The notes under the pieces are model-generated. The model searched no databases and was not told the DNA's origin. It saw nothing but the letters and a program-made list of their open reading frames with translations. Below, in pieces: positions 1 through 64,000 of a stretch of 64,000 nucleotides of DNA (positions are counted from its first letter, which is position 1; each line of letters starts with the position of its first letter). This DNA is from Halomonadaceae bacterium T82-2 (GTDB lineage Bacteria; Pseudomonadota; Gammaproteobacteria; Pseudomonadales; Halomonadaceae), in assembly GCA_001577635.1 (NCBI GenBank), contig LSBP01000002.1, forward strand, positions 186,001-250,000. The letters run 5' to 3'. The translations under genes and the position numbers were made by a program.

Positions 1-1828
1 TCGCCTCCTGCTGATAGAACCCCGGGTCCCCCACCTTGGCTTCGAAGTCGGCAATGTCCGCTTCCAACGCCTCGATGGTGGCCGGCAGCGCATCCAGCTC
101 CCGTTGCAGCTTGTAGGACAGCTTGGCCGGGCGCCTTGCGGGGCGAGCGGGCGTCTCGGGTGCAGCGGCTTCGGTGGAAGGTACCGCCGCACTGGCGGGC
201 TCGGCCGTACGCCGGGCGGTATCGAAGACCCAGGGTGCCGGCGGCAACTTGCCGCCCTGGCGGATCCAGTCACTGTAGCCGCCGACATAGGCCTTGACCC
301 TGCCGTCGCCCTCAAAGGCCAGCACGTCGGTCACCACGTTGTCCATGAATTCCCGGTCGTGGGAGACCAGCAGCAGCGTGCCCGGGAAGTCCAGCAGCAG
401 TTCCTCGAGCAGTTCCAGCGTCTCGACATCAAGATCGTTGGTCGGCTCGTCGAGCACCAGCACGTTGGCCGGCTGGGTGAACAGCTTGGCCAGCAGCAGC
501 CGGTTGGACTCGCCGCCCGACAGCGCCTTGACCGGCTGGCGGGCGCGCTCGGGGGTGAACAGGAAATCCTGCAGGTAGCTGATGACGTGGCGATCCTTGC
601 CGCCGATCGTCACCCGATCACGCCCCTGGGCGACGTTGTCGTAGACGCTCTTCTCGAGTTCCAGGCCGGCACGCAGCTGATCGAAGTAGGCCACCTGCAG
701 ATTGGTGCCCAGGCGCACCCGACCTTCGGTGGGCTCGAGCTCACCGAGCAGAATCTTGAGCAGCGTGGTCTTGCCCGCCCCGTTGCGCCCGATCAGCCCG
801 ACCCGGTCGCCGCGCTGAATCTCCAGATTCAGATCACGGATGATCCAGTCGTCACCGTAGCGCTGGCTGACGCCGGTCAGCTCGACGACCCGCTTGCCGC
901 TGCGCTCGCCGGTATCGACGCGGATCGTCGCCCGCCCCTGGCGCTCGCGCCGCTCGGCCCGGTCCCGGCGCATCTGCTCGAGCGCACGCACACGCCCCTC
1001 GTTGCGGGTCCGGCGGGCCTTGATGCCCTGACGAATCCAGGCTTCCTCCTGGGCCAGCTTCTTGTCGAACTCGGCGTTCTCGCGCGCCTCGACCTCCAGC
1101 TCGTGGGTCTTCTGCGCCTGATAGCGCGCGTAGTCGCCCGGATAGCGCCCCAGCCGCCCGCGATCGAGCTCCAGAATGTTGGTGGCCAGGCGCGACAGGA
1201 AGGCCCGGTCGTGGGTGATGAACAGCACGGCGCCGGGGAAGGCGGCCAGCTGTTCCTCGAGCCAGGTGATGGTATCCAGATCGAGATGGTTGGTGGGCTC
1301 GTCGAGCAGCAGCAGATCGGGCTCGGCGACCAGCGCCCGGGCCAGCGCCACACGCCGCCGCCAGCCGCCCGACAGCTCGGACATGGGCGCATCCTCGGGC
1401 AGGCCCAGGCGCGTCAGCACGGTGTCGATGCGCTGATGAAACGACCAGCCGTCGATCGACTCGAGCTCGGTCTGCAGCTGCGCCAGCCGTGCCATGTCCG
1501 GGTCGGCCGACTGCACCAGGTGATGGTACTCGGCCAGCAGCGCCCCGGCCCGGGGCAACCCCTGGGCCACCACATCGAAGATCGTCTCGCCGCTGGCCGC
1601 GGGCAGGTCCTGGGCCAGCACGCCGACGCGCAGCCCGGGAGCTCGCCAGACCTGGCCGTCATCGGGAAGAATCTCGCCACTGATCAGCTTGAGCAGGGTC
1701 GACTTGCCGGTGCCGTTGCGGCCGACCAGCGCCAGACGCTCGCCCTTTTCCAGGACCAGGTCGGCACCGTCGAGCAGCACATGCGGCCCGTAGGCCAGAT
1801 GCAACTGTTCCAGACGTAGCAGTGTCAC
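1..1828 (-). CDS. uup: ABC-F family ATPase Uup (3' end beyond window)
   Basis: This is a soluble ABC-F protein with two ATP-binding cassettes and no membrane segment; the family acts on ribosomes or DNA intermediates, and Uup has been linked to suppressing precise transposon excision. Reading leftward from a GTG at 1828, the frame stays open to base 1. The first Walker A (GRNGTGKST) is near residue 36, followed by LSGGWRRRVALARAL. The second Walker A (GRNGAGKTT) is near residue 343, followed by LSGGESNRLLLAKL. Each cassette has an LDEPT Walker B. A charged linker separates the cassettes, and a C-terminal region follows the second, as expected for Uup rather than EttA. About 30 residues are probably missing at the left edge. 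A long open frame on the opposite strand is a codon-bias shadow. Confidence 0.93.
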   Translation of the reverse strand, partial: MTLLRLEQLHLAYGPHVLLDGADLVLEKGERLALVGRNGTGKSTLLKLISGEILPDDGQVWRAPGLRVGVLAQDLPAASGETIFDVVAQGLPRAGALLAEYHHLVQSADPDMARLAQLQTELESIDGWSFHQRIDTVLTRLGLPEDAPMSELSGGWRRRVALARALVAEPDLLLLDEPTNHLDLDTITWLEEQLAAFPGAVLFITHDRAFLSRLATNILELDRGRLGRYPGDYARYQAQKTHELEVEARENAEFDKKLAQEEAWIRQGIKARRTRNEGRVRALEQMRRDRAERRERQGRATIRVDTGERSGKRVVELTGVSQRYGDDWIIRDLNLEIQRGDRVGLIGRNGAGKTTLLKILLGELEPTEGRVRLGTNLQVAYFDQLRAGLELEKSVYDNVAQGRDRVTIGGKDRHVISYLQDFLFTPERARQPVKALSGGESNRLLLAKLFTQPANVLVLDEPTNDLDVETLELLEELLLDFPGTLLLVSHDREFMDNVVTDVLAFEGDGRVKAYVGGYSDWIRQGGKLPPAPWVFDTARRTAEPASAAVPSTEAAAPETPARPARRPAKLSYKLQRELDALPATIEALEADIADFEAKVGDPGFYQQEA

Positions 1829-1944
1829 GCACTACCTCACTTCGGGGGATGTCAGAAACGCCCAGTGTAACGCACCCGGTCAGCGCTGTGGCGGGACCGG
1901 TCATCGCGTTACAATGCGCGCCACCATGATTCAAGGAGCGGCGC

Positions 1945-2808
1945 ATGTCTGATTCGCCCGATATCCGCGACGATTCTCCCCTGCCGGAAGCGCTGCGCTT
2001 CCGGGCACCGGCCCCGCTGGTGGACATCGGCGCCAACCTCACCCACGACAGCTTCGATCGCGACGGCGAGGCAGTGATCGAGCGCGCCCGGGCGGCCGGT
2101 GTCGAGACGCTGATCGTCACCGGCACCGACCTGCGTCACGCCCGCCAGGCGATCGAACTCGCGGAACGCCACTCCGGGCTGTATGCCACCGCCGGCATTC
2201 ACCCGCATGAAGCCAGCCAGTGGAACGCCGAACTGGCCGCGGCCTTTGCCGAACTCCATCGCCATCCGGCAGTGGTCGCCGTCGGCGAATGCGGCCTCGA
2301 CTTCAACCGTAACTTCTCGACACCCGCCGAGCAGGAGCGGGCCTTCGAGGCGCAGCTCACGCTGGCCGCCGAGAACGGGCTGCCGCTGTTTCTTCACGAA
2401 CGCGACGCCGGCCGGCGCATGCTCGAGATGCTCACGGCCTGGCGCGACGATATCCGCGATGCGGTGGTGCACTGCTTCACCGGCGAGCGTGACGTGCTGC
2501 ATGGCTATCTGGATCTCGACCTGCACGTGGGGCTGACCGGCTGGCTGTGCGACGAGCGGCGCGGCCATCACCTGCGCGAGCTGCTCGCCGACATCCCGCT
2601 GAACCGGCTGATGGTCGAGACCGACTGCCCCTATCTGCTGCCGCGCAACCTGCCCGCCAAGCCGCGGGCGCGCCGCCATGAACCGGCGCTGCTGCCGTGG
2701 ATCGTCGCGGAGATCGCCCACTGGCGCGGCGACGCGGCGCTGACGGTCGCCCGCAAGACCACCGCCACCGCCCGCCGTTTCTTTCAGCTCGAGGAGACCG
2801 CCCGATGA
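1945..2808 (+). CDS. tatD: TatD family 3'-5' DNA exonuclease
   Basis: A cytoplasmic metal-dependent nuclease of 287 aa with the TIM-barrel TatD fold, implicated in DNA repair and oxidative stress. The sequence carries DIGANLTHDSF (27-37), GIHPHE (84-89), GECGLDFNRNFSTP (114-127), LFLHERDA (148-155), HCFTGERD (176-183) and ETDCPYLLPR (225-234). The likely metal ligands are E115, H151, H176 and D227. The GECGLDFNRNFSTP and CDERRG stretches match E. coli TatD itself better than the YcfH or YjjV paralogues. An extra tail of about 25 residues precedes the conserved start. The stop overlaps the next gene's ATG (ATGA), so the two are probably translationally coupled. Confidence 0.94.
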   Translation: MSDSPDIRDDSPLPEALRFRAPAPLVDIGANLTHDSFDRDGEAVIERARAAGVETLIVTGTDLRHARQAIELAERHSGLYATAGIHPHEASQWNAELAAAFAELHRHPAVVAVGECGLDFNRNFSTPAEQERAFEAQLTLAAENGLPLFLHERDAGRRMLEMLTAWRDDIRDAVVHCFTGERDVLHGYLDLDLHVGLTGWLCDERRGHHLRELLADIPLNRLMVETDCPYLLPRNLPAKPRARRHEPALLPWIVAEIAHWRGDAALTVARKTTATARRFFQLEETAR

Positions 2809-3284
2809 GCGACTTTCCCGGCTTCATCGCCGTCGAGACCGGCGAGGAAGACGCCCTGCCGCTGGCCATCGCCTGGGCACTGCCCGACGGCCAGATCAAG
2901 CACACCCTGATTCAGCCCGACGACGACTGGCTCGGCGAGGAGCTGGCCGCGCTCGGCGACTACAGCCTGGACGAGCTGCGCACCTTCGGCGTCAGCCCGC
3001 TCGATGTGCTCAAGGAACTCGAGGGTGATCACTTCAGCACCACGCTCTACACCACGGGCATCAGCGACGACGAGGCGGCACTGTCACGGATTTTCGACAC
3101 CTTCGGCGTCGATCCCTTCGTGGAGCTGGCGCCGGTGGCGAGTCTCTACCCCGACCTGCAACCGGGCGAATGGGAGCGGGCGCGCAATGACCTGTTCGGT
3201 GAACTCGGCCTCGAGCCGCTGCGCGCCGACCATGAGGTGCAGGTCATGCTCTACCTGCATCAGCGTCTGATCGACAGCGTCTAG
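2805..3284 (+). CDS. Small conserved protein, possibly a degenerate exonuclease fold
   Basis: This 159-aa protein starts at the ATG that overlaps the tatD stop; an in-frame start further upstream would lie inside tatD and is rejected. The N-terminus (GFIAVETGEEDALPLAIAWALPDG, then LIQPDDDW) resembles the first strands of DnaQ/RNase H-like 3'-5' exonucleases, which usually read DxEtG. Here the first acidic residue is replaced (AVETG), so catalysis is doubtful. No signal peptide or membrane segment is visible. Coupling to tatD suggests a nucleic-acid role, but this is inference. The TAG stop at 3282-3284 overlaps the first bases of the palindromic repeat that follows. Confidence 0.75.
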   Translation: MSDFPGFIAVETGEEDALPLAIAWALPDGQIKHTLIQPDDDWLGEELAALGDYSLDELRTFGVSPLDVLKELEGDHFSTTLYTTGISDDEAALSRIFDTFGVDPFVELAPVASLYPDLQPGEWERARNDLFGELGLEPLRADHEVQVMLYLHQRLIDSV

Positions 3285-3428
3285 GGTTTGTCCGAAAAGT
3301 CGGCGAGCGAAGATCAGGCAAGGCGAAAATCAGCGAAAAAGCGGAGTTTACGGGGTGTAAATGAGCATTTTTGAGCTGATTTTCAACGCCGCATGACCGA
3401 GCGCAGCCAGTTTTCAGGCAAAGCCTAG
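3283..3428. repeat. Palindromic MITE-like repeat, copy 1
   Basis: An intergenic element of about 146 bp with imperfect terminal inverted repeats (left AGGGTTTGTCCGAAAA; the right end read in reverse complement is AGGCTTTGCCTGAAAA). An inner stem pairs AAAATCAGC with GCTGATTTT. The central core is GAGTTTA-N7-TAAATGA (3344-3364). It is closely related to the copy at 25937-26080. It contains no coding potential and no transposase. Its left end overlaps the stop codon of the preceding gene and its right end lies 15 bp from the stop of the convergent HPP gene. Confidence 0.85.
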
Positions 3429-3443
3429 TGAGCGGCGGCGGGG

Positions 3444-3980
3444 CTACCACCAATGATGCGGATAGCGGCGGTGCCGTGCCAGATTGTTGACCAGCACGGC
3501 GACGCCCAGCATCAGCAGACAGCCCGCACCGACGGGCACGAAGGCGTACTGCCAGGTCAGGGCATGCAGCGCGTCGGAGCCGATCACCGCGATCAGCGCC
3601 GTGGCCCCGCCGGGCGGATGCAGGGTATGGGTGAGCTGCATCACCAGGATCGCGGTGGACACCGCCACCGCGCCGGCCAGCCAGGTGTCGCCCAGCCACT
3701 GCCAGCAGGCAACGCCGATCAACGCGGAGAGGACATTGCCGCCCAGCACGTTGCGCGGCTGGGCCAGCGGGCTCTCGGGGGCGGCATAGAGCAGGACCGA
3801 GGTGGCACCGAACGAGCCGATCATCAGCAGCGGCTGCACCGAGAACGACTGCTCGCTGATCGCCCCCACCCCCGCCATGCCCAGGAAGGCGCCCAGCCAG
3901 GACCACAGCGCATCGCGCCATGGCGGACGCGGCCTGACGGCCGGCGCGCCCCGCATCTTTCCCAGGTAGTATCGAACCAT
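3444..3980 (-). CDS. HPP family integral membrane protein
   Basis: A small polytopic inner-membrane protein (178 aa from this start) of the HPP family, members of which have been linked to nitrite or other anion transport in plastids and cyanobacteria; its role here is unknown. The family signature THTLHPPGGATAL is present, together with the conserved LMIGSFGATSVLLYAAPESPLAQPRNVLGGN block. About four to five hydrophobic segments can be seen. I chose the ATG at 3980 because a GAGGGAG ribosome site lies just upstream; an ATG at 4007 would add nine residues but has no such site. The gene converges on the tatD pair across the repeat at 3283-3428. Confidence 0.85.
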   Translation of the reverse strand: MVRYYLGKMRGAPAVRPRPPWRDALWSWLGAFLGMAGVGAISEQSFSVQPLLMIGSFGATSVLLYAAPESPLAQPRNVLGGNVLSALIGVACWQWLGDTWLAGAVAVSTAILVMQLTHTLHPPGGATALIAVIGSDALHALTWQYAFVPVGAGCLLMLGVAVLVNNLARHRRYPHHWW

Positions 3981-4093
3981 GCGGCTTTCGCTCCCTCGAC
4001 GTGACAAAGCGCGCTATCTTGCCAAGCTGGGGCCATGGCCGGGAAATACCGTTCGGTCATGGTGTTAGACCATCGACTTGCCTCGCATTCGCC

Positions 4094-4666
4094 TCATGCC
4101 GGCACGCCGCCGAGCACCTCACGACCGGCGGTAACGGCCGCCGCCACATCGGCGCCCTGTCCGTAACGGGCGTCCAGCGCCGCCCGAAAGCTCGCCGCGC
4201 GCCGCGGCAGTCCCTGCGCCTCGTAGCGGGCCGCGCGTGCCTCGACCCGCTCCCGGAAGGCCTCGCGGTCCACCACCACGTCACCGAGGTTGTCGACGCT
4301 GACGTGAAAGCGACGACGGCAGGCCCGGGTAAACAGCAGCTCGAGCGCCTGGGGCGCCACCTCCACGGTTTCGAAGGCCGCCTGCTGGCGAGCGTCGCGG
4401 CCGTCGGGCAGGTACCAGTAACCGTAGTCCTCCAGGCGACGGCGACGCTCGCCGGCGATACACCAGTGGCTGACCTCGTGGAGGGCGCTGGCAAAGAAGC
4501 CCCGGGCGAAGATCACCCGATGCCAGGCGCACTCGGCATCGGCGGGCAGGTAGAGGGGCTCGTCGCCGCCACGGATCAGCCGGGTCCGGCAGGTATCGGC
4601 GAACAGACCATCGAACAGGGCGATAAGGTCCGCGACGCCATGGGGATGCAGGGGTTGGTCGCTCAT
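4094..4666 (-). CDS. epmC: Elongation factor P hydroxylase EpmC
   Basis: A 190-aa cytoplasmic enzyme that hydroxylates the lysylated lysine of elongation factor P, the last EF-P modification step in gammaproteobacteria of this type (E. coli YfcM). The sequence shows the family block FASALHEVSHWCIAGERRRRLEDYGYWYLPDGRDARQQ, including the HExxH-like metal site HEVSHW, and then the matching C-terminal VEVAPQALELLF and VSVDNLGDV. Length fits the family. A TATAAT sits only 8 bp before the ATG, so the transcript may be nearly leaderless. It diverges from the MATE exporter. The EF-P lysylation genes are not in this window. Confidence 0.93.
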   Translation of the reverse strand: MSDQPLHPHGVADLIALFDGLFADTCRTRLIRGGDEPLYLPADAECAWHRVIFARGFFASALHEVSHWCIAGERRRRLEDYGYWYLPDGRDARQQAAFETVEVAPQALELLFTRACRRRFHVSVDNLGDVVVDREAFRERVEARAARYEAQGLPRRAASFRAALDARYGQGADVAAAVTAGREVLGGVPA

Positions 4667-4674
4667 GGCGGCGC

Positions 4675-4680
4675 ATTATA
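4675..4680 (-). promoter_or_regulatory. -10 hexamer of epmC
   Basis: A perfect TATAAT reads leftward eight bases before the epmC ATG at 4666. Transcription starting at the usual distance would begin within a few bases of the start codon. The intervening bases hold no ribosome-binding sequence. The -35 region is weak. Confidence 0.55.
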
Positions 4681-4784
4681 CGGCGCCCCGCGCGGTGCGA
4701 AAATGCGCATCGCACAGGCAGACATCCCGGCGCCGGTTGCCTAGACTGGCGGCTCTTTCCTTTCCGCTGAGAGACAGGCTCGAC

Positions 4785-6227
4785 ATGGCGTATCCGGCCC
4801 GGCATGAACGCTGGCAATCCACGTTTCAGGAGTCCCGTGCCCTGCTGCGGCTGGCACTGCCGATCTGTGGAGCCCAGCTGGCCCAGTCGGGCATGAGCGT
4901 CGCCGACGTGATCATGGCCGGCCGGGCCAGCGCGCGCGACCTGGCGGCGGTGTCGGTGGGCTCCAGCCTGTGGCTGCCGCTGATGCTGTTCATGACCGGC
5001 GCGTTGATGGGCCTGACCCCGATCGTCGCCCAGCTGGTGGGCGCCGACCGCATACCGGCGGTTCGCGCTCCCGTGCATCAGGCCCTGTGGCTGGCGCTGG
5101 TATTCGGCGTGCTGGCCGGCCTGGCACTGGTGTTCGGCGTCGCGCCGGTGTTCACGCTGCTCGGGGTTCCCGAAGGGGTCGCGGCGCTGTCCGCCGACTA
5201 CCTGCGCATGGTCGCCATCGGCATGCCCGGCGTGGCGCTCTATCAGGCCCTGCGTGCCTTTGCCGACGGCATGAACCACACCCGCCCGACCCTCTGGATC
5301 AGCCTGGTGGGGCTGGCCGTCAACATCCCCAGCAACTATGTGCTGATCTACGGCGGCGCCGGCATCGAGGCCGTGCTGGGCGGCGCCACGCCCGCTCGAC
5401 TGGCCGGGCTGCCCGCCCTCGGCGCCCGGGGGTGCGGCGTGGCCACGGCCATCGCCATGTGGACGATGTGTCTGACGATGTTCGCCTACACTCGCCGCAG
5501 CCGGGTTCTCGCCCCGGTACGACTATGGCGGACCCTGTGCCCGCCGCAGCGCCGCCAGCTGGCCGAACTGCTCCAGGTGGGGCTGCCGATCGGTGTGGCG
5601 ATCTTCGTCGAGGTCACGCTGTTCACCCTGATCGCACTGCTGGTCGCGCGGCTCGGCGAAGTCACGGTAGCCGCGCATCAGGTCGCGCTCAACTACACCT
5701 CGATCCTGTTCATGCTGCCGCTGTCGCTGGCCATGGCGCTGACGGTACGCGTCGGCAACACCCTGGGGCGCGGCGAGCCCGAGCGCGCCCGCTTCGTCAC
5801 CCTCGTCGGCCTGGGAGTAGGCATTGTCGCGGCGCTGCTCAACGATCTGCTGATGTGGCTGACCGCCGGTCCGGTGGTTGCGCTCTACACGCCTAATCCC
5901 GGGGTGCAGTCACTGGCCCTGTCGCTGATCGGCCTGGCGCTGATCTATCAGGTCTCGGACGCCCTGCAAGTGACCCTGGCCGGTGCGCTGCGCGGCTACA
6001 AGGATACCCGCATCATCATGGCCATCACGCTCGTCGCCTACTGGCTGGTGGGGCTGGGGGGCGGCTGGCTGCTGGCCGGCGGACACTGGCCGGGGCTCGC
6101 ACCGCTGGGTGTCCGGGGCTACTGGCTCGGCCTGACGGCCGGGCTGAGTGTCGCCGCCGCACTGCTGGGGTGGCGCCTGCATGTCATCAGCCGCCTGCCT
6201 CGCCGGGCCGATGCGCATGGTCCTTGA
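4785..6227 (+). CDS. MATE family multidrug/cation antiporter
   Basis: An inner-membrane efflux protein of the multidrug and toxic compound extrusion family (NorM-like), normally exchanging Na+ or H+ for cationic drugs. From the ATG at 4785 it is 480 aa, typical for NorM, with about twelve hydrophobic segments in two MatE halves. The first half begins LLRLALPICGAQLAQSGMSVADVIMAGRASARDLAAVSVGSSLW, and the second half has the matching EVTLFTLIALLVARLGEVTVAAHQVALNYTSILFMLPLSLAMALTVRVGN. The open frame extends further upstream to 4665, but that part overlaps epmC and lacks the family pattern. It overlaps the start of the downstream lipoprotein gene, so the two are probably an operon. Substrate cannot be inferred. 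Confidence 0.92.
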   Translation: MAYPARHERWQSTFQESRALLRLALPICGAQLAQSGMSVADVIMAGRASARDLAAVSVGSSLWLPLMLFMTGALMGLTPIVAQLVGADRIPAVRAPVHQALWLALVFGVLAGLALVFGVAPVFTLLGVPEGVAALSADYLRMVAIGMPGVALYQALRAFADGMNHTRPTLWISLVGLAVNIPSNYVLIYGGAGIEAVLGGATPARLAGLPALGARGCGVATAIAMWTMCLTMFAYTRRSRVLAPVRLWRTLCPPQRRQLAELLQVGLPIGVAIFVEVTLFTLIALLVARLGEVTVAAHQVALNYTSILFMLPLSLAMALTVRVGNTLGRGEPERARFVTLVGLGVGIVAALLNDLLMWLTAGPVVALYTPNPGVQSLALSLIGLALIYQVSDALQVTLAGALRGYKDTRIIMAITLVAYWLVGLGGGWLLAGGHWPGLAPLGVRGYWLGLTAGLSVAAALLGWRLHVISRLPRRADAHGP

Positions 6228-7287
6228 GCGCCGCACGGCCGGGCACCCGCTGGGCCGTGTCCTGCTCGGCCTGGTCCTGTTGAGCATGAGCGGGTGCGGC
6301 GACCCGGCCGCCGAACAACGGCTCGCCGCCTGGCAGGACGCCATCACACAGGCACTGGACCTCCCTTCGCCGGCCAACGCCTCGCCGCCCAACATCGGCG
6401 CCTTTCCCGAGCGCGATGCCCGCCTGTTCTCCATCGAGGACACCCGCGAAGGCCTGCTGGACGTGTACGCCCTGCGTCGCTGCGACATCGTCAAGCTGGT
6501 CGCCCGGCGCAACAGTCAGCTGGGCAAGGTGGCGCCGGCCAGCCAGCACTGGCTCTACGAGCTGACGCTCTGGCGGCGCCTGCAGGCCTGCTGGAACGGC
6601 CCGGCCGCACAGGCGCTCGCCGCCGAGGATCGCCGACGCCTCGGCCACCTGCTGGAACGCAAGACCCGCCAGCTGCCGCGGTTGAGCTGGAACGCCCTGT
6701 TCGATGCCGAAGAGTGGGTCGGCACCTTCTCGCGCGCCAGCTCGCCACTGCCGCCCGACGGCGACCTGCAAAGCGCCCTGGTCGCACTGGATTATCTGCG
6801 CCGGATGGTGGTGCATCAGTTCGACCCTCGCTGGACGCCAACCTCGGCCGACCTGGAGGGGCATCTCAAGGCCCTGCGCCAGGCGCCCTTCACCGCCGAG
6901 GTTTTACGCGGTCTGTTGCTGGCCACGCAGCGTCTCGAAGCGCTGGATGGGCGGCTGGCCCAAGCCACCTGCCCCCCGGCCGGCGCCGCCTCCCTGAACG
7001 AAGCGCTGGCCTCGCCGGCGGTACAGCGGGGCCGGGCCTATCTCGACCGGCTGACCGAACAGGGCAGGCGCTGGCTGACGGCCGTGAACGCCCTGCTCGA
7101 TGCCTACCCGGAAACCCGGCCGGCCATCACTCGCTATCGCCGACGCTGGCTGTCGCTCGACAACCCCGCCGCGCCCTGGCCCCGGTTTCACGCCGCCCTC
7201 ACCCGCCACGCGGCACGGATCGACGCCTTGCGCAAGGACTGCACCACACCGAGCGCCTCCGCCCCGTCGATGACCGACGGGGCTTAA
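6211..7287 (+). CDS. DUF3080 family lipoprotein
   Basis: A 358-aa predicted lipoprotein of unknown function. A short basic, hydrophobic leader (HPLGRVLLGLVLLSMSGC) ends in a lipobox, so the mature protein should start at Cys and be lipid-anchored. The family pattern is seen in LLDVYALRRCDIVKLVARRNSQLGKVAPASQHWLYELTLWRRLQAC. The rest is alpha-helical and Arg/Leu rich. I took the ATG at 6211; 6217 is equally possible, and both overlap the end of the MATE gene. The last codons are written inside a terminator-like hairpin (7261-7283). Confidence 0.85.
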   Translation: MRMVLERRTAGHPLGRVLLGLVLLSMSGCGDPAAEQRLAAWQDAITQALDLPSPANASPPNIGAFPERDARLFSIEDTREGLLDVYALRRCDIVKLVARRNSQLGKVAPASQHWLYELTLWRRLQACWNGPAAQALAAEDRRRLGHLLERKTRQLPRLSWNALFDAEEWVGTFSRASSPLPPDGDLQSALVALDYLRRMVVHQFDPRWTPTSADLEGHLKALRQAPFTAEVLRGLLLATQRLEALDGRLAQATCPPAGAASLNEALASPAVQRGRAYLDRLTEQGRRWLTAVNALLDAYPETRPAITRYRRRWLSLDNPAAPWPRFHAALTRHAARIDALRKDCTTPSASAPSMTDGA

Positions 7288-7290
7288 TTT
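7261..7290 (+). terminator. Terminator-like hairpin overlapping the end of the DUF3080 gene
   Basis: A 9-bp perfect stem (GCCCCGTCG with CGACGGGGC, loop ATGAC) is followed by TTAATTT. The stem codes for the last residues of the lipoprotein, and the stop TAA lies in the tract after it. The T-tract is short and interrupted, so termination may be partial. Confidence 0.6.
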
Positions 7291-7357
7291 CGCCGTCGGG
7301 CTGTGCTAATAGTGAGGCGTGGCCCAGGCCGACACATTGCCGCTGAGGAGGGTAGCC

Positions 7358-8053
7358 ATGGGTAGCTCGACGTCTCCCCGTTCCGCCCAGGTCATCGATC
7401 TGGACACCGCCCGCCATCGGTTGAGGGCTAGACGCCGCCTGATCCGCCTGGCGCCCGAGCTGGATGGCCTGGAAATGGTCTACCACCTAGCCTCGGACCC
7501 GGACACCCTGTACGGGATGCCGATTCTTGCCTGGGGGCTGCGCGAGGATGGCGAAGTGGTGGGCATGGTGCCCTGGATGGAGGCCCTGACTCCCTGCCAC
7601 GAACTCGACGATCCCGAGCACGGCCATTTCGTCGGCTATCGCGATCCGGAAACCGAGGACGTCTTCCTCTCCGCACCCGAGCACAAGGTGCTCGAACTCG
7701 AGCATGCCGCCGCCTACTTCGACTACGAGGACAGCGCGGAAACCACCCTGCTCCAGCAGCTGCCCGAAACGCTGGGCACGCATGCGCTGTGCCTCGACGA
7801 CAGCCAGGCGAGCTGGCAGCTCAAGCTGGTGTTCGGCTGGCGGCTCTACAGCAACGGCGAGGTCGAGGCGCTGCTGGTCGACGAGAGCCGCGTGGAATCG
7901 ACACCGGTGGTGGCCGGCGATGCCTGCCTGTACGCCGGCCACAGCCGCCACGCGGTGGTGTACTTCTTCCAGCGGGCGATCGCCAACCGCATCCGCCAGG
8001 AGGACCCGGACACGCTGGAGGCGCTGGCCTGCATGGTCGGCCAGGACGGGTAG
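7358..8053 (+). CDS. Conserved-looking hypothetical protein, 231 aa
   Basis: I do not recognise this protein. The ATG at 7358 is chosen because a strong GAGGAGG lies five bases upstream; a GTG at 7319 is in frame but has no such site. The product is acidic and soluble, with no signal peptide or membrane helix. Features include a basic N-terminal stretch (ARHRLRARRRLIRL), a central acidic region (ELDDPEHGHFVGYRDPETEDVF), and a C-terminal region with DACLYAGHSRHAVVYFFQRAIANRIRQEDPDTLEALA. Base composition matches its neighbours, so it looks resident rather than recently acquired. It follows the terminator-like hairpin of the previous gene and converges on tusA. Confidence 0.75.
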   Translation: MGSSTSPRSAQVIDLDTARHRLRARRRLIRLAPELDGLEMVYHLASDPDTLYGMPILAWGLREDGEVVGMVPWMEALTPCHELDDPEHGHFVGYRDPETEDVFLSAPEHKVLELEHAAAYFDYEDSAETTLLQQLPETLGTHALCLDDSQASWQLKLVFGWRLYSNGEVEALLVDESRVESTPVVAGDACLYAGHSRHAVVYFFQRAIANRIRQEDPDTLEALACMVGQDG

Positions 8054-8064
8054 TCAGGCCCGCC

Positions 8065-8307
8065 TCATCCCCCCAGCCGAATGAAGTAGAGGTAGGTCTC
8101 GCCGCCGGTGTCCTGCGTTACCAGCTCGTGCCCGAGGAAATTGCAGAACTTGGGAATGTCGCGGGTGGTCGCCGGGTCGGTGGCGACCACCTTGAGGACC
8201 TCGCCGGGCTGCATGTCACGCACCTTGTTGTGCATCAGCATGACCGGCTCGGGGCAGTAGAGCCCGCTGGTGTCGAGCTCGGCATCGAAATCGGGTGTTG
8301 CGTCCAT
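8065..8307 (-). CDS. tusA: Sulfur carrier protein TusA
   Basis: An 80-aa sulfurtransferase carrier that accepts persulfide sulfur from IscS and passes it on for tRNA 2-thiouridine synthesis and other sulfur uses. The diagnostic [22 protein letters not shown] contains the active Cys in the CPxP motif, followed by [20 protein letters not shown] chose the ATG at 8307 because GGAGGAG lies just upstream; a longer frame to 8385 overlaps rlmM and lacks family similarity. It is downstream of rlmM on the same strand, so they may be co-transcribed. Confidence 0.95.
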
Positions 8308-8344
8308 CACTCCTCCATAGCGAACGACCGGGAACCCCGGCGGG

Positions 8345-9427
8345 TCAGTCCAGCCTGACATGCACCGTGACTTCCTCGCGGTCATGATAGAGCTGCTTGC
8401 AGGCGATCTCGGCCTGCACGCCGGCCCGTTCCAGCGACGCGGCCAGGCGTGACAGGCAGCGCTCCACCTCGGCCCAGCGCTGCTTCATCGGCAGCTTGAG
8501 ATTGAACACCGCCTCGTGGCACCAGCGCCGGATCAGCCAGCGTTCCACCATGTCGATCACCCGCATGGGCTTGTCGACGATATCACAGACCAGCCAGTCG
8601 AGCCGGTACGGCGGCTCCCAGGTGAAGCCGTCCTCGCGCAGATGCTCGACCAGGCCGGTGGCCATCAGATGGCGATCCATCGGCCCGTTATCGATGGCAT
8701 AGGTGTGCATCCCGCGCCGCACCAGCTGATAGGTCCAGCCGCCCGGCGCCGCCCCCAGATCGGCCGCCTGCATGCCCTCATGCAGACGCTCCGGCCATTC
8801 ATCGCGCGGCACGAAGACGTGCCAGGCCTCCTCGAGTTTCAGGGTCGAGCGGCTGGGCGCCTCCCGCGGGAAACGCAGGCGCCGGATGCCGCCGGGCTGC
8901 TCGCTGCGGTTGCCGGGAAAGCTCATCGCCACCTGGACCCGGTCACCGGCACTCCAGAACAGGTGCAGGCGCCGCCCCTGGGCCTTGCGGCGCAACGCGC
9001 CCCGCTTGCGCAGAGCGGCCTCGAGCGGGCGCTGCAGGGCCTTGGTCAACCCGGCCAGCGCCTTGGCCTCGTTGCTGTCGGGGGTTTCCTGCCACAGCGA
9101 CTCGAAGCTCCAGCCGCTGGCCATCACCTGCTCGATGATCGGCGTCAGGCGATCCTCGCGGGACAGCGCCTCGAGCACCGGCAGCGCCACCAGCGACTGG
9201 CGCGCAAACACCAGCGCCTCCAGCGGCAACTGGCGATGCAGGGCGTTGGCCGGCTCTTCGTCGAGCGTCACGAAGCGCACCTGGGCAGCGCCCGGCTCGG
9301 CGACGGGATAACCCGCCCAGCCCAGGGCGGCGGCCTTGTCCTGAATCTCGGCACTCAGGTCCCGCTCGAAGCCGGCCCGGCAGTAGAAGAGCAGCTCGCG
9401 AGGCACGAGTTGCGCGGATTGTGTCAT
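8345..9427 (-). CDS. rlmM: 23S rRNA (cytidine-2498-2'-O)-methyltransferase RlmM
   Basis: A 360-aa SAM-dependent enzyme that methylates the 2'-hydroxyl of C2498 in 23S rRNA. The N-terminal THUMP-like part begins [19 protein letters not shown]. The C-terminal RrmJ-type Rossmann domain has the SAM-binding motif [22 protein letters not shown], then YAIDNGPMD and [13 protein letters not shown]. The [11 protein letters not shown] stretch carries a conserved lysine. Length matches the E. coli enzyme. It is divergent from trmJ with about 120 bp between the starts. Confidence 0.95.
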
Positions 9428-9547
9428 GTCGTCTCCCCTGAAAGGCCCAGCAGTCTAGCGAGCCGCCCGGGCAGCGACAAGCCACCCCTCGTGCCGCCGG
9501 GACGGCTGGCGTACACTGGCGGCTTTTGCGCCATGAAACCCGGTCCC

Positions 9548-10279
9548 ATGCTCGACAATATTCGTATCGTCCTCGTCCAGACCTTCCATCCCGGCAATAT
9601 CGGCCAGGCGGCCCGCGCCATGAAGACCATGGGCCTGACGCAGCTGACGCTGGTCAACCCGCGCGCCTTTCCCGACGACGAGGCGACTCGCCTGGCCGCC
9701 GGGGCCGACGACGTGGTGGCCGCGGCGCGGGTCGTCGACAGCCTGGAAGCGGCGGTCGGCGACTGCGTGCAAGTCATCGGCGCCAGCGCCCGGCTGCGCA
9801 GCCTGCCGCTGCCCCACTACGACGAACCCGACGCCATGGCCGGCGAGGTCATCGCGCACGCCGCCCAGGGGCCGGTGGCGCTGGTCTTCGGGCGCGAGCG
9901 CTTCGGCCTGACCAACGACGAGATTCGTCACTGCACGCATCAGGTCAGCATCCCCGCCAATCCCGACTACGGCGTGCTCAACCTGTCCCAGGCCGTGCAG
10001 GTGCTGGCCTACGACGTCTATCGCGCCTGGCGTCGGCAGGCGGGCCGCACGGCGCCGCAGCCCGGCCGCGGCCCCCTGCCCGACCAGGCCCAGCTGCAGC
10101 ACTTCCACGCCCATCTCGAGCGGGTCATGAGCGCCAGCGGCTTCCTCAATCAGCCGCATGCCCGCACCAGCGAGCACCTGCATGCCCTGTTCGCCCGGGC
10201 CCAGCCCAGCCGCAAGGAGCTCTCGCTGCTGCGCGGCCTGCTGAGCGCCCTGGAGTCGCACCTGCCCGAGTCCCGCTGA
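9548..10279 (+). CDS. trmJ: tRNA (cytidine/uridine-32-2'-O)-methyltransferase TrmJ
   Basis: A SPOUT-class methyltransferase of 243 aa that modifies the 2'-OH of nucleotide 32 in tRNA. The start MLDNIRIVLVQTFHPGNIGQAARAMKTMGLTQLTLVNPR matches the family. The trefoil-knot SAM site is seen in ALVFGRERFGLTNDEI and VSIPANPDYGVLNLSQAVQVLAYDVYR. A C-terminal helical part follows (FLNQPHARTSEHLHALFARAQPSRKELSLLRGLLSALE). An in-frame ATG 15 bases upstream (9533) would add MKPGP. The frame continues far upstream antisense to rlmM and is not coding there. It converges with rpsA at a strong terminator. Confidence 0.94.
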   Translation: MLDNIRIVLVQTFHPGNIGQAARAMKTMGLTQLTLVNPRAFPDDEATRLAAGADDVVAAARVVDSLEAAVGDCVQVIGASARLRSLPLPHYDEPDAMAGEVIAHAAQGPVALVFGRERFGLTNDEIRHCTHQVSIPANPDYGVLNLSQAVQVLAYDVYRAWRRQAGRTAPQPGRGPLPDQAQLQHFHAHLERVMSASGFLNQPHARTSEHLHALFARAQPSRKELSLLRGLLSALESHLPESR

Positions 10280-10312
10280 GCGGCGCCCGACCCGCCAGCG
10301 CCCCACAAACAA

Positions 10313-10338
10313 AAACCGCGGCCCGAGGGCCGCGGTTT
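10313..10338. terminator. Bidirectional terminator between trmJ and rpsA
   Basis: AAACCGCGGCCC pairs perfectly with GGGCCGCGGTTT across a two-base GA centre. A-rich sequence precedes the stem and T residues follow it, so it can act on transcripts from both convergent genes. Confidence 0.88.
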
Positions 10339-10368
10339 CGATCAGCACGCCGGAATGGCGTCAGGCGC

Positions 10369-12045
10369 TCAGTCCTGACCCATCTGCTGCTTGATCAGGT
10401 CGCCGATGGTGGTCGGACCACCGGTCTCGACTTCCTGCTCGCGCAGGCGGCTCATGTTGCGGCGGGTGTCCGCCTGGTCCTTGGCCTTGACCGACAGGTT
10501 GATCGCGCGGTTCTTGCGATCCACGCCGACGATCCGGGCTTCGACGCTGTCGCCTTCGTTGAGCACGTTGCGTGCATCCTCGACGCGATCGGCGCTGATC
10601 TCGGAGGCCTTGAGGATGCCGATGACGTCGGTCGCCAGCTCCACGTGGGCTTCCTTGGCGTCGACCTCGACGACGCGACCGGTGACGATCGAGCCCTTGT
10701 CGTTGACGGCCAGGAACTCGGAAACCGGGTCGGTCTCGAGCTGCTTGATGCCCAGCGAGATGCGCTCACGCTCCGGGTCGATGGACAGGATGACGGCTTC
10801 CGCCTCGTCGCCCTTCTTGAACTGGCGCACCGCTTCCTCGCCGGTCTCGGACCAGGAGATGTCGGACAGGTGAACCAGGCCGTCGATGCCGCCTTCCAGG
10901 CCGATGAAGATACCGAAGTCGGTGATCGACTTGATGGTGCCGGAAACGCGGTCGCCCTTGTTGTAGCGCGCGTTGAAGTCTTCCCACGGGTTGGTGGTGC
11001 ACTGCTTGATACCCAGGGAGATACGACGACGCTCCTCGTCGATATCCAGCACCATGACCTGAACTTCGTCGCCGACCTGAACGACCTTGGACGGATGGAT
11101 GTTCTTGTTGGTCCAGTCCATCTCGGAGACGTGGACCAGACCCTCGACACCCTCTTCAAGCTCGGCGAAGCAGCCGTAGTCGGTGAGGTTGGTGACGCGG
11201 GCGTTGACCTTGGTGCCTTCCGGGTAACGATCCTTGATGTTGACCCAGGGATCCTCGCCCAGCTGCTTGAGGCCCAGCGAGACGCGGTTGCGCTCGCGGT
11301 CGAACTTCAGCACCTTGACGTTGATCTCGTCGCCCACGGCCACGATCTCGGACGGGTGCTTGATGCGCTTCCACGCCATGTCGGTGATGTGCAGCAGGCC
11401 ATCGACGCCGCCCAGATCGACGAACGCACCGTAGTCGGTGAGGTTCTTGACGATACCCTGGATCTGCTGACCTTCCTGGAGGGTCGCCAGCAGGGCTTCA
11501 CGCTCGGCGCTGTTCTCGGCTTCGAGAACGGCACGGCGGGAAACGACCACGTTGTTGCGCTTCGGGTCGAGCTTGATGACCTTGAAGTCGAGTTCCTTGT
11601 TCTCCAGGTGCGTGGTGTCGCGCACCGGACGGACGTCGACCAGGGAACCCGGCAGGAAGGCACGGATGGAGGACACGTCGACCGTGAAACCGCCCTTGAC
11701 CTTGCCGTTGATCACGCCCTTGACGATCTCGTCCTTCTCGAAGGCCGCTTCCAGCTCTTTCCACGCTTCGGCGCGCTTGGCCTTCTCGCGGGACAGGCGG
11801 GTCTCGCCGAAACCGTCCTCGACGGCTTCCAGGGCGACCTTGACTTCGTCGCCGACGCCGATGGTCAGCTCGCCGTTCTCGTCGCGGAACTGGGCGGCGG
11901 GGATCTGTCCTTCGGATTTCAGACCGGCGTTGACGGTGATCCAGTCACCCTCGATGTCCACCACGGTCGCCATGACGATGGCACCGGGTTCCATGTTGAT
12001 GTCTTGAAGTGACTGTTCGAACAGTTCAGCAAAGCTTTCGCTCAT
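10369..12045 (-). CDS. rpsA: 30S ribosomal protein S1
   Basis: The large RNA-binding S1 protein, 558 aa, which recruits mRNA to the 30S subunit. It begins [24 protein letters not shown] and contains six S1 (OB-fold) repeats; the later ones are recognisable as repeated [40 protein letters not shown] and [20 protein letters not shown]. The end (MGQD) matches the usual acidic tail. I chose the ATG at 12045 over an in-frame one six bases earlier because AGGATG is placed well for it. It lies downstream of cmk, as in E. coli, but ihfB, which often follows, is absent; a terminator and trmJ come next. Confidence 0.98.
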
Positions 12046-12242
12046 GAGCATCCTACGTGATCAACGTTGATGGCGGTTTTCGCCCTCTCCGCACCACCAG
12101 CGAGTGCGGGCCTTCTCTACATATCCCCGGGGACGTTGGCGCTGGTTCGACCTGGTCCGGCTCTCGGCATCACTCTCAGGTTGCCGGGCCACGTCATCAC
12201 GTCGGGCCGGGGGCGCCGGAAGCGTTATCGCATCGGGACTCG
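12046..12242 (-). promoter_or_regulatory. rpsA leader region
   Basis: A 197-bp spacer between cmk and rpsA, unusually long for this operon. Read leftward it contains a small hairpin (CCGCAC with GTGCGG, near 12100-12120) and a perfect palindrome TCAACGTTGA at 12061-12070, just before the ribosome site. In E. coli the rpsA leader folds and S1 represses its own translation, so this spacer is a natural place for that control; I infer the function only from position. Confidence 0.5.
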
Positions 12243-12941
12243 TCAAAGCTGGGACATGAGGCCCCGGTCTTCAATCAGCCGCAGAATGTGATCCACCACA
12301 TCCGGTATCGTCAGCTCGGTGGTGTCCAGCTCGACGGCGTCGTGCGCCGGTCTCAGCGGGGCCACACTGCGCTGCATGTCGCGCGCGTCCCGAGCCTGAA
12401 TCTCTTCCAAAAGACTCGATAGACTAGCATCCACACCCGCGTCCTGCAACTGACGGTAGCGCCGTCGTGCCCGCTCCTCGGCGGAGGCGGTGAGGAAGAT
12501 CTTGAGCGGTGCCTCGGGGAAGACCACCGTGCCCATGTCGCGTCCGTCGGCCACCAGCCCCGGCGCCTGGCGGAACTCGCGCTGGCGCGCCAGCAGCGCC
12601 TCGCGCACCGCGGGCACCGCCGCCACGCGCGAGGCGTTCTCGCCCATGGTCTCGGTGCGGATCGCCCGGGTCACATCCTCGCCCTCGAGCAGCACCCGGG
12701 CCTCGCCCGCCTCGGCGAGAAAGGCCACATCCAGAGAGCCCGCCAGCCGCGCCAGGGCGTCCGCGTCGTCGAGCGCCACCCCGTGCTTGAGCGCGGCCTG
12801 CGCGGTCAGCCGGTACAGCGCACCGGAATCCAGCAGGTGCCAGCCCAGGCGCTCGGCGACCAGCCGGCTCACCGTGCCCTTGCCGGCCCCGCCGGGCCCG
12901 TCGATGGCCAGCACCGCCAACAGAGACCCGTCCGCCGTCAT
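12243..12941 (-). CDS. cmk: Cytidylate kinase
   Basis: Phosphorylates CMP and dCMP using ATP, 232 aa. The P-loop is [24 protein letters not shown] (residues about 10-33), followed by [10 protein letters not shown] and the CMP-binding [36 protein letters not shown]. This is the long-type bacterial Cmk. Its ATG overlaps the stop of the tyrA-aroA gene (ATGA), so the two are translationally coupled. It precedes rpsA in the common gammaproteobacterial order aroA-cmk-rpsA. Confidence 0.97.
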
Positions 12942-15163
12942 GACGCCTCCTCGTCGAGCGTCAGACCGACACGACGTGCCAGATCGACGAACCCGGGGAA
13001 GGACGTGGCGACGTTCTTGCAGTCATCGATGACGATGGGTTCGCGGGCCCGCAGCGCGGCGATGGCGAAGGCCATGGCGATGCGGTGGTCGCCGAGGCTG
13101 TCGATGCGCCCGCCGCCGTAATTGGACGCCTCGCCGCCGTGGCCGACGATATCGATGCCGTCCTCGTGCAGGGTGTTCTCGACCCCCAGCACGGAAAGGC
13201 CATCGGCCATGGCCTTGAGACGGTCGGACTCCTTGACCCGCAGCTCGGCGGCTCCGCGCAGCCGCGTCACGCCCTCGGCGTTGGCGGCGGCGATGAACAG
13301 CGCCGGGAACTCGTCGATGGCCAGCGGCACCTGGTCCTCGGGGATGGTGATGGCCTTGAGCGGCGCATGGCGCACGCGCAGATCGGCCACGCGCTCGCCG
13401 CCCACCTCGCGCTCGTTGTCGATGCGGATATCCGCGCCCATCGCCTGGAGGATGTTGATCACGCCGATCCGCGTCGGGTTGATGCCGACATGCTCGAGCG
13501 TCAGGTCGGCGCCCGGGGTGATCGCCGCCGCCACCAGGAAGAAGGCCGCCGAGGAGATGTCGGCCGGCACATCGATTGGCGCCGCCGTCAGCCGGCCGCC
13601 ACCCTCGAGCCAGGCCAGATCGCCGTCGCGATGCACCGGGTAACCGAAACCGCCCAGCATGCGCTCGGTGTGGTCCCGGGTCGGCGCCGGCTCACGCACC
13701 CGCGTGGTGCCCTCGGCATAGAGCCCGGCCAGCAGCAGGCAGGACTTCACCTGGGCGCTGGCCATCGGCATGTCGTAATCGATGCCCTTCAGGCGCTGCC
13801 CGCCGCGGATCGTCAGCGGCGGCCGTCCGCCCTCGGCGGTCTCGATCACCGCACCCATCTCGCGCAGCGGATCGGCGACCCGCCCCATCGGACGCTTGGT
13901 CAGCGACTCGTCGCCGGTCAGCTCGGTATCGAAGGCCTGGCCGGCCAGCAACCCGGCGAACAGCCGCATGGCGGTACCCGCATTGCCGACGTAGAGCGGC
14001 CCGGCGGGCGCCTTGAGACCGTGGAGGCCGACCCCGTGGATGGTCACGCGCCCCTGGTGCGGCCCCTCGATGGCCACGCCCATCTCGCGGAAGGCCTGCA
14101 GCGTGGCCAGGCTGTCCTCGCCTTCCAGAAAGCCCGAAACCTCGGTAACCCCGTCAGCGAGCGCACCCAGCATGATCGAGCGGTGCGAGATCGACTTGTC
14201 CCCGGGCACTCGGATCGTGCCAAGAACGCCGCCGCCGGGACTGACCCGGTAACGGATATTGCGTTGTTCCATCGCCTGATATCTCGTCTTGTTCAATAGC
14301 GTATCGAAATAGTGTCGGGCATGGCTGGCCCGGTCCAGCGTCGCCAGCATGGCATCGTCGTCACCCGCGACGATCGCCTGGCGCAGACGGGCCACGCCGG
14401 CCTCGAAATCGTCCAGCGCGGCGAGCACCGCGTCCTTGTTGGCGGTGAAGATGTCCCGCCACATCACCGGGTCGCTGCCGGCGATGCGCGTGAAGTCGCG
14501 AAAACCGCCCGCCGCGTAGCGGAAGATCTCGAGGCGTTCATCCTGCCGCGCCAGGGTGTCGACCAGCGAGAAGGCCAGCAGGTGCGGCAGATGACTGGTG
14601 CGCGCCAGGACCTGGTCATGGCGCTCGATCGCCATGTCCACCACCTCGGCACCACAGGCCTGCCACATGGCCCGCACCTGCGCCAGGGCCGCGGGATCGC
14701 TGTCCGGCCCGGGCGTCAGGATCACCTTGTGGTGACGATAGAGATCGGGATTGGCCGCCGCCACGCCACTCTTCTCGGATCCGGCGATCGGGTGCCCCGG
14801 AATGAAGCGCGGCGGCAACGTGCCGAAGACCCGCTCGGCGGCGGCGCGGATCGCCAGCTTGGTGCTGCCTACATCGGTAATCACCTGACCGTCGAGCAGC
14901 GGCGCCAGCCGTGCCAGCACCGACTCCATCGCCAGCACCGGCACGGCCAGCACGATGAGCTGGCTGTCGGCGACCCAATCTGCCACCTCGGTGCCGCCGG
15001 CATCGATGACCCCGAGCGACAGCCCGCGGTCGATCTCGTCCGGGTCCCGGTCGCAGGCCACGACGCGGCCGGCGAAGCCGCCGGCCTTGAGCGCCGCGGC
15101 CAGCGAGCCGCCGATCATGCCCAGCCCGACGATCAGTACCCGGGGCGCCTGCGCGTCCGTCAT
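12938..15163 (-). CDS. tyrA-aroA: Fused prephenate dehydrogenase / EPSP synthase (TyrA-AroA)
   Basis: One 741-aa protein joins two steps of aromatic amino acid synthesis. Residues 1 to about 295 are a TyrA-type arogenate/prephenate dehydrogenase: Rossmann motif [18 protein letters not shown], then ITDVGSTK and [13 protein letters not shown]. From M298 the EPSP synthase begins ([34 protein letters not shown]). Its [19 protein letters not shown] lies near residue 390, [12 protein letters not shown] follows, and [11 protein letters not shown] lies near 614. M298 may mark the ancestral AroA start. The fusion is known from Pseudomonas, Acinetobacter and Halomonas relatives. Its ATG directly abuts the pheA stop. 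Substrate preference (prephenate or arogenate) cannot be read from the sequence. Confidence 0.96.
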
Positions 15164-16255
15164 CTACAGCACACCCTGCGGGTAGGAGCCCAGCACCTTC
15201 ATTTCCGCCGAGCGCAGACTGACTTCGTCGAGCACCGCGGCCACTTCCGGCTGATCGACATGCCCCTTGAAGTCGATGAAGAACACGTAGTTCCACACGC
15301 CGGAACGGGACGGCCGCGTCTCCAGTCGCGTCAGGTCGATCTGGTGACGATGGAACGGCTCGAGCAGGTCGTGCAGGGCACCGGGCTGGTTGCGCATCGC
15401 CACCACCAGCGAGGTCTTGTCGTCGCCGCACATCGGCACCGACTCGTGGCCGATGATCAAAAAGCGCGTGGAGTTGTCGGGCCGGTCCTCGATCTTCTCG
15501 GCGATCCTTTCCAGCTCGTAGAGCTTGGCGGCCATGTCGCCGGCGATGGCCGCGCTGTGCCATTCGCTCTTGATCAGCCGCGCCGCCTCGGCGTTGGAGG
15601 ACACCGGTACCCGCTCGGCATGCGGGTAGTGGGCGTCGAGCCACTTGCGGCACTGGGCGAACGACTGCGGATGCGAGTAGATCCGCGAGATCTTGTCGCG
15701 CCGCGTGGTGGGCGCCACCAGCAGGTGATGGTGAATGCGCAGCACTACCTCGCCGCAGATGTGCATCGACGAGTCCATGAAGGAATCGAGGGTATGGTTG
15801 ACCACCCCCTCGGTGGAATTCTCCACCGGCACCACGCCGTAGTTGACGGCGCCGGCCTCGACCTCGCGGAACACCTCGTCGATCGCCGCCATCGGCAGGC
15901 TCACGGCACTCTCGCCGAAATGCTTGAGCGCCGCCTGCTGGGTGAAGGTGCCCTCGGGACCGAGATAGGCCACCTTGACCGGCTGCTCCAGCGCCAGGCA
16001 GGCCGACATGATCTCGCGGAACAGCCGCCCCATCTCCTCGGCATCCAGCGGCCCCTGATTGAGCGCCATGATGCGCCGCAGCACCTGGGCCTCGCGCTCC
16101 GGCCGGTAGAACACCGCCCCGGGATCATCGGCCAGCTTGACCCGCGCCACCTGCTGGGCGCACTCGGCCCGCTCGCTGATCAGCCGCAGGATCTCGCCGT
16201 CGATCTGGTCGATGCGTTGGCGCAGTTCATCCAGGTTGGTCGGTATGTCGCTCAT
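15164..16255 (-). CDS. pheA: Bifunctional chorismate mutase / prephenate dehydratase
   Basis: The P-protein of phenylalanine synthesis, 363 aa. Residues 1 to about 90 are an AroQ-type chorismate mutase (LDELRQRIDQIDGEILRLISERAECAQQVARVK). Residues about 93-275 are prephenate dehydratase (VAYLGPEGTFTQQAALKHFG, PVENSTEGVVNHTLDSFMDS, and the catalytic TRF in DNSTRFLIIG). A C-terminal ACT domain (TSLVVAMRNQPGALHDLLEPFHRHQIDLTRLETRPSR) should bind phenylalanine for feedback control. The ATG at 16255 has GAGGGAGA upstream. A longer frame upstream is antisense-like coding within serC and is not used. It sits between serC and tyrA-aroA in one leftward operon. Confidence 0.97.
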   Translation of the reverse strand: MSDIPTNLDELRQRIDQIDGEILRLISERAECAQQVARVKLADDPGAVFYRPEREAQVLRRIMALNQGPLDAEEMGRLFREIMSACLALEQPVKVAYLGPEGTFTQQAALKHFGESAVSLPMAAIDEVFREVEAGAVNYGVVPVENSTEGVVNHTLDSFMDSSMHICGEVVLRIHHHLLVAPTTRRDKISRIYSHPQSFAQCRKWLDAHYPHAERVPVSSNAEAARLIKSEWHSAAIAGDMAAKLYELERIAEKIEDRPDNSTRFLIIGHESVPMCGDDKTSLVVAMRNQPGALHDLLEPFHRHQIDLTRLETRPSRSGVWNYVFFIDFKGHVDQPEVAAVLDEVSLRSAEMKVLGSYPQGVL

Positions 16256-16269
16256 CGTCTCCCTCGCGC

Positions 16270-17352
16270 TCAGCCGTGACGCCGTTCGAAATCGGCCATG
16301 AAGGCCACCAGTGCATCCACCGCCGCCTCGGGCACGGCGTTGTAGAGGCTGGCCCGCATGCCGCCGACGCTGCGATGCCCCTTGAGGTTGAGCAGCCCCG
16401 CCGCTTCTGACTCGCGCAGGAAGTCGGCGTTGAGCGCGTCGTCGGCCAGCACGAACGGCACGTTCATCCGCGAGCGATTGCGCGGCGCGATCGGATTGCT
16501 GTAGAAGCCGCTGGCGTCGATGGCGCCGTAGAGCTTCTCGGCCTTGCGCGCATTGATGGCGTCCATCGCTTCCAGCCCGCCGATGTCCTGCTTGAGCCAG
16601 TCGAACACCAGGCCCGCCAGGTACCACGCATAGGTCGGCGGCGTGTTGTACATCGAGCCATGCTCCGCCATGACCCGGTAGTTGAACATGGTCGGGGTGT
16701 CGGGCCGGGCTCGGTCGAGCAGGTCGTCGCGCACGATCACCAGCGTCAGCCCGGCCGGGCCGATGTTCTTCTGGGCGCCGGCGTAGATGATCCCGAACCG
16801 CGAGACATCCAGCGGCGCCGAGAGGATCGACGAGGACATGTCGCAGACCAGCGGCACCTCGACCTCGGGGATGTAGTCGAAGGCCAGGCCGCCGATGGTC
16901 TCGTTGTCGGTGTAGTGCAGGTAGGCGGCGTCCGACGACAGGGCGATGGCCTCGGGACGCGGCACCTCGCGCAGGCCGTTGTCCTCGCTCGACGCAGCAA
17001 TGTGCGCGCCGGCGACGTGACGGGCCTCGGCGATCGCCTTCTTGCCCCAGATGCCGGTGTACAGGTAGTTGGGCGTGCCGCCGCGGCCCAGCAGGTTGTA
17101 GGGGACCATGGCGAACTGCGAGGAGGCCCCGCCCTGCAGGAACAGCACCCGGTAGTTGTCGGGGATCGCCAGCAGCTCGCGCAGGGTGGCCTCGGCGGCC
17201 TCGGCGATCGCCGTGAAGTCGGCGCTGCGATGGCTCATCTCCATCACCGACAGGCCGCGACCGTGGTAGTCGAGCAGCTCTTCCTGGGCGCGTTGCAGGA
17301 CCGGGGTCGGCAGCGCGGCCGGCCCGGCACAGAAGTTGTAATGGCGTGTCAT
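16270..17352 (-). CDS. serC: Phosphoserine aminotransferase
   Basis: A 360-aa PLP enzyme making 3-phosphoserine (and, for pyridoxal synthesis, 4-phosphohydroxythreonine). The start YNFCAGPAALPTPVLQRAQEELLDYHGRGLSVMEMSHRS is diagnostic, as is FLQGGASSQFAMVPYNLL. The PLP lysine lies in YAGAQKNIGPAGLT (about residue 196). It lies between gyrA and pheA with a 14-bp gap to pheA; the order gyrA-serC-pheA-tyrA/aroA-cmk-rpsA is the classical supraoperon arrangement. Confidence 0.97.
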   Translation of the reverse strand: MTRHYNFCAGPAALPTPVLQRAQEELLDYHGRGLSVMEMSHRSADFTAIAEAAEATLRELLAIPDNYRVLFLQGGASSQFAMVPYNLLGRGGTPNYLYTGIWGKKAIAEARHVAGAHIAASSEDNGLREVPRPEAIALSSDAAYLHYTDNETIGGLAFDYIPEVEVPLVCDMSSSILSAPLDVSRFGIIYAGAQKNIGPAGLTLVIVRDDLLDRARPDTPTMFNYRVMAEHGSMYNTPPTYAWYLAGLVFDWLKQDIGGLEAMDAINARKAEKLYGAIDASGFYSNPIAPRNRSRMNVPFVLADDALNADFLRESEAAGLLNLKGHRSVGGMRASLYNAVPEAAVDALVAFMADFERRHG

Positions 17353-17381
17353 CAGCGTTGCGTCTCACAAGTCCGTGAAAG

Positions 17382-17407
17382 GCGACCGCCGTGATCGCGG
17401 CGGTCGC
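17382..17407 (-). terminator. Hairpin after gyrA
   Basis: GCGACCGCCG pairs with CGGCGGTCGC over a six-base loop, in the 69-bp gap between gyrA and serC. In the direction of gyrA transcription it is followed by CTTTCA, a poor T-tract, so it may attenuate rather than fully stop read-through into serC. Confidence 0.55.
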
Positions 17408-17421
17408 GGGGGATCAGGCGC

Positions 17422-20106
<2,685 letters not shown>

Positions 20107-20226
20107 GTGTCGTCAAATCCTTTGCACTGCGACTGATGAACGCTGGCCGAACAGCCAGCAAGCGGTCCCCGTGACCCGACAGACCGCGGAGCCCCCGGCG
20201 AGCCGATGGACGCCGATGATCGGGCG

Positions 20227-20232
20227 ATTATA
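20227..20232 (-). promoter_or_regulatory. Extended -10 promoter of gyrA
   Basis: TGG-TATAAT reads leftward about 120 bp before the gyrA ATG, giving an extended -10 element; the -35 region is weak. This would leave a leader of a little over 100 nt. It is the only consensus-like promoter I see in the 156-bp gap before gyrA. Confidence 0.6.
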
Positions 20233-20262
20233 CCATCCGCCCGGCGGTTAAGCAGCGCCGGA

Positions 20263-20697
20263 TCAGGCGCGATCGGGCGCCGGGCTCAGCACGTAGGGGG
20301 TCAGGGTGTCGCGCAACTCGCCCTCGATGGCCATGGTGCGCCCGGTGTGCGTATCGAGCAGCACGAAGGTGAAGTCGGCGTCGGCGATGCGCTTGCCGTC
20401 GGCGACGCGATTGATCTCCTGATGGATGATCGCGCTGCGGTGATTGAGCCCGGCCAGCGAGGTGAGTATCTCGAGCTCGTCGTGAATCACCGCGGCCCGT
20501 CGGTAGTTGATATTGAGGTTGACCGCCACCGCCGCCAGCCCCTGGTTGAACAGCTCGGCCAGATCGAACTGCTGCTCGAAATAGGCCCAGCGCCCCTCCT
20601 CGAGGAATTCCAGGTAACGGGCATTGTTGACATGAGCGTACCCGTCGAGGTGAAAGCCTCTCACGCGAAGGGTCGAACGAGCGATGCGGTTATCCAT
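20263..20697 (-). CDS. Acyl-CoA thioesterase, hotdog fold (YbgC/FadM type)
   Basis: A 144-aa single-domain hotdog protein expected to hydrolyse acyl-CoA thioesters in the cytoplasm. The family motif is FHLDGYAHVNNARYLEFLEEGRWAYFEQ, with the catalytic Asp at D18, followed by VAVNLNINYRRAAVIHDELEI. The long frame upstream of this start is antisense to rdgC and is not coding. It diverges from rdgC. Preferred chain length cannot be told from sequence. Confidence 0.88.
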   Translation of the reverse strand: MDNRIARSTLRVRGFHLDGYAHVNNARYLEFLEEGRWAYFEQQFDLAELFNQGLAAVAVNLNINYRRAAVIHDELEILTSLAGLNHRSAIIHQEINRVADGKRIADADFTFVLLDTHTGRTMAIEGELRDTLTPYVLSPAPDRA

Positions 20698-20880
20698 GAG
20701 CCGACAATCCTTGAGCAACAAAAAGAGAAATGACCCGATTCTAGCCACCCCCAATCCAGGTAACAAACGGTAGTTTGAAACTGCCGGCGCATGTTTCCCG
20801 GGGACGACGTCGCCACGCGACGACTGGTACCCGCCAGACCAATTCGCCATAATGTGTCTCCTTTGCAACGGGACGACGCC

Positions 20881-21810
20881 ATGTGGTTCAAGCACTTGCA
20901 CCTGTATCGCCTGCACGACGCGCCGTCGCTGACCGCCGATGAACTGCTGGCGGCCCTCGATGAGCAGGCCTTTCGCCCGCTCGGCGAGAGCGAAGCCAAA
21001 CGCCTGGGCTGGCAGGCGCCGGCCGGCAACGGTGGTTCCCGCCGTCTGCATGAACTCCAGGGGCAGCGCCTCTTGACCGTGGCCCGCCAGGAACGCCTGC
21101 TGCCCGCCTCGGTGGTACGCGAAGCGGTCGAGGCCCGCGCCGCCGAACGCGAGACCGCCGAGGGCCGGCCGCTGCGCCGCCAGGAGAAGCAGGCCCTCAA
21201 GGAGCAGGTCTACGAGGAGTTCCTGCCCCGCGCCTTCGTGCGCACCCAGCGCATCGACCTGTGGTGGGACACGCGCAATGCGCTGATCGGCGTCAACGCC
21301 TCGAGCCGGGCCCGTGCCGAGGACGCCCTCGACCTGCTGCGCCAGACGCTGGGCTCGCTCAAGGTCACGCCGCTGGCCACAAAGTCGACGCCCACCCGTG
21401 CCATGACCGAATGGCTCTCGCAGCCGTCGGCCCGGCCCGCCGGCCTGGAGCTCGGCGACCAGGTGGAACTGAAGTCGACCACCGGCGACGACAGCGTGCT
21501 GCGCGGCCGCCAGGTCGACCTCGACGGCGAGGACATACAGACCGCGCTCGAAAGCGGCCGCCAGGCCACCCGGCTGGCGTTCACCATTCAGGACGCCCTG
21601 TCGCTGGTACTGCACGATGACCTGGCGCTGAAATCGCTGCGCTTCGCCGATGCGGTCCTCGACGAAGCCGCCGCCAACGAGACCGGCGACGACCCGGAAC
21701 TGCGCCTGGAGACCGACTTCCTGCTGATGACCCAGGTGCTGGCCCGCTCCATCGAACAACTCATCGACTGGCTGGGCGGCGAAGCCTCCCCCGCTACACC
21801 GACACCATGA
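20881..21810 (+). CDS. rdgC: Recombination-associated protein RdgC
   Basis: A 309-aa nucleoid-associated DNA-binding protein that forms a ring around DNA and limits RecA-promoted strand exchange. It begins MWFKHLHLYRLHDAPSLTADELLAALDEQAFRPLG, and the conserved RFLPRAF-like stretch is seen as YEEFLPRAFVRTQRIDLWW. It also has LKSLRFADAVLDEA and ETDFLLMTQVLARSIEQLIDWLGG. Length matches the family. Its stop overlaps the ATG of the acyltransferase gene, an unusual partner, so co-expression may be incidental. Confidence 0.95.
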   Translation: MWFKHLHLYRLHDAPSLTADELLAALDEQAFRPLGESEAKRLGWQAPAGNGGSRRLHELQGQRLLTVARQERLLPASVVREAVEARAAERETAEGRPLRRQEKQALKEQVYEEFLPRAFVRTQRIDLWWDTRNALIGVNASSRARAEDALDLLRQTLGSLKVTPLATKSTPTRAMTEWLSQPSARPAGLELGDQVELKSTTGDDSVLRGRQVDLDGEDIQTALESGRQATRLAFTIQDALSLVLHDDLALKSLRFADAVLDEAAANETGDDPELRLETDFLLMTQVLARSIEQLIDWLGGEASPATPTP

Positions 21811-22970
21811 CACAACTGCTTTCCCCCGACGCCTTCGAAAAGATCCGCCCCTATCACGACGACGAGGTGGCCGGCGTTCTCGACCGCCTGGCCCACAACC
21901 GGGAGTTCCTCGACGCCATCACCCGCTACCGGCTGCCGCGTCTGTCGCGCCATGCGCCCTGGCTCGCCCGCCGGCTGGCCGCCTTCGCCCTGCAGCGACA
22001 GATGCGCGGCGTGGCCAGCGTCGCCGACTTCCAGTCCCACATCGCCGCCTACATGCGGCGCATGCTGGCCACCACCACCGATGCCTTCACCGTCGAGGGC
22101 ATCGACAAGCTGGACCCCGAACGGGCTTACCTGTTCATCGGCAATCACCGCGACATCGCCCTCGACCCGGCCTTCGTCAACTACGCGCTCTACCAGGCCG
22201 GGCGCAACACGGTGCGCATCGCCATCGGCGACAACCTGCTGCAGAAGCCGTTCGTCACCGACCTGATGCGGCTCAACAAGAGCTTCATCGTGCCGCGCAG
22301 CGCCAAGGGCAAGCGCGCCATGCTGGCCGCCTACCAGACCCTGTCGAGCTATATCCGCCACTCGATCACCGTCGACAACCACCCGGTCTGGCTGGCCCAG
22401 CGCGAGGGCCGCGCCAAGGACGGCATCGACCGCGCCGACAGCGCCATCGTCAAGATGCTGACCATGGCCCGCCGCCAGGAAGACAAGCACGCCGACTTCG
22501 CCGAGGCGATCCGCGAGCTGCGCCTGGTGCCGGTGTCGATCAGTTACGAGTACGACCCCTGCGACCTGCAGAAGGCCCGCGAGCTCTACGCGGTACACAC
22601 CGAAGGCCGCTACGAGAAAGTGGAGTTCGAGGACATCCGTTCCATCGTCGCCGGCATCACCGGCTACAAGGGACGCATCAAGCTGACCTTCGGCACCCCG
22701 CTGGAAGGCGGCTTTGCCACCCCCGACGCGGTGGCCGGGGAGATCGACCGTCAGGTGCTGGCAGGCTATCACCTGTTTCCCAGCCACTACCTGGCGCTCG
22801 AAGCCAGCGGCCTGGCCCCGGACCTCGTGGATCTCAGCGAGGTCACCGCGGCCGACCGCCAGCGCTTCGAGGAACGGCTGGCGACGGTACCGGAGCCCCT
22901 GCGGGAATGGTGGCTGGCGCAGTACGCCAACCCCGTGCTCAATCGCGCCGGGCGAATCAACGAAGAATAG
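21807..22970 (+). CDS. PlsC-like 1-acylglycerol-3-phosphate acyltransferase family protein
   Basis: A 387-aa glycerophosphate acyltransferase-like protein. The catalytic H-x4-D motif is IGNHRDIALD (about 111-120), followed by a second block, KSFIVPRSAKGKRAMLAAYQTLSSYIRHSI, and a third, PVWLAQREGRAKDG, matching motifs I-III of the family. It is longer than classical PlsC and has no obvious transmembrane helix, so it may be a soluble or peripheral enzyme; acceptor and donor are unknown. The ATG overlaps the rdgC stop. The 7-bp tandem array begins directly at its stop codon. Confidence 0.85.
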   Translation: MTQLLSPDAFEKIRPYHDDEVAGVLDRLAHNREFLDAITRYRLPRLSRHAPWLARRLAAFALQRQMRGVASVADFQSHIAAYMRRMLATTTDAFTVEGIDKLDPERAYLFIGNHRDIALDPAFVNYALYQAGRNTVRIAIGDNLLQKPFVTDLMRLNKSFIVPRSAKGKRAMLAAYQTLSSYIRHSITVDNHPVWLAQREGRAKDGIDRADSAIVKMLTMARRQEDKHADFAEAIRELRLVPVSISYEYDPCDLQKARELYAVHTEGRYEKVEFEDIRSIVAGITGYKGRIKLTFGTPLEGGFATPDAVAGEIDRQVLAGYHLFPSHYLALEASGLAPDLVDLSEVTAADRQRFEERLATVPEPLREWWLAQYANPVLNRAGRINEE

Positions 22971-23119
22971 CTACGGGCTACGGGCTACGGGCTACGGGCT
23001 GCGGGCTACGGGCTACAGGCTACGGGCTACGGGCTACGGGCTACGGGCTACGGGCTACGGGCTGCGGGCTACGGGCTACAGGCTACGGGCTACGGACTAC
23101 GGGCTACGGGCTACGGGCT
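22971..23119. repeat. Heptanucleotide tandem array (CTACGGG), 21 units
   Basis: Twenty-one head-to-tail 7-bp units begin right after the acyltransferase stop. Most read CTACGGG; units 5 and 14 are CTGCGGG, units 7 and 16 are CTACAGG, and unit 18 is CTACGGA. The matching variants nine units apart show a 63-bp higher-order duplication. The array sits 38 bp before the convergent trkH stop. No hairpin terminator accompanies it. Confidence 0.97.
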
Positions 23120-23156
23120 GAATGTAGCTCGCAGCTCGGCGCCCGCGACTCGCCGC

Positions 23157-24635
23157 TCATTTCCGCCAGAACATCGGCGTCAGCAGCACCAGCACCGTCA
23201 GGATCTCCAGCCGCCCCATCAGCATCCCCACGCACAGCAGCCACTTGGCCGCGTCGGGCAGCGTGGAGAAGTTGCCCGCCGGGCCGATGATGTCGCCCAG
23301 CCCCGGACCGACGTTGGCTACCGCGGTGGCCGCCCCCGACAGCGCCGTGACCAGGTCGAGCCCCAGCATCGACAGGCCCAGCGCCAGCCCGGCCACGGTC
23401 AGGAAGAAGAAGAAGGAAAACGCCACCACGCCACGGCCGATCTCGTCGCTGAGGATGCTGTCGTTGTAGCGCTGGGCGAACACCCCGTTGCTGTGAATCA
23501 GGAAACGCAGCTGGTTGCGCAGCATCAGCAGCGCGATCTGGAAGCGGAAGATCTTCATGCCGCCGCTGGTGGAACCGCTGCAGCCGCCGACGAACGTCAG
23601 GTAGAAGAACGCCACGATCGCCAGCGCGCCCCACTGGGTGTAATCGTCGGACGCGTACCCGGTGGTGGTCACCACCGAGACGACATTGAACGTCACCTGG
23701 CTCAGCGACTCGAAGACCGGCAGCCCACCGAGCACGCGATAGGCGGTCAGCACGCCGATCGCCAGCGCCAGCAGCACCAGCATGCCGCGCACCTGCTGAT
23801 CGCGCCACAGCACGCCCGGCGTGCCGCGCATCGCGCGGATGTAGAGCACGAACGGCAAGGCGCCGCTGAGCATGAACAGCGAGCCCAGCCACAGCAGCAC
23901 CGGCTGGTGGGCATAGGCGCTGAAGGAGGCGTCGGAATTGGCGAAGCCGCCGGTGGACAGCGAGGTCATCGCCAGCACCACCGCATCCAGCGGCAGCATG
24001 CCCGCCAGCCAGTAGCACAGGGCGGCCAGTGCCGTCAGCCCCAGGTAGATGCTCATGGTGGCCTTGGCGATGCTGCCGGTGCGCGGCATCACCTTGTCGG
24101 ACCAGTCCGAGGACTCGGTGTGGAACAGCCGCATGCCGCCGACCTTGAGAAACGGCAGGATGGCGATCGCCATGACGATGATGCCGATGCCGCCGAGCCA
24201 CTGCATCATGCCCCGCCACAGCTTGAGGCCGTCGGAGAGGCGTTCGATGCCCACCAGGATGGTCGACCCCGTGGTGGTGATCGCCGACACCGACTCGAAG
24301 ACGGCATCGGTGAACGACAGCTGCGGCGCCCCCAGCACCAGCGGCAGGCTGGCGAAGCCGCTCACCGTCAGCCAGCTCAGCGTGGTCAGCACGAACATCT
24401 GGCGCGGCTTGAGGGCGATGGGCACATGGCGGGTCAGCAGCAGCACGCTCGCCACCGTCGCCAGCACGATCGCCATCGACAGCGCGAAGGCGTGAGCATC
24501 CGGGTCCCCCTCGGCCAGCAGCACCAGCCACGGCACGACCATGAAGGCGGCCAGTACCATCCACAGTACGGCCAGTACCTTGAAGACCGGCGCCCACGAG
24601 CTGAGCGACAGCCGCGGCATCACGAGTGAAGCCAT
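23157..24635 (-). CDS. trkH: Trk-type potassium uptake membrane subunit (TrkH/TrkI)
   Basis: The K+-translocating subunit of a Trk system, 492 aa with about ten membrane segments. Four pore-loop filters are visible: SAITTTGSTI, MTSLSTGGFANSD, VVTTTGYASDD and AVANVGPGLGDI, each with the key glycine. GGCSGSTSGGMKIFR is the conserved stretch before the last pore. Such systems need a cytosolic TrkA gating subunit, which is not in this window. Halophiles carry TrkH and TrkI versions for osmotic K+ uptake; I cannot decide between them. It diverges from the cation diffusion facilitator with a 78-bp gap holding opposed AT-rich promoter-like sequence. Confidence 0.93.
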   Translation of the reverse strand: MASLVMPRLSLSSWAPVFKVLAVLWMVLAAFMVVPWLVLLAEGDPDAHAFALSMAIVLATVASVLLLTRHVPIALKPRQMFVLTTLSWLTVSGFASLPLVLGAPQLSFTDAVFESVSAITTTGSTILVGIERLSDGLKLWRGMMQWLGGIGIIVMAIAILPFLKVGGMRLFHTESSDWSDKVMPRTGSIAKATMSIYLGLTALAALCYWLAGMLPLDAVVLAMTSLSTGGFANSDASFSAYAHQPVLLWLGSLFMLSGALPFVLYIRAMRGTPGVLWRDQQVRGMLVLLALAIGVLTAYRVLGGLPVFESLSQVTFNVVSVVTTTGYASDDYTQWGALAIVAFFYLTFVGGCSGSTSGGMKIFRFQIALLMLRNQLRFLIHSNGVFAQRYNDSILSDEIGRGVVAFSFFFFLTVAGLALGLSMLGLDLVTALSGAATAVANVGPGLGDIIGPAGNFSTLPDAAKWLLCVGMLMGRLEILTVLVLLTPMFWRK

Positions 24636-24713
24636 TGCGTTCGTTCCCTTGCATCCCAGTGTGCGGGCGGCAACTATAACGTACAACTGAACTCGCTTCC
24701 CGGAAAACACCGC

Positions 24714-25877
24714 ATGACACAAGCCTTTACTCGTGCCGAAGAGACCCGTCTCGCCCACCGCGTCACCATCATCGGCGCCATCCTGGACACCCTGCTGGGC
24801 ATCGCCAAGATCCTCGTCGGTCTCGCCGTGGGTTCCGCCGCACTGGTCGCCGACGGCATCCACTCCTTCTCCGACCTGCTGACCGACGTCTTCGTGGTCA
24901 TCGCCACCCACTTCGGACGACAGGAGCCCGACCACAATCACCCCTACGGCCACGGTCGCATCGAAACACTCGGCACCCTGCTGCTGGGCAGCGTGCTGCT
25001 GTTCGTCGCCGGCGGCATCGCCTGGGCCAGCCTCAGCCGGCTGCTGGCCGGCACCCCGGTGCCGCCGGCCGGTTTCTGGGCCATCGGCCTGGCGGTGGTC
25101 GCCCTGCTCGGCAAAGAGTGGATCTTCCGCTATACCCTGAAGGCGGCGCGACGCATTCGCTCACGCCTGCTCGAGGCCAACGCCTGGCATTCACGCAGCG
25201 ACGCCCTGTCCACCGTGGCGGTGCTGGTCGGCCTGATCGGCAGCCAGCTGGGCGCCGGCTGGCTGGACGCCGTCGCCGCGGTAGTGGTCGGCCTGCTGGT
25301 GGGCAAGATCGGCGTCGAGCTGCTCTGGGAAGCGGGCCGCGAGCTGGTCGACACCGCCCTGCCCGAGGCGGACCAGCGGCGCATGCGCGAGCTGGCCATG
25401 GCGGTGCCCGGCGTGCGCGACGTGCACCAGCTGCGCACCCGCACCGTCGCCGAGCAGGTGCTGCTCGACCTGCACCTGGTGGTGGCGCCGCGGCTGACCG
25501 TCTCCGAGGCCCACGAGATCGGCAACCAGGTCTGCCGCGAGCTCTACGCCGCCTACCCGCGGCTGGAGGACATCACCTTCCACGTCGACCCCGAGGACGA
25601 CTCCCACGACGCCCGCCCCGATGCCGACGACGGCCTGCCGCTGAGGGCCGACGTGGAGGACGCCCTGGAGCAGGCCTGGGGGCGGCTGGACTGCTGGCAG
25701 TCCCGCGTGGCGCTGGATCTGCACTACCTGGACAGCCGCATCGACGTCTCGCTGTACATCGACGAGAGCCTCGCCCCGCACGACCTGAACCACCAGGCCG
25801 AGCGCCTGCGCCATGCCGGCGAGACCCTGCCCTGGCTGGGCCAGCTGCGCGTGTGGCGCGGGCCGGGGCGCGCCTGA
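24714..25877 (+). CDS. Cation diffusion facilitator (FieF-like)
   Basis: A 387-aa inner-membrane exporter of divalent metals such as Zn2+ or Fe2+ by H+ antiport. The first metal site motif is VADGIHSFSDLLTD (about 46-59), and the second is the HSRSDALST block near residue 165. A conserved HPYGHGRIETL loop lies between helices. A cytosolic ferredoxin-like domain follows (VPGVRDVHQLRTRTVAEQVLLDLHLVVAP). About 85 further residues (DDGLPLRADVEDALEQAWG...) form an extra C-terminal domain beyond the usual roughly 300-aa FieF. The next gene is separated by a palindromic repeat. Confidence 0.92.
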   Translation: MTQAFTRAEETRLAHRVTIIGAILDTLLGIAKILVGLAVGSAALVADGIHSFSDLLTDVFVVIATHFGRQEPDHNHPYGHGRIETLGTLLLGSVLLFVAGGIAWASLSRLLAGTPVPPAGFWAIGLAVVALLGKEWIFRYTLKAARRIRSRLLEANAWHSRSDALSTVAVLVGLIGSQLGAGWLDAVAAVVVGLLVGKIGVELLWEAGRELVDTALPEADQRRMRELAMAVPGVRDVHQLRTRTVAEQVLLDLHLVVAPRLTVSEAHEIGNQVCRELYAAYPRLEDITFHVDPEDDSHDARPDADDGLPLRADVEDALEQAWGRLDCWQSRVALDLHYLDSRIDVSLYIDESLAPHDLNHQAERLRHAGETLPWLGQLRVWRGPGRA

Positions 25878-25936
25878 GCCTGCGGCCACTCACGCCGGCC
25901 TGACGCATCGCCTGGCTCGTGGTATCTTTCGCCTCG

Positions 25937-26080
25937 AGGGTTTGCACGAAAAGTCGGCGAGCGAAGGCAAGACAAGGCAAAAATCGGTGAAAAGGCGGAG
26001 TTTACGCGCTGTAAATGAGTACTTTGAGCCGATTTTTAACGCCGTATTGCCGAGCGCAGGCAGTTTTCGTTCAAAGCCTA
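25937..26080. repeat. Palindromic MITE-like repeat, copy 2
   Basis: Close relative of the element at 3283-3428: 144 bp with ends AGGGTTTGCACGAAAA and, in reverse complement from the right, AGGCTTTGAACGAAAA. The inner stem here pairs AAAAATCGG with CCGATTTTT, differing from copy 1 on both arms so that pairing is kept. The core is GAGTTTA-N7-TAAATGA (25998-26018). It lies between the cation exporter and the 93-aa gene, whose ribosome site begins 16 bp past its right end. Confidence 0.87.
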
Positions 26081-26110
26081 ATGCTATTCGTCGACGGGGA
26101 GAAAACCGAC

Positions 26111-26392
26111 ATGGCCAGCTCGGAAATGCAGAAAGTCCGTGTCATCAACGAACTGCGGGATTTCATCAAGAAGCTGCTGCAGGACCCGGCGATCCTCGAG
26201 CAGTCGCTCGTCATCGCCCGCCAGCGCCTGGATCAGGACAGCGGCCCGGCGGCCCTGGCGCAGATTGCCAACGAGATCAGCGACACCACCAGCATTCATA
26301 TTCCGGATGATCCGGAGGCCTATTCGGAAGCGGATAAGCTTTTTCTGGAACTGCTGAAGGAAGTGGTGAGTGAGGAGAAGGCGCTTTATTAA
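26111..26392 (+). CDS. Unknown small protein, 93 aa
   Basis: I do not recognise this gene. The ATG at 26111 has GGGGAG nine bases upstream. The product is acidic and helical with no membrane segment: MQKVRVINELRDFIKKLLQDPAILEQSLVIARQRLDQD, then IANEISDTTSIHIPDDPEAYSEADKLFLELLKEVVSEEKALY. The heptad-like leucines suggest coiled-coil or four-helix packing. Its base composition is less GC-rich than its left neighbours. It ends at a strong hairpin shared with the convergent pilA. Confidence 0.7.
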   Translation: MASSEMQKVRVINELRDFIKKLLQDPAILEQSLVIARQRLDQDSGPAALAQIANEISDTTSIHIPDDPEAYSEADKLFLELLKEVVSEEKALY

Positions 26393-26395
26393 GAA

Positions 26396-26422
26396 AGCAG
26401 GTGCGCTTTATGCGCACCTGCT
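26396..26422. terminator. Terminator between the 93-aa gene and pilA
   Basis: AGCAGGTGCGC pairs perfectly with GCGCACCTGCT over a TTTAT loop. Read leftward (pilA direction) the stem is followed by TTCTTAATAAAG, a moderate T-tract; read rightward there is no T-tract. Confidence 0.82.
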
Positions 26423-26456
26423 AATGGTTAAAGTGCATCTTAATATTTATCGCCTA

Positions 26457-26927
26457 CTATTTACCGGTAGGCGCTGTTGCTCCTCCAGTACAGGAAGCAG
26501 GGACCACGTTAGTCCCTGACAAGCTGGTAGAACACGACCATCCATTATTAGTGTCACGTGTAACCCATATCGCACTATTTTCTGCAAGAGCCGCATCAGA
26601 ATTGAACGTATAAATAATCGATGGCGTCTGGGATGATTCATTCACAACTGATACCTGCCCATACTCTTGGGTGGCTGCAATGCCTAGATTTCCAGTATCA
26701 CCATCTGCCACACTTAAAGTTTGCCCACGCAAAATCAAGTCCTCTGCCTGAGTTTCAACACCCCTTATGGTCGCCAGACCAGCAGATAGCTGAGAACGTT
26801 CAACATAATCTTGATAACGTGGCACTGCGATAGCTGCCAAGACACCAATAATCGCCACCACAATCAACAACTCGATCAGCGTAAAGCCACCCTGCGCCCG
26901 GGCCGTCCGGGTCATCGTCTTCGTCAT
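26457..26927 (-). CDS. pilA: Type IV major pilin PilA
   Basis: A type IVa pilin subunit precursor of 156 aa. A 14-residue basic leader ends GG, and PilD should cut before Phe in [29 protein letters not shown]; Glu at mature position 5 is present. Two cysteines near the end ([10 protein letters not shown]...PASC) should close the C-terminal D-loop. The ATG at 26927 has GAGGGAG upstream; an in-frame ATG at 26948 is less well placed. The region after the conserved helix is clearly AT-richer than the rest of the window, typical of a variable pilin exchanged between strains. It diverges from pilB. Confidence 0.95.
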
Positions 26928-27238
26928 TTCCAGCTCCCTCGAATCCATGCGTACCGTGTCGGCCCGTTGCCGACGCCCTCCGACGCTACCACAGCCCGGA
27001 CGGCCTCGTGGACCCTCGCGCGTCAACGCGGCATGAGCCAACGGCCCCGCTCACCTTGACAATCGTCATGCGCGCGGTGGCAGGCCTGCACCACCGGCGT
27101 TGAAATAGACTACATTATTTTACACTAGAAACGCCCTGCCGAGAGTACCGTATTTCATGGTGGCACGGGTCGGCATCCTGGCTGATCGGTGCCCCGCGCA
27201 GGAACGCGACCGCAACGAGAGGCAGAACGCCCGACGCC
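26928..27238. other. pilA-pilB divergent intergenic region
   Basis: A 311-bp spacer between divergent pilus genes, without an ORF I would support. It holds the pilA ribosome site, a perfect 10-bp palindrome GCAGGCCTGC at 27080-27089 inside a longer near-dyad (GGTG...ACC), and an AT-rich stretch at about 27100-27130 that could hold the pilB promoter. In many relatives pilA uses sigma-54, but I could not find a convincing -24/-12 pair for pilA here. Confidence 0.5.
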
Positions 27239-29059
27239 ATGTCTTCCTACCAGCCCCCCTACGCCCCCGATACCGTCGACACGCCGGACGCCCCGGCGGA
27301 CGACGCAGCGCCGACCCACTCCACCCTGGCCCGCGCCTCGGCGGGGCATTCGGACGGGCTGCGCGGCCTCTCCCGGCGGCTGATCGCCGAGGGGCGGATC
27401 AGCGAGGCGGCGATGCACCGGGCGGAGGAAGAGGCCCGGGCCAATGAAACCTCGCTGCTCAAGCACATCATCGATACCGGCCTGGTCACGGCGCGGGACG
27501 CCACCCAGGCGGCCGCCCGCGAATACGGACTGCCGGTAATCGATCTCAACGCCCTGCGTCGCGACCGCTTCCCGCCGTCGCGGGGCATGCCCGAAAACGT
27601 CCTGCGCCAGCACCACATCCTGCCGCTGATGCGGGTCGAGCATCGCCTTACCGTGGCGGTGCCCTTCCCCTCCACCCTGGCCGCGCTGGACGAGCTGCAG
27701 TTCGCCACCGGCCTGTCGGTGGACGGCGTGCTGGCCCCCATCGACCAGCTCGAGCCCGCCGTCGAGAACTACCTGGCTCAGGGCAACGCCGACAGCATGC
27801 TCGAGGCGCTGGACGATGCCACCGGCCTCGACGAGCTCGAGGCCGAGACGATTCCGCTCGACGAGGAGCGCACCCTCGACGCCAGCACTGCCGGCGACGA
27901 CGCCCCGGTGGTCAGGTACGTCAACAAGATCCTGCTCGACGCCATCCGCCGCGGCGCCTCGGATATCCACTTCGAGCCCTACGAGAGCACCTACCGGATT
28001 CGCTATCGCATCGACGGCATGCTGCTCGAGGTCGCCCAGCCGCCCTTCAACCTGCGTACGCAAATCGCCGCGCGCCTGAAGATCATGGCGCGGCTGGACA
28101 TCTCGGAGCGCCGGCTGCCCCAGGACGGCGCCATCAAGCTGCGCCTGTCGCGCAACCGTTCGATCGACTTCCGCGTCAACTCGCTGCCCACCGTGTACGG
28201 CGAGAAGATCGTCCTGCGCCTGCTGGACCCCACCTCGGCGAAGCTGGGCATCGACGCCCTGGGCTTCACGCCCGAGCAGCGGGTGATGTACGAGAACGCG
28301 CTGGCCGCGCCCCAGGGCATGATCCTGGTCACCGGCCCCACCGGCAGCGGCAAGACGGTGACGCTCTATACCGGGCTCAACCAGCTCAACACCGCCGAGC
28401 GCAACATCTCCACCGCCGAGGACCCGGTCGAGATCAAGCTGCCGGGGGTCAACCAGGTCAACGTGCTGCCGCGGATCGGCCTGGACTTCGCCACCGCCCT
28501 GCGCGCCTTCCTGCGCCAGGACCCGGACGTGATCATGGTCGGCGAGATCCGCGACCTGGAAACCGCGGAGGTCGCCGTCAAGGCCGCGCAGACCGGCCAC
28601 CTGGTGCTGTCGACGCTGCACACCAACTCCGCCGCCGAGACCCTGACCCGGCTGCGCAACATGGGGCTGGCCCCCTACAATATCGCCAGCTCGGTCTCGC
28701 TGATCATCGCCCAGCGGCTGGCCCGCAAGCTCTGCCGCCACTGCCGCGAGCCTGCCGACATTCCCCGCCAGGTGCTGCTCGAAGCCGGCTTCACCGAGGC
28801 CGAGATCGCCGGTGCCCGGCTCTATCGGCCGGTGGGCTGCCAGCAGTGCACGCTGGGCTACAACGGTCGGATCGGGATCTACGAGGTGGTCCCGGTCGAC
28901 GACGAGATCGACCGCCTGATCCTGGCCGAGGCCAGCGCCCTGGACATCGCCGCCGTCGCTCGCCGGCAGGGCTACCCGGACCTGCGGCACAGCGGCCTGC
29001 GCAAGGTACTCGACGGCACCACCAGCCTCGAAGAGATCAGCCGCGTCACCAAGGATTGA
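27239..29059 (+). CDS. pilB: Type IV pilus assembly ATPase PilB
   Basis: The hexameric cytoplasmic ATPase that powers pilus extension, 606 aa. An N-terminal MshEN-type domain spans about residues 40-180. The ATPase core has Walker A GPTGSGKTVTLYTGL (about residue 365), the Asp box AEDPVEIKLPGVNQVNV, Walker B DPDVIMVGEIRDLETAEVAVKAAQTGHLVLSTLHTN, and a tetracysteine zinc site (LCRHC with GCQQC). ATP-binding arginines lie in PYESTYRIRYRIDGML. The N-terminal 40 residues are Pro/Asp-rich and low in similarity. It is followed by pilC after about 107 bp. Confidence 0.96.
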   Translation: MSSYQPPYAPDTVDTPDAPADDAAPTHSTLARASAGHSDGLRGLSRRLIAEGRISEAAMHRAEEEARANETSLLKHIIDTGLVTARDATQAAAREYGLPVIDLNALRRDRFPPSRGMPENVLRQHHILPLMRVEHRLTVAVPFPSTLAALDELQFATGLSVDGVLAPIDQLEPAVENYLAQGNADSMLEALDDATGLDELEAETIPLDEERTLDASTAGDDAPVVRYVNKILLDAIRRGASDIHFEPYESTYRIRYRIDGMLLEVAQPPFNLRTQIAARLKIMARLDISERRLPQDGAIKLRLSRNRSIDFRVNSLPTVYGEKIVLRLLDPTSAKLGIDALGFTPEQRVMYENALAAPQGMILVTGPTGSGKTVTLYTGLNQLNTAERNISTAEDPVEIKLPGVNQVNVLPRIGLDFATALRAFLRQDPDVIMVGEIRDLETAEVAVKAAQTGHLVLSTLHTNSAAETLTRLRNMGLAPYNIASSVSLIIAQRLARKLCRHCREPADIPRQVLLEAGFTEAEIAGARLYRPVGCQQCTLGYNGRIGIYEVVPVDDEIDRLILAEASALDIAAVARRQGYPDLRHSGLRKVLDGTTSLEEISRVTKD

Positions 29060-29166
29060 CAGACAGGAATTGCAAAACAGTCCCCGCAGAGGGATGACGA
29101 ACGGCCGCCACGGCGGCCCTGACGGTACGCAACGCAAGTCATCCCCCGGGACGCAGGGAACCAGCC

Positions 29167-30435
29167 ATGGCCACGACAACGACGTACGGCTCTCGCCGTG
29201 ACAAATCGCGCAAGGGACGCAAGCCGCACGAGCGCACGCCACTCTACCGGTGGCGCTGGACCGGCAAGAACAACAAGGGCAGGAAGGTCGACGGCGAACT
29301 GATCGCCGGCCATCGCGGCGAGGTCGAGCGCGAGCTTGCCCGGCAGGGCATCATCGTCAAGACCATTCGCCGCAAGAGCAGCCTGTTCGGCGGCGTGGGG
29401 CGCATCAGGCCACGCGACGTGATGCTCTTCTCGCGCCAGATGGCGACCATGATCCGTGCCGGCGTGCCGGTGCTGCAGGCGTTCAGCGTGGTCATCGAAA
29501 GCCTCAAGAACCCGGCGATGCGCAACCTGGTGCAGAAGCTGGCCGACGACGTGGCGGCCGGCTCGAGCTTCTCGGACGCGCTGCGCCAGTACCCGCGCCA
29601 TTTCGACCGCCTGTTCACCAACATGGTGGAGGCCGGCGAGCAGTCCGGGTCGCTGGACCGCATGCTCGACCGGGTCGCCACCTACCAGGAGAAGGTCGAG
29701 TCCCTGAAGGCTCGGGTCCGCAAGGCGCTCTACTATCCCACGGCGGTCATCGCCGTGGGCATCGGCGTCACCGCGTTGCTGCTGATCAAGGTGGTGCCCC
29801 AGTTCGAGAGCCTGTTCCGCGGCTTCGGTACCGAGCTGCCGGCGATGACCCGCATGACCATCTCGCTGTCCGAGCTGGCCCAGACCTACTGGCTGCCCGG
29901 ACTGGGCGCACTGCTGGCGGCGGCCGTCGCCGCACGGCTGGCCGCCCGGCGCTCCCCGGCCTTCGCCTATCGGCTGCACGCGCTGGCGCTGCGCCTGCCG
30001 GTGGTCGGCGACATTCTCGACAAGTCCGCCGTGGCGCGCTTCTCGCGCACCCTGGCGACGACCTTCGCCGCCGGCGTGCCGCTGGTGGAGTCGCTGGAAA
30101 CCGCCGCCGGCGCCACCGGCAACCAGGTCTACGAGCGCGCCGTGCTGCGCATCCGCGACGACGTCTCCAACGGCCAGCAGCTGCACTTCGCCATGCGCAA
30201 CTCCCGCCGCTTCCCGACCATGGCGGTGCAGATGGTCAGCATCGGCGAGGAGGCCGGCTCGGTGGACACCATGCTCAACAAGGTGGCCGACTTCTACGAG
30301 GAAGAGGTCGACAACAGGGTCGATGCCCTGACCTCGCTGCTCGAACCCTTCATCATCGTGGTGCTGGGGGTGCTGGTCGGCGGACTGGTGGTGTCGATGT
30401 ACTTGCCGATCTTCGAATTGGGCAACGCGATATAG
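29167..30435 (+). CDS. pilC: Type IV pilus inner-membrane platform protein PilC
   Basis: A 422-aa GspF-family polytopic protein that couples PilB to the growing pilus. Two GspF repeats are visible: FSRQMATMIRAGVPVLQAFSVVIESLKNPAMRNLVQKLADDVAAGSSFSDAL and FSRTLATTFAAGVPLVESLETAAGATGNQVYERAVLRIRDDVSNGQQL. Each is followed by EAGEQSGSLD or EEAGSVDTML and hydrophobic segments. The last helix runs FIIVVLGVLVGGLVVSMYLPIFELGNAI. A basic N-terminal tail (RRDKSRKGRKPHER) should be cytoplasmic. The ATG has AGGGAA upstream. The downstream 203 bp carry a palindromic element and the pilD ribosome site. Confidence 0.96.
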   Translation: MATTTTYGSRRDKSRKGRKPHERTPLYRWRWTGKNNKGRKVDGELIAGHRGEVERELARQGIIVKTIRRKSSLFGGVGRIRPRDVMLFSRQMATMIRAGVPVLQAFSVVIESLKNPAMRNLVQKLADDVAAGSSFSDALRQYPRHFDRLFTNMVEAGEQSGSLDRMLDRVATYQEKVESLKARVRKALYYPTAVIAVGIGVTALLLIKVVPQFESLFRGFGTELPAMTRMTISLSELAQTYWLPGLGALLAAAVAARLAARRSPAFAYRLHALALRLPVVGDILDKSAVARFSRTLATTFAAGVPLVESLETAAGATGNQVYERAVLRIRDDVSNGQQLHFAMRNSRRFPTMAVQMVSIGEEAGSVDTMLNKVADFYEEEVDNRVDALTSLLEPFIIVVLGVLVGGLVVSMYLPIFELGNAI

Positions 30436-30469
30436 GCAACGGTGCTACTGCGCTCGACGATACGGCGTT

Positions 30470-30529
30470 GACCTTCATCTCGGCACACTCATTTAGCGCT
30501 GCTAAACTCGCGCTGCCTCGATGAAGGTC
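30470..30529. repeat. 60-bp palindromic element between pilC and pilD
   Basis: GACCTTCATC at the left pairs perfectly with GATGAAGGTC at the right. The centre reads TCATTTA-N7-TAAACTC (30489-30509), which in reverse complement is the same GAGTTTA-N7-TAAATGA core found in the 145-bp elements at 3283 and 25937. It lies in the pilC-pilD gap, inside the probable operon, and has no coding potential. Confidence 0.85.
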
Positions 30530-30638
30530 GCCCTGTCTCGCCGTCGCTCGTGACGCACCTCGACTGCTGCCATGCCAGAAAAGCGCGGCTGTGGTACCGT
30601 CTGGCGCCGATACTCGCCGACCATTACAGGAGTCTCCC

Positions 30639-31505
30639 TTGCCGGCCGATTTTCCGCCTCTGCTGTTGTGGCCGCTGGTCGCGGTGCTGGGCCTGTGCCT
30701 CGGGTCGTTCGTCAATGTGGTGATCGCGCGCCTGCCGCCGATGCTGATGCGCCAGTGGCACGAGGAGGCCTGCGCGGCCCTGGATCGCGACCCCGACCCG
30801 GAGGTGGCGAAACTGCCGCCCCTCAACCTGTGGCGCCCGGGCTCGCACTGCCCGCGCTGCGGGACCGCCATCGCCTGGCACGACAACATCCCGCTGCTGG
30901 GCTATCTCAAGCGACGCGGGCGCTGCGCCCATTGCCAACTGCCGATCAGCCTGCGTTACCCGCTGGTGGAACTGGCCGGGGCGGCGCTGGCCGTGGCGGT
31001 CGCGGCGATTCACGGGGTCGACCCGGCCGGCCTGGCCCTGCTCGGCGCCTGCCTGACCCTGCTCACGCTGGCGGTCATCGACCTGCGCACCCAGCTGCTG
31101 CCGGACGTGCTGACCCTGCCGCTGCTGTGGGCGGGTCTGCTCTACCAGCTCCTGTTCCAGCCGCTGATGCTCGGCGATGCGGTGCTCGGCGCCATGTTCG
31201 GCTACGGCATCCTCTGGCTCTTCTACTGGGGCTTCAAGCTGATCACCGGCAAGGAAGGGATGGGCTATGGTGACTTCAAGCTGCTCGCCGCCCTGGGTGC
31301 CTGGCTGGGCTGGCAGGCCCTGCCGCTGCTGCTGATCCTGTCCGCCGGGGCGGGTGCGGTGGTCGGCATCCTCGCCCAGCTCGCCGTGCCGCGCCTGCGC
31401 GGCCAGCCGATGCCGTTCGGCCCCTTCCTGGCGCTGGCCGGCTGGATCGCCCTGCTCTTCGGTGCCCCGCTGCTGGCCGCCTACCAGGCGCTGCTGCTGA
31501 CGTGA
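30639..31505 (+). CDS. pilD: Prepilin leader peptidase / N-methyltransferase PilD
   Basis: The bifunctional inner-membrane enzyme that cuts prepilin leaders and N-methylates the new N-terminus, 288 aa. I start it at a TTG (30639) because AGGAG lies six bases upstream and the protein then begins PADFPPLLLWPLVAVLGLCLGSFVNVVIARLP, as in relatives. A GTG at 30591 in frame has no good site. The zinc tetracysteine is CPRCG...CAHC. The catalytic aspartates are in AVIDLRTQLLPD and EGMGYGDFKLLAALGAW. About seven membrane segments follow. coaE begins 31 bp downstream. Confidence 0.95.
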   Translation: MPADFPPLLLWPLVAVLGLCLGSFVNVVIARLPPMLMRQWHEEACAALDRDPDPEVAKLPPLNLWRPGSHCPRCGTAIAWHDNIPLLGYLKRRGRCAHCQLPISLRYPLVELAGAALAVAVAAIHGVDPAGLALLGACLTLLTLAVIDLRTQLLPDVLTLPLLWAGLLYQLLFQPLMLGDAVLGAMFGYGILWLFYWGFKLITGKEGMGYGDFKLLAALGAWLGWQALPLLLILSAGAGAVVGILAQLAVPRLRGQPMPFGPFLALAGWIALLFGAPLLAAYQALLLT

Positions 31506-31536
31506 TACGTATTCCCGGCTTCAGGAGACCCATGAC

Positions 31537-32175
31537 ATGACGTCACCGCTGACCATCGGCGTGACCGGCGGCATCGGCGCCGGCAAGAGCGCCGTGGCCA
31601 ACGCCTTCGCCGAGCTCGGCATCCCCTGGGTGGATGCCGACCACGTGGCCCGCGAGATCGTCGAGCCCGGCGACCCGGCGCTGGCCGAGATCGCCGAGCA
31701 CTTCGGCCCCGAGGTACTCGACGCCGAAGGGCGCCTCGACCGTCGGGCCCTGCGCGCCATCGTGTTCGACGAGCCCGACGAGCGTGCCTGGCTGGAGTCC
31801 GTGACCCATCCGCGGATCCGCGAACGCCTGCTGACGCATCTGGAACGCCTGCGGGCCGGCGGCGCGCCCTACCACCTGCTGGTCTCGCCGCTGCTGTTCG
31901 AGTCCGGCCAGGCGCGCCTCGCCGACCGCTGCCTGGTGGTGGACGTGCCGGAAACCGTGCAGGTCGCCCGCACCACCGCCCGCGACGACGTGGACGAGGC
32001 CCAGGCCCGCGCCGTCATCGCCGCGCAGATGCCACGCGACGAGCGTCTGGCCAGGGCCGACGATGTCATCGACAATCAGGGGGATCACGAGGCACTCGCG
32101 CGCCGGGTGGCGGAACTCGACGCCCGCTACCGGGCGCTGGCCGCCGCCTCTTCAACCGACGAAGGATCATCATGA
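31537..32175 (+). CDS. coaE: Dephospho-CoA kinase
   Basis: The last enzyme of coenzyme A synthesis, phosphorylating the ribose 3'-OH of dephospho-CoA; 212 aa. The P-loop is [36 protein letters not shown] (residues about 6-41), followed by [11 protein letters not shown] and the LID region [32 protein letters not shown]. The pilD-coaE-yacG order is the usual pseudomonad/halomonad arrangement. Its stop overlaps the yacG ATG. Confidence 0.97.
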
Positions 32176-32417
32176 GCGACGACACCCGCAACCCGACCCG
32201 ACAACGCCCGCTGGAAGTCGCCTGCCCGCAGTGCCGAACCCTGGTGGTGTGGTCGGCCGACAACCCCTACCGGCCATTCTGCTCCAAGCGCTGCCGGCTG
32301 CTCGACCTCGGCGCCTGGGCCGACGAATCCCACCGCATCGCCGGCGAACCGGCCATGGACGAAGCCGACCTCGATGCGCTGATCGACCGCCTGGAGCGCG
32401 GCGGCGATAACCGCTGA
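32172..32417 (+). CDS. yacG: DNA gyrase inhibitor / zinc-ribbon protein YacG
   Basis: An 81-aa protein with a four-cysteine zinc ribbon: [12 protein letters not shown] and [25 protein letters not shown]. YacG of E. coli binds GyrB and blocks DNA binding by gyrase. The ATG overlaps the coaE stop. The gene is followed after 23 bp by the third palindromic repeat. Confidence 0.95.
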
Positions 32418-32440
32418 GCCTGTAGTCCTCGCTTCGATTC

Positions 32441-32584
32441 AGGAAGCGCTGAATAAATCGCCGAGCGGAGTGCAGCGCAAGGCGCACGGAGCACAGGAAC
32501 CGGAGCCTATGGGGTATAGGTGAGGATTCCGAGCACCGCGCAACGAAGCGATGCACCCGCGCAGGCATTTAGTCAGTGTTTCCT
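32441..32584. repeat. Palindromic MITE-like repeat, diverged family member
   Basis: A 144-bp element of the same length as the 25937 copy but with different ends (AGGAAGCGCTGAATAAAT at the left; AGGAAACACTGACTAAAT from the right in reverse complement). The core is GAGCCTA-N7-TAGGTGA (32503-32523), so the inner arms changed from TTTA/TAAA to CCTA/TAGG while pairing was kept. Blocks CCGAGCG, GCAAGGCG and GCGCAG align with copies 1 and 2. Its right end overlaps the prpD stop codon. Confidence 0.82.
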
Positions 32585-34068
32585 CAGATCACGAACAGAT
32601 CCATGAACTCATGCACCGGCGTGGCCTCCAGCTGCGCCTGGTCCTTGCACAGGCCGAAGATCCGCTCGCAGCGCCCGGCCGGGAAGCGCGTGGCCAGGTT
32701 GGCCTGGAACTTGGCCTCGAGCAGCGGGATGCCCTCCGCGCGGCGGCGGCGATGGCCCACCGGATACTCCACTTCCACCTTGTCGGTCTTGCTGCCGTCG
32801 CTGAAGAACACCTGTACCGCGTTGGCGATGGAGCGCTTGTCGGCCTCCAGGTACTCGCGGGTATAGCGCGGGTCCTCCTCGATCACCATCTTGCCGCGCA
32901 GCTCGTCGATGATCGGGTGCGCCTCGTGGAAGGCGTCCTCGTAGTGCTCGGCGGTCAGCGACCCGAACGCCAGCGGCACCGCGGTCATGTACTGCAGGCA
33001 GTGGTCGCGGTCGGCGGGGTTCGCAAGGTGCCCTTCCTTGGAGATGATGCGAATCGCCGACTCGTGGGTGGTGATGACAATCTTGTCGATCTCGTCGAGC
33101 CGGTCCCTGACCTCGGGATGCAGCCGCACCGCCGCCTCGCAGGCGGTCTGGGAGTGGAACTCGGCGGGGAAGGAGATCTTGAACAGGATGTTCTCCATCA
33201 CGTAGGTGCCGTAGTCCTGGGGCAGGTTGAAGCGGCGCTGGTCCTCCGGCTTGAGCGCCTGGTCCTTGTTGGTCTTGGAGAACAGCACGTCGTAGAAGCC
33301 CCACTGCGGCGCGGACAGCACCCCGGGAATGCCCATCTCGCCGCGCAGGGCGATGTCGGCCAGGCGCACCGCCCGCGAGGTGGCGTCCCCCGCCGCCCAG
33401 GACTTGCGCGAGCCGGCGTTGGGCGCGTGACGGTAGGTGCGCAGGCTCTGGCCGTCGACGAAGGCATGCGACAGCGCCGAGAGCAGCTGTTCACGATCGG
33501 CGCCCATCAGCTTGGCGACCACCGCGGTGGAGGCCACCTTGACCAGCACCACGTGGTCCAGCCCCACGCGGTTGAAGGAGTTCTCCAGCGCCAGCACGCC
33601 CTGGATCTCGTGGGCCATGATCATCGCCTCGAGCACCTCGCGCATGGTCAGCGGCGCCTTGCCCCGGGCGACACGCTGCTGCGAGAGATGATCGGCGACG
33701 GCGAGGATGCCGCCCAGATTGTCGGAGGGGTGGCCCCACTCGGCGGCCAGCCAGGTGTCATTGTAGTCCAGCCAGCGGATGATCGCGCCGATGTCCCAGG
33801 CGGCCTTGGCCGGGTCGAGACGAAACGAGGTACCCGGCACGCGGGCGCCGTGCGGCACCACCGTGCCCTCGACGAGCGGGCCCAGGTGCTTGGTGCACTC
33901 GGGAAAGCGCAGGGCCAGCAGGCCGCAGCCCAGGGTATCCATCAGGCAGTTGCGGGCGGTATCCAGAGCCTCGGTGCTGTCGATCCGGTAGCCGAGCACG
34001 TAATCGGCGATCTGCTGGAGTTCGGCGTCGTAGTCCGGACGCTGGTTCTGTTCAACGTTGGCGCTCAT
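32584..34068 (-). CDS. prpD: 2-methylcitrate dehydratase PrpD
   Basis: A MmgE/PrpD-fold enzyme of 494 aa that dehydrates 2-methylcitrate to 2-methylaconitate/2-methylisocitrate precursors in propionate degradation. Recognisable stretches are [72 protein letters not shown] and [42 protein letters not shown] (first residues approximate). I use the ATG at 34068, which has AAGGAA upstream. No acnD or prpF is present, which fits the PrpD (not AcnD) version of the cycle. It is the last gene of the leftward prp cluster. Confidence 0.95.
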
Positions 34069-34111
34069 CGTGGTTCCTTGATGTAGAGGGGGCGAAGCCG
34101 CATTGGAATTC

Positions 34112-34230
34112 GTTTCCAAACTCTCGGAATGACGGGCGCCGGGGGCCAAGGCAAAGCGAGGGTCCTTTGCCATGGATGGCAAAGGTAGCGCCCAGGGAGG
34201 GGTTTACAGCGCCCTCGCGAAGCCTTGCCG
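34112..34230. repeat. Hairpin-rich spacer between prpC and prpD
   Basis: The 201-bp gap holds two inverted repeats: TTGGAA...TTCCAA around 34112-34128, and a perfect CCTTTGCCAT-GG-ATGGCAAAGG at 34164-34185. The second is nested in a longer imperfect dyad (GGCAA.GC.GAGGG at 34150 against CCCTCGCGAAGCCTTGCC near 34212). Such a structure inside an operon could stabilise the upstream mRNA or reduce prpD expression; the function is inferred only. Confidence 0.65.
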
Positions 34231-34269
34231 CCGGGAAAGCCCATCTCCTCTGCCGGTTGAGGGGGGCGC

Positions 34270-35397
34270 TTATTGACGCTGCTCGATCGGCAACCATTCC
34301 TGCTTCTCCGGCCCGGTGTAGTCGGCGCTCGGGCGAATGATGCGGTTGTTCTCGCGCTGCTCGAAGACGTGCGCGCACCAGCCGGTCAGCCGCGAACAGA
34401 CGAAGATCGGCGTGAACAGCTTGGTGGGAATGCCCATGAAGTGATAGGCGCTGGCGTGGAAGAAGTCGGCGTTGCAGAACAGCTTCTTCTCGCGCCACAT
34501 GACGGCCTCGACCCGTTCGGAAACCGGGTACAGCCGGGTGTCGCCGACGTCCTCGGCCAGCCGCTGCGACCAGTGCTTGATGATGGCATTGCGCGGGTCG
34601 GACTCGCGGTAGATGGCGTGCCCGAAGCCCATGATCTTCTCCTTGCGCTCGAGCATGCCGAGGATCTCGCGCTCGGCCTCGTCGGGGCTCTGCCAGTCCT
34701 CGATCATCGCCATGGCCGCCTCGTTGGCACCGCCGTGCAGCGGCCCGCGCAGCGAACCGATGGCCCCGGTCACGCAGCTGTGGATGTCGGACAGCGTCGA
34801 GGCACAGACCCGGGCGGTGAAGGTCGAGGCGTTGAACTCGTGCTCGGCGTAGAGGATCAGCGAGACGTTCATCACCCGGGCATGCAGCTCGGAGGCCGGC
34901 TTGCCGTGCAGCAGGTGCAGGAAGTGCCCGCCCACCGACTCGTCGTCGGTCTCGGTGTCGATGCGCACCCCGTCGTGGGAGTAGCGGTACCAGTAGTTGA
35001 TGATCGACGGGAACGCCGCCAGCATGCGGTCGCTCTGGTCCTGCTGCTCGTCGAAGCTCTCCTCGGTCTCGAGGTTGCCGAGCATCGAGCAGCCGGTGCG
35101 CATCACGTCCATCGGATGGGCGTCGGCGGGAATCTGCTCGAGCACCGTCTTGAGCGCATCGGGCAGGCCGCGCAGCCCCTTGAGCCGCGCCACGTAGGCG
35201 TCGAGTTCGGCCTGATTGGGCAGCTTGCCCTTGAGCAGCAGGTAGGCGACCTCCTCGAAGCGGGCATGCTCGGCCAGGTCGTGAATATCGTAGCCGCGAT
35301 AGGTCAGCCCCGAGCCGCTCTTGCCCACGGTGCAAAGCGCCGTGCTGCCGGCGCTCTGGCCGCGCAGGCCGGCGGTGTTGGACGCAGTCTCTGCCAT
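34270..35397 (-). CDS. prpC: 2-methylcitrate synthase PrpC
   Basis: A 375-aa citrate synthase-fold enzyme condensing propionyl-CoA with oxaloacetate. Diagnostic parts are GLRGQSAGSTALCTVGKSGSGLTYRGYDI at the start, the catalytic-region histidines in YAEHEFNASTFTARVCASTLSD and MGFGHAIYRESDPRNAIIK, and the aspartate/arginine region near VCSRLTGWCAHVFEQRENNRIIRPSADYTGP. The SDIHSCVTGAIGSLRGPLHGGANEAAM stretch is typical of PrpC. It lies between prpB and prpD. Confidence 0.96.
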   Translation of the reverse strand: MAETASNTAGLRGQSAGSTALCTVGKSGSGLTYRGYDIHDLAEHARFEEVAYLLLKGKLPNQAELDAYVARLKGLRGLPDALKTVLEQIPADAHPMDVMRTGCSMLGNLETEESFDEQQDQSDRMLAAFPSIINYWYRYSHDGVRIDTETDDESVGGHFLHLLHGKPASELHARVMNVSLILYAEHEFNASTFTARVCASTLSDIHSCVTGAIGSLRGPLHGGANEAAMAMIEDWQSPDEAEREILGMLERKEKIMGFGHAIYRESDPRNAIIKHWSQRLAEDVGDTRLYPVSERVEAVMWREKKLFCNADFFHASAYHFMGIPTKLFTPIFVCSRLTGWCAHVFEQRENNRIIRPSADYTGPEKQEWLPIEQRQ

Positions 35398-35488
35398 GAC
35401 GTGTCTCCTTGCCTTGTTATGCTGTCAGCCTCTTTACACAATCCCTGCCCGGGCGCCGGATATGTCCGGCAACCGCCCGGGGCAGCGC

Positions 35489-36370
35489 TTAGCGATCCTT
35501 GTCGAACAGCTCATCGAGCTTGCGCTCGAAGGCGTGGTAATCGAGGAAGTCGTAGAGTTCATCGCGGGTCTGCATCAGCTCGACCACGTCGTGCTGGTGG
35601 CCCTGCTCGTGGATGCTGCGATAGACCTTGAGCGCCGCGGCGTTCATGGCGCGGAACGCCGAGAGCGGGTACAGCACCATCCGGCAGCCCACCTCGCCCA
35701 GCTCCTGCTGGGTGAACAGCGGCGTGGCGCCGAATTCGGTGATGTTGGCGAGAATCGGGGCGTCGACCCCTTCACAGAAGGCGCGGTAATCCTCGAGGGA
35801 ATGCACGGCCTCGGCGAAGATCGCGTCGGCGCCGGCCTCGATGCAGGCATTGGCGCGGTCGACGGCCGCCTCGAGCCCTTCCTTCTGGAAGGCATCGGTA
35901 CGGGCGATCAGGTAGAACTCCGGATCCAGGCGCGCATCGGCGGCGGCCTTGATGCGGTCGACCATCTCCTGCCTAGAGACGATCGCCTTGTTGGGGCGGT
36001 GCCCGCAGCGCTTCTGGGCCACCTGGTCCTCGAGATGGACCGCAGCAACGCCGGCTCGACCCATCTCGCGGATGGTGCGGGCGATGTTGAAGGCCCCGCC
36101 CCAGCCGGTGTCGATATCCACCAGCAGCGGCACGTCGGTGGCGGCGGTGATGCGCCGGGCGTCCTCGACCACGTCGTTCATGGTGGTCATGCCCAGGTCG
36201 GGCAGGCCGAAGGAGGCGTTGGCCACGCCGCCGCCGGACAGGTAGATCGCCGAATGGCCGACCTTTTCCGCCATCAGCGCGGAATAGGCATTGATGGTGC
36301 CGACGATGGGCAACGGGCGCTGCGCGTCGAGGGCGGCGCGAAAGCGCGCCCCGGGGGTGAGTCGGGTCAT
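35489..36370 (-). CDS. prpB: 2-methylisocitrate lyase PrpB
   Basis: Cleaves 2-methylisocitrate to pyruvate and succinate; 293 aa of the ICL/PEPM superfamily. The catalytic loop is [21 protein letters not shown] with the Cys of the KRCGH motif. [20 protein letters not shown] carries the metal-binding Asp, and the start ([47 protein letters not shown]) fits the family. The ATG overlaps the stop of the GntR gene, so the regulator and enzyme are translationally coupled. Confidence 0.96.
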
Positions 36371-37092
36371 GGTGTCTTCCTCTGGAGGGGGGGCACGGGC
36401 GGTTGTTCGGCTTCCTGCTCGAGCACGGCGGCGTAGCGCTTGGCCACGTTCTCGCGGGAGGCGCTGACATGGCGGCGCATCAGCAGCTCGGCGAGCTCCT
36501 CGTCGCCCGCCTCGATGGCGTCGACGATGCGATGGTGCTCGACGAAGGCCCGCCGCGGGCGCGCGCCACTGGCACTGAACTGGGTGCGATACAGCCGCAC
36601 CAGGTAGTAGAGGTCGTCGCAGAGCAGGGTCATCAGCATGCGGTTGTGGCTGCCCTGGACGATGCGATAGTGGAAGTCGAGATCGCCCTCGCGCTGGTAG
36701 TAGGCCTCGCCGCGGGACAGGTCCGACTGGCGCTCGTGAAACGCCAGCACCTCGCGCAGCCCGGCGATCTCCTCGGCGGTCATGTGGCGCGCCGCCAGCC
36801 GCGCGGCCATGCTTTCCATGGCCTCGCGCACATCGAACAGCTCGAGCAGCTCGCGCATCGTGAGCTTGACCACGCGCGCGCCGACGTGGGGGACGCGCTC
36901 GATGAGCCGATGGGTCTCGAGCCGGCGCATCGCCTCGCGCAGCGGCCCTCGCGAAATGCCGTAGGTCTTGGCCAGGCCCGGCTCGGTGATCTTGGTGCCG
37001 GGTGCCAGTTCGCCGCGCACTATGGCATCCTGCAGCTGGTTGAATACGCGCTCGGCGAGGGTGCGAACTTCGGGAACGGGAGTGTCCTGCAT
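36367..37092 (-). CDS. GntR/FCD regulator of the prp cluster
   Basis: A 241-aa transcription factor. The winged-helix DNA-binding part is residues about 10-75 ([61 protein letters not shown]). An FCD ligand domain follows, with likely metal ligands in [13 protein letters not shown] and [13 protein letters not shown]. It heads the operon gntR-prpB-prpC-prpD, so it probably senses a methylcitrate-cycle intermediate. This type has been called PrpQ in comparative genomic work, if I recall correctly. A perfect palindrome lies 13 bp before its ATG, suggesting self-repression. Confidence 0.93.
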
Positions 37093-37104
37093 GTCATGCT
37101 CGCC

Positions 37105-37116
37105 ATTGTCGACAAT
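37105..37116. promoter_or_regulatory. GntR-type operator 1 (ATTGTCGACAAT)
   Basis: A perfect 12-bp palindrome between the regulator's promoter and its ATG. A further half site GACAAT lies four bases away (37121-37126). Binding here would block transcription of the prp operon just after its start. An identical site lies at 37222-37233. Confidence 0.85.
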
Positions 37117-37130
37117 CTGGATTGTCTTGC

Positions 37131-37159
37131 ACTCTAGTCAGCCCGTCGATGAGCGTCAA
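37131..37159 (-). promoter_or_regulatory. Promoter of the gntR-prpBCD operon
   Basis: Leftward TTGACG (37154-37159), a 17-bp spacer and TAGAGT (37131-37136). Transcription would start about 7 bp further left, immediately before operator 1. Confidence 0.78.
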
Positions 37160-37221
37160 CACCCCGTTTGCTTCCGGCTGTTAGACCTTTGGTGAGTCAC
37201 CTCTCCGGGGCTTGCAACAGC

Positions 37222-37233
37222 ATTGTCGACAAT
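37222..37233. promoter_or_regulatory. GntR-type operator 2 (ATTGTCGACAAT)
   Basis: An exact second copy of the 12-bp palindrome, 117 bp from the first and 77 bp before the pabB ATG. It lies upstream of the prp promoter and could allow DNA looping or reach pabB, which has an extended -10 (TGA-TAGAAT, 37273-37281) downstream of it. Confidence 0.82.
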
Positions 37234-37310
37234 AAGCGCGCTCCACGATCAACGACGCCGCGCCCCGGTGCCTGATAGAATACGCCCCTTCCCACGCCAG
37301 ACCGCCGCGC

Positions 37311-38657
37311 ATGACCGACCGACTCGACATCACCCCGCTGCCCTATCATGGCACCCCCATGGCCCGCTTCGCCGCACTGCGCCACCGGCCCGGCGCGGTG
37401 CTGCTGGACAGCGGCAGGCCCGAGGCCCCGAGCGGGCGCTTCGACATCCTGGCCAGCGACCCGCTGACCACGCTGAGCGTGGATGCCGCGGGTCGGGTCA
37501 CGGCGGATGACGGCAGCCCCCTGCCCGAGAGTCCCTTCGCCGCCCAGCAGGCACTGCTGCAACGGCTGCCGAGCGATGTGCCCGACAGCGAGCTGCCCTT
37601 CCTCGGCGGCCTGATCGGCTACTGGAGCTATGATCTGAACCGCCACCTCGCCCCTCTCGAGGGCCGCGCCCGCCCTGTTACCGACCTACCGTTGAGCCGC
37701 GTGGGCCTCTACGACTGGGCGATCATCGAGGACCATCAGCAGCACCGCGCCTGGCTGGTGGCCGGCGCCACGCGCCGCGCCCAGGTTCTCGACTGGCTCA
37801 CCCGGGCGTCCCCGGACGCGGCGCCGTTCGCTCTCGACGCGCCCTTCGCCGCCGAACTCGACCGCGACGCCTACGGCGAGCGCTTCCGCCGCGTGCAGGC
37901 CTACATTCGCGCCGGGGACTGCTACCAGATCAACCTGGCCCAGCGCTTCAGCGCGCCCTTCCGCGGCAGCCTGTGGGACGCCTACCAGCGCCTGCGCCGG
38001 GCCACGCCCACGCCCTTCGGCGGCTTTCTGGCCTGGGACGACAAGGCCTTGCTGTCGGTCTCGCCGGAACGCTTCATCGCCGTGCGCGACGGCCGGGTCG
38101 AGACGCGGCCCATCAAGGGCACGCGGCCGCGGGGCGCCACGCCCGAGGCGGATCGCCGGGAGGCCGAGGCGCTCACCGGCAGTCTCAAGGATCGCGCCGA
38201 GAACGTCATGATCGTCGACCTGCTGCGCAACGACCTGGGCCGGGTCTGCCGGCCGGGCAGCGTGCGGGTCCCGCAGCTGTGCGGGCTGGAGAGCTACGCC
38301 AACGTGCACCATCTGGTCAGCGTGGTCCGGGGCGAACTGGCCGCCGGCCGGTCGGCGCTCGACCTGCTGGCCGCCGCCTTCCCCGGCGGTTCGATCACCG
38401 GCGCCCCCAAGATTCGCGCCATGCAGATCATCGACGAACTCGAGCCCGGCCAGCGCAGCGTCTATTGCGGCAGTCTCGGCTACGTGGACGTGCGCGGTCA
38501 CATGGATACCTCGATCGCCATCCGCACGGTGGTGGCCGACGGCGATCGGCTGCACATCTGGGGCGGCGGCGGGCTGGTCGCGGACTCCGACGAGGAAGCC
38601 GAGTATCAGGAAACCCTGGCCAAGATCACCCGCCTGATGGAGGCCCTCGACGCATGA
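37311..38657 (+). CDS. pabB: Aminodeoxychorismate synthase component I
   Basis: Converts chorismate and ammonia to 4-amino-4-deoxychorismate for folate; 448 aa. The chorismate-binding domain has CYQINLAQRF, LLSVSPERFI, and ETRPIKGTRPRG, whose lysine (PIKGT) distinguishes PabB from anthranilate synthase (PIAGT). Then follow DRAENVMIVDLLRNDLGRVC, FPGGSITGAPKIRAM and GGGLVADSDEEAEYQETLAKI. The glutamine amidotransferase partner pabA and the lyase pabC are not adjacent. It is followed after 22 bp by an ABC permease gene, an unusual neighbour. Confidence 0.96.
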   Translation: MTDRLDITPLPYHGTPMARFAALRHRPGAVLLDSGRPEAPSGRFDILASDPLTTLSVDAAGRVTADDGSPLPESPFAAQQALLQRLPSDVPDSELPFLGGLIGYWSYDLNRHLAPLEGRARPVTDLPLSRVGLYDWAIIEDHQQHRAWLVAGATRRAQVLDWLTRASPDAAPFALDAPFAAELDRDAYGERFRRVQAYIRAGDCYQINLAQRFSAPFRGSLWDAYQRLRRATPTPFGGFLAWDDKALLSVSPERFIAVRDGRVETRPIKGTRPRGATPEADRREAEALTGSLKDRAENVMIVDLLRNDLGRVCRPGSVRVPQLCGLESYANVHHLVSVVRGELAAGRSALDLLAAAFPGGSITGAPKIRAMQIIDELEPGQRSVYCGSLGYVDVRGHMDTSIAIRTVVADGDRLHIWGGGGLVADSDEEAEYQETLAKITRLMEALDA

Positions 38658-38679
38658 TCGGCCCGCGGAGCGCCCCGTC

Positions 38680-39756
38680 ATGAGAGCCACTTCGCCGAGC
38701 GCCAGTGCCGATACGCACGACAGCGTCGCGCGCTACCACGCGCGGCGGCGTCGCCAGCGGCGCCTGCTGGCCGGCATGGCCGGGCTGACGCTGCTCGCCC
38801 TGCTGGTGGAAGTGGCCACCGGGCCCGGCGGCTACCCGCTCGACGACGTGCTGAGCGCGCTGCTGACCCCGGACCGGGCCGTGCCCACGCTGCGCGCCAT
38901 CGTCTGGGAGGTGCGCCTGCCGGTGGCGCTGATGGCGGTGCTGACCGGGGCCAGCCTGGCCATGGCCGGCGCCGAGATGCAGACGCTGCTCAACAATCCG
39001 CTGGCCGATCCCTTCACGCTGGGTATCGCCTCCGCCGCCAGCGTCGGCGCCGCGCTGAGCCTGGTGCTGGGCGTGCAACTGGTGCCGCTGGTGGGCCCCT
39101 GGCTGATCGCCGGCAACGCCTTCCTGATGGCCATGGCCGCGGCCCTGACCCTGTGGGCCGTCAACCGCTGGCGCGGCGTCGGCGTCCAGGGGCTGGTGCT
39201 GCTGGGCATCGCCATCATGTTCTTCTTCAACGCCCTGCTGGGGCTGCTGCAGTTCGTCGCTTCCGCCGAGGCCTTGCAGCAGCTGACCTTCTGGTCGCTG
39301 GGCAGCCTGAGCCGTGCCGACTGGCCCGCGGTGGCGCTGGTCGCCGTGGTGCTTGCGGTCTGCGGCATCGGCTTCGCGCGCGGACGCTGGCAGCTCACCG
39401 CCCTCGGCCTGGGCGAGGCCCATGCCCACTCGCTGGGCATCGATACCCAGACGCTGCGCCTGCGCGCCCTGCTGGGCGCCTCGCTGCTGGCCGCGGCCAC
39501 GGTGGCCTGCGTCGGCACCATCGGCTTCGTCGGCCTGGTCGGCCCGCATATCGCCCGGCTGCTGGTGGGCGAGGACCAGCGGGTGTTCCTGCCCATGGCG
39601 ACCCTGTGCGGGGCCTTGCTGATGAGTGTCACCGCGACGCTGGCCAAGTCCGTGGTCCCCGGCCTGGTGGTGCCGATCGGCCTCATCACGGCGCTGATCG
39701 GCCTGCCGTTCTTCGTCTCGCTGATCCTGCGCAGCCGCACGGAGCCCTGGGGATGA
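38680..39756 (+). CDS. FecCD-family ABC transporter permease
   Basis: A 358-aa inner-membrane permease of the BtuC/FecCD/FhuB family used for iron-siderophore, haem or cobalamin uptake, with about nine to ten membrane segments. Family marks are LRLPVALMAVLTGASLAMAGAEMQTLLNNPLADPFTLGIASAASVGAALS (first residues approximate), LGLGEAHAHSLGID, the coupling-helix region, and VGTIGFVGLVGPHIARLLVGEDQRVFLPMATLCGA. The stop overlaps the ATPase ATG. No periplasmic binding protein or TonB receptor lies nearby, so substrate is open. Confidence 0.92.
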   Translation: MRATSPSASADTHDSVARYHARRRRQRRLLAGMAGLTLLALLVEVATGPGGYPLDDVLSALLTPDRAVPTLRAIVWEVRLPVALMAVLTGASLAMAGAEMQTLLNNPLADPFTLGIASAASVGAALSLVLGVQLVPLVGPWLIAGNAFLMAMAAALTLWAVNRWRGVGVQGLVLLGIAIMFFFNALLGLLQFVASAEALQQLTFWSLGSLSRADWPAVALVAVVLAVCGIGFARGRWQLTALGLGEAHAHSLGIDTQTLRLRALLGASLLAAATVACVGTIGFVGLVGPHIARLLVGEDQRVFLPMATLCGALLMSVTATLAKSVVPGLVVPIGLITALIGLPFFVSLILRSRTEPWG

Positions 39757-40553
39757 GCCTGCAGGTCGACGCCCTGTACTGCCGTCGCGACGGCCGCCCG
39801 GTGCTCGACGGCGTCGGCCCGCTCGAGGCCCGTGGCGGCGAGATCACCGCCCTGATCGGCCCCAACGGGGCCGGCAAGTCCACGCTCCTGCGCAGCATCG
39901 CGGGCCACCAGCCGGCCGGCGGCGAGATCCGGCTCGACGGCGCCTCGTTGCGCCACCAGCCGCTGGCTCGTCTTGCCCGCCACCTCTATTACCTGCCACC
40001 CAACACCGCGACCGCCAGCCGCCTGCCGGTGTTCGAGACCCTGCTGCTGGCCCTGCGCACCCGGGGCTGTCCTGCCGACGCCCCCGCGACCCTCGAGCGC
40101 ATCCGGACCATGCTGCACCAGCTCGAACTCGACACACTGGCCGAGCGCCCGCTGGCCCAGCTGTCCACCGGGCAGCGCCAGCGCGTGGCCGTCGCCCAGG
40201 CGCTGATCCGCGAGCCCCGACTGCTGCTGCTCGACGAGCCCACCAGTGCGCTGGACCTGCATCACCAGCTGCGCGTGCTCGATGACCTGCAACAGCGCGC
40301 CAGGCAACAGGGCCAGATCATCGTCATCGCGCTGCACGACCTGACCCTCGCCGCCCGCTTCGCCGATCGGCTCTGGGTGCTCGACCGGGGATGTCTGGTG
40401 GCTCAGGGCGAGCCCGGCGAGGTACTCACCGCCGACCTGCTGCGGCGCGTCTATGCCATCGAGGCCGAGGTGGATACCGGCGGCCCGGCCGGCGCCCGCA
40501 TCACGCCGCTGGCGGCCACCCGGCGACCCGACGGCGGTGGCGGCACGCCCTGA
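39753..40553 (+). CDS. FecE/BtuD-type ABC transporter ATPase
   Basis: The 266-aa ATP-binding subunit for the preceding permease. Walker A is LIGPNGAGKSTLLRSIAG (about residues 34-51), the signature is LSTGQRQRVAVAQAL (with Thr where LSGGQ is usual), Walker B is [16 protein letters not shown], and the switch His is in IVIALHDLTLAARF. The last 20 residues are a Gly/Pro-rich tail. Coupled to the permease by an ATGA overlap. It probably forms a 2+2 importer with a binding protein coded elsewhere. Confidence 0.92.
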   Translation: MSLQVDALYCRRDGRPVLDGVGPLEARGGEITALIGPNGAGKSTLLRSIAGHQPAGGEIRLDGASLRHQPLARLARHLYYLPPNTATASRLPVFETLLLALRTRGCPADAPATLERIRTMLHQLELDTLAERPLAQLSTGQRQRVAVAQALIREPRLLLLDEPTSALDLHHQLRVLDDLQQRARQQGQIIVIALHDLTLAARFADRLWVLDRGCLVAQGEPGEVLTADLLRRVYAIEAEVDTGGPAGARITPLAATRRPDGGGGTP

Positions 40554-40729
40554 CGCCAAGACCGGCGCCGTGGTGCGCGGCGGCCTCTTAGCGCCAAATC
40601 ATCTAAATGGGTGATTCATACTGAAATTTACGCTATATAAGCATCGAACCAAACATTATTGGGGCGGCCTGTAGCGGCTTTGCTACCGTAGACGCATTTC
40701 ACGGATTCACGCCCTTCGAGGAGCGCCGC

Positions 40730-41350
40730 ATGACCCTGGATATCGACGCCGTCAACCGAGAACTCGGCCATGACCCCGAGGCCCTGACCCGCTGGGCGCT
40801 GGAGCTCGACAAGCGCGCCATCTGCACCACCAACTTCCGACCCTTCGAGGCGGTGATCCTGCATCTGGCGACGCGCTTTCAGCCCGACATCCCGGTGGTA
40901 TGGATGGACTCCGGCTACAACACCGAGGCCACCTACCGGTTCGCCGACGAACTCGCCCAACGCCTGTCGCTGAACCTGACGATCTATCACCCGCGCCGCT
41001 CGCGGGCGCATCGCGAGGCGGTGGACGGCCCCCTGCCGGGAATCGACGACCCGCGCCATGCCGCCTTCACCGAGGAGGTCAAGCTCGAGCCCTTCAACCG
41101 CGCCCTGCGCGAGATGGCCCCCGAGGTGTGGCTGACCGCCCTGCGTGCCGAGGACACCGCCCAGCGCGCCCGGATGCAGCCCGTCTCGCTCAACGCCGAC
41201 GGCCTGATCAAGGTCGCGCCGGTACTGCACTGGACCGCGAAGGACATGTACCAGTACCTGCAGCGCTTCGACCTGCCCAACAACTTCGACTACTTCGACC
41301 CCACCAAGGTCGAGGAGAAGCGCGAGTGCGGCCTGCATCTGCAGCACTGA
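40730..41350 (+). CDS. cysH: Phosphoadenylylsulfate reductase CysH
   Basis: Reduces PAPS (or APS) to sulfite in assimilatory sulfate reduction; 206 aa. It begins with the pattern ALELDKRAICTTNFRPFEAVILHLATRFQPDIPVVWMDSGYNTEATYRFADEL and has LTALRAEDTAQRARM. The catalytic cysteine is in the C-terminal KRECGLHLQH. The two CC/CxxC pairs of iron-sulfur APS reductases are absent, so the thioredoxin-dependent PAPS type is favoured. It is shorter than E. coli CysH (about 244 aa). The 176 bp upstream are AT-rich and probably hold a CysB-activated promoter (TATATA near 40634). cysB lies next to it on the opposite strand. Confidence 0.95.
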   Translation: MTLDIDAVNRELGHDPEALTRWALELDKRAICTTNFRPFEAVILHLATRFQPDIPVVWMDSGYNTEATYRFADELAQRLSLNLTIYHPRRSRAHREAVDGPLPGIDDPRHAAFTEEVKLEPFNRALREMAPEVWLTALRAEDTAQRARMQPVSLNADGLIKVAPVLHWTAKDMYQYLQRFDLPNNFDYFDPTKVEEKRECGLHLQH

Positions 41351-41373
41351 CCGATCGCCTGCCCTGAACGACG

Positions 41374-41396
41374 GAACCCCGCCATGCGCGGGGTTC
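41374..41396. terminator. Terminator between cysH and cysB
   Basis: GAACCCCGC pairs with GCGGGGTTC over a five-base loop in the 77-bp gap between the convergent genes. T-tracts are weak on both sides. Confidence 0.72.
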
Positions 41397-41427
41397 TCTG
41401 CATTCGAGACTCGTCACTCGCCGGGCG

Positions 41428-42426
<999 letters not shown>

Positions 42427-42586
42427 CTATTGCCTTGACATCGACAAGGGAATAATGGGCAGCCTATCAATTACCTAATAGAATATAGGGAGCATCATAG
42501 ACGCCCGCGCCGACAGCGGCAAGCGATCGCGACCGCGGCGTGCCTGCCGATAGACCGCTCCTATCAAAGGGCTGAACCCAGCGTAT

Positions 42587-42615
42587 TTGCCAGCGGGAGG
42601 CTCCAAGGCTACCAT
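42587..42615 (+). promoter_or_regulatory. Promoter of trxA
   Basis: TTGCCA, a 17-bp spacer and TACCAT, ending 44 bp before the trxA ATG, within the 260-bp cysB-trxA gap. The remaining gap is AT-richer near 42440-42500, where the cysB promoter is expected. Confidence 0.55.
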
Positions 42616-42659
42616 CGACCGACTACGCTAGAGTCAGCGCAAGCAATCTGGAGATTCAC

Positions 42660-42983
42660 ATGGCTAATAACGTCGATGTCACCACCGCCAACTTCGAGCA
42701 GGAGGTGCTGAAGGCCGACAAGCCCGTCCTGCTGAAGTTCTGGGCGCCCTGGTGCGGCCCCTGCAAGATGATGGCGCCGGTGGTCGAGGAAGTCGCCGAC
42801 GAGAAGGCCGATACCCTCAAGGTCGTCAGCGTCAATGTCGACGATGCTCCGGACATTGCCGCCGAGCATGGCGTGCGCGGCGTACCGACCGTGATGCTGT
42901 TCAAGTCCGGCGCCAAGGTCGCCTCGTTGGTCGGCGCCCAATCGAAGTCGCAGCTGGTTCAGTTCATCGATCAGAACGCCTGA
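42660..42983 (+). CDS. trxA: Thioredoxin 1
   Basis: A 107-aa dithiol-disulfide oxidoreductase with the canonical active site KFWAPWCGPCKMMAPVVEE (Cys at about 32 and 35) and the cis-proline loop GVRGVPTVMLF. It is the usual electron donor to CysH. GGAG precedes the ATG. A strong terminator follows. Confidence 0.97.
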   Translation: MANNVDVTTANFEQEVLKADKPVLLKFWAPWCGPCKMMAPVVEEVADEKADTLKVVSVNVDDAPDIAAEHGVRGVPTVMLFKSGAKVASLVGAQSKSQLVQFIDQNA

Positions 42984-43007
42984 TCACAACGAGCGCTCGC
43001 GTCTCGT

Positions 43008-43041
43008 AACGCCGCCCCATCCAGCCATGGGGCGGCGTTTT
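43008..43041. terminator. Terminator between trxA and the AI-2E permease
   Basis: AACGCCGCCCCAT pairs perfectly with ATGGGGCGGCGTT (13 bp) over CCAGCC and is followed by TT in the trxA direction. The AA at its left end would give U residues for the convergent transcript. Confidence 0.9.
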
Positions 43042-43058
43042 CGTATCCCCGTATCGCG

Positions 43059-44108
43059 TCAATACTCCCGGCGTCCGCCCAGCATTCTCGCCAGCCAGCG
43101 TGTCTCGGGATGACTGTTGAGGGCGATCTTCAGCGTCATGGTCAGCGGCACCGCGAGCAGCATTCCCACCGGCCCCAGGATCCACCCCCATACTACCAGC
43201 GACAGAAAGGCCACCAAGGTCGAAAGCCCCAGGGTATGGCCCATCACCCGTGGCTCGATGAGATTGCCGATCACGAAGTTGATGACCAGATAGGCCAGCG
43301 CCAGCACACTCGCCTTCGCCAGACCGCCGTCGGGCATCACCAGGGTCAGCATCACGGCCGGCACCGCCGCCAGGGCCGAACCGATGTTGGGAATGTAGTT
43401 GAGACTGAACGCCAGCGTTCCCCACAGCAGCGGGAACTGCACCCCCAGCAGCAGGCAGGCGAGATAGATCAGTGCCCCGGTGACCAGGCTGATGACCGTC
43501 TTGATCGCCAGGTAGCACTTGAGATTGTGACTGAATTCATTGAAACGGCGCAGACTCGGCACCGGATTGTCGAGCGACTCGGCAACCTTCTCGCGAAAGT
43601 CCAGGGTCTCGAAGAGCATGAAGATCACCAGCAGGATGATCAGCACGCTCTGCGACAGCAGGTTGCCGATACCGCCGAGGAACGTCGGCACCATCTGCGT
43701 CGCAGTCGTGGGGTCCAGCCACTCCGACATGCGCCGCGGCTGGATGTAGACGCCCATGTTGCTCAACCAGTTGAGCACCGTGAGATAGTGCTTGCGCAGT
43801 TGGTCCTCGAGCTGGGGCAACGCTTCCATGAAGGTCGTGAAGCTGCTGGCCAGCAGAGTGCCCAACAGGGTGAAGAAGAGGCAGAGGATCAGCAACGTCA
43901 GCAACACCGAGAGACGCCGGCTCACGCCCAGGCGATACAGCCAGTGAACCGGGGCCGTGCAGATCACCGCGATGAACAGCGACAGCAGCAGCGGTACCAA
44001 CAGATCGGCGCCGAGCTTCATGCCGCCGATGATGACCACCAGCGCAGCCAGGGTCAGCATCAATTGAAACGGGATGTCCCGCTTGTCGGGATTCGTGTCG
44101 TGATCCAT
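43059..44108 (-). CDS. AI-2E family membrane permease
   Basis: A 349-aa polytopic protein of the AI-2E/UPF0118 (TqsA/PerM) family, whose members export small molecules or exchange Na+ for H+; exact substrate unknown. Family features are two early helices (IPFQLMLTLAALVVIIGGMKLGADLLVPLLLSLFIAVICTAPV), a cytosolic middle (LEDQLRKHYLTVLNWLSNMGVYIQPRRM), and the conserved end NYIPNIGSALAAVPAVML, LEPRVMG-like IEPRVMGHTLGLSTLVAFLSLVVWGWILGPVGMLLAVPLT. GGAAGG lies before the ATG at 44108; a longer frame upstream is less likely. Confidence 0.88.
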   Translation of the reverse strand: MDHDTNPDKRDIPFQLMLTLAALVVIIGGMKLGADLLVPLLLSLFIAVICTAPVHWLYRLGVSRRLSVLLTLLILCLFFTLLGTLLASSFTTFMEALPQLEDQLRKHYLTVLNWLSNMGVYIQPRRMSEWLDPTTATQMVPTFLGGIGNLLSQSVLIILLVIFMLFETLDFREKVAESLDNPVPSLRRFNEFSHNLKCYLAIKTVISLVTGALIYLACLLLGVQFPLLWGTLAFSLNYIPNIGSALAAVPAVMLTLVMPDGGLAKASVLALAYLVINFVIGNLIEPRVMGHTLGLSTLVAFLSLVVWGWILGPVGMLLAVPLTMTLKIALNSHPETRWLARMLGGRREY

Positions 44109-44205
44109 GTCGCCTTCCCGGCCGGTGTCGAGGCCCCATGATGGCCTCAACACCCGCCGACGACAATCCGGACTCCGGTGCGCCAGCCTCTCGCGCAGCG
44201 GTTGC

Positions 44206-46017
44206 TCAGAGGCGGAAGCCCAGGTCGAAGTCCTCGGCGTCCAGCGCCATCAGCGATTCGCCCCCCGCACGGATCATCTCGGCATGCGCTCGGGTACGCG
44301 GCAACAGCCGCTGATAATAGAACTCGGCGGTCGTCCGCTTGGCTCGATAGAAGGCGGCGTCCCCGGCCCCCTCCGCCAGCGCCTGTTCGGCACGCGCCAT
44401 GGCACGCGCCCACAGATAGGCCAGCGTGACATAGCCGGAATAGAGCAGATAGTCGACGCTCGCCGCCCCCACCTCTTCGCGATCGTTCATCGCCTTCATG
44501 CCCACCGCCAGGGTCAGCTCGCCCCATTCGGCATTGAGACGAGCCAGCGGCTCGATGAAGGGCTTGAGCCCCTCGTTGTCAGCATTCGCCTGACAGAACT
44601 TGTGGATCTCCTTGGTGAAGACCTTGAGCGTCTCGCCCTGGCTCATCAGCACCTTGCGTCCCAGCAGGTCGAGCGCCTGGATGCCGGTAGTGCCTTCATA
44701 GAGGCGGGTGATGCGAGCATCGCGGACGAACTGCTCCATCCCCCACTCCTGAATGAAGCCATGGCCGCCGAAGACCTGCAGCCCCTCGTTGGTCGCCTCG
44801 AAGCCCAGCTCGGTCAGGAAGGCCTTGACGATCGGGGTCAGCAGGCCGAGCAGCGTTTCGGCACGGTCGCGCTCCTCGGCATCCGCGGCGTGACCGGCGA
44901 TGTCGACCAGCTGCCCGGTATACATCACCAGCATGCGACCGCCCTCGGCCAACGCTTTCTGGGTCAGGAGCATGCGCCGCACGTCGGGATGCACGATAAT
45001 CGGATCCGCCGGCTTGTCGACCGCCCTGGTCCCGGACAACGCACGCATCTGCAGACGATCGCGGGCGTAGGCCAGCGAATTCTGGTAGCTCGCCTCCATC
45101 AGCCCCAGCCCCTGAATGCCCACCCCGATGCGCGCCTCGTTCATCATGGTGAACATGCAGGCCAGGCCCTTGTGCGGCGGCCCCACCAGATAGCCCGTGG
45201 CCCCGTCGAAGTTCATGACGCAGGTGGCGTTGCCGTGGATGCCCATCTTGTGTTCGAGCGAGCCGCAGGTCACGCCATTGCGCTCACCCGGATTGCCATC
45301 GGCGTCGGGCAGGAATTTCGGCACCACGAACAGCGAAATACCGCGGGAACCTTCCGGCGCATCGGGCAGCTTGGCCAGCACCAGGTGCACGATGTTCTCG
45401 GCCAGGTCGTGCTCGCCGGCGGAGATGAAGATCTTGGTGCCGGTAATTCGGTAGGCGTCGTCACCCTCGGGAACGGCGCGGGTCTTGATCAGCCCCAGGT
45501 CGGTCCCGCAGTGCGGCTCGGTCAGGCACATGGTGCCCGTCCAGACACCTTCGACCAGCTTGCTCAGGTAGGTGGCCTTCTGGGGCTCGCTGCCGTGATG
45601 GCGCAGGGCGTCGGCTGCACCGTGAGAGAGCCCCGGATACATGCCCCAGGCCAGGTTGCTCGCGCAGATCATCTCCGACAGCGCCAGCCCCAGCGAGGCC
45701 GGCAGCCCCTGGCCGCCATGCTCGACGGGGCCGGACAAGCCCGGCCAGCCGCCCTCGACGTACTGGGCGTAGGCTTCCTTGAAGCCCTGTGGTGTCTTCA
45801 CGTCACCACCTTCCAGCAGGCAGCCTTCCTGATCACCGCGCTGATTGAGCGGCAGCAATACCTCGCGGGCGAAACGCCCGCCTTCTTCGAGAATCGCCTC
45901 GACGATATCGGGCGTGGCCTCCTCGCCATTGGGCAGACGCGCATAGTGGCCGGGATAGTCGAGCATCTCGTTCATCACGAAACGCAGATCACGCAGCGGG
46001 GCCTGATAGTCGGGCAT
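44206..46017 (-). CDS. Acyl-CoA dehydrogenase, long form (DmdC/FadE-like)
   Basis: A 603-aa FAD enzyme oxidising an acyl-CoA to the 2-enoyl-CoA. Domain order is an N-terminal lid (MPDYQAPLRDLRFVMNEML), the ACAD core (GMYPGLSHGAADALRHHGSEPQKATYLSKLVEGVWTGTMCLTEPHCGTDLGLIKTRA) and the FAD and catalytic-base region RLYEGTTGIQALDLLGRKVL. An acyl-CoA dehydrogenase C-terminal extension follows. Length and the N-terminal pattern fit the subfamily that includes 3-methylmercaptopropionyl-CoA dehydrogenase DmdC, but the substrate cannot be settled from sequence. Its promoter is flanked by two putative TetR operators. Neighbouring SDR, TetR and thiolase genes suggest a beta-oxidation unit. Confidence 0.92.
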   Translation of the reverse strand: MPDYQAPLRDLRFVMNEMLDYPGHYARLPNGEEATPDIVEAILEEGGRFAREVLLPLNQRGDQEGCLLEGGDVKTPQGFKEAYAQYVEGGWPGLSGPVEHGGQGLPASLGLALSEMICASNLAWGMYPGLSHGAADALRHHGSEPQKATYLSKLVEGVWTGTMCLTEPHCGTDLGLIKTRAVPEGDDAYRITGTKIFISAGEHDLAENIVHLVLAKLPDAPEGSRGISLFVVPKFLPDADGNPGERNGVTCGSLEHKMGIHGNATCVMNFDGATGYLVGPPHKGLACMFTMMNEARIGVGIQGLGLMEASYQNSLAYARDRLQMRALSGTRAVDKPADPIIVHPDVRRMLLTQKALAEGGRMLVMYTGQLVDIAGHAADAEERDRAETLLGLLTPIVKAFLTELGFEATNEGLQVFGGHGFIQEWGMEQFVRDARITRLYEGTTGIQALDLLGRKVLMSQGETLKVFTKEIHKFCQANADNEGLKPFIEPLARLNAEWGELTLAVGMKAMNDREEVGAASVDYLLYSGYVTLAYLWARAMARAEQALAEGAGDAAFYRAKRTTAEFYYQRLLPRTRAHAEMIRAGGESLMALDAEDFDLGFRL

Positions 46018-46068
46018 CCTGGGCTCTCCTCGAATGGCAGCGGGAACGGCCGTGCAGCGGCCGCACTA

Positions 46069-46120
46069 AAACAGTCGTTTGAAACTAGAGCCACACCCGC
46101 ACGAAGTCAAGCGTTCGTTT
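46069..46120 (-). promoter_or_regulatory. Acyl-CoA dehydrogenase promoter with two TetR-type operators
   Basis: Leftward TTGACT (46105-46110), 17-bp spacer, TAGTTT (46082-46087). Two dyads overlap its edges: AAACGAACGCTT (minus strand, 46120-46109) over the -35 and AAACGACTGTTT (46080-46069) right after the -10. Both fit RAACG-NN-YGYTT, also found at 47569-47580 next to the tetR gene. Confidence 0.68.
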
Positions 46121-46161
46121 TAATTTGCAGATAGGCGTCTTGGGAACCGGATCGGGTCGAT

Positions 46162-46923
46162 TCAGGTCATGCGGATACCGCCGTCGAGCCGGATCGTCTC
46201 GCCGTTGAGCATGACGTTGGTGATGCCCTGCTCCACCAGCGCCGCATACTCCGTGGCACGCCCCAGCCGCTTGGGAAACGGCACCGCCGCCGACAGCGAC
46301 GCCACCGCGTCATCGGGGATGCCCTGCATCATCGGCGTCTCGAACACGCCCGGGGCGATGCTCAGCACACGCACGCCGTGGCGCGACAGCTCGCGGGCCA
46401 GCGGCAGGGTCATCCCCGCCACCCCGGCCTTGGAGGCACTGTAGGCCGCCTGCCCCACCTGGCCGTCGAAGGCGGCGATCGACGCCGTGGTGATCACCAC
46501 GCCGCGCTCGCCGTCCTCGCCCTCGGGCGCGTTGCGCGCCATGGCCGCCGCCGCCAGTCGCACCACGTTGAAGGTGCCGGTCAGGTTGATCGCCACCGTG
46601 CGTGCGAAGTCATCCAGCGAGGCCGGGGCGCCGTCGCGATCGAGCAGCTTGGCGACGCTGACCACCCCGGCACAGTGCACGAGCCCGTGCAGGCCGCCCC
46701 GGGCCACGGCTCGATCCACCGCCGCCTGCATGGCATCGGCATCGAGTATGTCACCGCACACCGCCTCGGCCGGTTCGCCGAGCGAGGCGGCCAGCGCGTT
46801 CACCGCCTCGCTGCGGTCACTCAGCACCACCCGAGCGCCTCCCGCCACCAGCCGCTCGGCGGTCGCCGCCCCCAGCCCGGATGCCGCCCCGGTCACCAGG
46901 AACTGTCGGTCACGTATCTGCAT
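46162..46923 (-). CDS. Short-chain dehydrogenase, 3-hydroxyacyl-CoA dehydrogenase type
   Basis: A 253-aa NAD-dependent SDR. The cofactor motif is FLVTGAASGLGAATAERL, the active site is Y-x3-K in AAYSASKAGVAGMT, and the helix-4 Asn is in VAINLTGTFNVVRLAA. The overall pattern (GLVHCAGVVS, VIITTASIAAFDGQVGQ-like VVITTASIAAFDGQVGQAAYSASK, ETPMMQGIP) resembles type-2 3-hydroxyacyl-CoA dehydrogenases (HSD17B10-like), so a beta-oxidation step is likely. AGGAGA precedes the ATG at 46923. It lies between the tetR gene (same strand, 53-bp gap) and the acyl-CoA dehydrogenase. Confidence 0.9.
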   Translation of the reverse strand: MQIRDRQFLVTGAASGLGAATAERLVAGGARVVLSDRSEAVNALAASLGEPAEAVCGDILDADAMQAAVDRAVARGGLHGLVHCAGVVSVAKLLDRDGAPASLDDFARTVAINLTGTFNVVRLAAAAMARNAPEGEDGERGVVITTASIAAFDGQVGQAAYSASKAGVAGMTLPLARELSRHGVRVLSIAPGVFETPMMQGIPDDAVASLSAAVPFPKRLGRATEYAALVEQGITNVMLNGETIRLDGGIRMT

Positions 46924-46976
46924 CTCGTCTTCTCCTGTGGCCCTGATGCTGAAGCTAGTCCGGGACGGCCCGTCCG

Positions 46977-47564
46977 TCACTCGCGGGTGATCATGGCCAC
47001 CAGTGCCCGCGCCAGATCCTCCGCGGTGCGCCCGCCCTCGCCGACCGTGTCCGAGGGGCTGTACCAGCGTACCGTCCAGTTGAGCGACCCCAGCACGAAA
47101 CGGCGCACCAGGAAGGCGTCTCCCGTGATGATCCCGGCGGCGATCGCCTCGTCGATCACCTGCTCCCATAGCCGCTCGTAGGCGTCACGCAATGGCACCA
47201 GCCGCTCCCGCGAGGCCGCGTCGAGACGCCGCCACTCGTAGAGGGCGACCACATGCGCGTTGCGATCGCTGAGCAGGGTTTCCAGATGGGCCCGGGCCAT
47301 GGCATGCAGGCGCGCCCGCGGCCGGGGCTCGGCCTCCGCCAGCTCCCGCCGGGCGATCGCCAGGGCGCGCTGCGTGCCCTCCTCGATCACCGCGCAGAGG
47401 ATCGCCTGCTTGTCGCGGAAGTGGTGGAACAGGCTGCCGGACTTGATGCCCATCGCCTGGGCCAGCATGCGCACCGTGGTACGGTCGAAGCCCGTCTCGA
47501 CGAAAAGACGAGCCGCGATGCCGACCAGCTCCTTGCGGCGCGACGAGGCGTTTTCTAGAGTCAT
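46977..47564 (-). CDS. TetR family transcriptional regulator
   Basis: A 195-aa repressor with an N-terminal helix-turn-helix (RRKELVGIAARLFVETGFDRTTVRMLAQAMGIKSGSLFHHFRDKQAILCAVIEEG) and a helical ligand domain. Upstream of its ATG a dyad GAACG-AG-CGCTT overlaps the ribosome-binding region. The same pattern flanks the acyl-CoA dehydrogenase promoter, so it probably represses the local fatty acyl-CoA genes and itself, with an acyl-CoA as the likely inducer (inference from neighbours). Confidence 0.92.
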   Translation of the reverse strand: MTLENASSRRKELVGIAARLFVETGFDRTTVRMLAQAMGIKSGSLFHHFRDKQAILCAVIEEGTQRALAIARRELAEAEPRPRARLHAMARAHLETLLSDRNAHVVALYEWRRLDAASRERLVPLRDAYERLWEQVIDEAIAAGIITGDAFLVRRFVLGSLNWTVRWYSPSDTVGEGGRTAEDLARALVAMITRE

Positions 47565-47568
47565 TCTT

Positions 47569-47580
47569 GAACGAGCGCTT
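47569..47580. promoter_or_regulatory. TetR-type operator at the tetR-thiolase divergence
   Basis: GAACGAGCGCTT starts five bases from the tetR ATG and lies in the 109-bp gap to the thiolase gene. It matches the two dyads at the acyl-CoA dehydrogenase promoter (RAACG-NN-YGYTT). Confidence 0.6.
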
Positions 47581-47673
47581 GCTTGGTTTCATCCGAGCAA
47601 ACCACAGGGGTCAGAGCGGGTCAACGCGCCGGCCGCCCCGTGCTCGACCCGCGCCCAGCCTCGGAGACCGCCC

Positions 47674-48861
47674 ATGAACGCCGCAGACGAGATCGTCATC
47701 CTCTCGGGAGCCAGAACCCCCATGGGCAGCCTGCTGGGGAGCCTGTCAAGCATCAGTGCCCCGGAACTGGGCGCCGTCGCCGTGCGCGGTGCCATCGAGC
47801 GCGCCGGGGTCGAGCCCGGCGAGATCGACGAGGGCCTGATGGGCTGCGTGCTGCCTGCCGGGCTCGGCCAGGGGCCGGCGCGTCAGGCCCTGCGCCGCGC
47901 GGGCGTGCCCGACGCCTGCGGGGCGACCACCGTCAACAAGCTGTGCGGCTCGGGCATGAAGGCGGCCATGCTGGCCCACGACCTCCTGCGCGCCGGCAGC
48001 GGCTCGCTGGTGGTCGCCGGGGGCATGGAGTCGATGTCCAACGCCCCGCACCTGCTGCCCGGCGCCCGCGCCGGCTACCGGCTGGGCCACGGTGCGCTCA
48101 AGGATCACCTGTTCCTCGACGGCCTGGAGGATGCCGAGAGCGGCCGGCTGATGGGCGCCTTCGCCCAGCAGGTGGCCGATGACCGCGGCTACTCCCGCGA
48201 GCGCATGGACGACTTCGCCATCGCTTCCCTGGAGCGCGCCATGGCCGCCGACCGGCATGGCGAACTCGCCGACGAGATCGTGCCGGTGAGCGTGACCTCC
48301 CGGCAGGGAACGAGCCGGGTCGAGCAGGACGAGCAGCCCTTCAGTGCCAAGCTGGAGCGCATTCGTTCCTTGCGACCGGCCTTCGGCGAACACGGGACCA
48401 TCACCGCCGCCAATGCCAGCTCCATCTCGGACGGTGCCTCGGCACTGCTGCTCGCCCGTCGCGATGCCGCCGAGGCGCGCGGCCTGACACCCCAGGCGCG
48501 GATACTCGGCCACGCCACGCATTCCCGCCACCCGAGCGAGTTTACCCTGGCGCCCGTCGGCGCCGTCGGCAAGCTGCTCGAGCGACTCGACTGGCACGTC
48601 GACGACGTCGACCTCTTCGAAATCAACGAGGCCTTCGCGGTGGTGACGCTGATCGCCATGGACGAACTGAACCTGCCCCACGAGCGAGTCAATGTGTTCG
48701 GCGGTGCCTGCGCCCAGGGCCATCCGATCGGCTCGAGCGGCTCGCGGATCCTCGTCACGCTGCTCAACGCCCTGCGCCGGCGCGGCGGCCGGCGGGGCAT
48801 CGCCAGCCTGTGCATCGGCGGCGGCGAGGCCACCGCCGTGGCCATCGAACGGCTCGACTGA
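47674..48861 (+). CDS. Thiolase (acetyl-CoA C-acyltransferase)
   Basis: A 395-aa thiolase making or cleaving 3-ketoacyl-CoA. Active-site parts are the nucleophile C91 in TTVNKLCGSGMKAAML, the INEAFAVVTL loop, the histidine in GGACAQGHPIGSSGSRILVTLL, and the second Cys in ASLCIGGGEATAVAIE. The start EIVILSGARTPMGSLLGSLSSISAPELGAVAV is typical. The ATG at 47674 is preceded by GGAG; longer frames upstream run through the tetR gene antisense. It diverges from tetR and shares the operator. Its stop is only 8 bp from the convergent DUF190 stop. Confidence 0.94.
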   Translation: MNAADEIVILSGARTPMGSLLGSLSSISAPELGAVAVRGAIERAGVEPGEIDEGLMGCVLPAGLGQGPARQALRRAGVPDACGATTVNKLCGSGMKAAMLAHDLLRAGSGSLVVAGGMESMSNAPHLLPGARAGYRLGHGALKDHLFLDGLEDAESGRLMGAFAQQVADDRGYSRERMDDFAIASLERAMAADRHGELADEIVPVSVTSRQGTSRVEQDEQPFSAKLERIRSLRPAFGEHGTITAANASSISDGASALLLARRDAAEARGLTPQARILGHATHSRHPSEFTLAPVGAVGKLLERLDWHVDDVDLFEINEAFAVVTLIAMDELNLPHERVNVFGGACAQGHPIGSSGSRILVTLLNALRRRGGRRGIASLCIGGGEATAVAIERLD

Positions 48862-48869
48862 GCCGCCGC

Positions 48870-49196
48870 TCAGTGGCCCGGATGCGCGAACTCGACCGGC
48901 CGGCGCAGACAGAACACCGGGATGCCGGCCGCCGCCACCGCCTCGACCAGCCGGTCGGCCATGCCGGGCTCGAGCACGAACATCACCTCCTCCGGGCGAT
49001 CGGCCAGCTCGAAGAAGTGTGCCGAATGGCGATGCCCGTCCTCGCCCGCGCTCATCTCGCCGGCGCGCCGCGTCAGCCGAGTGATACCCAGCCCGTGCGC
49101 CTCGTCGATCACCGCCTCCAGCGCCGAACGGCCGTGATGACGACGCGACTCCGGCGCCATGAAGATCACCTCGAATCCCTGCTGCCAGGCTGTCAT
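48870..49196 (-). CDS. DUF190 protein of the fluoride unit
   Basis: A 108-aa cytoplasmic protein of the DUF190 family, a small PII-like ferredoxin fold often encoded beside crcB. Visible pattern: [81 protein letters not shown]. Its ATG overlaps the crcB stop, so the two are co-translated under the fluoride riboswitch. A role in regulating the channel is plausible but not shown. Confidence 0.86.
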
Positions 49197-49588
49197 CGTA
49201 TTGCCCCCGCCAGGTTGCGCATCAGTTGAAAGGTCGCCATGCCCACGGCAGTCATGGCCAGCGAACCGCCGACATGCAGCACGATGCCGGTCAGCGCCAG
49301 GCTCCAGCGCCCGCCCTGCAGGGCGGAAAGCATCTCCGCGGAAAAGGTCGAGAAGGTGGTCAGCGCGCCGAGAAAGCCGGTGACCACGAAGAGCCGCCAT
49401 TCCGGCGCCAGCGGCAGCTGGCCGAACAACGCGATGGCCACGCCGATCAGCCAGGCACCGAGCCAGTTGGCCACCAGGGTGCCGGGCGGCAGCGAGGGAA
49501 ACAGTGCATTGAGCCACAGGCCGAGCAGCCAGCGCAGGTTGGCCCCCAGCGCCGCGCCACTGCCGATGGCGATGATCGATAACCACAT
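49193..49588 (-). CDS. crcB: Fluoride channel CrcB (Fluc)
   Basis: A 131-aa dual-topology membrane channel that lets fluoride out of the cell. Four hydrophobic segments are visible, with the conserved [13 protein letters not shown] (Arg in helix 1), [14 protein letters not shown] (the Asn region), and [17 protein letters not shown], the phenylalanine-box/Na+-site stretch. I use the ATG at 49588; an in-frame ATG at 49618 would add ten residues ([10 protein letters not shown]). It is preceded by a fluoride riboswitch. Confidence 0.94.
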
Positions 49589-49674
49589 GAGGAAGGACCC
49601 TGTCCTGTTGCCGAACATAATCAAGAACGCGAGACGCACAGGATCAGAACGCACGACGCCTGCTGCGCCACCCG

Positions 49675-49762
49675 GGCGCCTCGCAGGCATCATTAACCGT
49701 GAGTACGGTGGTTTGGCGGGCCGGAAACACCGTGCCGCCGGGAGGCATGCCATCTCCCGGGC
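49675..49762 (-). ncRNA. Fluoride riboswitch (crcB motif)
   Basis: Read leftward, the leader has GGGAG-ATGGCATGC-CTCCC, whose loop GGCAT can pair with the downstream ATGCC in TTAATGATGCCTGC. This is the hallmark pseudoknot of the fluoride aptamer; the same GGAGATGGCAT...TGATGCC pattern occurs in the well-studied Pseudomonas syringae example. Two further stems (GGCGG/CCGCC and ACCGT/ACGGT) fill the middle. The expression platform may involve GCCTGC pairing with GCAGCAGGC further down. It lies 87 bases before the longer possible crcB start. Confidence 0.85.
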
Positions 49763-49766
49763 GATA

Positions 49767-49796
49767 GGTTTAGCATGCCCTCCCGCGAGGGTTCAA
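49767..49796 (-). promoter_or_regulatory. Promoter of the fluoride riboswitch-crcB unit
   Basis: Leftward TTGAAC (49791-49796), 18-bp spacer, TAAACC (49767-49772). The expected start is at the first bases of the aptamer, which supports both calls. Confidence 0.62.
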
Positions 49797-49797
49797 G

Positions 49798-49814
49798 GCC
49801 TGCCGCGGGCAGGC
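49798..49814 (-). terminator. Hairpin after pstB
   Basis: GCCTGCC and GGCAGGC form a 7-bp stem over three bases just past the pstB stop, in the 58 bp before the riboswitch. There is no clear T-tract, so termination is uncertain. Confidence 0.5.
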
Positions 49815-49820
49815 TTGCGA

Positions 49821-50708
49821 TCAGCCGTAACGGCCGGTGATGTAGTCCTCGGTCTTCCTGATGTGTGGATTGGAGAACATCACCCGCGTATCGTTGTACT
49901 CGATCAGCTCGCCAAGATGGAAGAACGCTGTGTAGTCCGCAACGCGGGCGGCCTGCTGCATGTTATGCGTGACCGTGACGATGGTGAACTGCTGCTTGAG
50001 CTTGTCCATCAGGTCTTCGATGGTCGCCGTCGAGATCGGATCGAGCGCCGAAGTCGGTTCATCCATCAGGATCACGTCGGGTTGCACGGCAATCGCCCGG
50101 GCGATACACAGACGCTGCTGCTGACCGCCCGAGAGCGAGGTGCCCGGCTGGTGCAGCTTGTCCTTGACCTCGTTCCATAGCCCAGCGTCTCGCAGTGCGC
50201 GCTCGACCAGCTCGTCCTGTTCGGCCTTGCGCCCAACCAGATCATGCATGCGCGGCGCGTAGGCGATATTCTCGTAGATCGACTTTGGGAACGGGTTGGG
50301 CTTCTGAAAGACCATGCCCACCCTGCGGCGCAGGGCCACCTCGTCCATCTTTGTCTCGTTGACATCGCGGCCGTCCATCTCCACCAGCCCCTGGATGCGC
50401 ACGCTCTTGATCAGGTCATTCATGCGGTTGAGGCAACGCAGGAAGGTCGACTTGCCACAGCCCGAGGGGCCGATCAGCGCAGTGACGTTCTTCTGATAGA
50501 TGTCGATGTTGATGTTCTTCAGCGCCTGATGCTCGCCGTACCAGAGATTGAGATCGCGCACGCGAATGCTCAACTCGTGGTTAGCCTCCTTGTTGCGATT
50601 GACCGGCTCGCCCGGCTGCCCCGCCTGGGGTGCGTGAGTCCTTGTGGAATCGCCCGTTGGCACGTCGATGGCCTGCCCCTTCGCCTGGGTAGTCTGTTCG
50701 TTGAGCAT
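49821..50708 (-). CDS. pstB: Phosphate ABC transporter ATPase PstB
   Basis: The 295-aa ATP-binding subunit of the high-affinity phosphate importer. Walker A is [23 protein letters not shown], the PstB-specific Q-loop is [24 protein letters not shown], the signature [14 protein letters not shown], Walker [24 protein letters not shown] and the switch [14 protein letters not shown]. About 45 low-complexity residues precede the core; the ATG at 50708 has GAGGA upstream. It is the last gene of pstS-pstC-pstA-pstB, and phoU does not follow. Confidence 0.97.
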
Positions 50709-50736
50709 GAATCGTGTCCTCGAGATAGTCGCCGGC

Positions 50737-51903
50737 TTACCAGCGACGTTCGAATTTCTTGCGCAGCAACACTGCAGTGGCATTGAGCGTGATCAGCACC
50801 GCGAGGAGGACCAGAATGCCGCCGGCGGTCTTCTCGACGAAGGCGGGGCTCGGGTCGCCCGCCCACGTGAAGACTTGCGCCGGCATCACCGTGGCGGCGT
50901 TGGTAAACGAGGCCGAGACATCGGGAATGAAGGCCACCATACCGACAATGATCAGTGGTGCGGTCTCGCCCATCGCCTGGGCCATGCCGATGATCGACCC
51001 GGTCAGGATGCCCGGCAGCGACAGCGGCAGGACATGATCGCGCACTACCTGCCAGCGTGAACAGCCCACACCGAAGGCGGCCTGGCGGATGCCATCCGGC
51101 ACACTGCGTAGCGCCGTGCGGGTGGCGATGATGATCACCGGCAGCGTCATCAACGCCAGCGTCAGGCCACCCACCAGCGGCGAGGAGCGCGGCACGCCGA
51201 AGAAGTTGATGTAGACCGCCAGCCCCAGAAGACCGAAGAGAATCGACGGGACCGCGGCCAGGTTGTTGATGTTGATCTCGATGATCTGGGTAAGATGGTT
51301 GTCGGGTGCGAACTCCTCGAGATAGACCGCGGTCATCACTCCGACCGGGAAACACACAGCCATGGTCACGATCAGCGTCATCACCGTGCCCATCGCTGCC
51401 GCGGCGATCCCCGCCATTTCGGGCATCCGCGAGTCACCTGTGGTGAAGAAGGTAGTATTGAAGCGCAGCTCGGCACGCCCCTGCTCGACCAGTCGATCGA
51501 CGACGCGCTTCTCCTTGGGACGAAGTTCCGAATTGTGCCCCTTTAGATACTGATCGACAGTGCTGTCGGCGATCACCCACTCCATACGCTGCGTGCCGAG
51601 CAGCTCTGGATTTTCTTCCATCCGTGATGGAATCAGGCGCAGGTAGCCACGGCTGACCAGCGAGCGCACGTCGTCGCCCACCGCCGCAGGCGGAATCTCC
51701 CGGGCCTGCTCACTGTAGTTCACCTCGATCTGAATCTGGGCCTGCTGGAAGGCGGGCAGCCCCTTGACCAGCATGTCGCCAATGAACACCACCAGGAAGG
51801 CCGCAGCGAGGATCAGCGCGCCCATCGACATCCGCTTGAGGTTGGCCGAGCGCCGATGTCGCCGCCTGAGCTGGGCGGTGATCTCGTCGAAGGATTGGCT
51901 CAT
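50737..51903 (-). CDS. pstA: Phosphate ABC transporter permease PstA (long form)
   Basis: A 388-aa inner-membrane subunit. After helix 1 ([25 protein letters not shown]) comes a periplasmic insertion of about 100 residues ([17 protein letters not shown]...[20 protein letters not shown]), the DUF3333-type region of long PstA proteins. The permease core follows with [49 protein letters not shown] and the EAA-like loop [50 protein letters not shown]. It sits 28 bp before pstB and 22 bp after pstC. Confidence 0.95.
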
Positions 51904-51925
51904 GAGTGTAACGAACCTCGTCGTA

Positions 51926-53182
51926 TCACAGAGTGTTGGTGCGGTACTTTTCGCGGAAGCGGCGAATCATCAGTACCGACACCATGTTGAGGGCCAAGGT
52001 GACCACAAACAGCACCAGCCCCAGGGCAAAGGCGGACAATGTCTCGGCGCTTTCGAACTCCTGGTCGCCGGTCAACGCAGCGACGATACGCACGGTCACC
52101 GTGGTCATGTCTTCGAGCGGGTTGGCGGTCAGGTTGGGACGCATGCCGGCAGCCATCACCACGATCATCGTCTCCCCCAGCGCACGGGAGACGGCGAGCA
52201 GCGAGGCCGAGATGATGCCCGGCAGCGACGCGGGCAGCACCACACTCTTGATAGTCTCGCTCTTGGTCATGCCCAGCGCCAGTGAACCCTCGCGCATGCT
52301 GTCGGGAACCGCGTTGATCACGTCATCGGACAGCGACGAGATGAAGGGAATGATCATGATCCCCATCACCACACCCGGCGCAAGGGCGTTATTGTAGGAA
52401 GCATCGAGGCCGAAGAAGCCGGCGAAGTCGACGATGATCGGCGCCACGGTGATCGCCGCAAAGAAGCCATAGACCACCGTGGGGATGCCGGCCAGCACCT
52501 CCAGCACCGGCTTTGCCAGGGTACGGATCCGCGGCGGCGCGAATTCGGCCATGTAGATTGCCGCGAGCAGCCCGACCGGTATCGCCACGAGCATGGCGAT
52601 CAACGAAATAATGAAAGTGCCTACGAACAGCGGCACCGAGCCGAACTGGGCAACGCTCTCCACCTCGCCGCCGCGTCCGGCCGCGGCGAGGAAACTATCG
52701 CCCGGCGCCCAGGTGGTGCCGGTGAGGAAATCCCAGAGGCTCTGCATCTGGAAGAAGCGGATCGCTTCGGAAATGATCGACAACAGGATGCCGAAGGTAG
52801 TCACGATCGACACCAGGGCTGCACAGGCCAGCGCCAGGCGAATCACCCGCTCGATGGCCTGACGAGCGTGAAAATCGGGACGCACCTGCATGACCCCGAC
52901 GAACAGCCCAATGGCGGCAATCACCAGGCTTGCGGCAAGCAGGTAGGGCGTGGGTATCTCAGCACCCAGCAGCAGCATGACGAAGGCACCGACGGCCCCC
53001 ACCAGAATGGCCGGGCCGGCCGTGGCCAGCACCGAAAACCAGGCGTACTGATCGGGCTGGGCATACATCGCCACCCCTGCCTGGCGCGTGCGCAAAGCCT
53101 TGGCGCGCGCCACGACGAATGCGATCAGGCCGAGCACCGCCAGCACCGCACAGAACGTCAGTAAAGTCAGGTTGGACAGCAT
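51926..53182 (-). CDS. pstC: Phosphate ABC transporter permease PstC (long form)
   Basis: A 418-aa partner permease. The N-terminal 120 residues add about three membrane helices (LTLLTFCAVLAVLGLIAFVVARA; VLATAGPAILVGAVGAFVMLLLGAEI; YLLAASLVIAAIGLFVGVM). The core has FGSVPLFVGTFIISLIAMLVAIPVGLLAAIYMAEFAPPRIRTLAKPVLEVLAGIPTVVYGFFA and the EAA loop REGSLALGMTKSETIKSVVLPASLPGIISASLLAVSRALGETMIVVMAAG. It ends in a basic cytosolic tail. The gap to pstS is 139 bp. Confidence 0.95.
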   Translation of the reverse strand: MLSNLTLLTFCAVLAVLGLIAFVVARAKALRTRQAGVAMYAQPDQYAWFSVLATAGPAILVGAVGAFVMLLLGAEIPTPYLLAASLVIAAIGLFVGVMQVRPDFHARQAIERVIRLALACAALVSIVTTFGILLSIISEAIRFFQMQSLWDFLTGTTWAPGDSFLAAAGRGGEVESVAQFGSVPLFVGTFIISLIAMLVAIPVGLLAAIYMAEFAPPRIRTLAKPVLEVLAGIPTVVYGFFAAITVAPIIVDFAGFFGLDASYNNALAPGVVMGIMIIPFISSLSDDVINAVPDSMREGSLALGMTKSETIKSVVLPASLPGIISASLLAVSRALGETMIVVMAAGMRPNLTANPLEDMTTVTVRIVAALTGDQEFESAETLSAFALGLVLFVVTLALNMVSVLMIRRFREKYRTNTL

Positions 53183-53321
53183 AATCGGTCTCTTGCTACG
53201 GACCCCGCCCCGTCAGCCCCGGAACCAAATGACACTTGGCCCCGGGCCTCGAGGGCCTTTCGGTATGCAAACGGGCCGACGACTCTCGTCGCCGGCCTCG
53301 CTTCTCATGGGCGACGCTGAC

Positions 53322-54335
53322 TTACTTGAGGTCGGCCAGTTCGAGCTTCTCGTGGTTCTTTACCTGCTGGCGCTGCATCTTGCGCATGTCTTCCGGCAGC
53401 GGGATCAGACCCAGCCCCTTGAGGTAACCCATCGGCCCGATCATCTTCTCGCTCATGAACAGGTTAGCGTACTCGTACATCGCCGGCACGCTGTCGGCGT
53501 GCTGGTTCTTGATGTAGAAGAACAGCGAACGCGACACCGGATAATCGCCAGAGCTGATCGTCTCGGGCGTGGGCTCGACACCGTCGATGCTGGCACCAGT
53601 CAGGGTGTCGGAATTCTCTTCCAGATAAGAGTAACCGAAAATGCCGAAGGCATCGGTATCCTCGGCCAGACGCTGAACGATCAGGTTGTCGTTCTCTCCA
53701 GCGTCGATGTAGGCACCATCCGAGCGGATGTCAGTGTAGGCCTTGCCACCGTAGGCCTTCATGTCTTCAGAGGCGGCTTCCATCACCAGTTCCTCGAAGG
53801 CATCGCGGGTCCCGGAAGTGGTGGGCGGTCCATAGACGGAGATCTCGCGATCCGGCAGCGACGGATCAATGTCGCTCCACTTCTTGTAGGGGTTGGCAAC
53901 GAGCTTGCCATCCTGCGGCACCTTGGCGGCAAGCGCCAGGAAGATCTGCTTACGAGTCAGGTTGATCGGGTCGTTGTCGCTCGATTCGGCGAAGGCAATA
54001 CCGTCATAGCCGATAGTCGCCTCGGTGATATCGGTGACCCCGTTCTTCTTGCAGCGCTCGAACTCGGAGACCTTCATGGGTCGAGAGGCGTTGGTGATGT
54101 CCGGAGTGTCCTCACCGACACCGGCGCAGAACAGCTTCAAACCGCCACCAGAGCCAGTGGATTCGATAACCGGCGTTTGGTAGTCGGTGGTCGCTCCGAA
54201 CTCTTCCACGACATAGCTGGCAAACGGGTAGACCGTGCTCGAGCCGACGATGCGAAGCTGCTCACGGGCCTGGGCGACACCGACTACGCCCATCACGGCG
54301 GCGGCAACGGCAGTGGTCTTCAGGATGCGGTTCAT
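53322..54335 (-). CDS. pstS: Periplasmic phosphate-binding protein PstS
   Basis: A 337-aa secreted binding protein. The signal peptide is MNRILKTTAVAAAVMGVVGVAQA, cut before REQ. The phosphate site is seen in RIVGSSTVYPFASYVVEEF, ESTGSGGGLKLFCAG, DITNASRPMK and GPPTTSGTRDAFEELVMEA. No lipobox is present, so it is soluble in the periplasm. The acidic surface (many Asp/Glu) suits a halophile. It is the first gene of the pst operon and is preceded by a Pho box. Confidence 0.96.
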   Translation of the reverse strand: MNRILKTTAVAAAVMGVVGVAQAREQLRIVGSSTVYPFASYVVEEFGATTDYQTPVIESTGSGGGLKLFCAGVGEDTPDITNASRPMKVSEFERCKKNGVTDITEATIGYDGIAFAESSDNDPINLTRKQIFLALAAKVPQDGKLVANPYKKWSDIDPSLPDREISVYGPPTTSGTRDAFEELVMEAASEDMKAYGGKAYTDIRSDGAYIDAGENDNLIVQRLAEDTDAFGIFGYSYLEENSDTLTGASIDGVEPTPETISSGDYPVSRSLFFYIKNQHADSVPAMYEYANLFMSEKMIGPMGYLKGLGLIPLPEDMRKMQRQQVKNHEKLELADLK

Positions 54336-54641
54336 GCGGGTAACTCCTGTCGATGAGAGTGTTCAACCTTCTCTCTGCACAAGATGCCGCAGGAAGATGA
54401 CAGCTTCGTGACAGCCAACGGACGTGGAACGCCTGTCCGGGAAGCCAGCATCGTTCACTCCCATCCGCGGGGCGAAACGCAAGGCCAGCGGGCTCTTCAG
54501 TGCAGCGAGGACCGGGCGGCGCCTCCAGCCCCAGGGTGGCGCCTCCAGCCCCATGAAAGCAGCCAGGTCGGGAGCGTGACAGATCATCACGGTCAAGGAA
54601 AGGCCGGACACAGATCGCGCCGCCCCCTGACTCGCTGAGCG
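54336..54641. other. pstS upstream spacer with tandem duplication
   Basis: A 306-bp gap between pstS and the Bcr/CflA gene (same strand). It holds the Pho box and pstS promoter on its left. At 54518-54557 a 20-bp unit beginning GGCGCCTCCAGCCCCA is repeated twice in tandem. I see no supported gene here. Confidence 0.6.
54397..54414 (-). promoter_or_regulatory. Pho box upstream of pstS
   Basis: Leftward CTGTCAC-GAAG-CTGTCAT: two 7-bp direct repeats with a 4-bp spacer, matching the PhoB consensus almost perfectly. It ends 62 bp before the pstS ATG; a CATCTT about 10 bp downstream may serve as the -10. Expression should rise on phosphate starvation through PhoBR, which is not in this window. Confidence 0.9.
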
Positions 54642-55844
54642 TCATGGCGATGCCGGTGCCTGCCGCAGGGCATGGCCAGACAGTACGCGCACTCCGACGT
54701 TGCCGATCACCGAGGCACCGACCATGGTCAGCACCATGGGCCAGGCACTGGGAATCTGGAAGGCCCCCACCAGCACCCCGGCCAGCGCGCCGCAGGAGAA
54801 CTGGATGCTGCCCTGCATGGCCGTCGCCGTGGCGCTCATGTGTGGAAAGTGATCGAGCATTGACGACATGGCGTTGGGACCGATCAGCCCCTGCATGCCG
54901 ACAAACACCACCAGCAAAGGTACCACCGAGTAGAGTGAATCCCAGCCGAGCGCGAAGACCGCCAGCAGGACGATGCCCATGACCAACTGAATCGCCAGCC
55001 CCCAGAGCAGATTGTTCTGTGGCGAGAAATAGCGCAGCAGGCGAATATTGACGCGATTGGACGCCGACATCACCAGGATGTTGGCGCCGAAGACGAAGGG
55101 ATAGGCCGCCGGTGACAGATCGAAATACTCCATGTAGAGAAACGGCGACCCGGTGATGAAGGCGAACATTCCGGCGAAGGACATCGACACCGCACAGATG
55201 TAGCCCATCGCCTCGCGGTGGGCGAGTACGCTGCGATAGTTGCCGAGCACTTGCACGAAGTTCGGCGCATCCGGGTCACGGCCATGGGTCTCCGGCAGGT
55301 AGCGGTGCAACAACCACAGCACGAAGCCCGCATAGCCGGCGAGGAAGGCGAAGATCAGCCACCAGTCCGCCAGGTAGAGCAGCGCACTACCCAGTGCCGG
55401 CGCCACCAAGGGTGCCAGCATCAAAATCATCACCATGGTCGACAGAACCTTGGCCGCCTCGCGTCCACTGAAGCAGTCGCGCACGATCGCCGCCGAGTTG
55501 ACCACCGATGCCCCACCCCCCAGTGCCTGAAGGAAACGCAGCGCCCAGAGCATCTCCAGCGAATTCACTTGGGTGATCGCAAGGCTGGTCAGCAGAAAGA
55601 CCACCACTCCGCCGAGCAGCACCGGGCGCCGCCCCAGCCGGTCCGACAGCGGCCCGAAGATCAACTGGCCCAGGGCGAAGCCGAACAGGAACAGGCTCAC
55701 CGACAGCTCGGTCAGATGCACGCTGGCATCGACGGTCCTCGCCAGCGCCGGAATGGCGGGAAGGTAGGCATCGATCGCCAGCGGCGCAATGGCGGTATTG
55801 GCCGCCACCAGCAGGGCAATCCGTCGTGGGGTGATCGGCGACAT
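54642..55844 (-). CDS. Bcr/CflA family MFS drug exporter
   Basis: A 400-aa major facilitator with about twelve membrane segments, of the proton-driven Bcr/CflA drug exporter family. The start NTAIAPLAIDAYLPAIPALARTVDASVHLTELSVSLFLFGFALGQLIFGPLSDRLGRRPVLLGG includes the AIDAYLPA mark and MFS motif A (GPLSDRLGRRP). Motif C-like sequence is LAPLVAPALGSALL. The ATG at 55844 has AAGGAA upstream. Substrates cannot be predicted. Confidence 0.9.
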   Translation of the reverse strand: MSPITPRRIALLVAANTAIAPLAIDAYLPAIPALARTVDASVHLTELSVSLFLFGFALGQLIFGPLSDRLGRRPVLLGGVVVFLLTSLAITQVNSLEMLWALRFLQALGGGASVVNSAAIVRDCFSGREAAKVLSTMVMILMLAPLVAPALGSALLYLADWWLIFAFLAGYAGFVLWLLHRYLPETHGRDPDAPNFVQVLGNYRSVLAHREAMGYICAVSMSFAGMFAFITGSPFLYMEYFDLSPAAYPFVFGANILVMSASNRVNIRLLRYFSPQNNLLWGLAIQLVMGIVLLAVFALGWDSLYSVVPLLVVFVGMQGLIGPNAMSSMLDHFPHMSATATAMQGSIQFSCGALAGVLVGAFQIPSAWPMVLTMVGASVIGNVGVRVLSGHALRQAPASP

Positions 55845-56017
55845 ACGTTTCCTTACGTCGGTAGTCAATCGGGTCGGGCGCACATCATAGCAGGCCCGGA
55901 CGATTGTCAGGGCGATGCTGCCATATTAGCCAAACTGCAACACATCCCTGCTAGAACCGACCCGATGCCGCACCCAGAGCGGCACGAAAAGAAATCGAAT
56001 CATCGCAAGGGTCATTC

Positions 56018-57757
56018 ATGAAAACTCTCGATAATCTGTCCGTCCGCGCGACCTGGACGGCCGTGCTGGCCGTCTTCAGCCTCATGGTGCTGAGCGTCGG
56101 CGCTCTGGGCCTGTACGCTAATCACTACAGCCGCCAGACCTTCGGCACGCTCGATCAGATTCATGTCGAGCAATCCTCCGCGCTGGACCGGGCCTATATC
56201 GACATGCTGCGCGCCCGGGTGGCGATGGATCGTGCCGCCGCCCTTCTCGCCAAACCCTCCTTCGATCGCCCGGGGCCAGTCATCGAACAAGCCAAGACCC
56301 TACTCACCGGTGCCAGCCAGGCCTTCGAACACTTTCAGTCCATCCCACCGCAGCCCGGTCAGGCCAAGGCGACCGAGGCGCTCGCCAAACGTTTCCAGTC
56401 GCTGCTCAATACCGGCCTCTCCCTGCAGTTGATGAGCCTCGAGGACAGCGACGTCAGCGGTTATCAGTCGGGGCGCTCGCGGGTCAGCGCGATGAGCCAG
56501 GCATTCATGGCCAGCGCCGATGACTTTTTCACGACCTCGCGCCAGCGCGGCAACGCCCTGGTCAGTGCCTTCAACGCCATGAGTGTGCTGCTCGACATCG
56601 CCATCGCCGGCGCCCTGCTCGTCAGCCTGGTGCTGGGCGGTCTGATGCTGTTCTGGGTGGCCCGTCACGTGACCCGCCCACTGCGCGACCTGCTGGTACA
56701 CTTCGCGCAGATGCGCGACGGCGATCTTTCCCATCCCGTCGGGGCACGCGGGACCAATGAGATCGGCCGGCTTTTCCTGGGACTCGAGGAGCTGCGACAC
56801 AACCTGGCGTCGACGGTGAATGGCGTCCGTAACAGCGGCGAGGCGGTGCATGCACGGGTTCGTGACCTCGCCCAGGGAAACGCCGAGCTCTCCGACGACA
56901 CCGAATGTCAGGCGACCTCGCTGGAAGAGACCGCCACCAGCCTCGATCAGTTGACCACGACTGTCGCCCACAACGCCGACAATGCCAACCGTGCCAGCGA
57001 CCTGGCCGCCAACACGGCGCACCAGGCGTACGATGGCGGCCGGGTCATGGACGAAATGACCAACACCATGCGCGGTATCGAGGAGGGCTCCCGACGAGTC
57101 GGCGAGATCGTCACGCTGATCGACACCATCGCCTTTCAGACCAACATTCTAGCCCTCAACGCCTCGGTGGAAGCGGCCCGGGCCGGCTCACAAGGGCGCG
57201 GCTTCGCGGTGGTTGCCGGCGAGGTCCGCAATCTCGCGGGGCGCTCGGCGACCGCTGCCAGCCAGGTTCGCGAACTGATCGATGACTCCGACCAGCGTGT
57301 CGAAGCCGGGGTACAACTCGCCGGCCGCGCCGGCCGGACCATGCAGGCGATCGTCGAGGCCATCGGGCAGGTCAGCGAACTTGTCGGCGAGATCGCCAAT
57401 GCCTCACACGAGCAGAGCCGCGGCCTCGAGCAGGTCAACACCGCGGTCGCCGAGATGGAAAGCGTAACCCTGGGCAATCGGCGCCGCGCCCTGCAGGCCA
57501 GCGAGATCGCCCGGACCCTGCAGAGCGATGCGGACCGGCTGCGCGACAGCGTGGCCCGCTTTCGACTTGCCCCCGACTCGACCGCAGCCGATTCGGGGGC
57601 TGACATGGACTCCGCCACGACCGTTTTCGCCAGTGCCGCCACTAGACGCCCTGGCGACGAGGCCACATCAGATATAGCGGTCCTGTCAGACGCTTCAGGA
57701 TCCGCGAGCCAACCAACGCTGGCATGTGACGACGAGGCACAACCGGCCCCCGTCTGA
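56018..57757 (+). CDS. Methyl-accepting chemotaxis protein (4HB sensor)
   Basis: A 579-aa inner-membrane chemoreceptor of Tar/Tsr layout. TM1 is about residues 10-33, then a four-helix-bundle periplasmic domain to about 188, TM2 about 190-213 ([21 protein letters not shown]), and HAMP about 214-268. The cytoplasmic hairpin has its CheA/CheW-contact tip near residue 370: [48 protein letters not shown]. The last 70 or so residues are a disordered Asp/Ser/Ala tail without the NWETF pentapeptide that tethers CheR. The ligand is unknown. No other chemotaxis genes lie nearby. Confidence 0.93.
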
Positions 57758-57883
57758 TACCCCGCTCCTACACGGCATCGCACCGGATTCAAGGCGGGAA
57801 ACAAGAAACCGGACTGTCAACAACGAAGAACGAAGCGGTTGCACTGACGATGTCAGCGGTCAGGATAAGACAGAACTGGCCGC

Positions 57884-58393
57884 TCAGCCGGTGGGCGAGT
57901 TCTGCTGCTGCGTCTCGAGCAGCTCGACGAGCGGCTTGAACTCCTCGCGATTGTGCTCGTTCATGCGCATCAGGATGCGATGGGCCTCCAGGATGCGCTG
58001 CTGCAGGCCGGACTCGTCCGCCTCCACTGCCGGCAGGTCGTTGAGCCCGCCCGGCTCGGCGATGGGCGCATTGACCAGGGTGAAGTAGCGCGAGAAGCCC
58101 ATGACGTCGAGCATGCGGCGCACATCGGGGTGGTCGACGACGATGGTCGGCGGATGACTCAGCCGCCCCTTCACCGCCAGCGCCACCTTGGCCAGAAAGC
58201 CCAGGGCCGTCGAATCGACGTTGGTCGCCTCGCGCAGGTCCACGATCACCGCCGTCAGCCCCGGCATGTTGGCGAGACGCTGCGCCTCGTTGTCGAGCGT
58301 CGCGCAGAGTGTCAGGCGCACGTCGCCGCACAGCTTGAGCACGAACACGCCGGCGTCGAATGCCGCCTTCAGCCGTCCGTCATTGCTTGTCAT
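57884..58393 (-). CDS. STAS-domain anti-anti-sigma factor (HsbA-like)
   Basis: A 169-aa protein with a STAS domain (residues about 8-108: AGVFVLKLCGDVRLTLCATLDNEAQRL...TAVIVDLREATNVDSTALGFLAKVALAV). The phospho-acceptor serine is in DSTALG. About 60 extra helical residues follow (AVEADESGLQQRILEAHRILMRMNEHNREEF). Its start overlaps the end of the PP2C phosphatase gene, matching the Pseudomonas hsbR-hsbA pair that controls FlgM and motility/biofilm choice. It is predicted to be dephosphorylated by the neighbouring phosphatase. Confidence 0.85.
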   Translation of the reverse strand: MTSNDGRLKAAFDAGVFVLKLCGDVRLTLCATLDNEAQRLANMPGLTAVIVDLREATNVDSTALGFLAKVALAVKGRLSHPPTIVVDHPDVRRMLDVMGFSRYFTLVNAPIAEPGGLNDLPAVEADESGLQQRILEAHRILMRMNEHNREEFKPLVELLETQQQNSPTG

Positions 58394-59552
58394 GGTCGAA
58401 ACCGCTCAGCGTCATGATGGTCAGGTCGTCGGGGAGCTCTTCCTGGTGGTCGACATCCGTGTCATCCCGGGCCACGTTCAGCCCGGCCCGCAGCCCCTCG
58501 ATGTCGTCACTCGCCGCGACGCGCCGCTTGAGTTCGTCGAGCCGGGCGCTGAGTGTCTCGCCGGGCAGGCACTCGAGCACACCGTCCGAACACAGCCAGA
58601 GGCGGAAGTTCGCGGGCAGGTCAAGCCGATAGGTGGGGTAGGCAAGGCCCGGAAACAAGCCCACCGGCATGCCCTCCCCCTCGAGTACCGTGATCCCGTC
58701 ATCGTCCTTGAGCAGCGGCATCGGCAGCTGGGCGCCCAGCGAGTAGTGCAGGCAGCGCTCGGTCCGATCCAGCACGCCGACGAACAGCGTCACATGCTTG
58801 CCGATCCCGGTGTCCAGCAGCTCGTGGTTGAGGCGCGCCAGCCAGCTGGCCGGCAGGGCCTCGGGCGACTCGCCGTGCCACTCCTGCAGCCAGCGGTTGC
58901 ACAGGTACTTCAACAGCACCGTGACGAAGGCCGACGATGCCCCGTGCCCCGACACATCGGCGAAATAGAAGGCACTGTAGCGCGCATCGAAGCGCAGAAA
59001 ATCCAGAAAGTCGCCCGACAGATACAGCGACGGCTCCAGCCAGTAGTCGCAGCGCACGCCGTTGAGCACGAGCGGGGTGGGCGGCAGCATCTTGCGCTGG
59101 ACATGGCCGCCCGCCTGCTGATCCAGGCGCAGCATGGCCAGATGCGTCTCGAGATTCTCGTTGAGCTCGACCAGCCGCGCCCGATCCCGGGCATGGGCCT
59201 CGGCCAGCCGCTGGTGCTCCACGGCCCGAGCCACCAGGCGACGCAGCACGTCACCGTGACGCAGCGGCTCGACGAGGTAGTCGACCAGCCCCGAGTCCAC
59301 GGCGTGGAGCAGTTCGTCGTCGAGGCGCGACTCGGTCACCACCACCGTGGGGTGGCGCCTGGCCAGCGCCGTCCACTGCCGGCTGGGCACCGCGCGGACA
59401 TGCGCGACGACCAGTTCGACACTCTCGGGCAGGTCCTCGAGACGCTCGGCCGCGGCCACGGCCAGGAGCCCCGTGCCGAGAGCCTCGGCCAGCGCATCCC
59501 GGTCATCACCCGGCAGGTCGAGCAGGCCAATCAAAGTGCGCGGTTTGTCCAT
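58380..59552 (-). CDS. Pseudo-receiver plus PP2C (SpoIIE-type) phosphatase, HsbR/RsbU-like
   Basis: A 390-aa two-domain regulator. Residues 1-118 look like a response-regulator receiver (LIGLLDLPGDDRDALAEALG, VELVVAHVRAVPS, TVVVTESRLDDELLHAVDSGLVDYLVEPLRHGDVL), but the phospho-acceptor Asp is absent (strand 3 reads VVAHVR) and the usual Lys is Glu (LVEPL). A short coiled linker follows, then the phosphatase: YWLEPSLYLSGDFLDFL, AFYFADVSGHGASSAFVTVLLKYL, FRLWLCSDGVLECLPGETLSARL and PDDLTIMTLS, with all metal-binding aspartates. It should dephosphorylate the STAS protein coded just downstream; activation probably does not use receiver phosphorylation. Confidence 0.88.
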   Translation of the reverse strand: MDKPRTLIGLLDLPGDDRDALAEALGTGLLAVAAAERLEDLPESVELVVAHVRAVPSRQWTALARRHPTVVVTESRLDDELLHAVDSGLVDYLVEPLRHGDVLRRLVARAVEHQRLAEAHARDRARLVELNENLETHLAMLRLDQQAGGHVQRKMLPPTPLVLNGVRCDYWLEPSLYLSGDFLDFLRFDARYSAFYFADVSGHGASSAFVTVLLKYLCNRWLQEWHGESPEALPASWLARLNHELLDTGIGKHVTLFVGVLDRTERCLHYSLGAQLPMPLLKDDDGITVLEGEGMPVGLFPGLAYPTYRLDLPANFRLWLCSDGVLECLPGETLSARLDELKRRVAASDDIEGLRAGLNVARDDTDVDHQEELPDDLTIMTLSGFDHDKQ

Positions 59553-59563
59553 GGGTCGGACTC

Positions 59564-60304
59564 TTACTCGGCGAAATCACCGGATTCGAAATCGAAGTCG
59601 TCGGTCGCGAACGGATCCTTGCCGGTCTCGCCATCGTTGACCTCGAAGCGTCGCCGCTGCAGGTACGTATCACGCAGGAAACTGTAGCGGTCACCCTGAA
59701 TCAGCGCCTCCTCGTCCAGCACGCTGGCCCGGTAGTTGATCACGTCGAGCGCGCGGATCCCGTAGCGGGTGCTGTCCTCCTCGACATAAGTCACGGGGTC
59801 GACATACCAGTCCGCCGGCAGGCCACCGGCATGGCGCAGGGTGCGTCCGCCCAGCAGCGGCAGCACCACGTAGGGTCCCTCGCCGACCCCCCACGCCGCC
59901 AGGGTCTGGCCGAAGTCCTCCTCGTGCTCGGTCAGCCCGAAGTCGGTCGCCGGGTCGAGAAAACCGGCCAGCCCCAGGGTGGTGTTCATCAGAAAGCGCC
60001 CGGAGGCGACCCCGGCATTGGCCCACTTCCACTGCAGCGCGCTGTTGAGGATGGTGCTCACCTCTCCCAGATTGGAGAAGAAGTTGCCGACCCCCTTCTG
60101 CACCGGCTGTGGCGTGATGAAGTTGTAGCCCTGCGCCGCCGGCTTGATCGCATAGCGATCCAGCACCTGGTTGAAGGCGAAGACCTTGCGGTTGAACCCT
60201 TCCCAGGGGTCCTGCGGGTTGGCGGCGACGTTGCCCTGGCTGGCACAGCCGGCCAGCATCAGTCCCGCTGTCACCCCCAGCATGCCCTTGCCCCATTGTG
60301 TCAT
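59564..60304 (-). CDS. mlaA: MlaA/VacJ-family outer-membrane lipoprotein
   Basis: A 246-aa lipoprotein of the Mla phospholipid transport system, acting in the outer membrane with a porin to remove mislocalised phospholipids. The leader GMLGVTAGLMLAGCASQG has a lipobox with Cys at about 20. The family block DPWEGFNRKVFAFNQVLDRYAIKPAAQGYNFITPQPVQKGVGNFFSNLGEVSTILNSALQWKW and GVGEGPYVVLPLLGGRTLRHAGG are clear. The C-terminal tail is acidic. The ATG overlaps the stop of the KAS III gene. The inner-membrane Mla genes are not in this window. Confidence 0.93.
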   Translation of the reverse strand: MTQWGKGMLGVTAGLMLAGCASQGNVAANPQDPWEGFNRKVFAFNQVLDRYAIKPAAQGYNFITPQPVQKGVGNFFSNLGEVSTILNSALQWKWANAGVASGRFLMNTTLGLAGFLDPATDFGLTEHEEDFGQTLAAWGVGEGPYVVLPLLGGRTLRHAGGLPADWYVDPVTYVEEDSTRYGIRALDVINYRASVLDEEALIQGDRYSFLRDTYLQRRRFEVNDGETGKDPFATDDFDFESGDFAE

Positions 60305-61443
60305 TCGTTCACCTTGCGTGCGTCTATCTTACGTAATATCACACTGCCGGCACTGTATCCGGCTCCGAAGGAACACACCACCCCCAGCGCGCCATCCGGG
60401 AGGTCGTCGTGATGGCGATGCAGGGCGATGATCGACCCGGCCGAGCTGGTGTTGGCGTAGCGGTCGAGGATCACCGGCGCCTCCTCGGGCGCCGGCTCGC
60501 GGCCCAGCACGCGACGGGCGATCAGCGCATTCATGTGTCGATTGGCCTGATGCAGCCACAGCCGCGAGAGGGCCTCGCCGCTTATCCCGAGCGACGCCAG
60601 GTGCGAGGCGATCAGCTCGGCGACCATCGGGCACACCTCCTTGAAGACGCGCTTGCCCTCCTGGACGAACAGCTTGTCCGCCGCCAGCGGGTCGCTGTCG
60701 GTGACCCGGTTGAGAAAGCCGGCATTGTTGCGGATGGCATTGGAGTAGCGGGTCATCAGCCGGGTGCCGAGGATGGCGAAGCGCGTCGGCGACACGGCGA
60801 CGCTATCAGCCTCGACCACCACGGCGGTGGCGGCATCACCGAAGATAAAGTGGCTGTCACGGTCGCGAAAGTTGAGGTGCGCCGAGCAGATCTCGGGATT
60901 GACCACCAGCGCGCGCTGCACGCCGGTGCTGCGCACGGCATTGGCCGCGGCATCGATGGCGAAGGTTGCCGAACTGCAGGCCACGTTCATGTCGTAGGCA
61001 TGCCCCCCGGCCCCCAGCGCCGCCTGCAGCTCCACCGCGACGGCGGGATAGGCCCGCTCGAGGTTGGAGCAGGCGACGATCACCAGCTCGATGTCCTCGC
61101 CGGCGACCCGCGCCCGGTCAAGCGCCTCGCGCGCCGCCGCCAGGCCCATCTCGGCCTGGTGAGAAAGGGCCTCGTCACCGCGCTCGGGCAGTTTCGGCCG
61201 CATTCGCGCGGGGTCGAGGATACCCTCGGCATCCATCACGTGGCGGCTGTGAATGCCCGATGCCTTGACGATGAACTCGCTGCTCGAATGCGCCAGCGGT
61301 TCGCGTTCACCGCGGGCGATGGCCTCGGCATGATGCTCGTTCTCGCCGTCCACCCAGGCGTTGAAGGCCGCCACCAGGGCGTCGTTGCCGATGGCATGCG
61401 GCGGCGTGTAGAGCCCGGTACCGGTAATCACGGCTTGTGTCAT
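60301..61443 (-). CDS. 3-oxoacyl-ACP synthase III family protein (FabH-like)
   Basis: A 380-aa thiolase-fold condensing enzyme. The catalytic triad is Cys in AYDMNVACSSATFAIDAAANAV (about residue 155), His in SRLWLHQANRHMNALIARRVLG and Asn in ILDRYANTSSAGSIIALHRH. It is longer than FabH and has an insertion near the start (FNAWVDGENEHHAEAIARGEREPLAHSSSEFIVKASGIHSRHV). This resembles the Pseudomonas PA3286 type, reported to feed octanoyl-CoA from beta-oxidation into fatty acid synthesis; the match is by memory of pattern. It is coupled to mlaA by an ATGA overlap. Confidence 0.88.
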   Translation of the reverse strand: MTQAVITGTGLYTPPHAIGNDALVAAFNAWVDGENEHHAEAIARGEREPLAHSSSEFIVKASGIHSRHVMDAEGILDPARMRPKLPERGDEALSHQAEMGLAAAREALDRARVAGEDIELVIVACSNLERAYPAVAVELQAALGAGGHAYDMNVACSSATFAIDAAANAVRSTGVQRALVVNPEICSAHLNFRDRDSHFIFGDAATAVVVEADSVAVSPTRFAILGTRLMTRYSNAIRNNAGFLNRVTDSDPLAADKLFVQEGKRVFKEVCPMVAELIASHLASLGISGEALSRLWLHQANRHMNALIARRVLGREPAPEEAPVILDRYANTSSAGSIIALHRHHDDLPDGALGVVCSFGAGYSAGSVILRKIDARKVNE

Positions 61444-61488
61444 TGTGGTCTCCTCGCGACGGCACTGCGCCGCCCTGGAAGCACCCGC

Positions 61489-64000
61489 TCAGCCCGGGCG
61501 CTTTCCGGTGATCTCGGCCCAGTGACGCTCGAGCCGCTTGACGGATACCGGCATGCGCGTACCCAGCTGCTGGGCGAACAGCGACACGCGCAGCTCCTCG
61601 ATCCACCAGCGAAACTCGAGCAGCGCCGGGTCCTCGTGGCCGCCACGCCGCTCGGCCTCGCGGCGCTGGGTCAGGCGCGATTCGAAATCCTGGACCTCCT
61701 GCATCAGCATCTGGTCACGCATGCGCTCCCGCGGTGCCTTCTCCAGACGGATGGCGGCCGCTTCCATGTAGCGCGGATACTCGGCGATCCACTCCCCCGC
61801 TTCGCTGATGAAGCCGGGATGCACCAGCCGCTGCAGCTGCGCCTTGAGGTCGTTGTAGACCAGCGCCAGGGACAGGCTGAGATTGCCCTTCATCGCCTTG
61901 GTCACCGCAAGATGGCCCTCCAGCGCCCGCTGGACGATCGGCAGCAGCGACTCGCCGTACGCCACCAGGCCGGCACGGCGTTCGTCGATCCGCGCCGCCA
62001 GCGCCTCCCGGGAGCGCGGCAGCGGATCGACGGCGATCTCGTGCAGGAAGACGGCCTCCACCACATCGTCGACGAACTGGCGCTTGCTGCCGACCTTGGC
62101 GAACAGCAGCGCGCAGCGCTCGATCCCCGGCAGCTGCCGCAGGGCCTTGACCTGATCCGGCAGGCGCTGCATGGCCAGGCGCTTGACGCCCTGCCGGTGC
62201 GCCTCGCGGGCCTTGTCGGGGTGCTCGAACAGCTCGACGGCCAGCGCCGCGTCGCGGCGCTCGACCAGCGCCGGGTAGGCCGCGACCCGGATGCCCGCCT
62301 GGGTGGTGGTGCGCGACTCGGCCAGCGGCGTCTCGGGCAGATCCTCCAGCGTCTCCGCGGTGTCGCCGGCGACATCCAGCGCCCGGGCGCCGGCCGTCGC
62401 CGCCTCGGCGAAGCGCTTCTCGAGGGCCGGCAGGTCCCGACCCTGCCCCAGCACCCGCCCTTCGTGGTCGACCACGCGCAGGTTCATGATCAGGTGCGGC
62501 TCGAGCTGATCGGTCCGCCAGTCGTCGGGAGCCAAGCGCAGGCCGGTCTTGACGCGCAGGAACTCACCGAGCGCCTCGGTCAGCGGGATGTCGTCGGGCG
62601 TCAGCGACTCCAGTGCCGCATCGACCCAGTCGGGAATCGGCACCACCTGGCGGCGCACCGACTTGGGCAGCGACTTGAGCAGCGCGATGCACTTCTCGCG
62701 AAGCAGCCCCGGCACCAGCCATTCCAGCCGATGGCGGGGAAGCTGCGAGAGCATCGCCGCCGGTACGGTCAGCGTCACCCCATCGTCCTCGGCCCCCGGT
62801 GCGAAGTGATAGCCGAGCGGGTAACTGACCCCGCCCAGCGTCAGGGTGTCCGGATACTGCGCGGCATTGACCTCATCGGCTTCCCGCGCCATCAGCGCGG
62901 CCTTGTCGAGCTTGAGCACGTTCGGGTCGTCCCGCTCCGCCTGGCGCCGCCAGTGCTCGAAGCCCTTGCCGTTGACGATGTCCTCCGGCAGCCGCTGATC
63001 GTAGAAATCGAACAGCGTTTCCTCATCGACAAGGATATCACGCTTTCGCGCCCTGTCCTCCAGATCCTCGACCTCGTCGATCAGCGCCCGATTGTGGGCG
63101 AAGAACGCGGCCCCGGTGCGATACTCCCCCTCGACCAGAGCCCGGCGGATGAACAGCTCGCGGGCCTGCGCCGGGGCGATGGGGCCGTAATGCACCTTGC
63201 GCCGGTTGACGATCGGCAGCCCGAACAGCGTGACCTGCTCGAAGGCCACCACCTGGGCGCGCTTCATCTCCCAGTGCGGTTCGCTGTAGTGGCGCTTGAC
63301 CAGGTGGCCGGCCAGCGGCTCGATCCACTCCGGCTGGATGCGGGCGACATCGCGGGCGAACAGCCGCGAGGTCTCGACCAGCTCGCCGGCCATCACCCAC
63401 TTGGGCGACTTCCTGGCCAGCCCCGAGCCGGGGTGGATCACGAACTTGCGGTTGCGCGCGCCGAGATACTCGCGATTCTCGACGAGCTGGCCGAGGTTCG
63501 ACAGCAGCCCGGCGAGCAGCGCCTGGTGAATCGTCGCATAGGCATGGCGGTGGGCCTCGCGGTCCACCCTGGCCTCGTCGCCCGGCACGCGTGCCGGCAG
63601 CTGGCCGGCGGCCGGCACGCTGATGTCCATGTCACGCAGCAGCTGGCGCAGCTGGCGGAAGGTGTCGTGCCACTCGCGCAGGCGCAGGTAGCTCAGGTAA
63701 TTGTCGCGGCACCAGCGACGCAGCCGGTTGCCGGAAAGCGATTCGCGGGCCGCCTCGAAGCCGTGCCACAGGTTGAGCCAGGCGATGAAATCCGAATCCA
63801 CATCGTTCCACTGCTGGTGCTTCTGATCGGCGGCCTGGCGCTTGTCCGCCGGGCGCTCGCGCGGGTCCTGGATCGCCAGGGCGCTGACCACCACCAGCAC
63901 GTCACGCAGGCACGCCTGCTCGGCGCCGGCCAGCACCATGCGTGCCAGGCGCGGATCGATCGGCAGGCGGGCCAGGCGGCGGCCCAGCCGGGTCAGGCGG
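61489..64000 (-). CDS. hrpA: ATP-dependent RNA helicase HrpA (5' part beyond window)
   Basis: The C-terminal part, at least 837 residues, of a DEAH-box RNA helicase. The frame is open to base 64000; the right-most codons read LTRLGRRLARLPIDPRLARMVLAGAEQACLRDVLVV, the HA2 (winged-helix/ratchet) region. An OB-fold follows, then the large DUF3418 domain specific to HrpA (PIAPAQARELFIRRALVEGEYRTGAAFFAHNRALIDEVEDLEDRARKRDILVDEETLFDFYDQRLPEDIV). The start and helicase motifs I-VI lie beyond the right edge. HrpA rescues stalled ribosomes in E. coli. It is followed after 45 bp by the KAS III gene on the same strand. Confidence 0.95.
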   Translation of the reverse strand, partial: RLTRLGRRLARLPIDPRLARMVLAGAEQACLRDVLVVVSALAIQDPRERPADKRQAADQKHQQWNDVDSDFIAWLNLWHGFEAARESLSGNRLRRWCRDNYLSYLRLREWHDTFRQLRQLLRDMDISVPAAGQLPARVPGDEARVDREAHRHAYATIHQALLAGLLSNLGQLVENREYLGARNRKFVIHPGSGLARKSPKWVMAGELVETSRLFARDVARIQPEWIEPLAGHLVKRHYSEPHWEMKRAQVVAFEQVTLFGLPIVNRRKVHYGPIAPAQARELFIRRALVEGEYRTGAAFFAHNRALIDEVEDLEDRARKRDILVDEETLFDFYDQRLPEDIVNGKGFEHWRRQAERDDPNVLKLDKAALMAREADEVNAAQYPDTLTLGGVSYPLGYHFAPGAEDDGVTLTVPAAMLSQLPRHRLEWLVPGLLREKCIALLKSLPKSVRRQVVPIPDWVDAALESLTPDDIPLTEALGEFLRVKTGLRLAPDDWRTDQLEPHLIMNLRVVDHEGRVLGQGRDLPALEKRFAEAATAGARALDVAGDTAETLEDLPETPLAESRTTTQAGIRVAAYPALVERRDAALAVELFEHPDKAREAHRQGVKRLAMQRLPDQVKALRQLPGIERCALLFAKVGSKRQFVDDVVEAVFLHEIAVDPLPRSREALAARIDERRAGLVAYGESLLPIVQRALEGHLAVTKAMKGNLSLSLALVYNDLKAQLQRLVHPGFISEAGEWIAEYPRYMEAAAIRLEKAPRERMRDQMLMQEVQDFESRLTQRREAERRGGHEDPALLEFRWWIEELRVSLFAQQLGTRMPVSVKRLERHWAEITGKRPG

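Follow-up and report, generated by a model that had tools for sequence, protein, structure and literature searches.

MITE families are mostly defined per genome and by their ends, and we know of no transposase that mobilises ERIC. The ERIC repeats (IRU, RU-1) of enterobacteria and vibrios, described in 1990-91, share with the element analyzed here a long imperfect hairpin and have reported terminal inverted repeats and target site duplications, but differ from it in a 4-nt apical loop, in their arms and in the TA at their ends, as far as the accessible part of that account goes (PMC2229807). MITEPsy1 of Pseudomonas syringae pv. phaseolicola, a 100-nt element observed to transpose, is likewise small, is labeled 'IS5?' and carries terminal repeats and a CTAG or YTAA duplication; the likeness is one of size, ends and target, and its authors considered that similar sequences might be widespread (PMC3189936). 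REP and REPIN sequences are also dispersed extragenic palindromes, but are reported as units of 20-40 bp (PMC3733652) and with tyrosine transposases (PMC2817692), in contrast to the DDE IS5-type ends and target duplications reported below. Bacterial MITE families are treated one by one in the portions covered (PMC10969869; PMC2229807), and some of the stem-loop families known from P. putida and from P. aeruginosa might be members of the superfamily described here (PMC2267715). Two other candidates, judged from excerpts, were rejected: the motif of BoxC, an E. coli triplex repeat, differs (PMC4666352), and the Bradyrhizobium repeats have other consensus sequences (PMC5082802). In the portions of the open-access literature covered, no paper was found that unites bacterial MITE families by interior structure, and a literature search by sequence words returned unrelated papers only, among the matches listed.

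A hairpin element between yacG and prpD

The window, that is, the whole stretch of 64,000 nucleotides analyzed here, belongs to a draft genome of 3.42 Mb in 55 contigs. The first-pass annotation had described a 144-bp stretch with terminal inverted repeats of its own, which keeps the skeleton of two other elements, with TTTA/TAAA. The stretch is present, and by the ends of its repeat family it measures 142 bp, from GG at 32442 to CC at 32583. We refer to its family as F2 and to that of the TTTA/TAAA elements, whose ends differ, as F1. Both terminal repeats were recovered, and the locus contains the following features.

32442..32583, + strand: F2 element, MITE, 142 bp (BLAST copies with the same ends in its own genome and in relatives; hairpin z -7.3)
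32442..32458, + strand: left terminal inverted repeat GGAAGCGCTGAATAAAT (sequence and family ends)
32567..32583, - strand: right terminal inverted repeat, reverse complement GGAAACACTGACTAAAT (sequence and family ends)
32439..32441, no strand: TCA, possible 3-bp target duplication, left (sequence; a 3-bp match is weak alone)
32584..32586, no strand: TCA, possible target duplication, right, identical with the prpD stop codon (TGA on the - strand; sequence)
32477..32484, + strand: skeleton motif GCAAGGCG, left side of the outer internal loop (model alignment)
32541..32545, + strand: skeleton motif CAACG, right side of the outer internal loop (model alignment)
32503..32523, + strand: core GAG-CCTAT-N5-ATAGG-TGA (5-bp apical stem, with G.U and tandem G.A mismatches at its base)

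CCGAGCG, GCAAGGCG and CAACG, the words of the skeleton, all occur in the element, and covariance models rich in F1 align with it from GCAAGGCG through CAACG. The core reads GAG-CCTAT-GGGGT-ATAGG-TGA in the window. A central GAG...TGA had been listed as part of the skeleton; this holds for most F2 copies, but not for five of the 43 fetched, which have another apical loop (judged by eye).

Positions 32442-32583 fold end to end into one imperfect hairpin of -74.8 kcal/mol (z -7.3), with none of 200 shuffles as low, and the opposite strand folds with a z of -6.2. No Rfam family matched the element at gathering score, the best sub-threshold E being 0.64. The element lies between two convergent genes, yacG (+, stop ending at 32417) and prpD (-, stop codon 32584-32586), putative names read from the ORF translations. 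It is present unchanged in the relative G340 and absent from L350 and L351, which come from more distant relatives that keep yacG beside prpD; in both, prpD ends at the same place, and the intergenic sequence is too diverged for the target to be read. The compared stretches of ten other relatives in the genus contained neither yacG nor the element.

The window contains four copies of a shared skeleton

The pattern GAGNNTA-N7-TANNTGA, with at most one mismatch allowed, has four matches in the window, all exact, against 0.30 expected, and none of 100 shuffles reached four. The whole genome contains 24 matches, compared to none for the reversed control pattern. Of the 269 cores found in this study, 134 were non-redundant and 91 of these showed good arm pairing; alignment A1 comprises 45 sequences from the latter, each with at most one mismatch in the core stem. 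Covariance model R1 is based on 45 sequences, including three of the window's four copies. Model R2 is based on 42, since the two F2 copies in A1 and a Klebsiella copy were left out, and may include other enterobacteria. In the window, R1 matched four places (3314+, 25968+, 32473+ and 30457-), which adds three copies to the F2 element.

3285..3424, + strand: F1 element of 140 bp; target duplication CTAG, left copy 3281-3284, right copy 3425-3428 (79.4 bits; element in the training set)
25934..26081, + strand: second F1 element, approximate ends (model match 25968-26050, 71.3 bits)
30457..30540, - strand: fourth, diverged copy between genes read from the sequence as putative pilC and pilD (49.8 bits with R1 and 50.6 bits with R2; locus in both training sets)

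F1 copies were also seen at the ends of contigs C36, C51, C53 and C4 of the same genome, where the draft assembly probably breaks at them.

The hold-out model R2 found the F2 element of the window with 47.2 bits (E 2.3e-11). Since this model was trained without F2 copies, F1 and F2 share a skeleton. When R1 was run on 141,860 bp of other loci, six matches were obtained: the element itself in L348 and L349 (60.1 bits), an F2 copy with a variant loop in L356 (19.2 bits), the inner part of a truncated F1-like copy in L091 (16.2 bits), and two matches at 11.5 and 10.5 bits that we presume to be chance. The earlier proposal of a superfamily with conserved structure and diversifying sequence families is supported by the hold-out result and by covariation above shuffles. 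It had been proposed that the idea would fall if the second family proved unrelated once aligned; instead, R2 recovered F2 from non-F2 copies.

Pairing is kept within F2 and across bacteria

The covariation check proposed with the first description was carried out by shuffles, which ignore kinship between copies and make no correction for relatedness, and found pairing kept both within F2 and across bacteria. Within F2, whose copies were found by BLAST independently of the core pattern, 81 double-changed Watson-Crick cells were counted (shuffled mean 19.6, max 30), and 18 of the 51 pairs of the hairpin have at least two Watson-Crick types differing on both sides. In the 38 F2 copies without the variant loop, the NN:NN positions of the core occur in four complementary types (28, 8, 1 and 1 copies); on a tree from which the core was left out, and which is noisy, they need at least eight changes. 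Across bacteria, the NN:NN pairs, which the pattern does not impose, are complementary in 141 of 144 cases among the matches listed, with five types (shuffled mean 56, max 74), an unselected figure that includes near-identical copies. Among the matches listed, 114 genome cores have a paired NN and flanks of sufficient length; 20 or more pairs enclose the core in 100 of them, versus 32 of 114 with shuffled flanks.

In the 45 copies of A1, 95.4% of cells pair (76.8% shuffled), 111 cells are double-changed (34 shuffled) and the covariation score is 0.568 (0.196 shuffled), values that none of 500 shuffles reached; the number of pairs changed on both sides, seven, was equalled by 164 of the 500. 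Sliding the columns by 1-3 reduced pairing to 22-47%. The 100% pairing of helix 2 in A1 is partly built in, because rows were selected on arm and core pairing. Covariation of this kind reflects kept pairing rather than function, since template-switch 'palindrome correction' can also produce it.

The 45 rows define a common fine structure. The apical stem, NNTAY-N5-RTANN, is closed by G.U, followed by tandem G.A mismatches and a 2-bp helix. One pair of this helix varies in a compensatory way (GC 36, CG 5, AU 2, GU 2), while C-G is the other pair in all 45; outward of this helix lie three covarying pairs. Both sides of the outer loop CAAGGC/AACGC match exactly in 17 of 45 rows; rows with a different loop include the CGTAC rows from alphaproteobacteria and viruses. 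The constancy of GAG/TGA is not independent evidence because these letters are part of the search pattern, as are GC and CA beside them in genome rows. Across all 43 F2 copies, GAG/TGA is no more conserved than the rest (p 0.95), and without the five variant copies its conservation is 0.98-1.0 versus 0.91 elsewhere; it is these five copies with another loop that abolish the difference in the whole set.

F2 is a MITE family of the IS5 type

F2 has four copies above noise in its own genome, the other three being 87-88% identical to the window copy, and occurs in 26 of 61 genomes and 10 of 24 genera of the bacterial family. As expected of MITEs, F2 elements have terminal inverted repeats, are shorter than 500 bp, are multicopy and lack a transposase gene. 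We fetched 43 loci from more than 100 listed matches, with both ends visible in 38. The 4-bp flanks are identical in 10 of these 38 copies (shuffled mean 2.08, max 8), at least three of the four flank bases are identical in 23 (shuffled mean 9.3, max 19), and YTAR was read in 29 of 76 flanks. A YTAR-like target site duplication is seen at the level of the family; the window copy has no 4-bp duplication, only the possible 3-bp TCA on each side. Two kinds of variant were noticed among the copies. In L081, L083, L085, L208, L209 and at L356:561-643, arms and ends are the same and another apical loop, CGAGACATAAC...GTTAGGCGAG, replaces GGAG...TGAG. The copies in L206, L207 and L210 measure 158-175 bp and have short extra GC-rich stretches in their arms.

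An insertion sequence of 1227 bp in the relative G005 (L093:995-2221) is flanked by CTAG on both sides, and its ends differ from the F2 motif at no more than 2 of 13 bases. Its transposase of 332 aa matches NCBIfam IS5 with E 1.3e-86 and contains DUF772 and DDE_Tnp_1. The flank duplications, together with this IS5-family relative with closely matching ends and CTAG flanks, identify F2 as a MITE of IS5 type. F1-like ends were found on a second IS5-family group (DUF4096 plus DDE), at both ends in L104 and at one end in L102, L103 and L119; one of three scanned proteins of this group scored above the curated NCBIfam cut-off, the others being fragments below it. The own draft genome yielded no insertion sequence with F2 ends, and its sole DDE_Tnp_1 match, L090, has neither the F1 nor the F2 terminal motif. 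Neither the F2 element nor a copy from a viral contig had a match in phage records, and four plasmid records matched weakly.

Comparison with G340 bears on F1. Where the window has GCGT-CTAG-element-CTAG-TGAGC, G340, without the F1 element of 3285-3424, has GCGT-CTCG-TGACC; as judged from the two sequences, the difference is one F1 insertion with a 4-bp duplication, one target difference being allowed. G340 also lacks the F1 copy near 25934, with 9 bp between the flanks versus 153, and this junction is too diverged for the target to be read. That these elements are MITEs, with target duplications of IS5 type, goes beyond the first-pass annotation.

The hairpin interior is widespread and occurs with different ends

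The core pattern was found in 98 of 274 gammaproteobacterial genomes, where single matches are near background and the reversed control also matched in many. In high-copy genomes core and reversed control differ widely (39 v 0 in G081, 22 v 1 in G229, 23 v 0 in G235). At E 0.01 per genome, R1 matched 116 of 299 genomes sampled in the phylum, covering 47 of 154 genera. A pattern scan of named genomes gave at least 118 stretches with the core, and 18 viral stretches had it. Among the matches listed, the core occurs in Proteobacteria of several classes, including Pseudomonas, Stutzerimonas, Halomonas, Salinicola, Chromohalobacter, Chromobacterium, Nitrosomonadales, Mesorhizobium and Bosea; Desulfobacterales, Nitrospirales and Bacteroidota (Alistipes/Rikenellaceae) are represented by single records. 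The metagenome-assembled records on which several phyla are based, and a single Listeria record, may be contamination. At L131:371-511, two copies stand in direct tandem beside a tRNA gene, with cores 119 bp apart. In viral contigs from IMG/VR (L332, L335, L338, L342-L346), copies lie beside what seems by eye to be the same gene 3' end.

The same interior was found with three types of ends: those of F1 (GGTTTGTCCGAAAA, target YTAR), those of F2 (GGAAGCGCTGAATAAAT, target YTAR) and a third type, GAACCTGTTCACGATC, with target TNA. The GAACCTGTTCACGATC ends occur in two other genomes (L171-L174, L177 and L179), and of seven copies tried, all six with two ends have identical 3-bp TNA flanks. That one interior has three end types suggests an old hairpin module whose terminal repeats have been replaced by others. 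Here it is the interior that is common, across three end types, two kinds of target duplication and several phyla.

We consider the following reading about 80% probable as a whole: the element is a MITE moved by IS5-type transposition, its interior derives from a hairpin superfamily with kept pairing, the ends have been exchanged, ERIC is a distant member, and the hairpin has a role as folded DNA. F2 would be non-autonomous and moved in trans by an IS5-family transposase that recognizes the terminal repeats, as the sequences of ends and partner imply, and its insertion would duplicate a short YTAR-like target. The interior belongs to a superfamily whose arms swap letters while pairing is kept around a constant core, GGAG/TGAG with tandem G.A, with the outer loop GCAAGGC/CAACGC in most, not all, copies. 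By swapping its terminal repeats, the module would have come to lie in transposons with unrelated ends. In what is the weakest step, the hairpin may have been kept because it acts as folded DNA, either in the lagging strand or in the course of transposition.

A CGTAC-core repeat of E. coli (one copy, L347) has the same core and scores 43.4 bits with R1 and 37.2 bits with R2, but its left arm is shorter and its ends differ; it may be the 'RSA' repeat. The Klebsiella copy of this repeat matches 5,375 of 5,426 E. coli genomes, at a median of five places per genome. Two E. coli ERIC copies (L362, L363), retrieved with a query made of two ERIC primers, read GGAG-CTTAC-N4-GTAAG-TGA, with AAGGCG to the left of this core and AACGCAGC to its right, both in register. 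Their scores are marginal: R2 gives 19.2 bits (E 0.004) and 15.6 bits (E 0.044), and R1 gives 17.8 bits (E 0.007) and 14.3 bits (E 0.078), against 11.5 bits for the best presumed chance match of R1. This sequence likeness is suggestive of ERIC as a distant superfamily member, and a kinship with ERIC, which the first-pass annotation did not consider, may exist.

A broader proposal, to which we give somewhat less than even odds, is that one ancient tandem-G.A hairpin module crossed phyla by changing transposon ends, that ERIC and unnamed repeats are its branches, and that a conserved host or transposition factor recognizes the folded strand. If our main reading is true, ERIC gains relatives of known transposase type, and the GGAG/TGAG tandem mismatch becomes a structural motif open to mutation in a transposition assay. 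The covariance model could also annotate many unexplained intergenic hairpins, as its matches in the 116 genomes indicate.

Placement at gene ends and the role of the hairpin

In 15 of 25 F2 copies, the 4-bp flank lies on the stop codon that ends an open frame of 300 nt or more. The same is true of 33 of 100 YTAR sites in the flanking DNA (p 0.005), and random positions in the flanks give a mean of 0.76 of 25. A YTAR target carries TAA or TAG, and its duplication on insertion gives the gene back its stop, which makes gene ends a safe place to land. Some of the abutting frames could be genes cut by insertion, or no genes; prpD alone was checked. This placement would also suit a hairpin that acts as RNA, transcribed with the genes it abuts and altering mRNA stability or termination, as is reported for ERIC in Yersinia; orientation-dependent effects of ERIC on mRNA decay are described (PMC2229807). 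Action as RNA would be expected to leave an excess of G.T over A.C mismatches and probably an orientation bias. On the GAG...TGA strand, G.T does exceed A.C in F2 (31 v 13, p 0.010) and in the TTTAC group (20 v 6, p 0.009). However, the CGTAC copies show 10 v 18, the excess is absent from all copies together (90 v 93; 208 usable of 269), and the non-redundant set gives 50 v 34 (91 usable of 134; p 0.10). Relative to the abutting gene there is no clear orientation bias (7 same and 11 opposite, for 18 gene ends in 17 copies), and the Rfam search likewise offers this reading nothing. An F2 count of 3 v 34 obtained from fixed arm columns was set aside as presumably the product of a mispaired column, 31 of the 34 A.C mismatches being in one orientation. 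We regard a role as RNA as possible but doubtful, and the balance weakly favors a role of the hairpin at the DNA level.

In replication, template switching can copy one palindrome arm onto the other. Neutral upkeep of this kind would renew pairing without any function; it would account for covariation without strand bias in palindromic DNA, and many of the arm changes are indeed exact double changes. Such copying should, however, erase imperfections, yet 43 of 45 rows keep an extra G before GAG, 40 keep the A that follows the 2-bp helix, and 30 have a similar outer loop. This argument is weakened in that GAG/TGA, and often GC/CA, belong to the search patterns. We judge neutral upkeep unlikely.

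That F1 and F2 are unrelated MITEs, alike by chance or convergence, is very improbable: their ends and their IS5-family partners differ and a search of the own genome with F2 gave no F1 copy, but the hold-out match at E 2.3e-11 stands against a best presumed chance match of 11.5 bits (R1, 141,860 bp). We give next to no credence to an ordinary bidirectional transcription terminator for the yacG/prpD pair, which would suit the convergent position at the 3' ends and the other short hairpin-like stretch seen by eye at yacG/prpD in L351, since the same element is dispersed over tandem, convergent and divergent sites (18, 7 and 7 of 33 F2 loci, with 1 unresolved, by rough ORF calls) and two relatives keep yacG beside prpD without it. 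Elsewhere in the window, we observed a fluoride riboswitch (Rfam RF01734) at 49677-49766 on the - strand, with 36 bits, and a tandem 7-base repeat of GCTACGG type at about 22960-23140.
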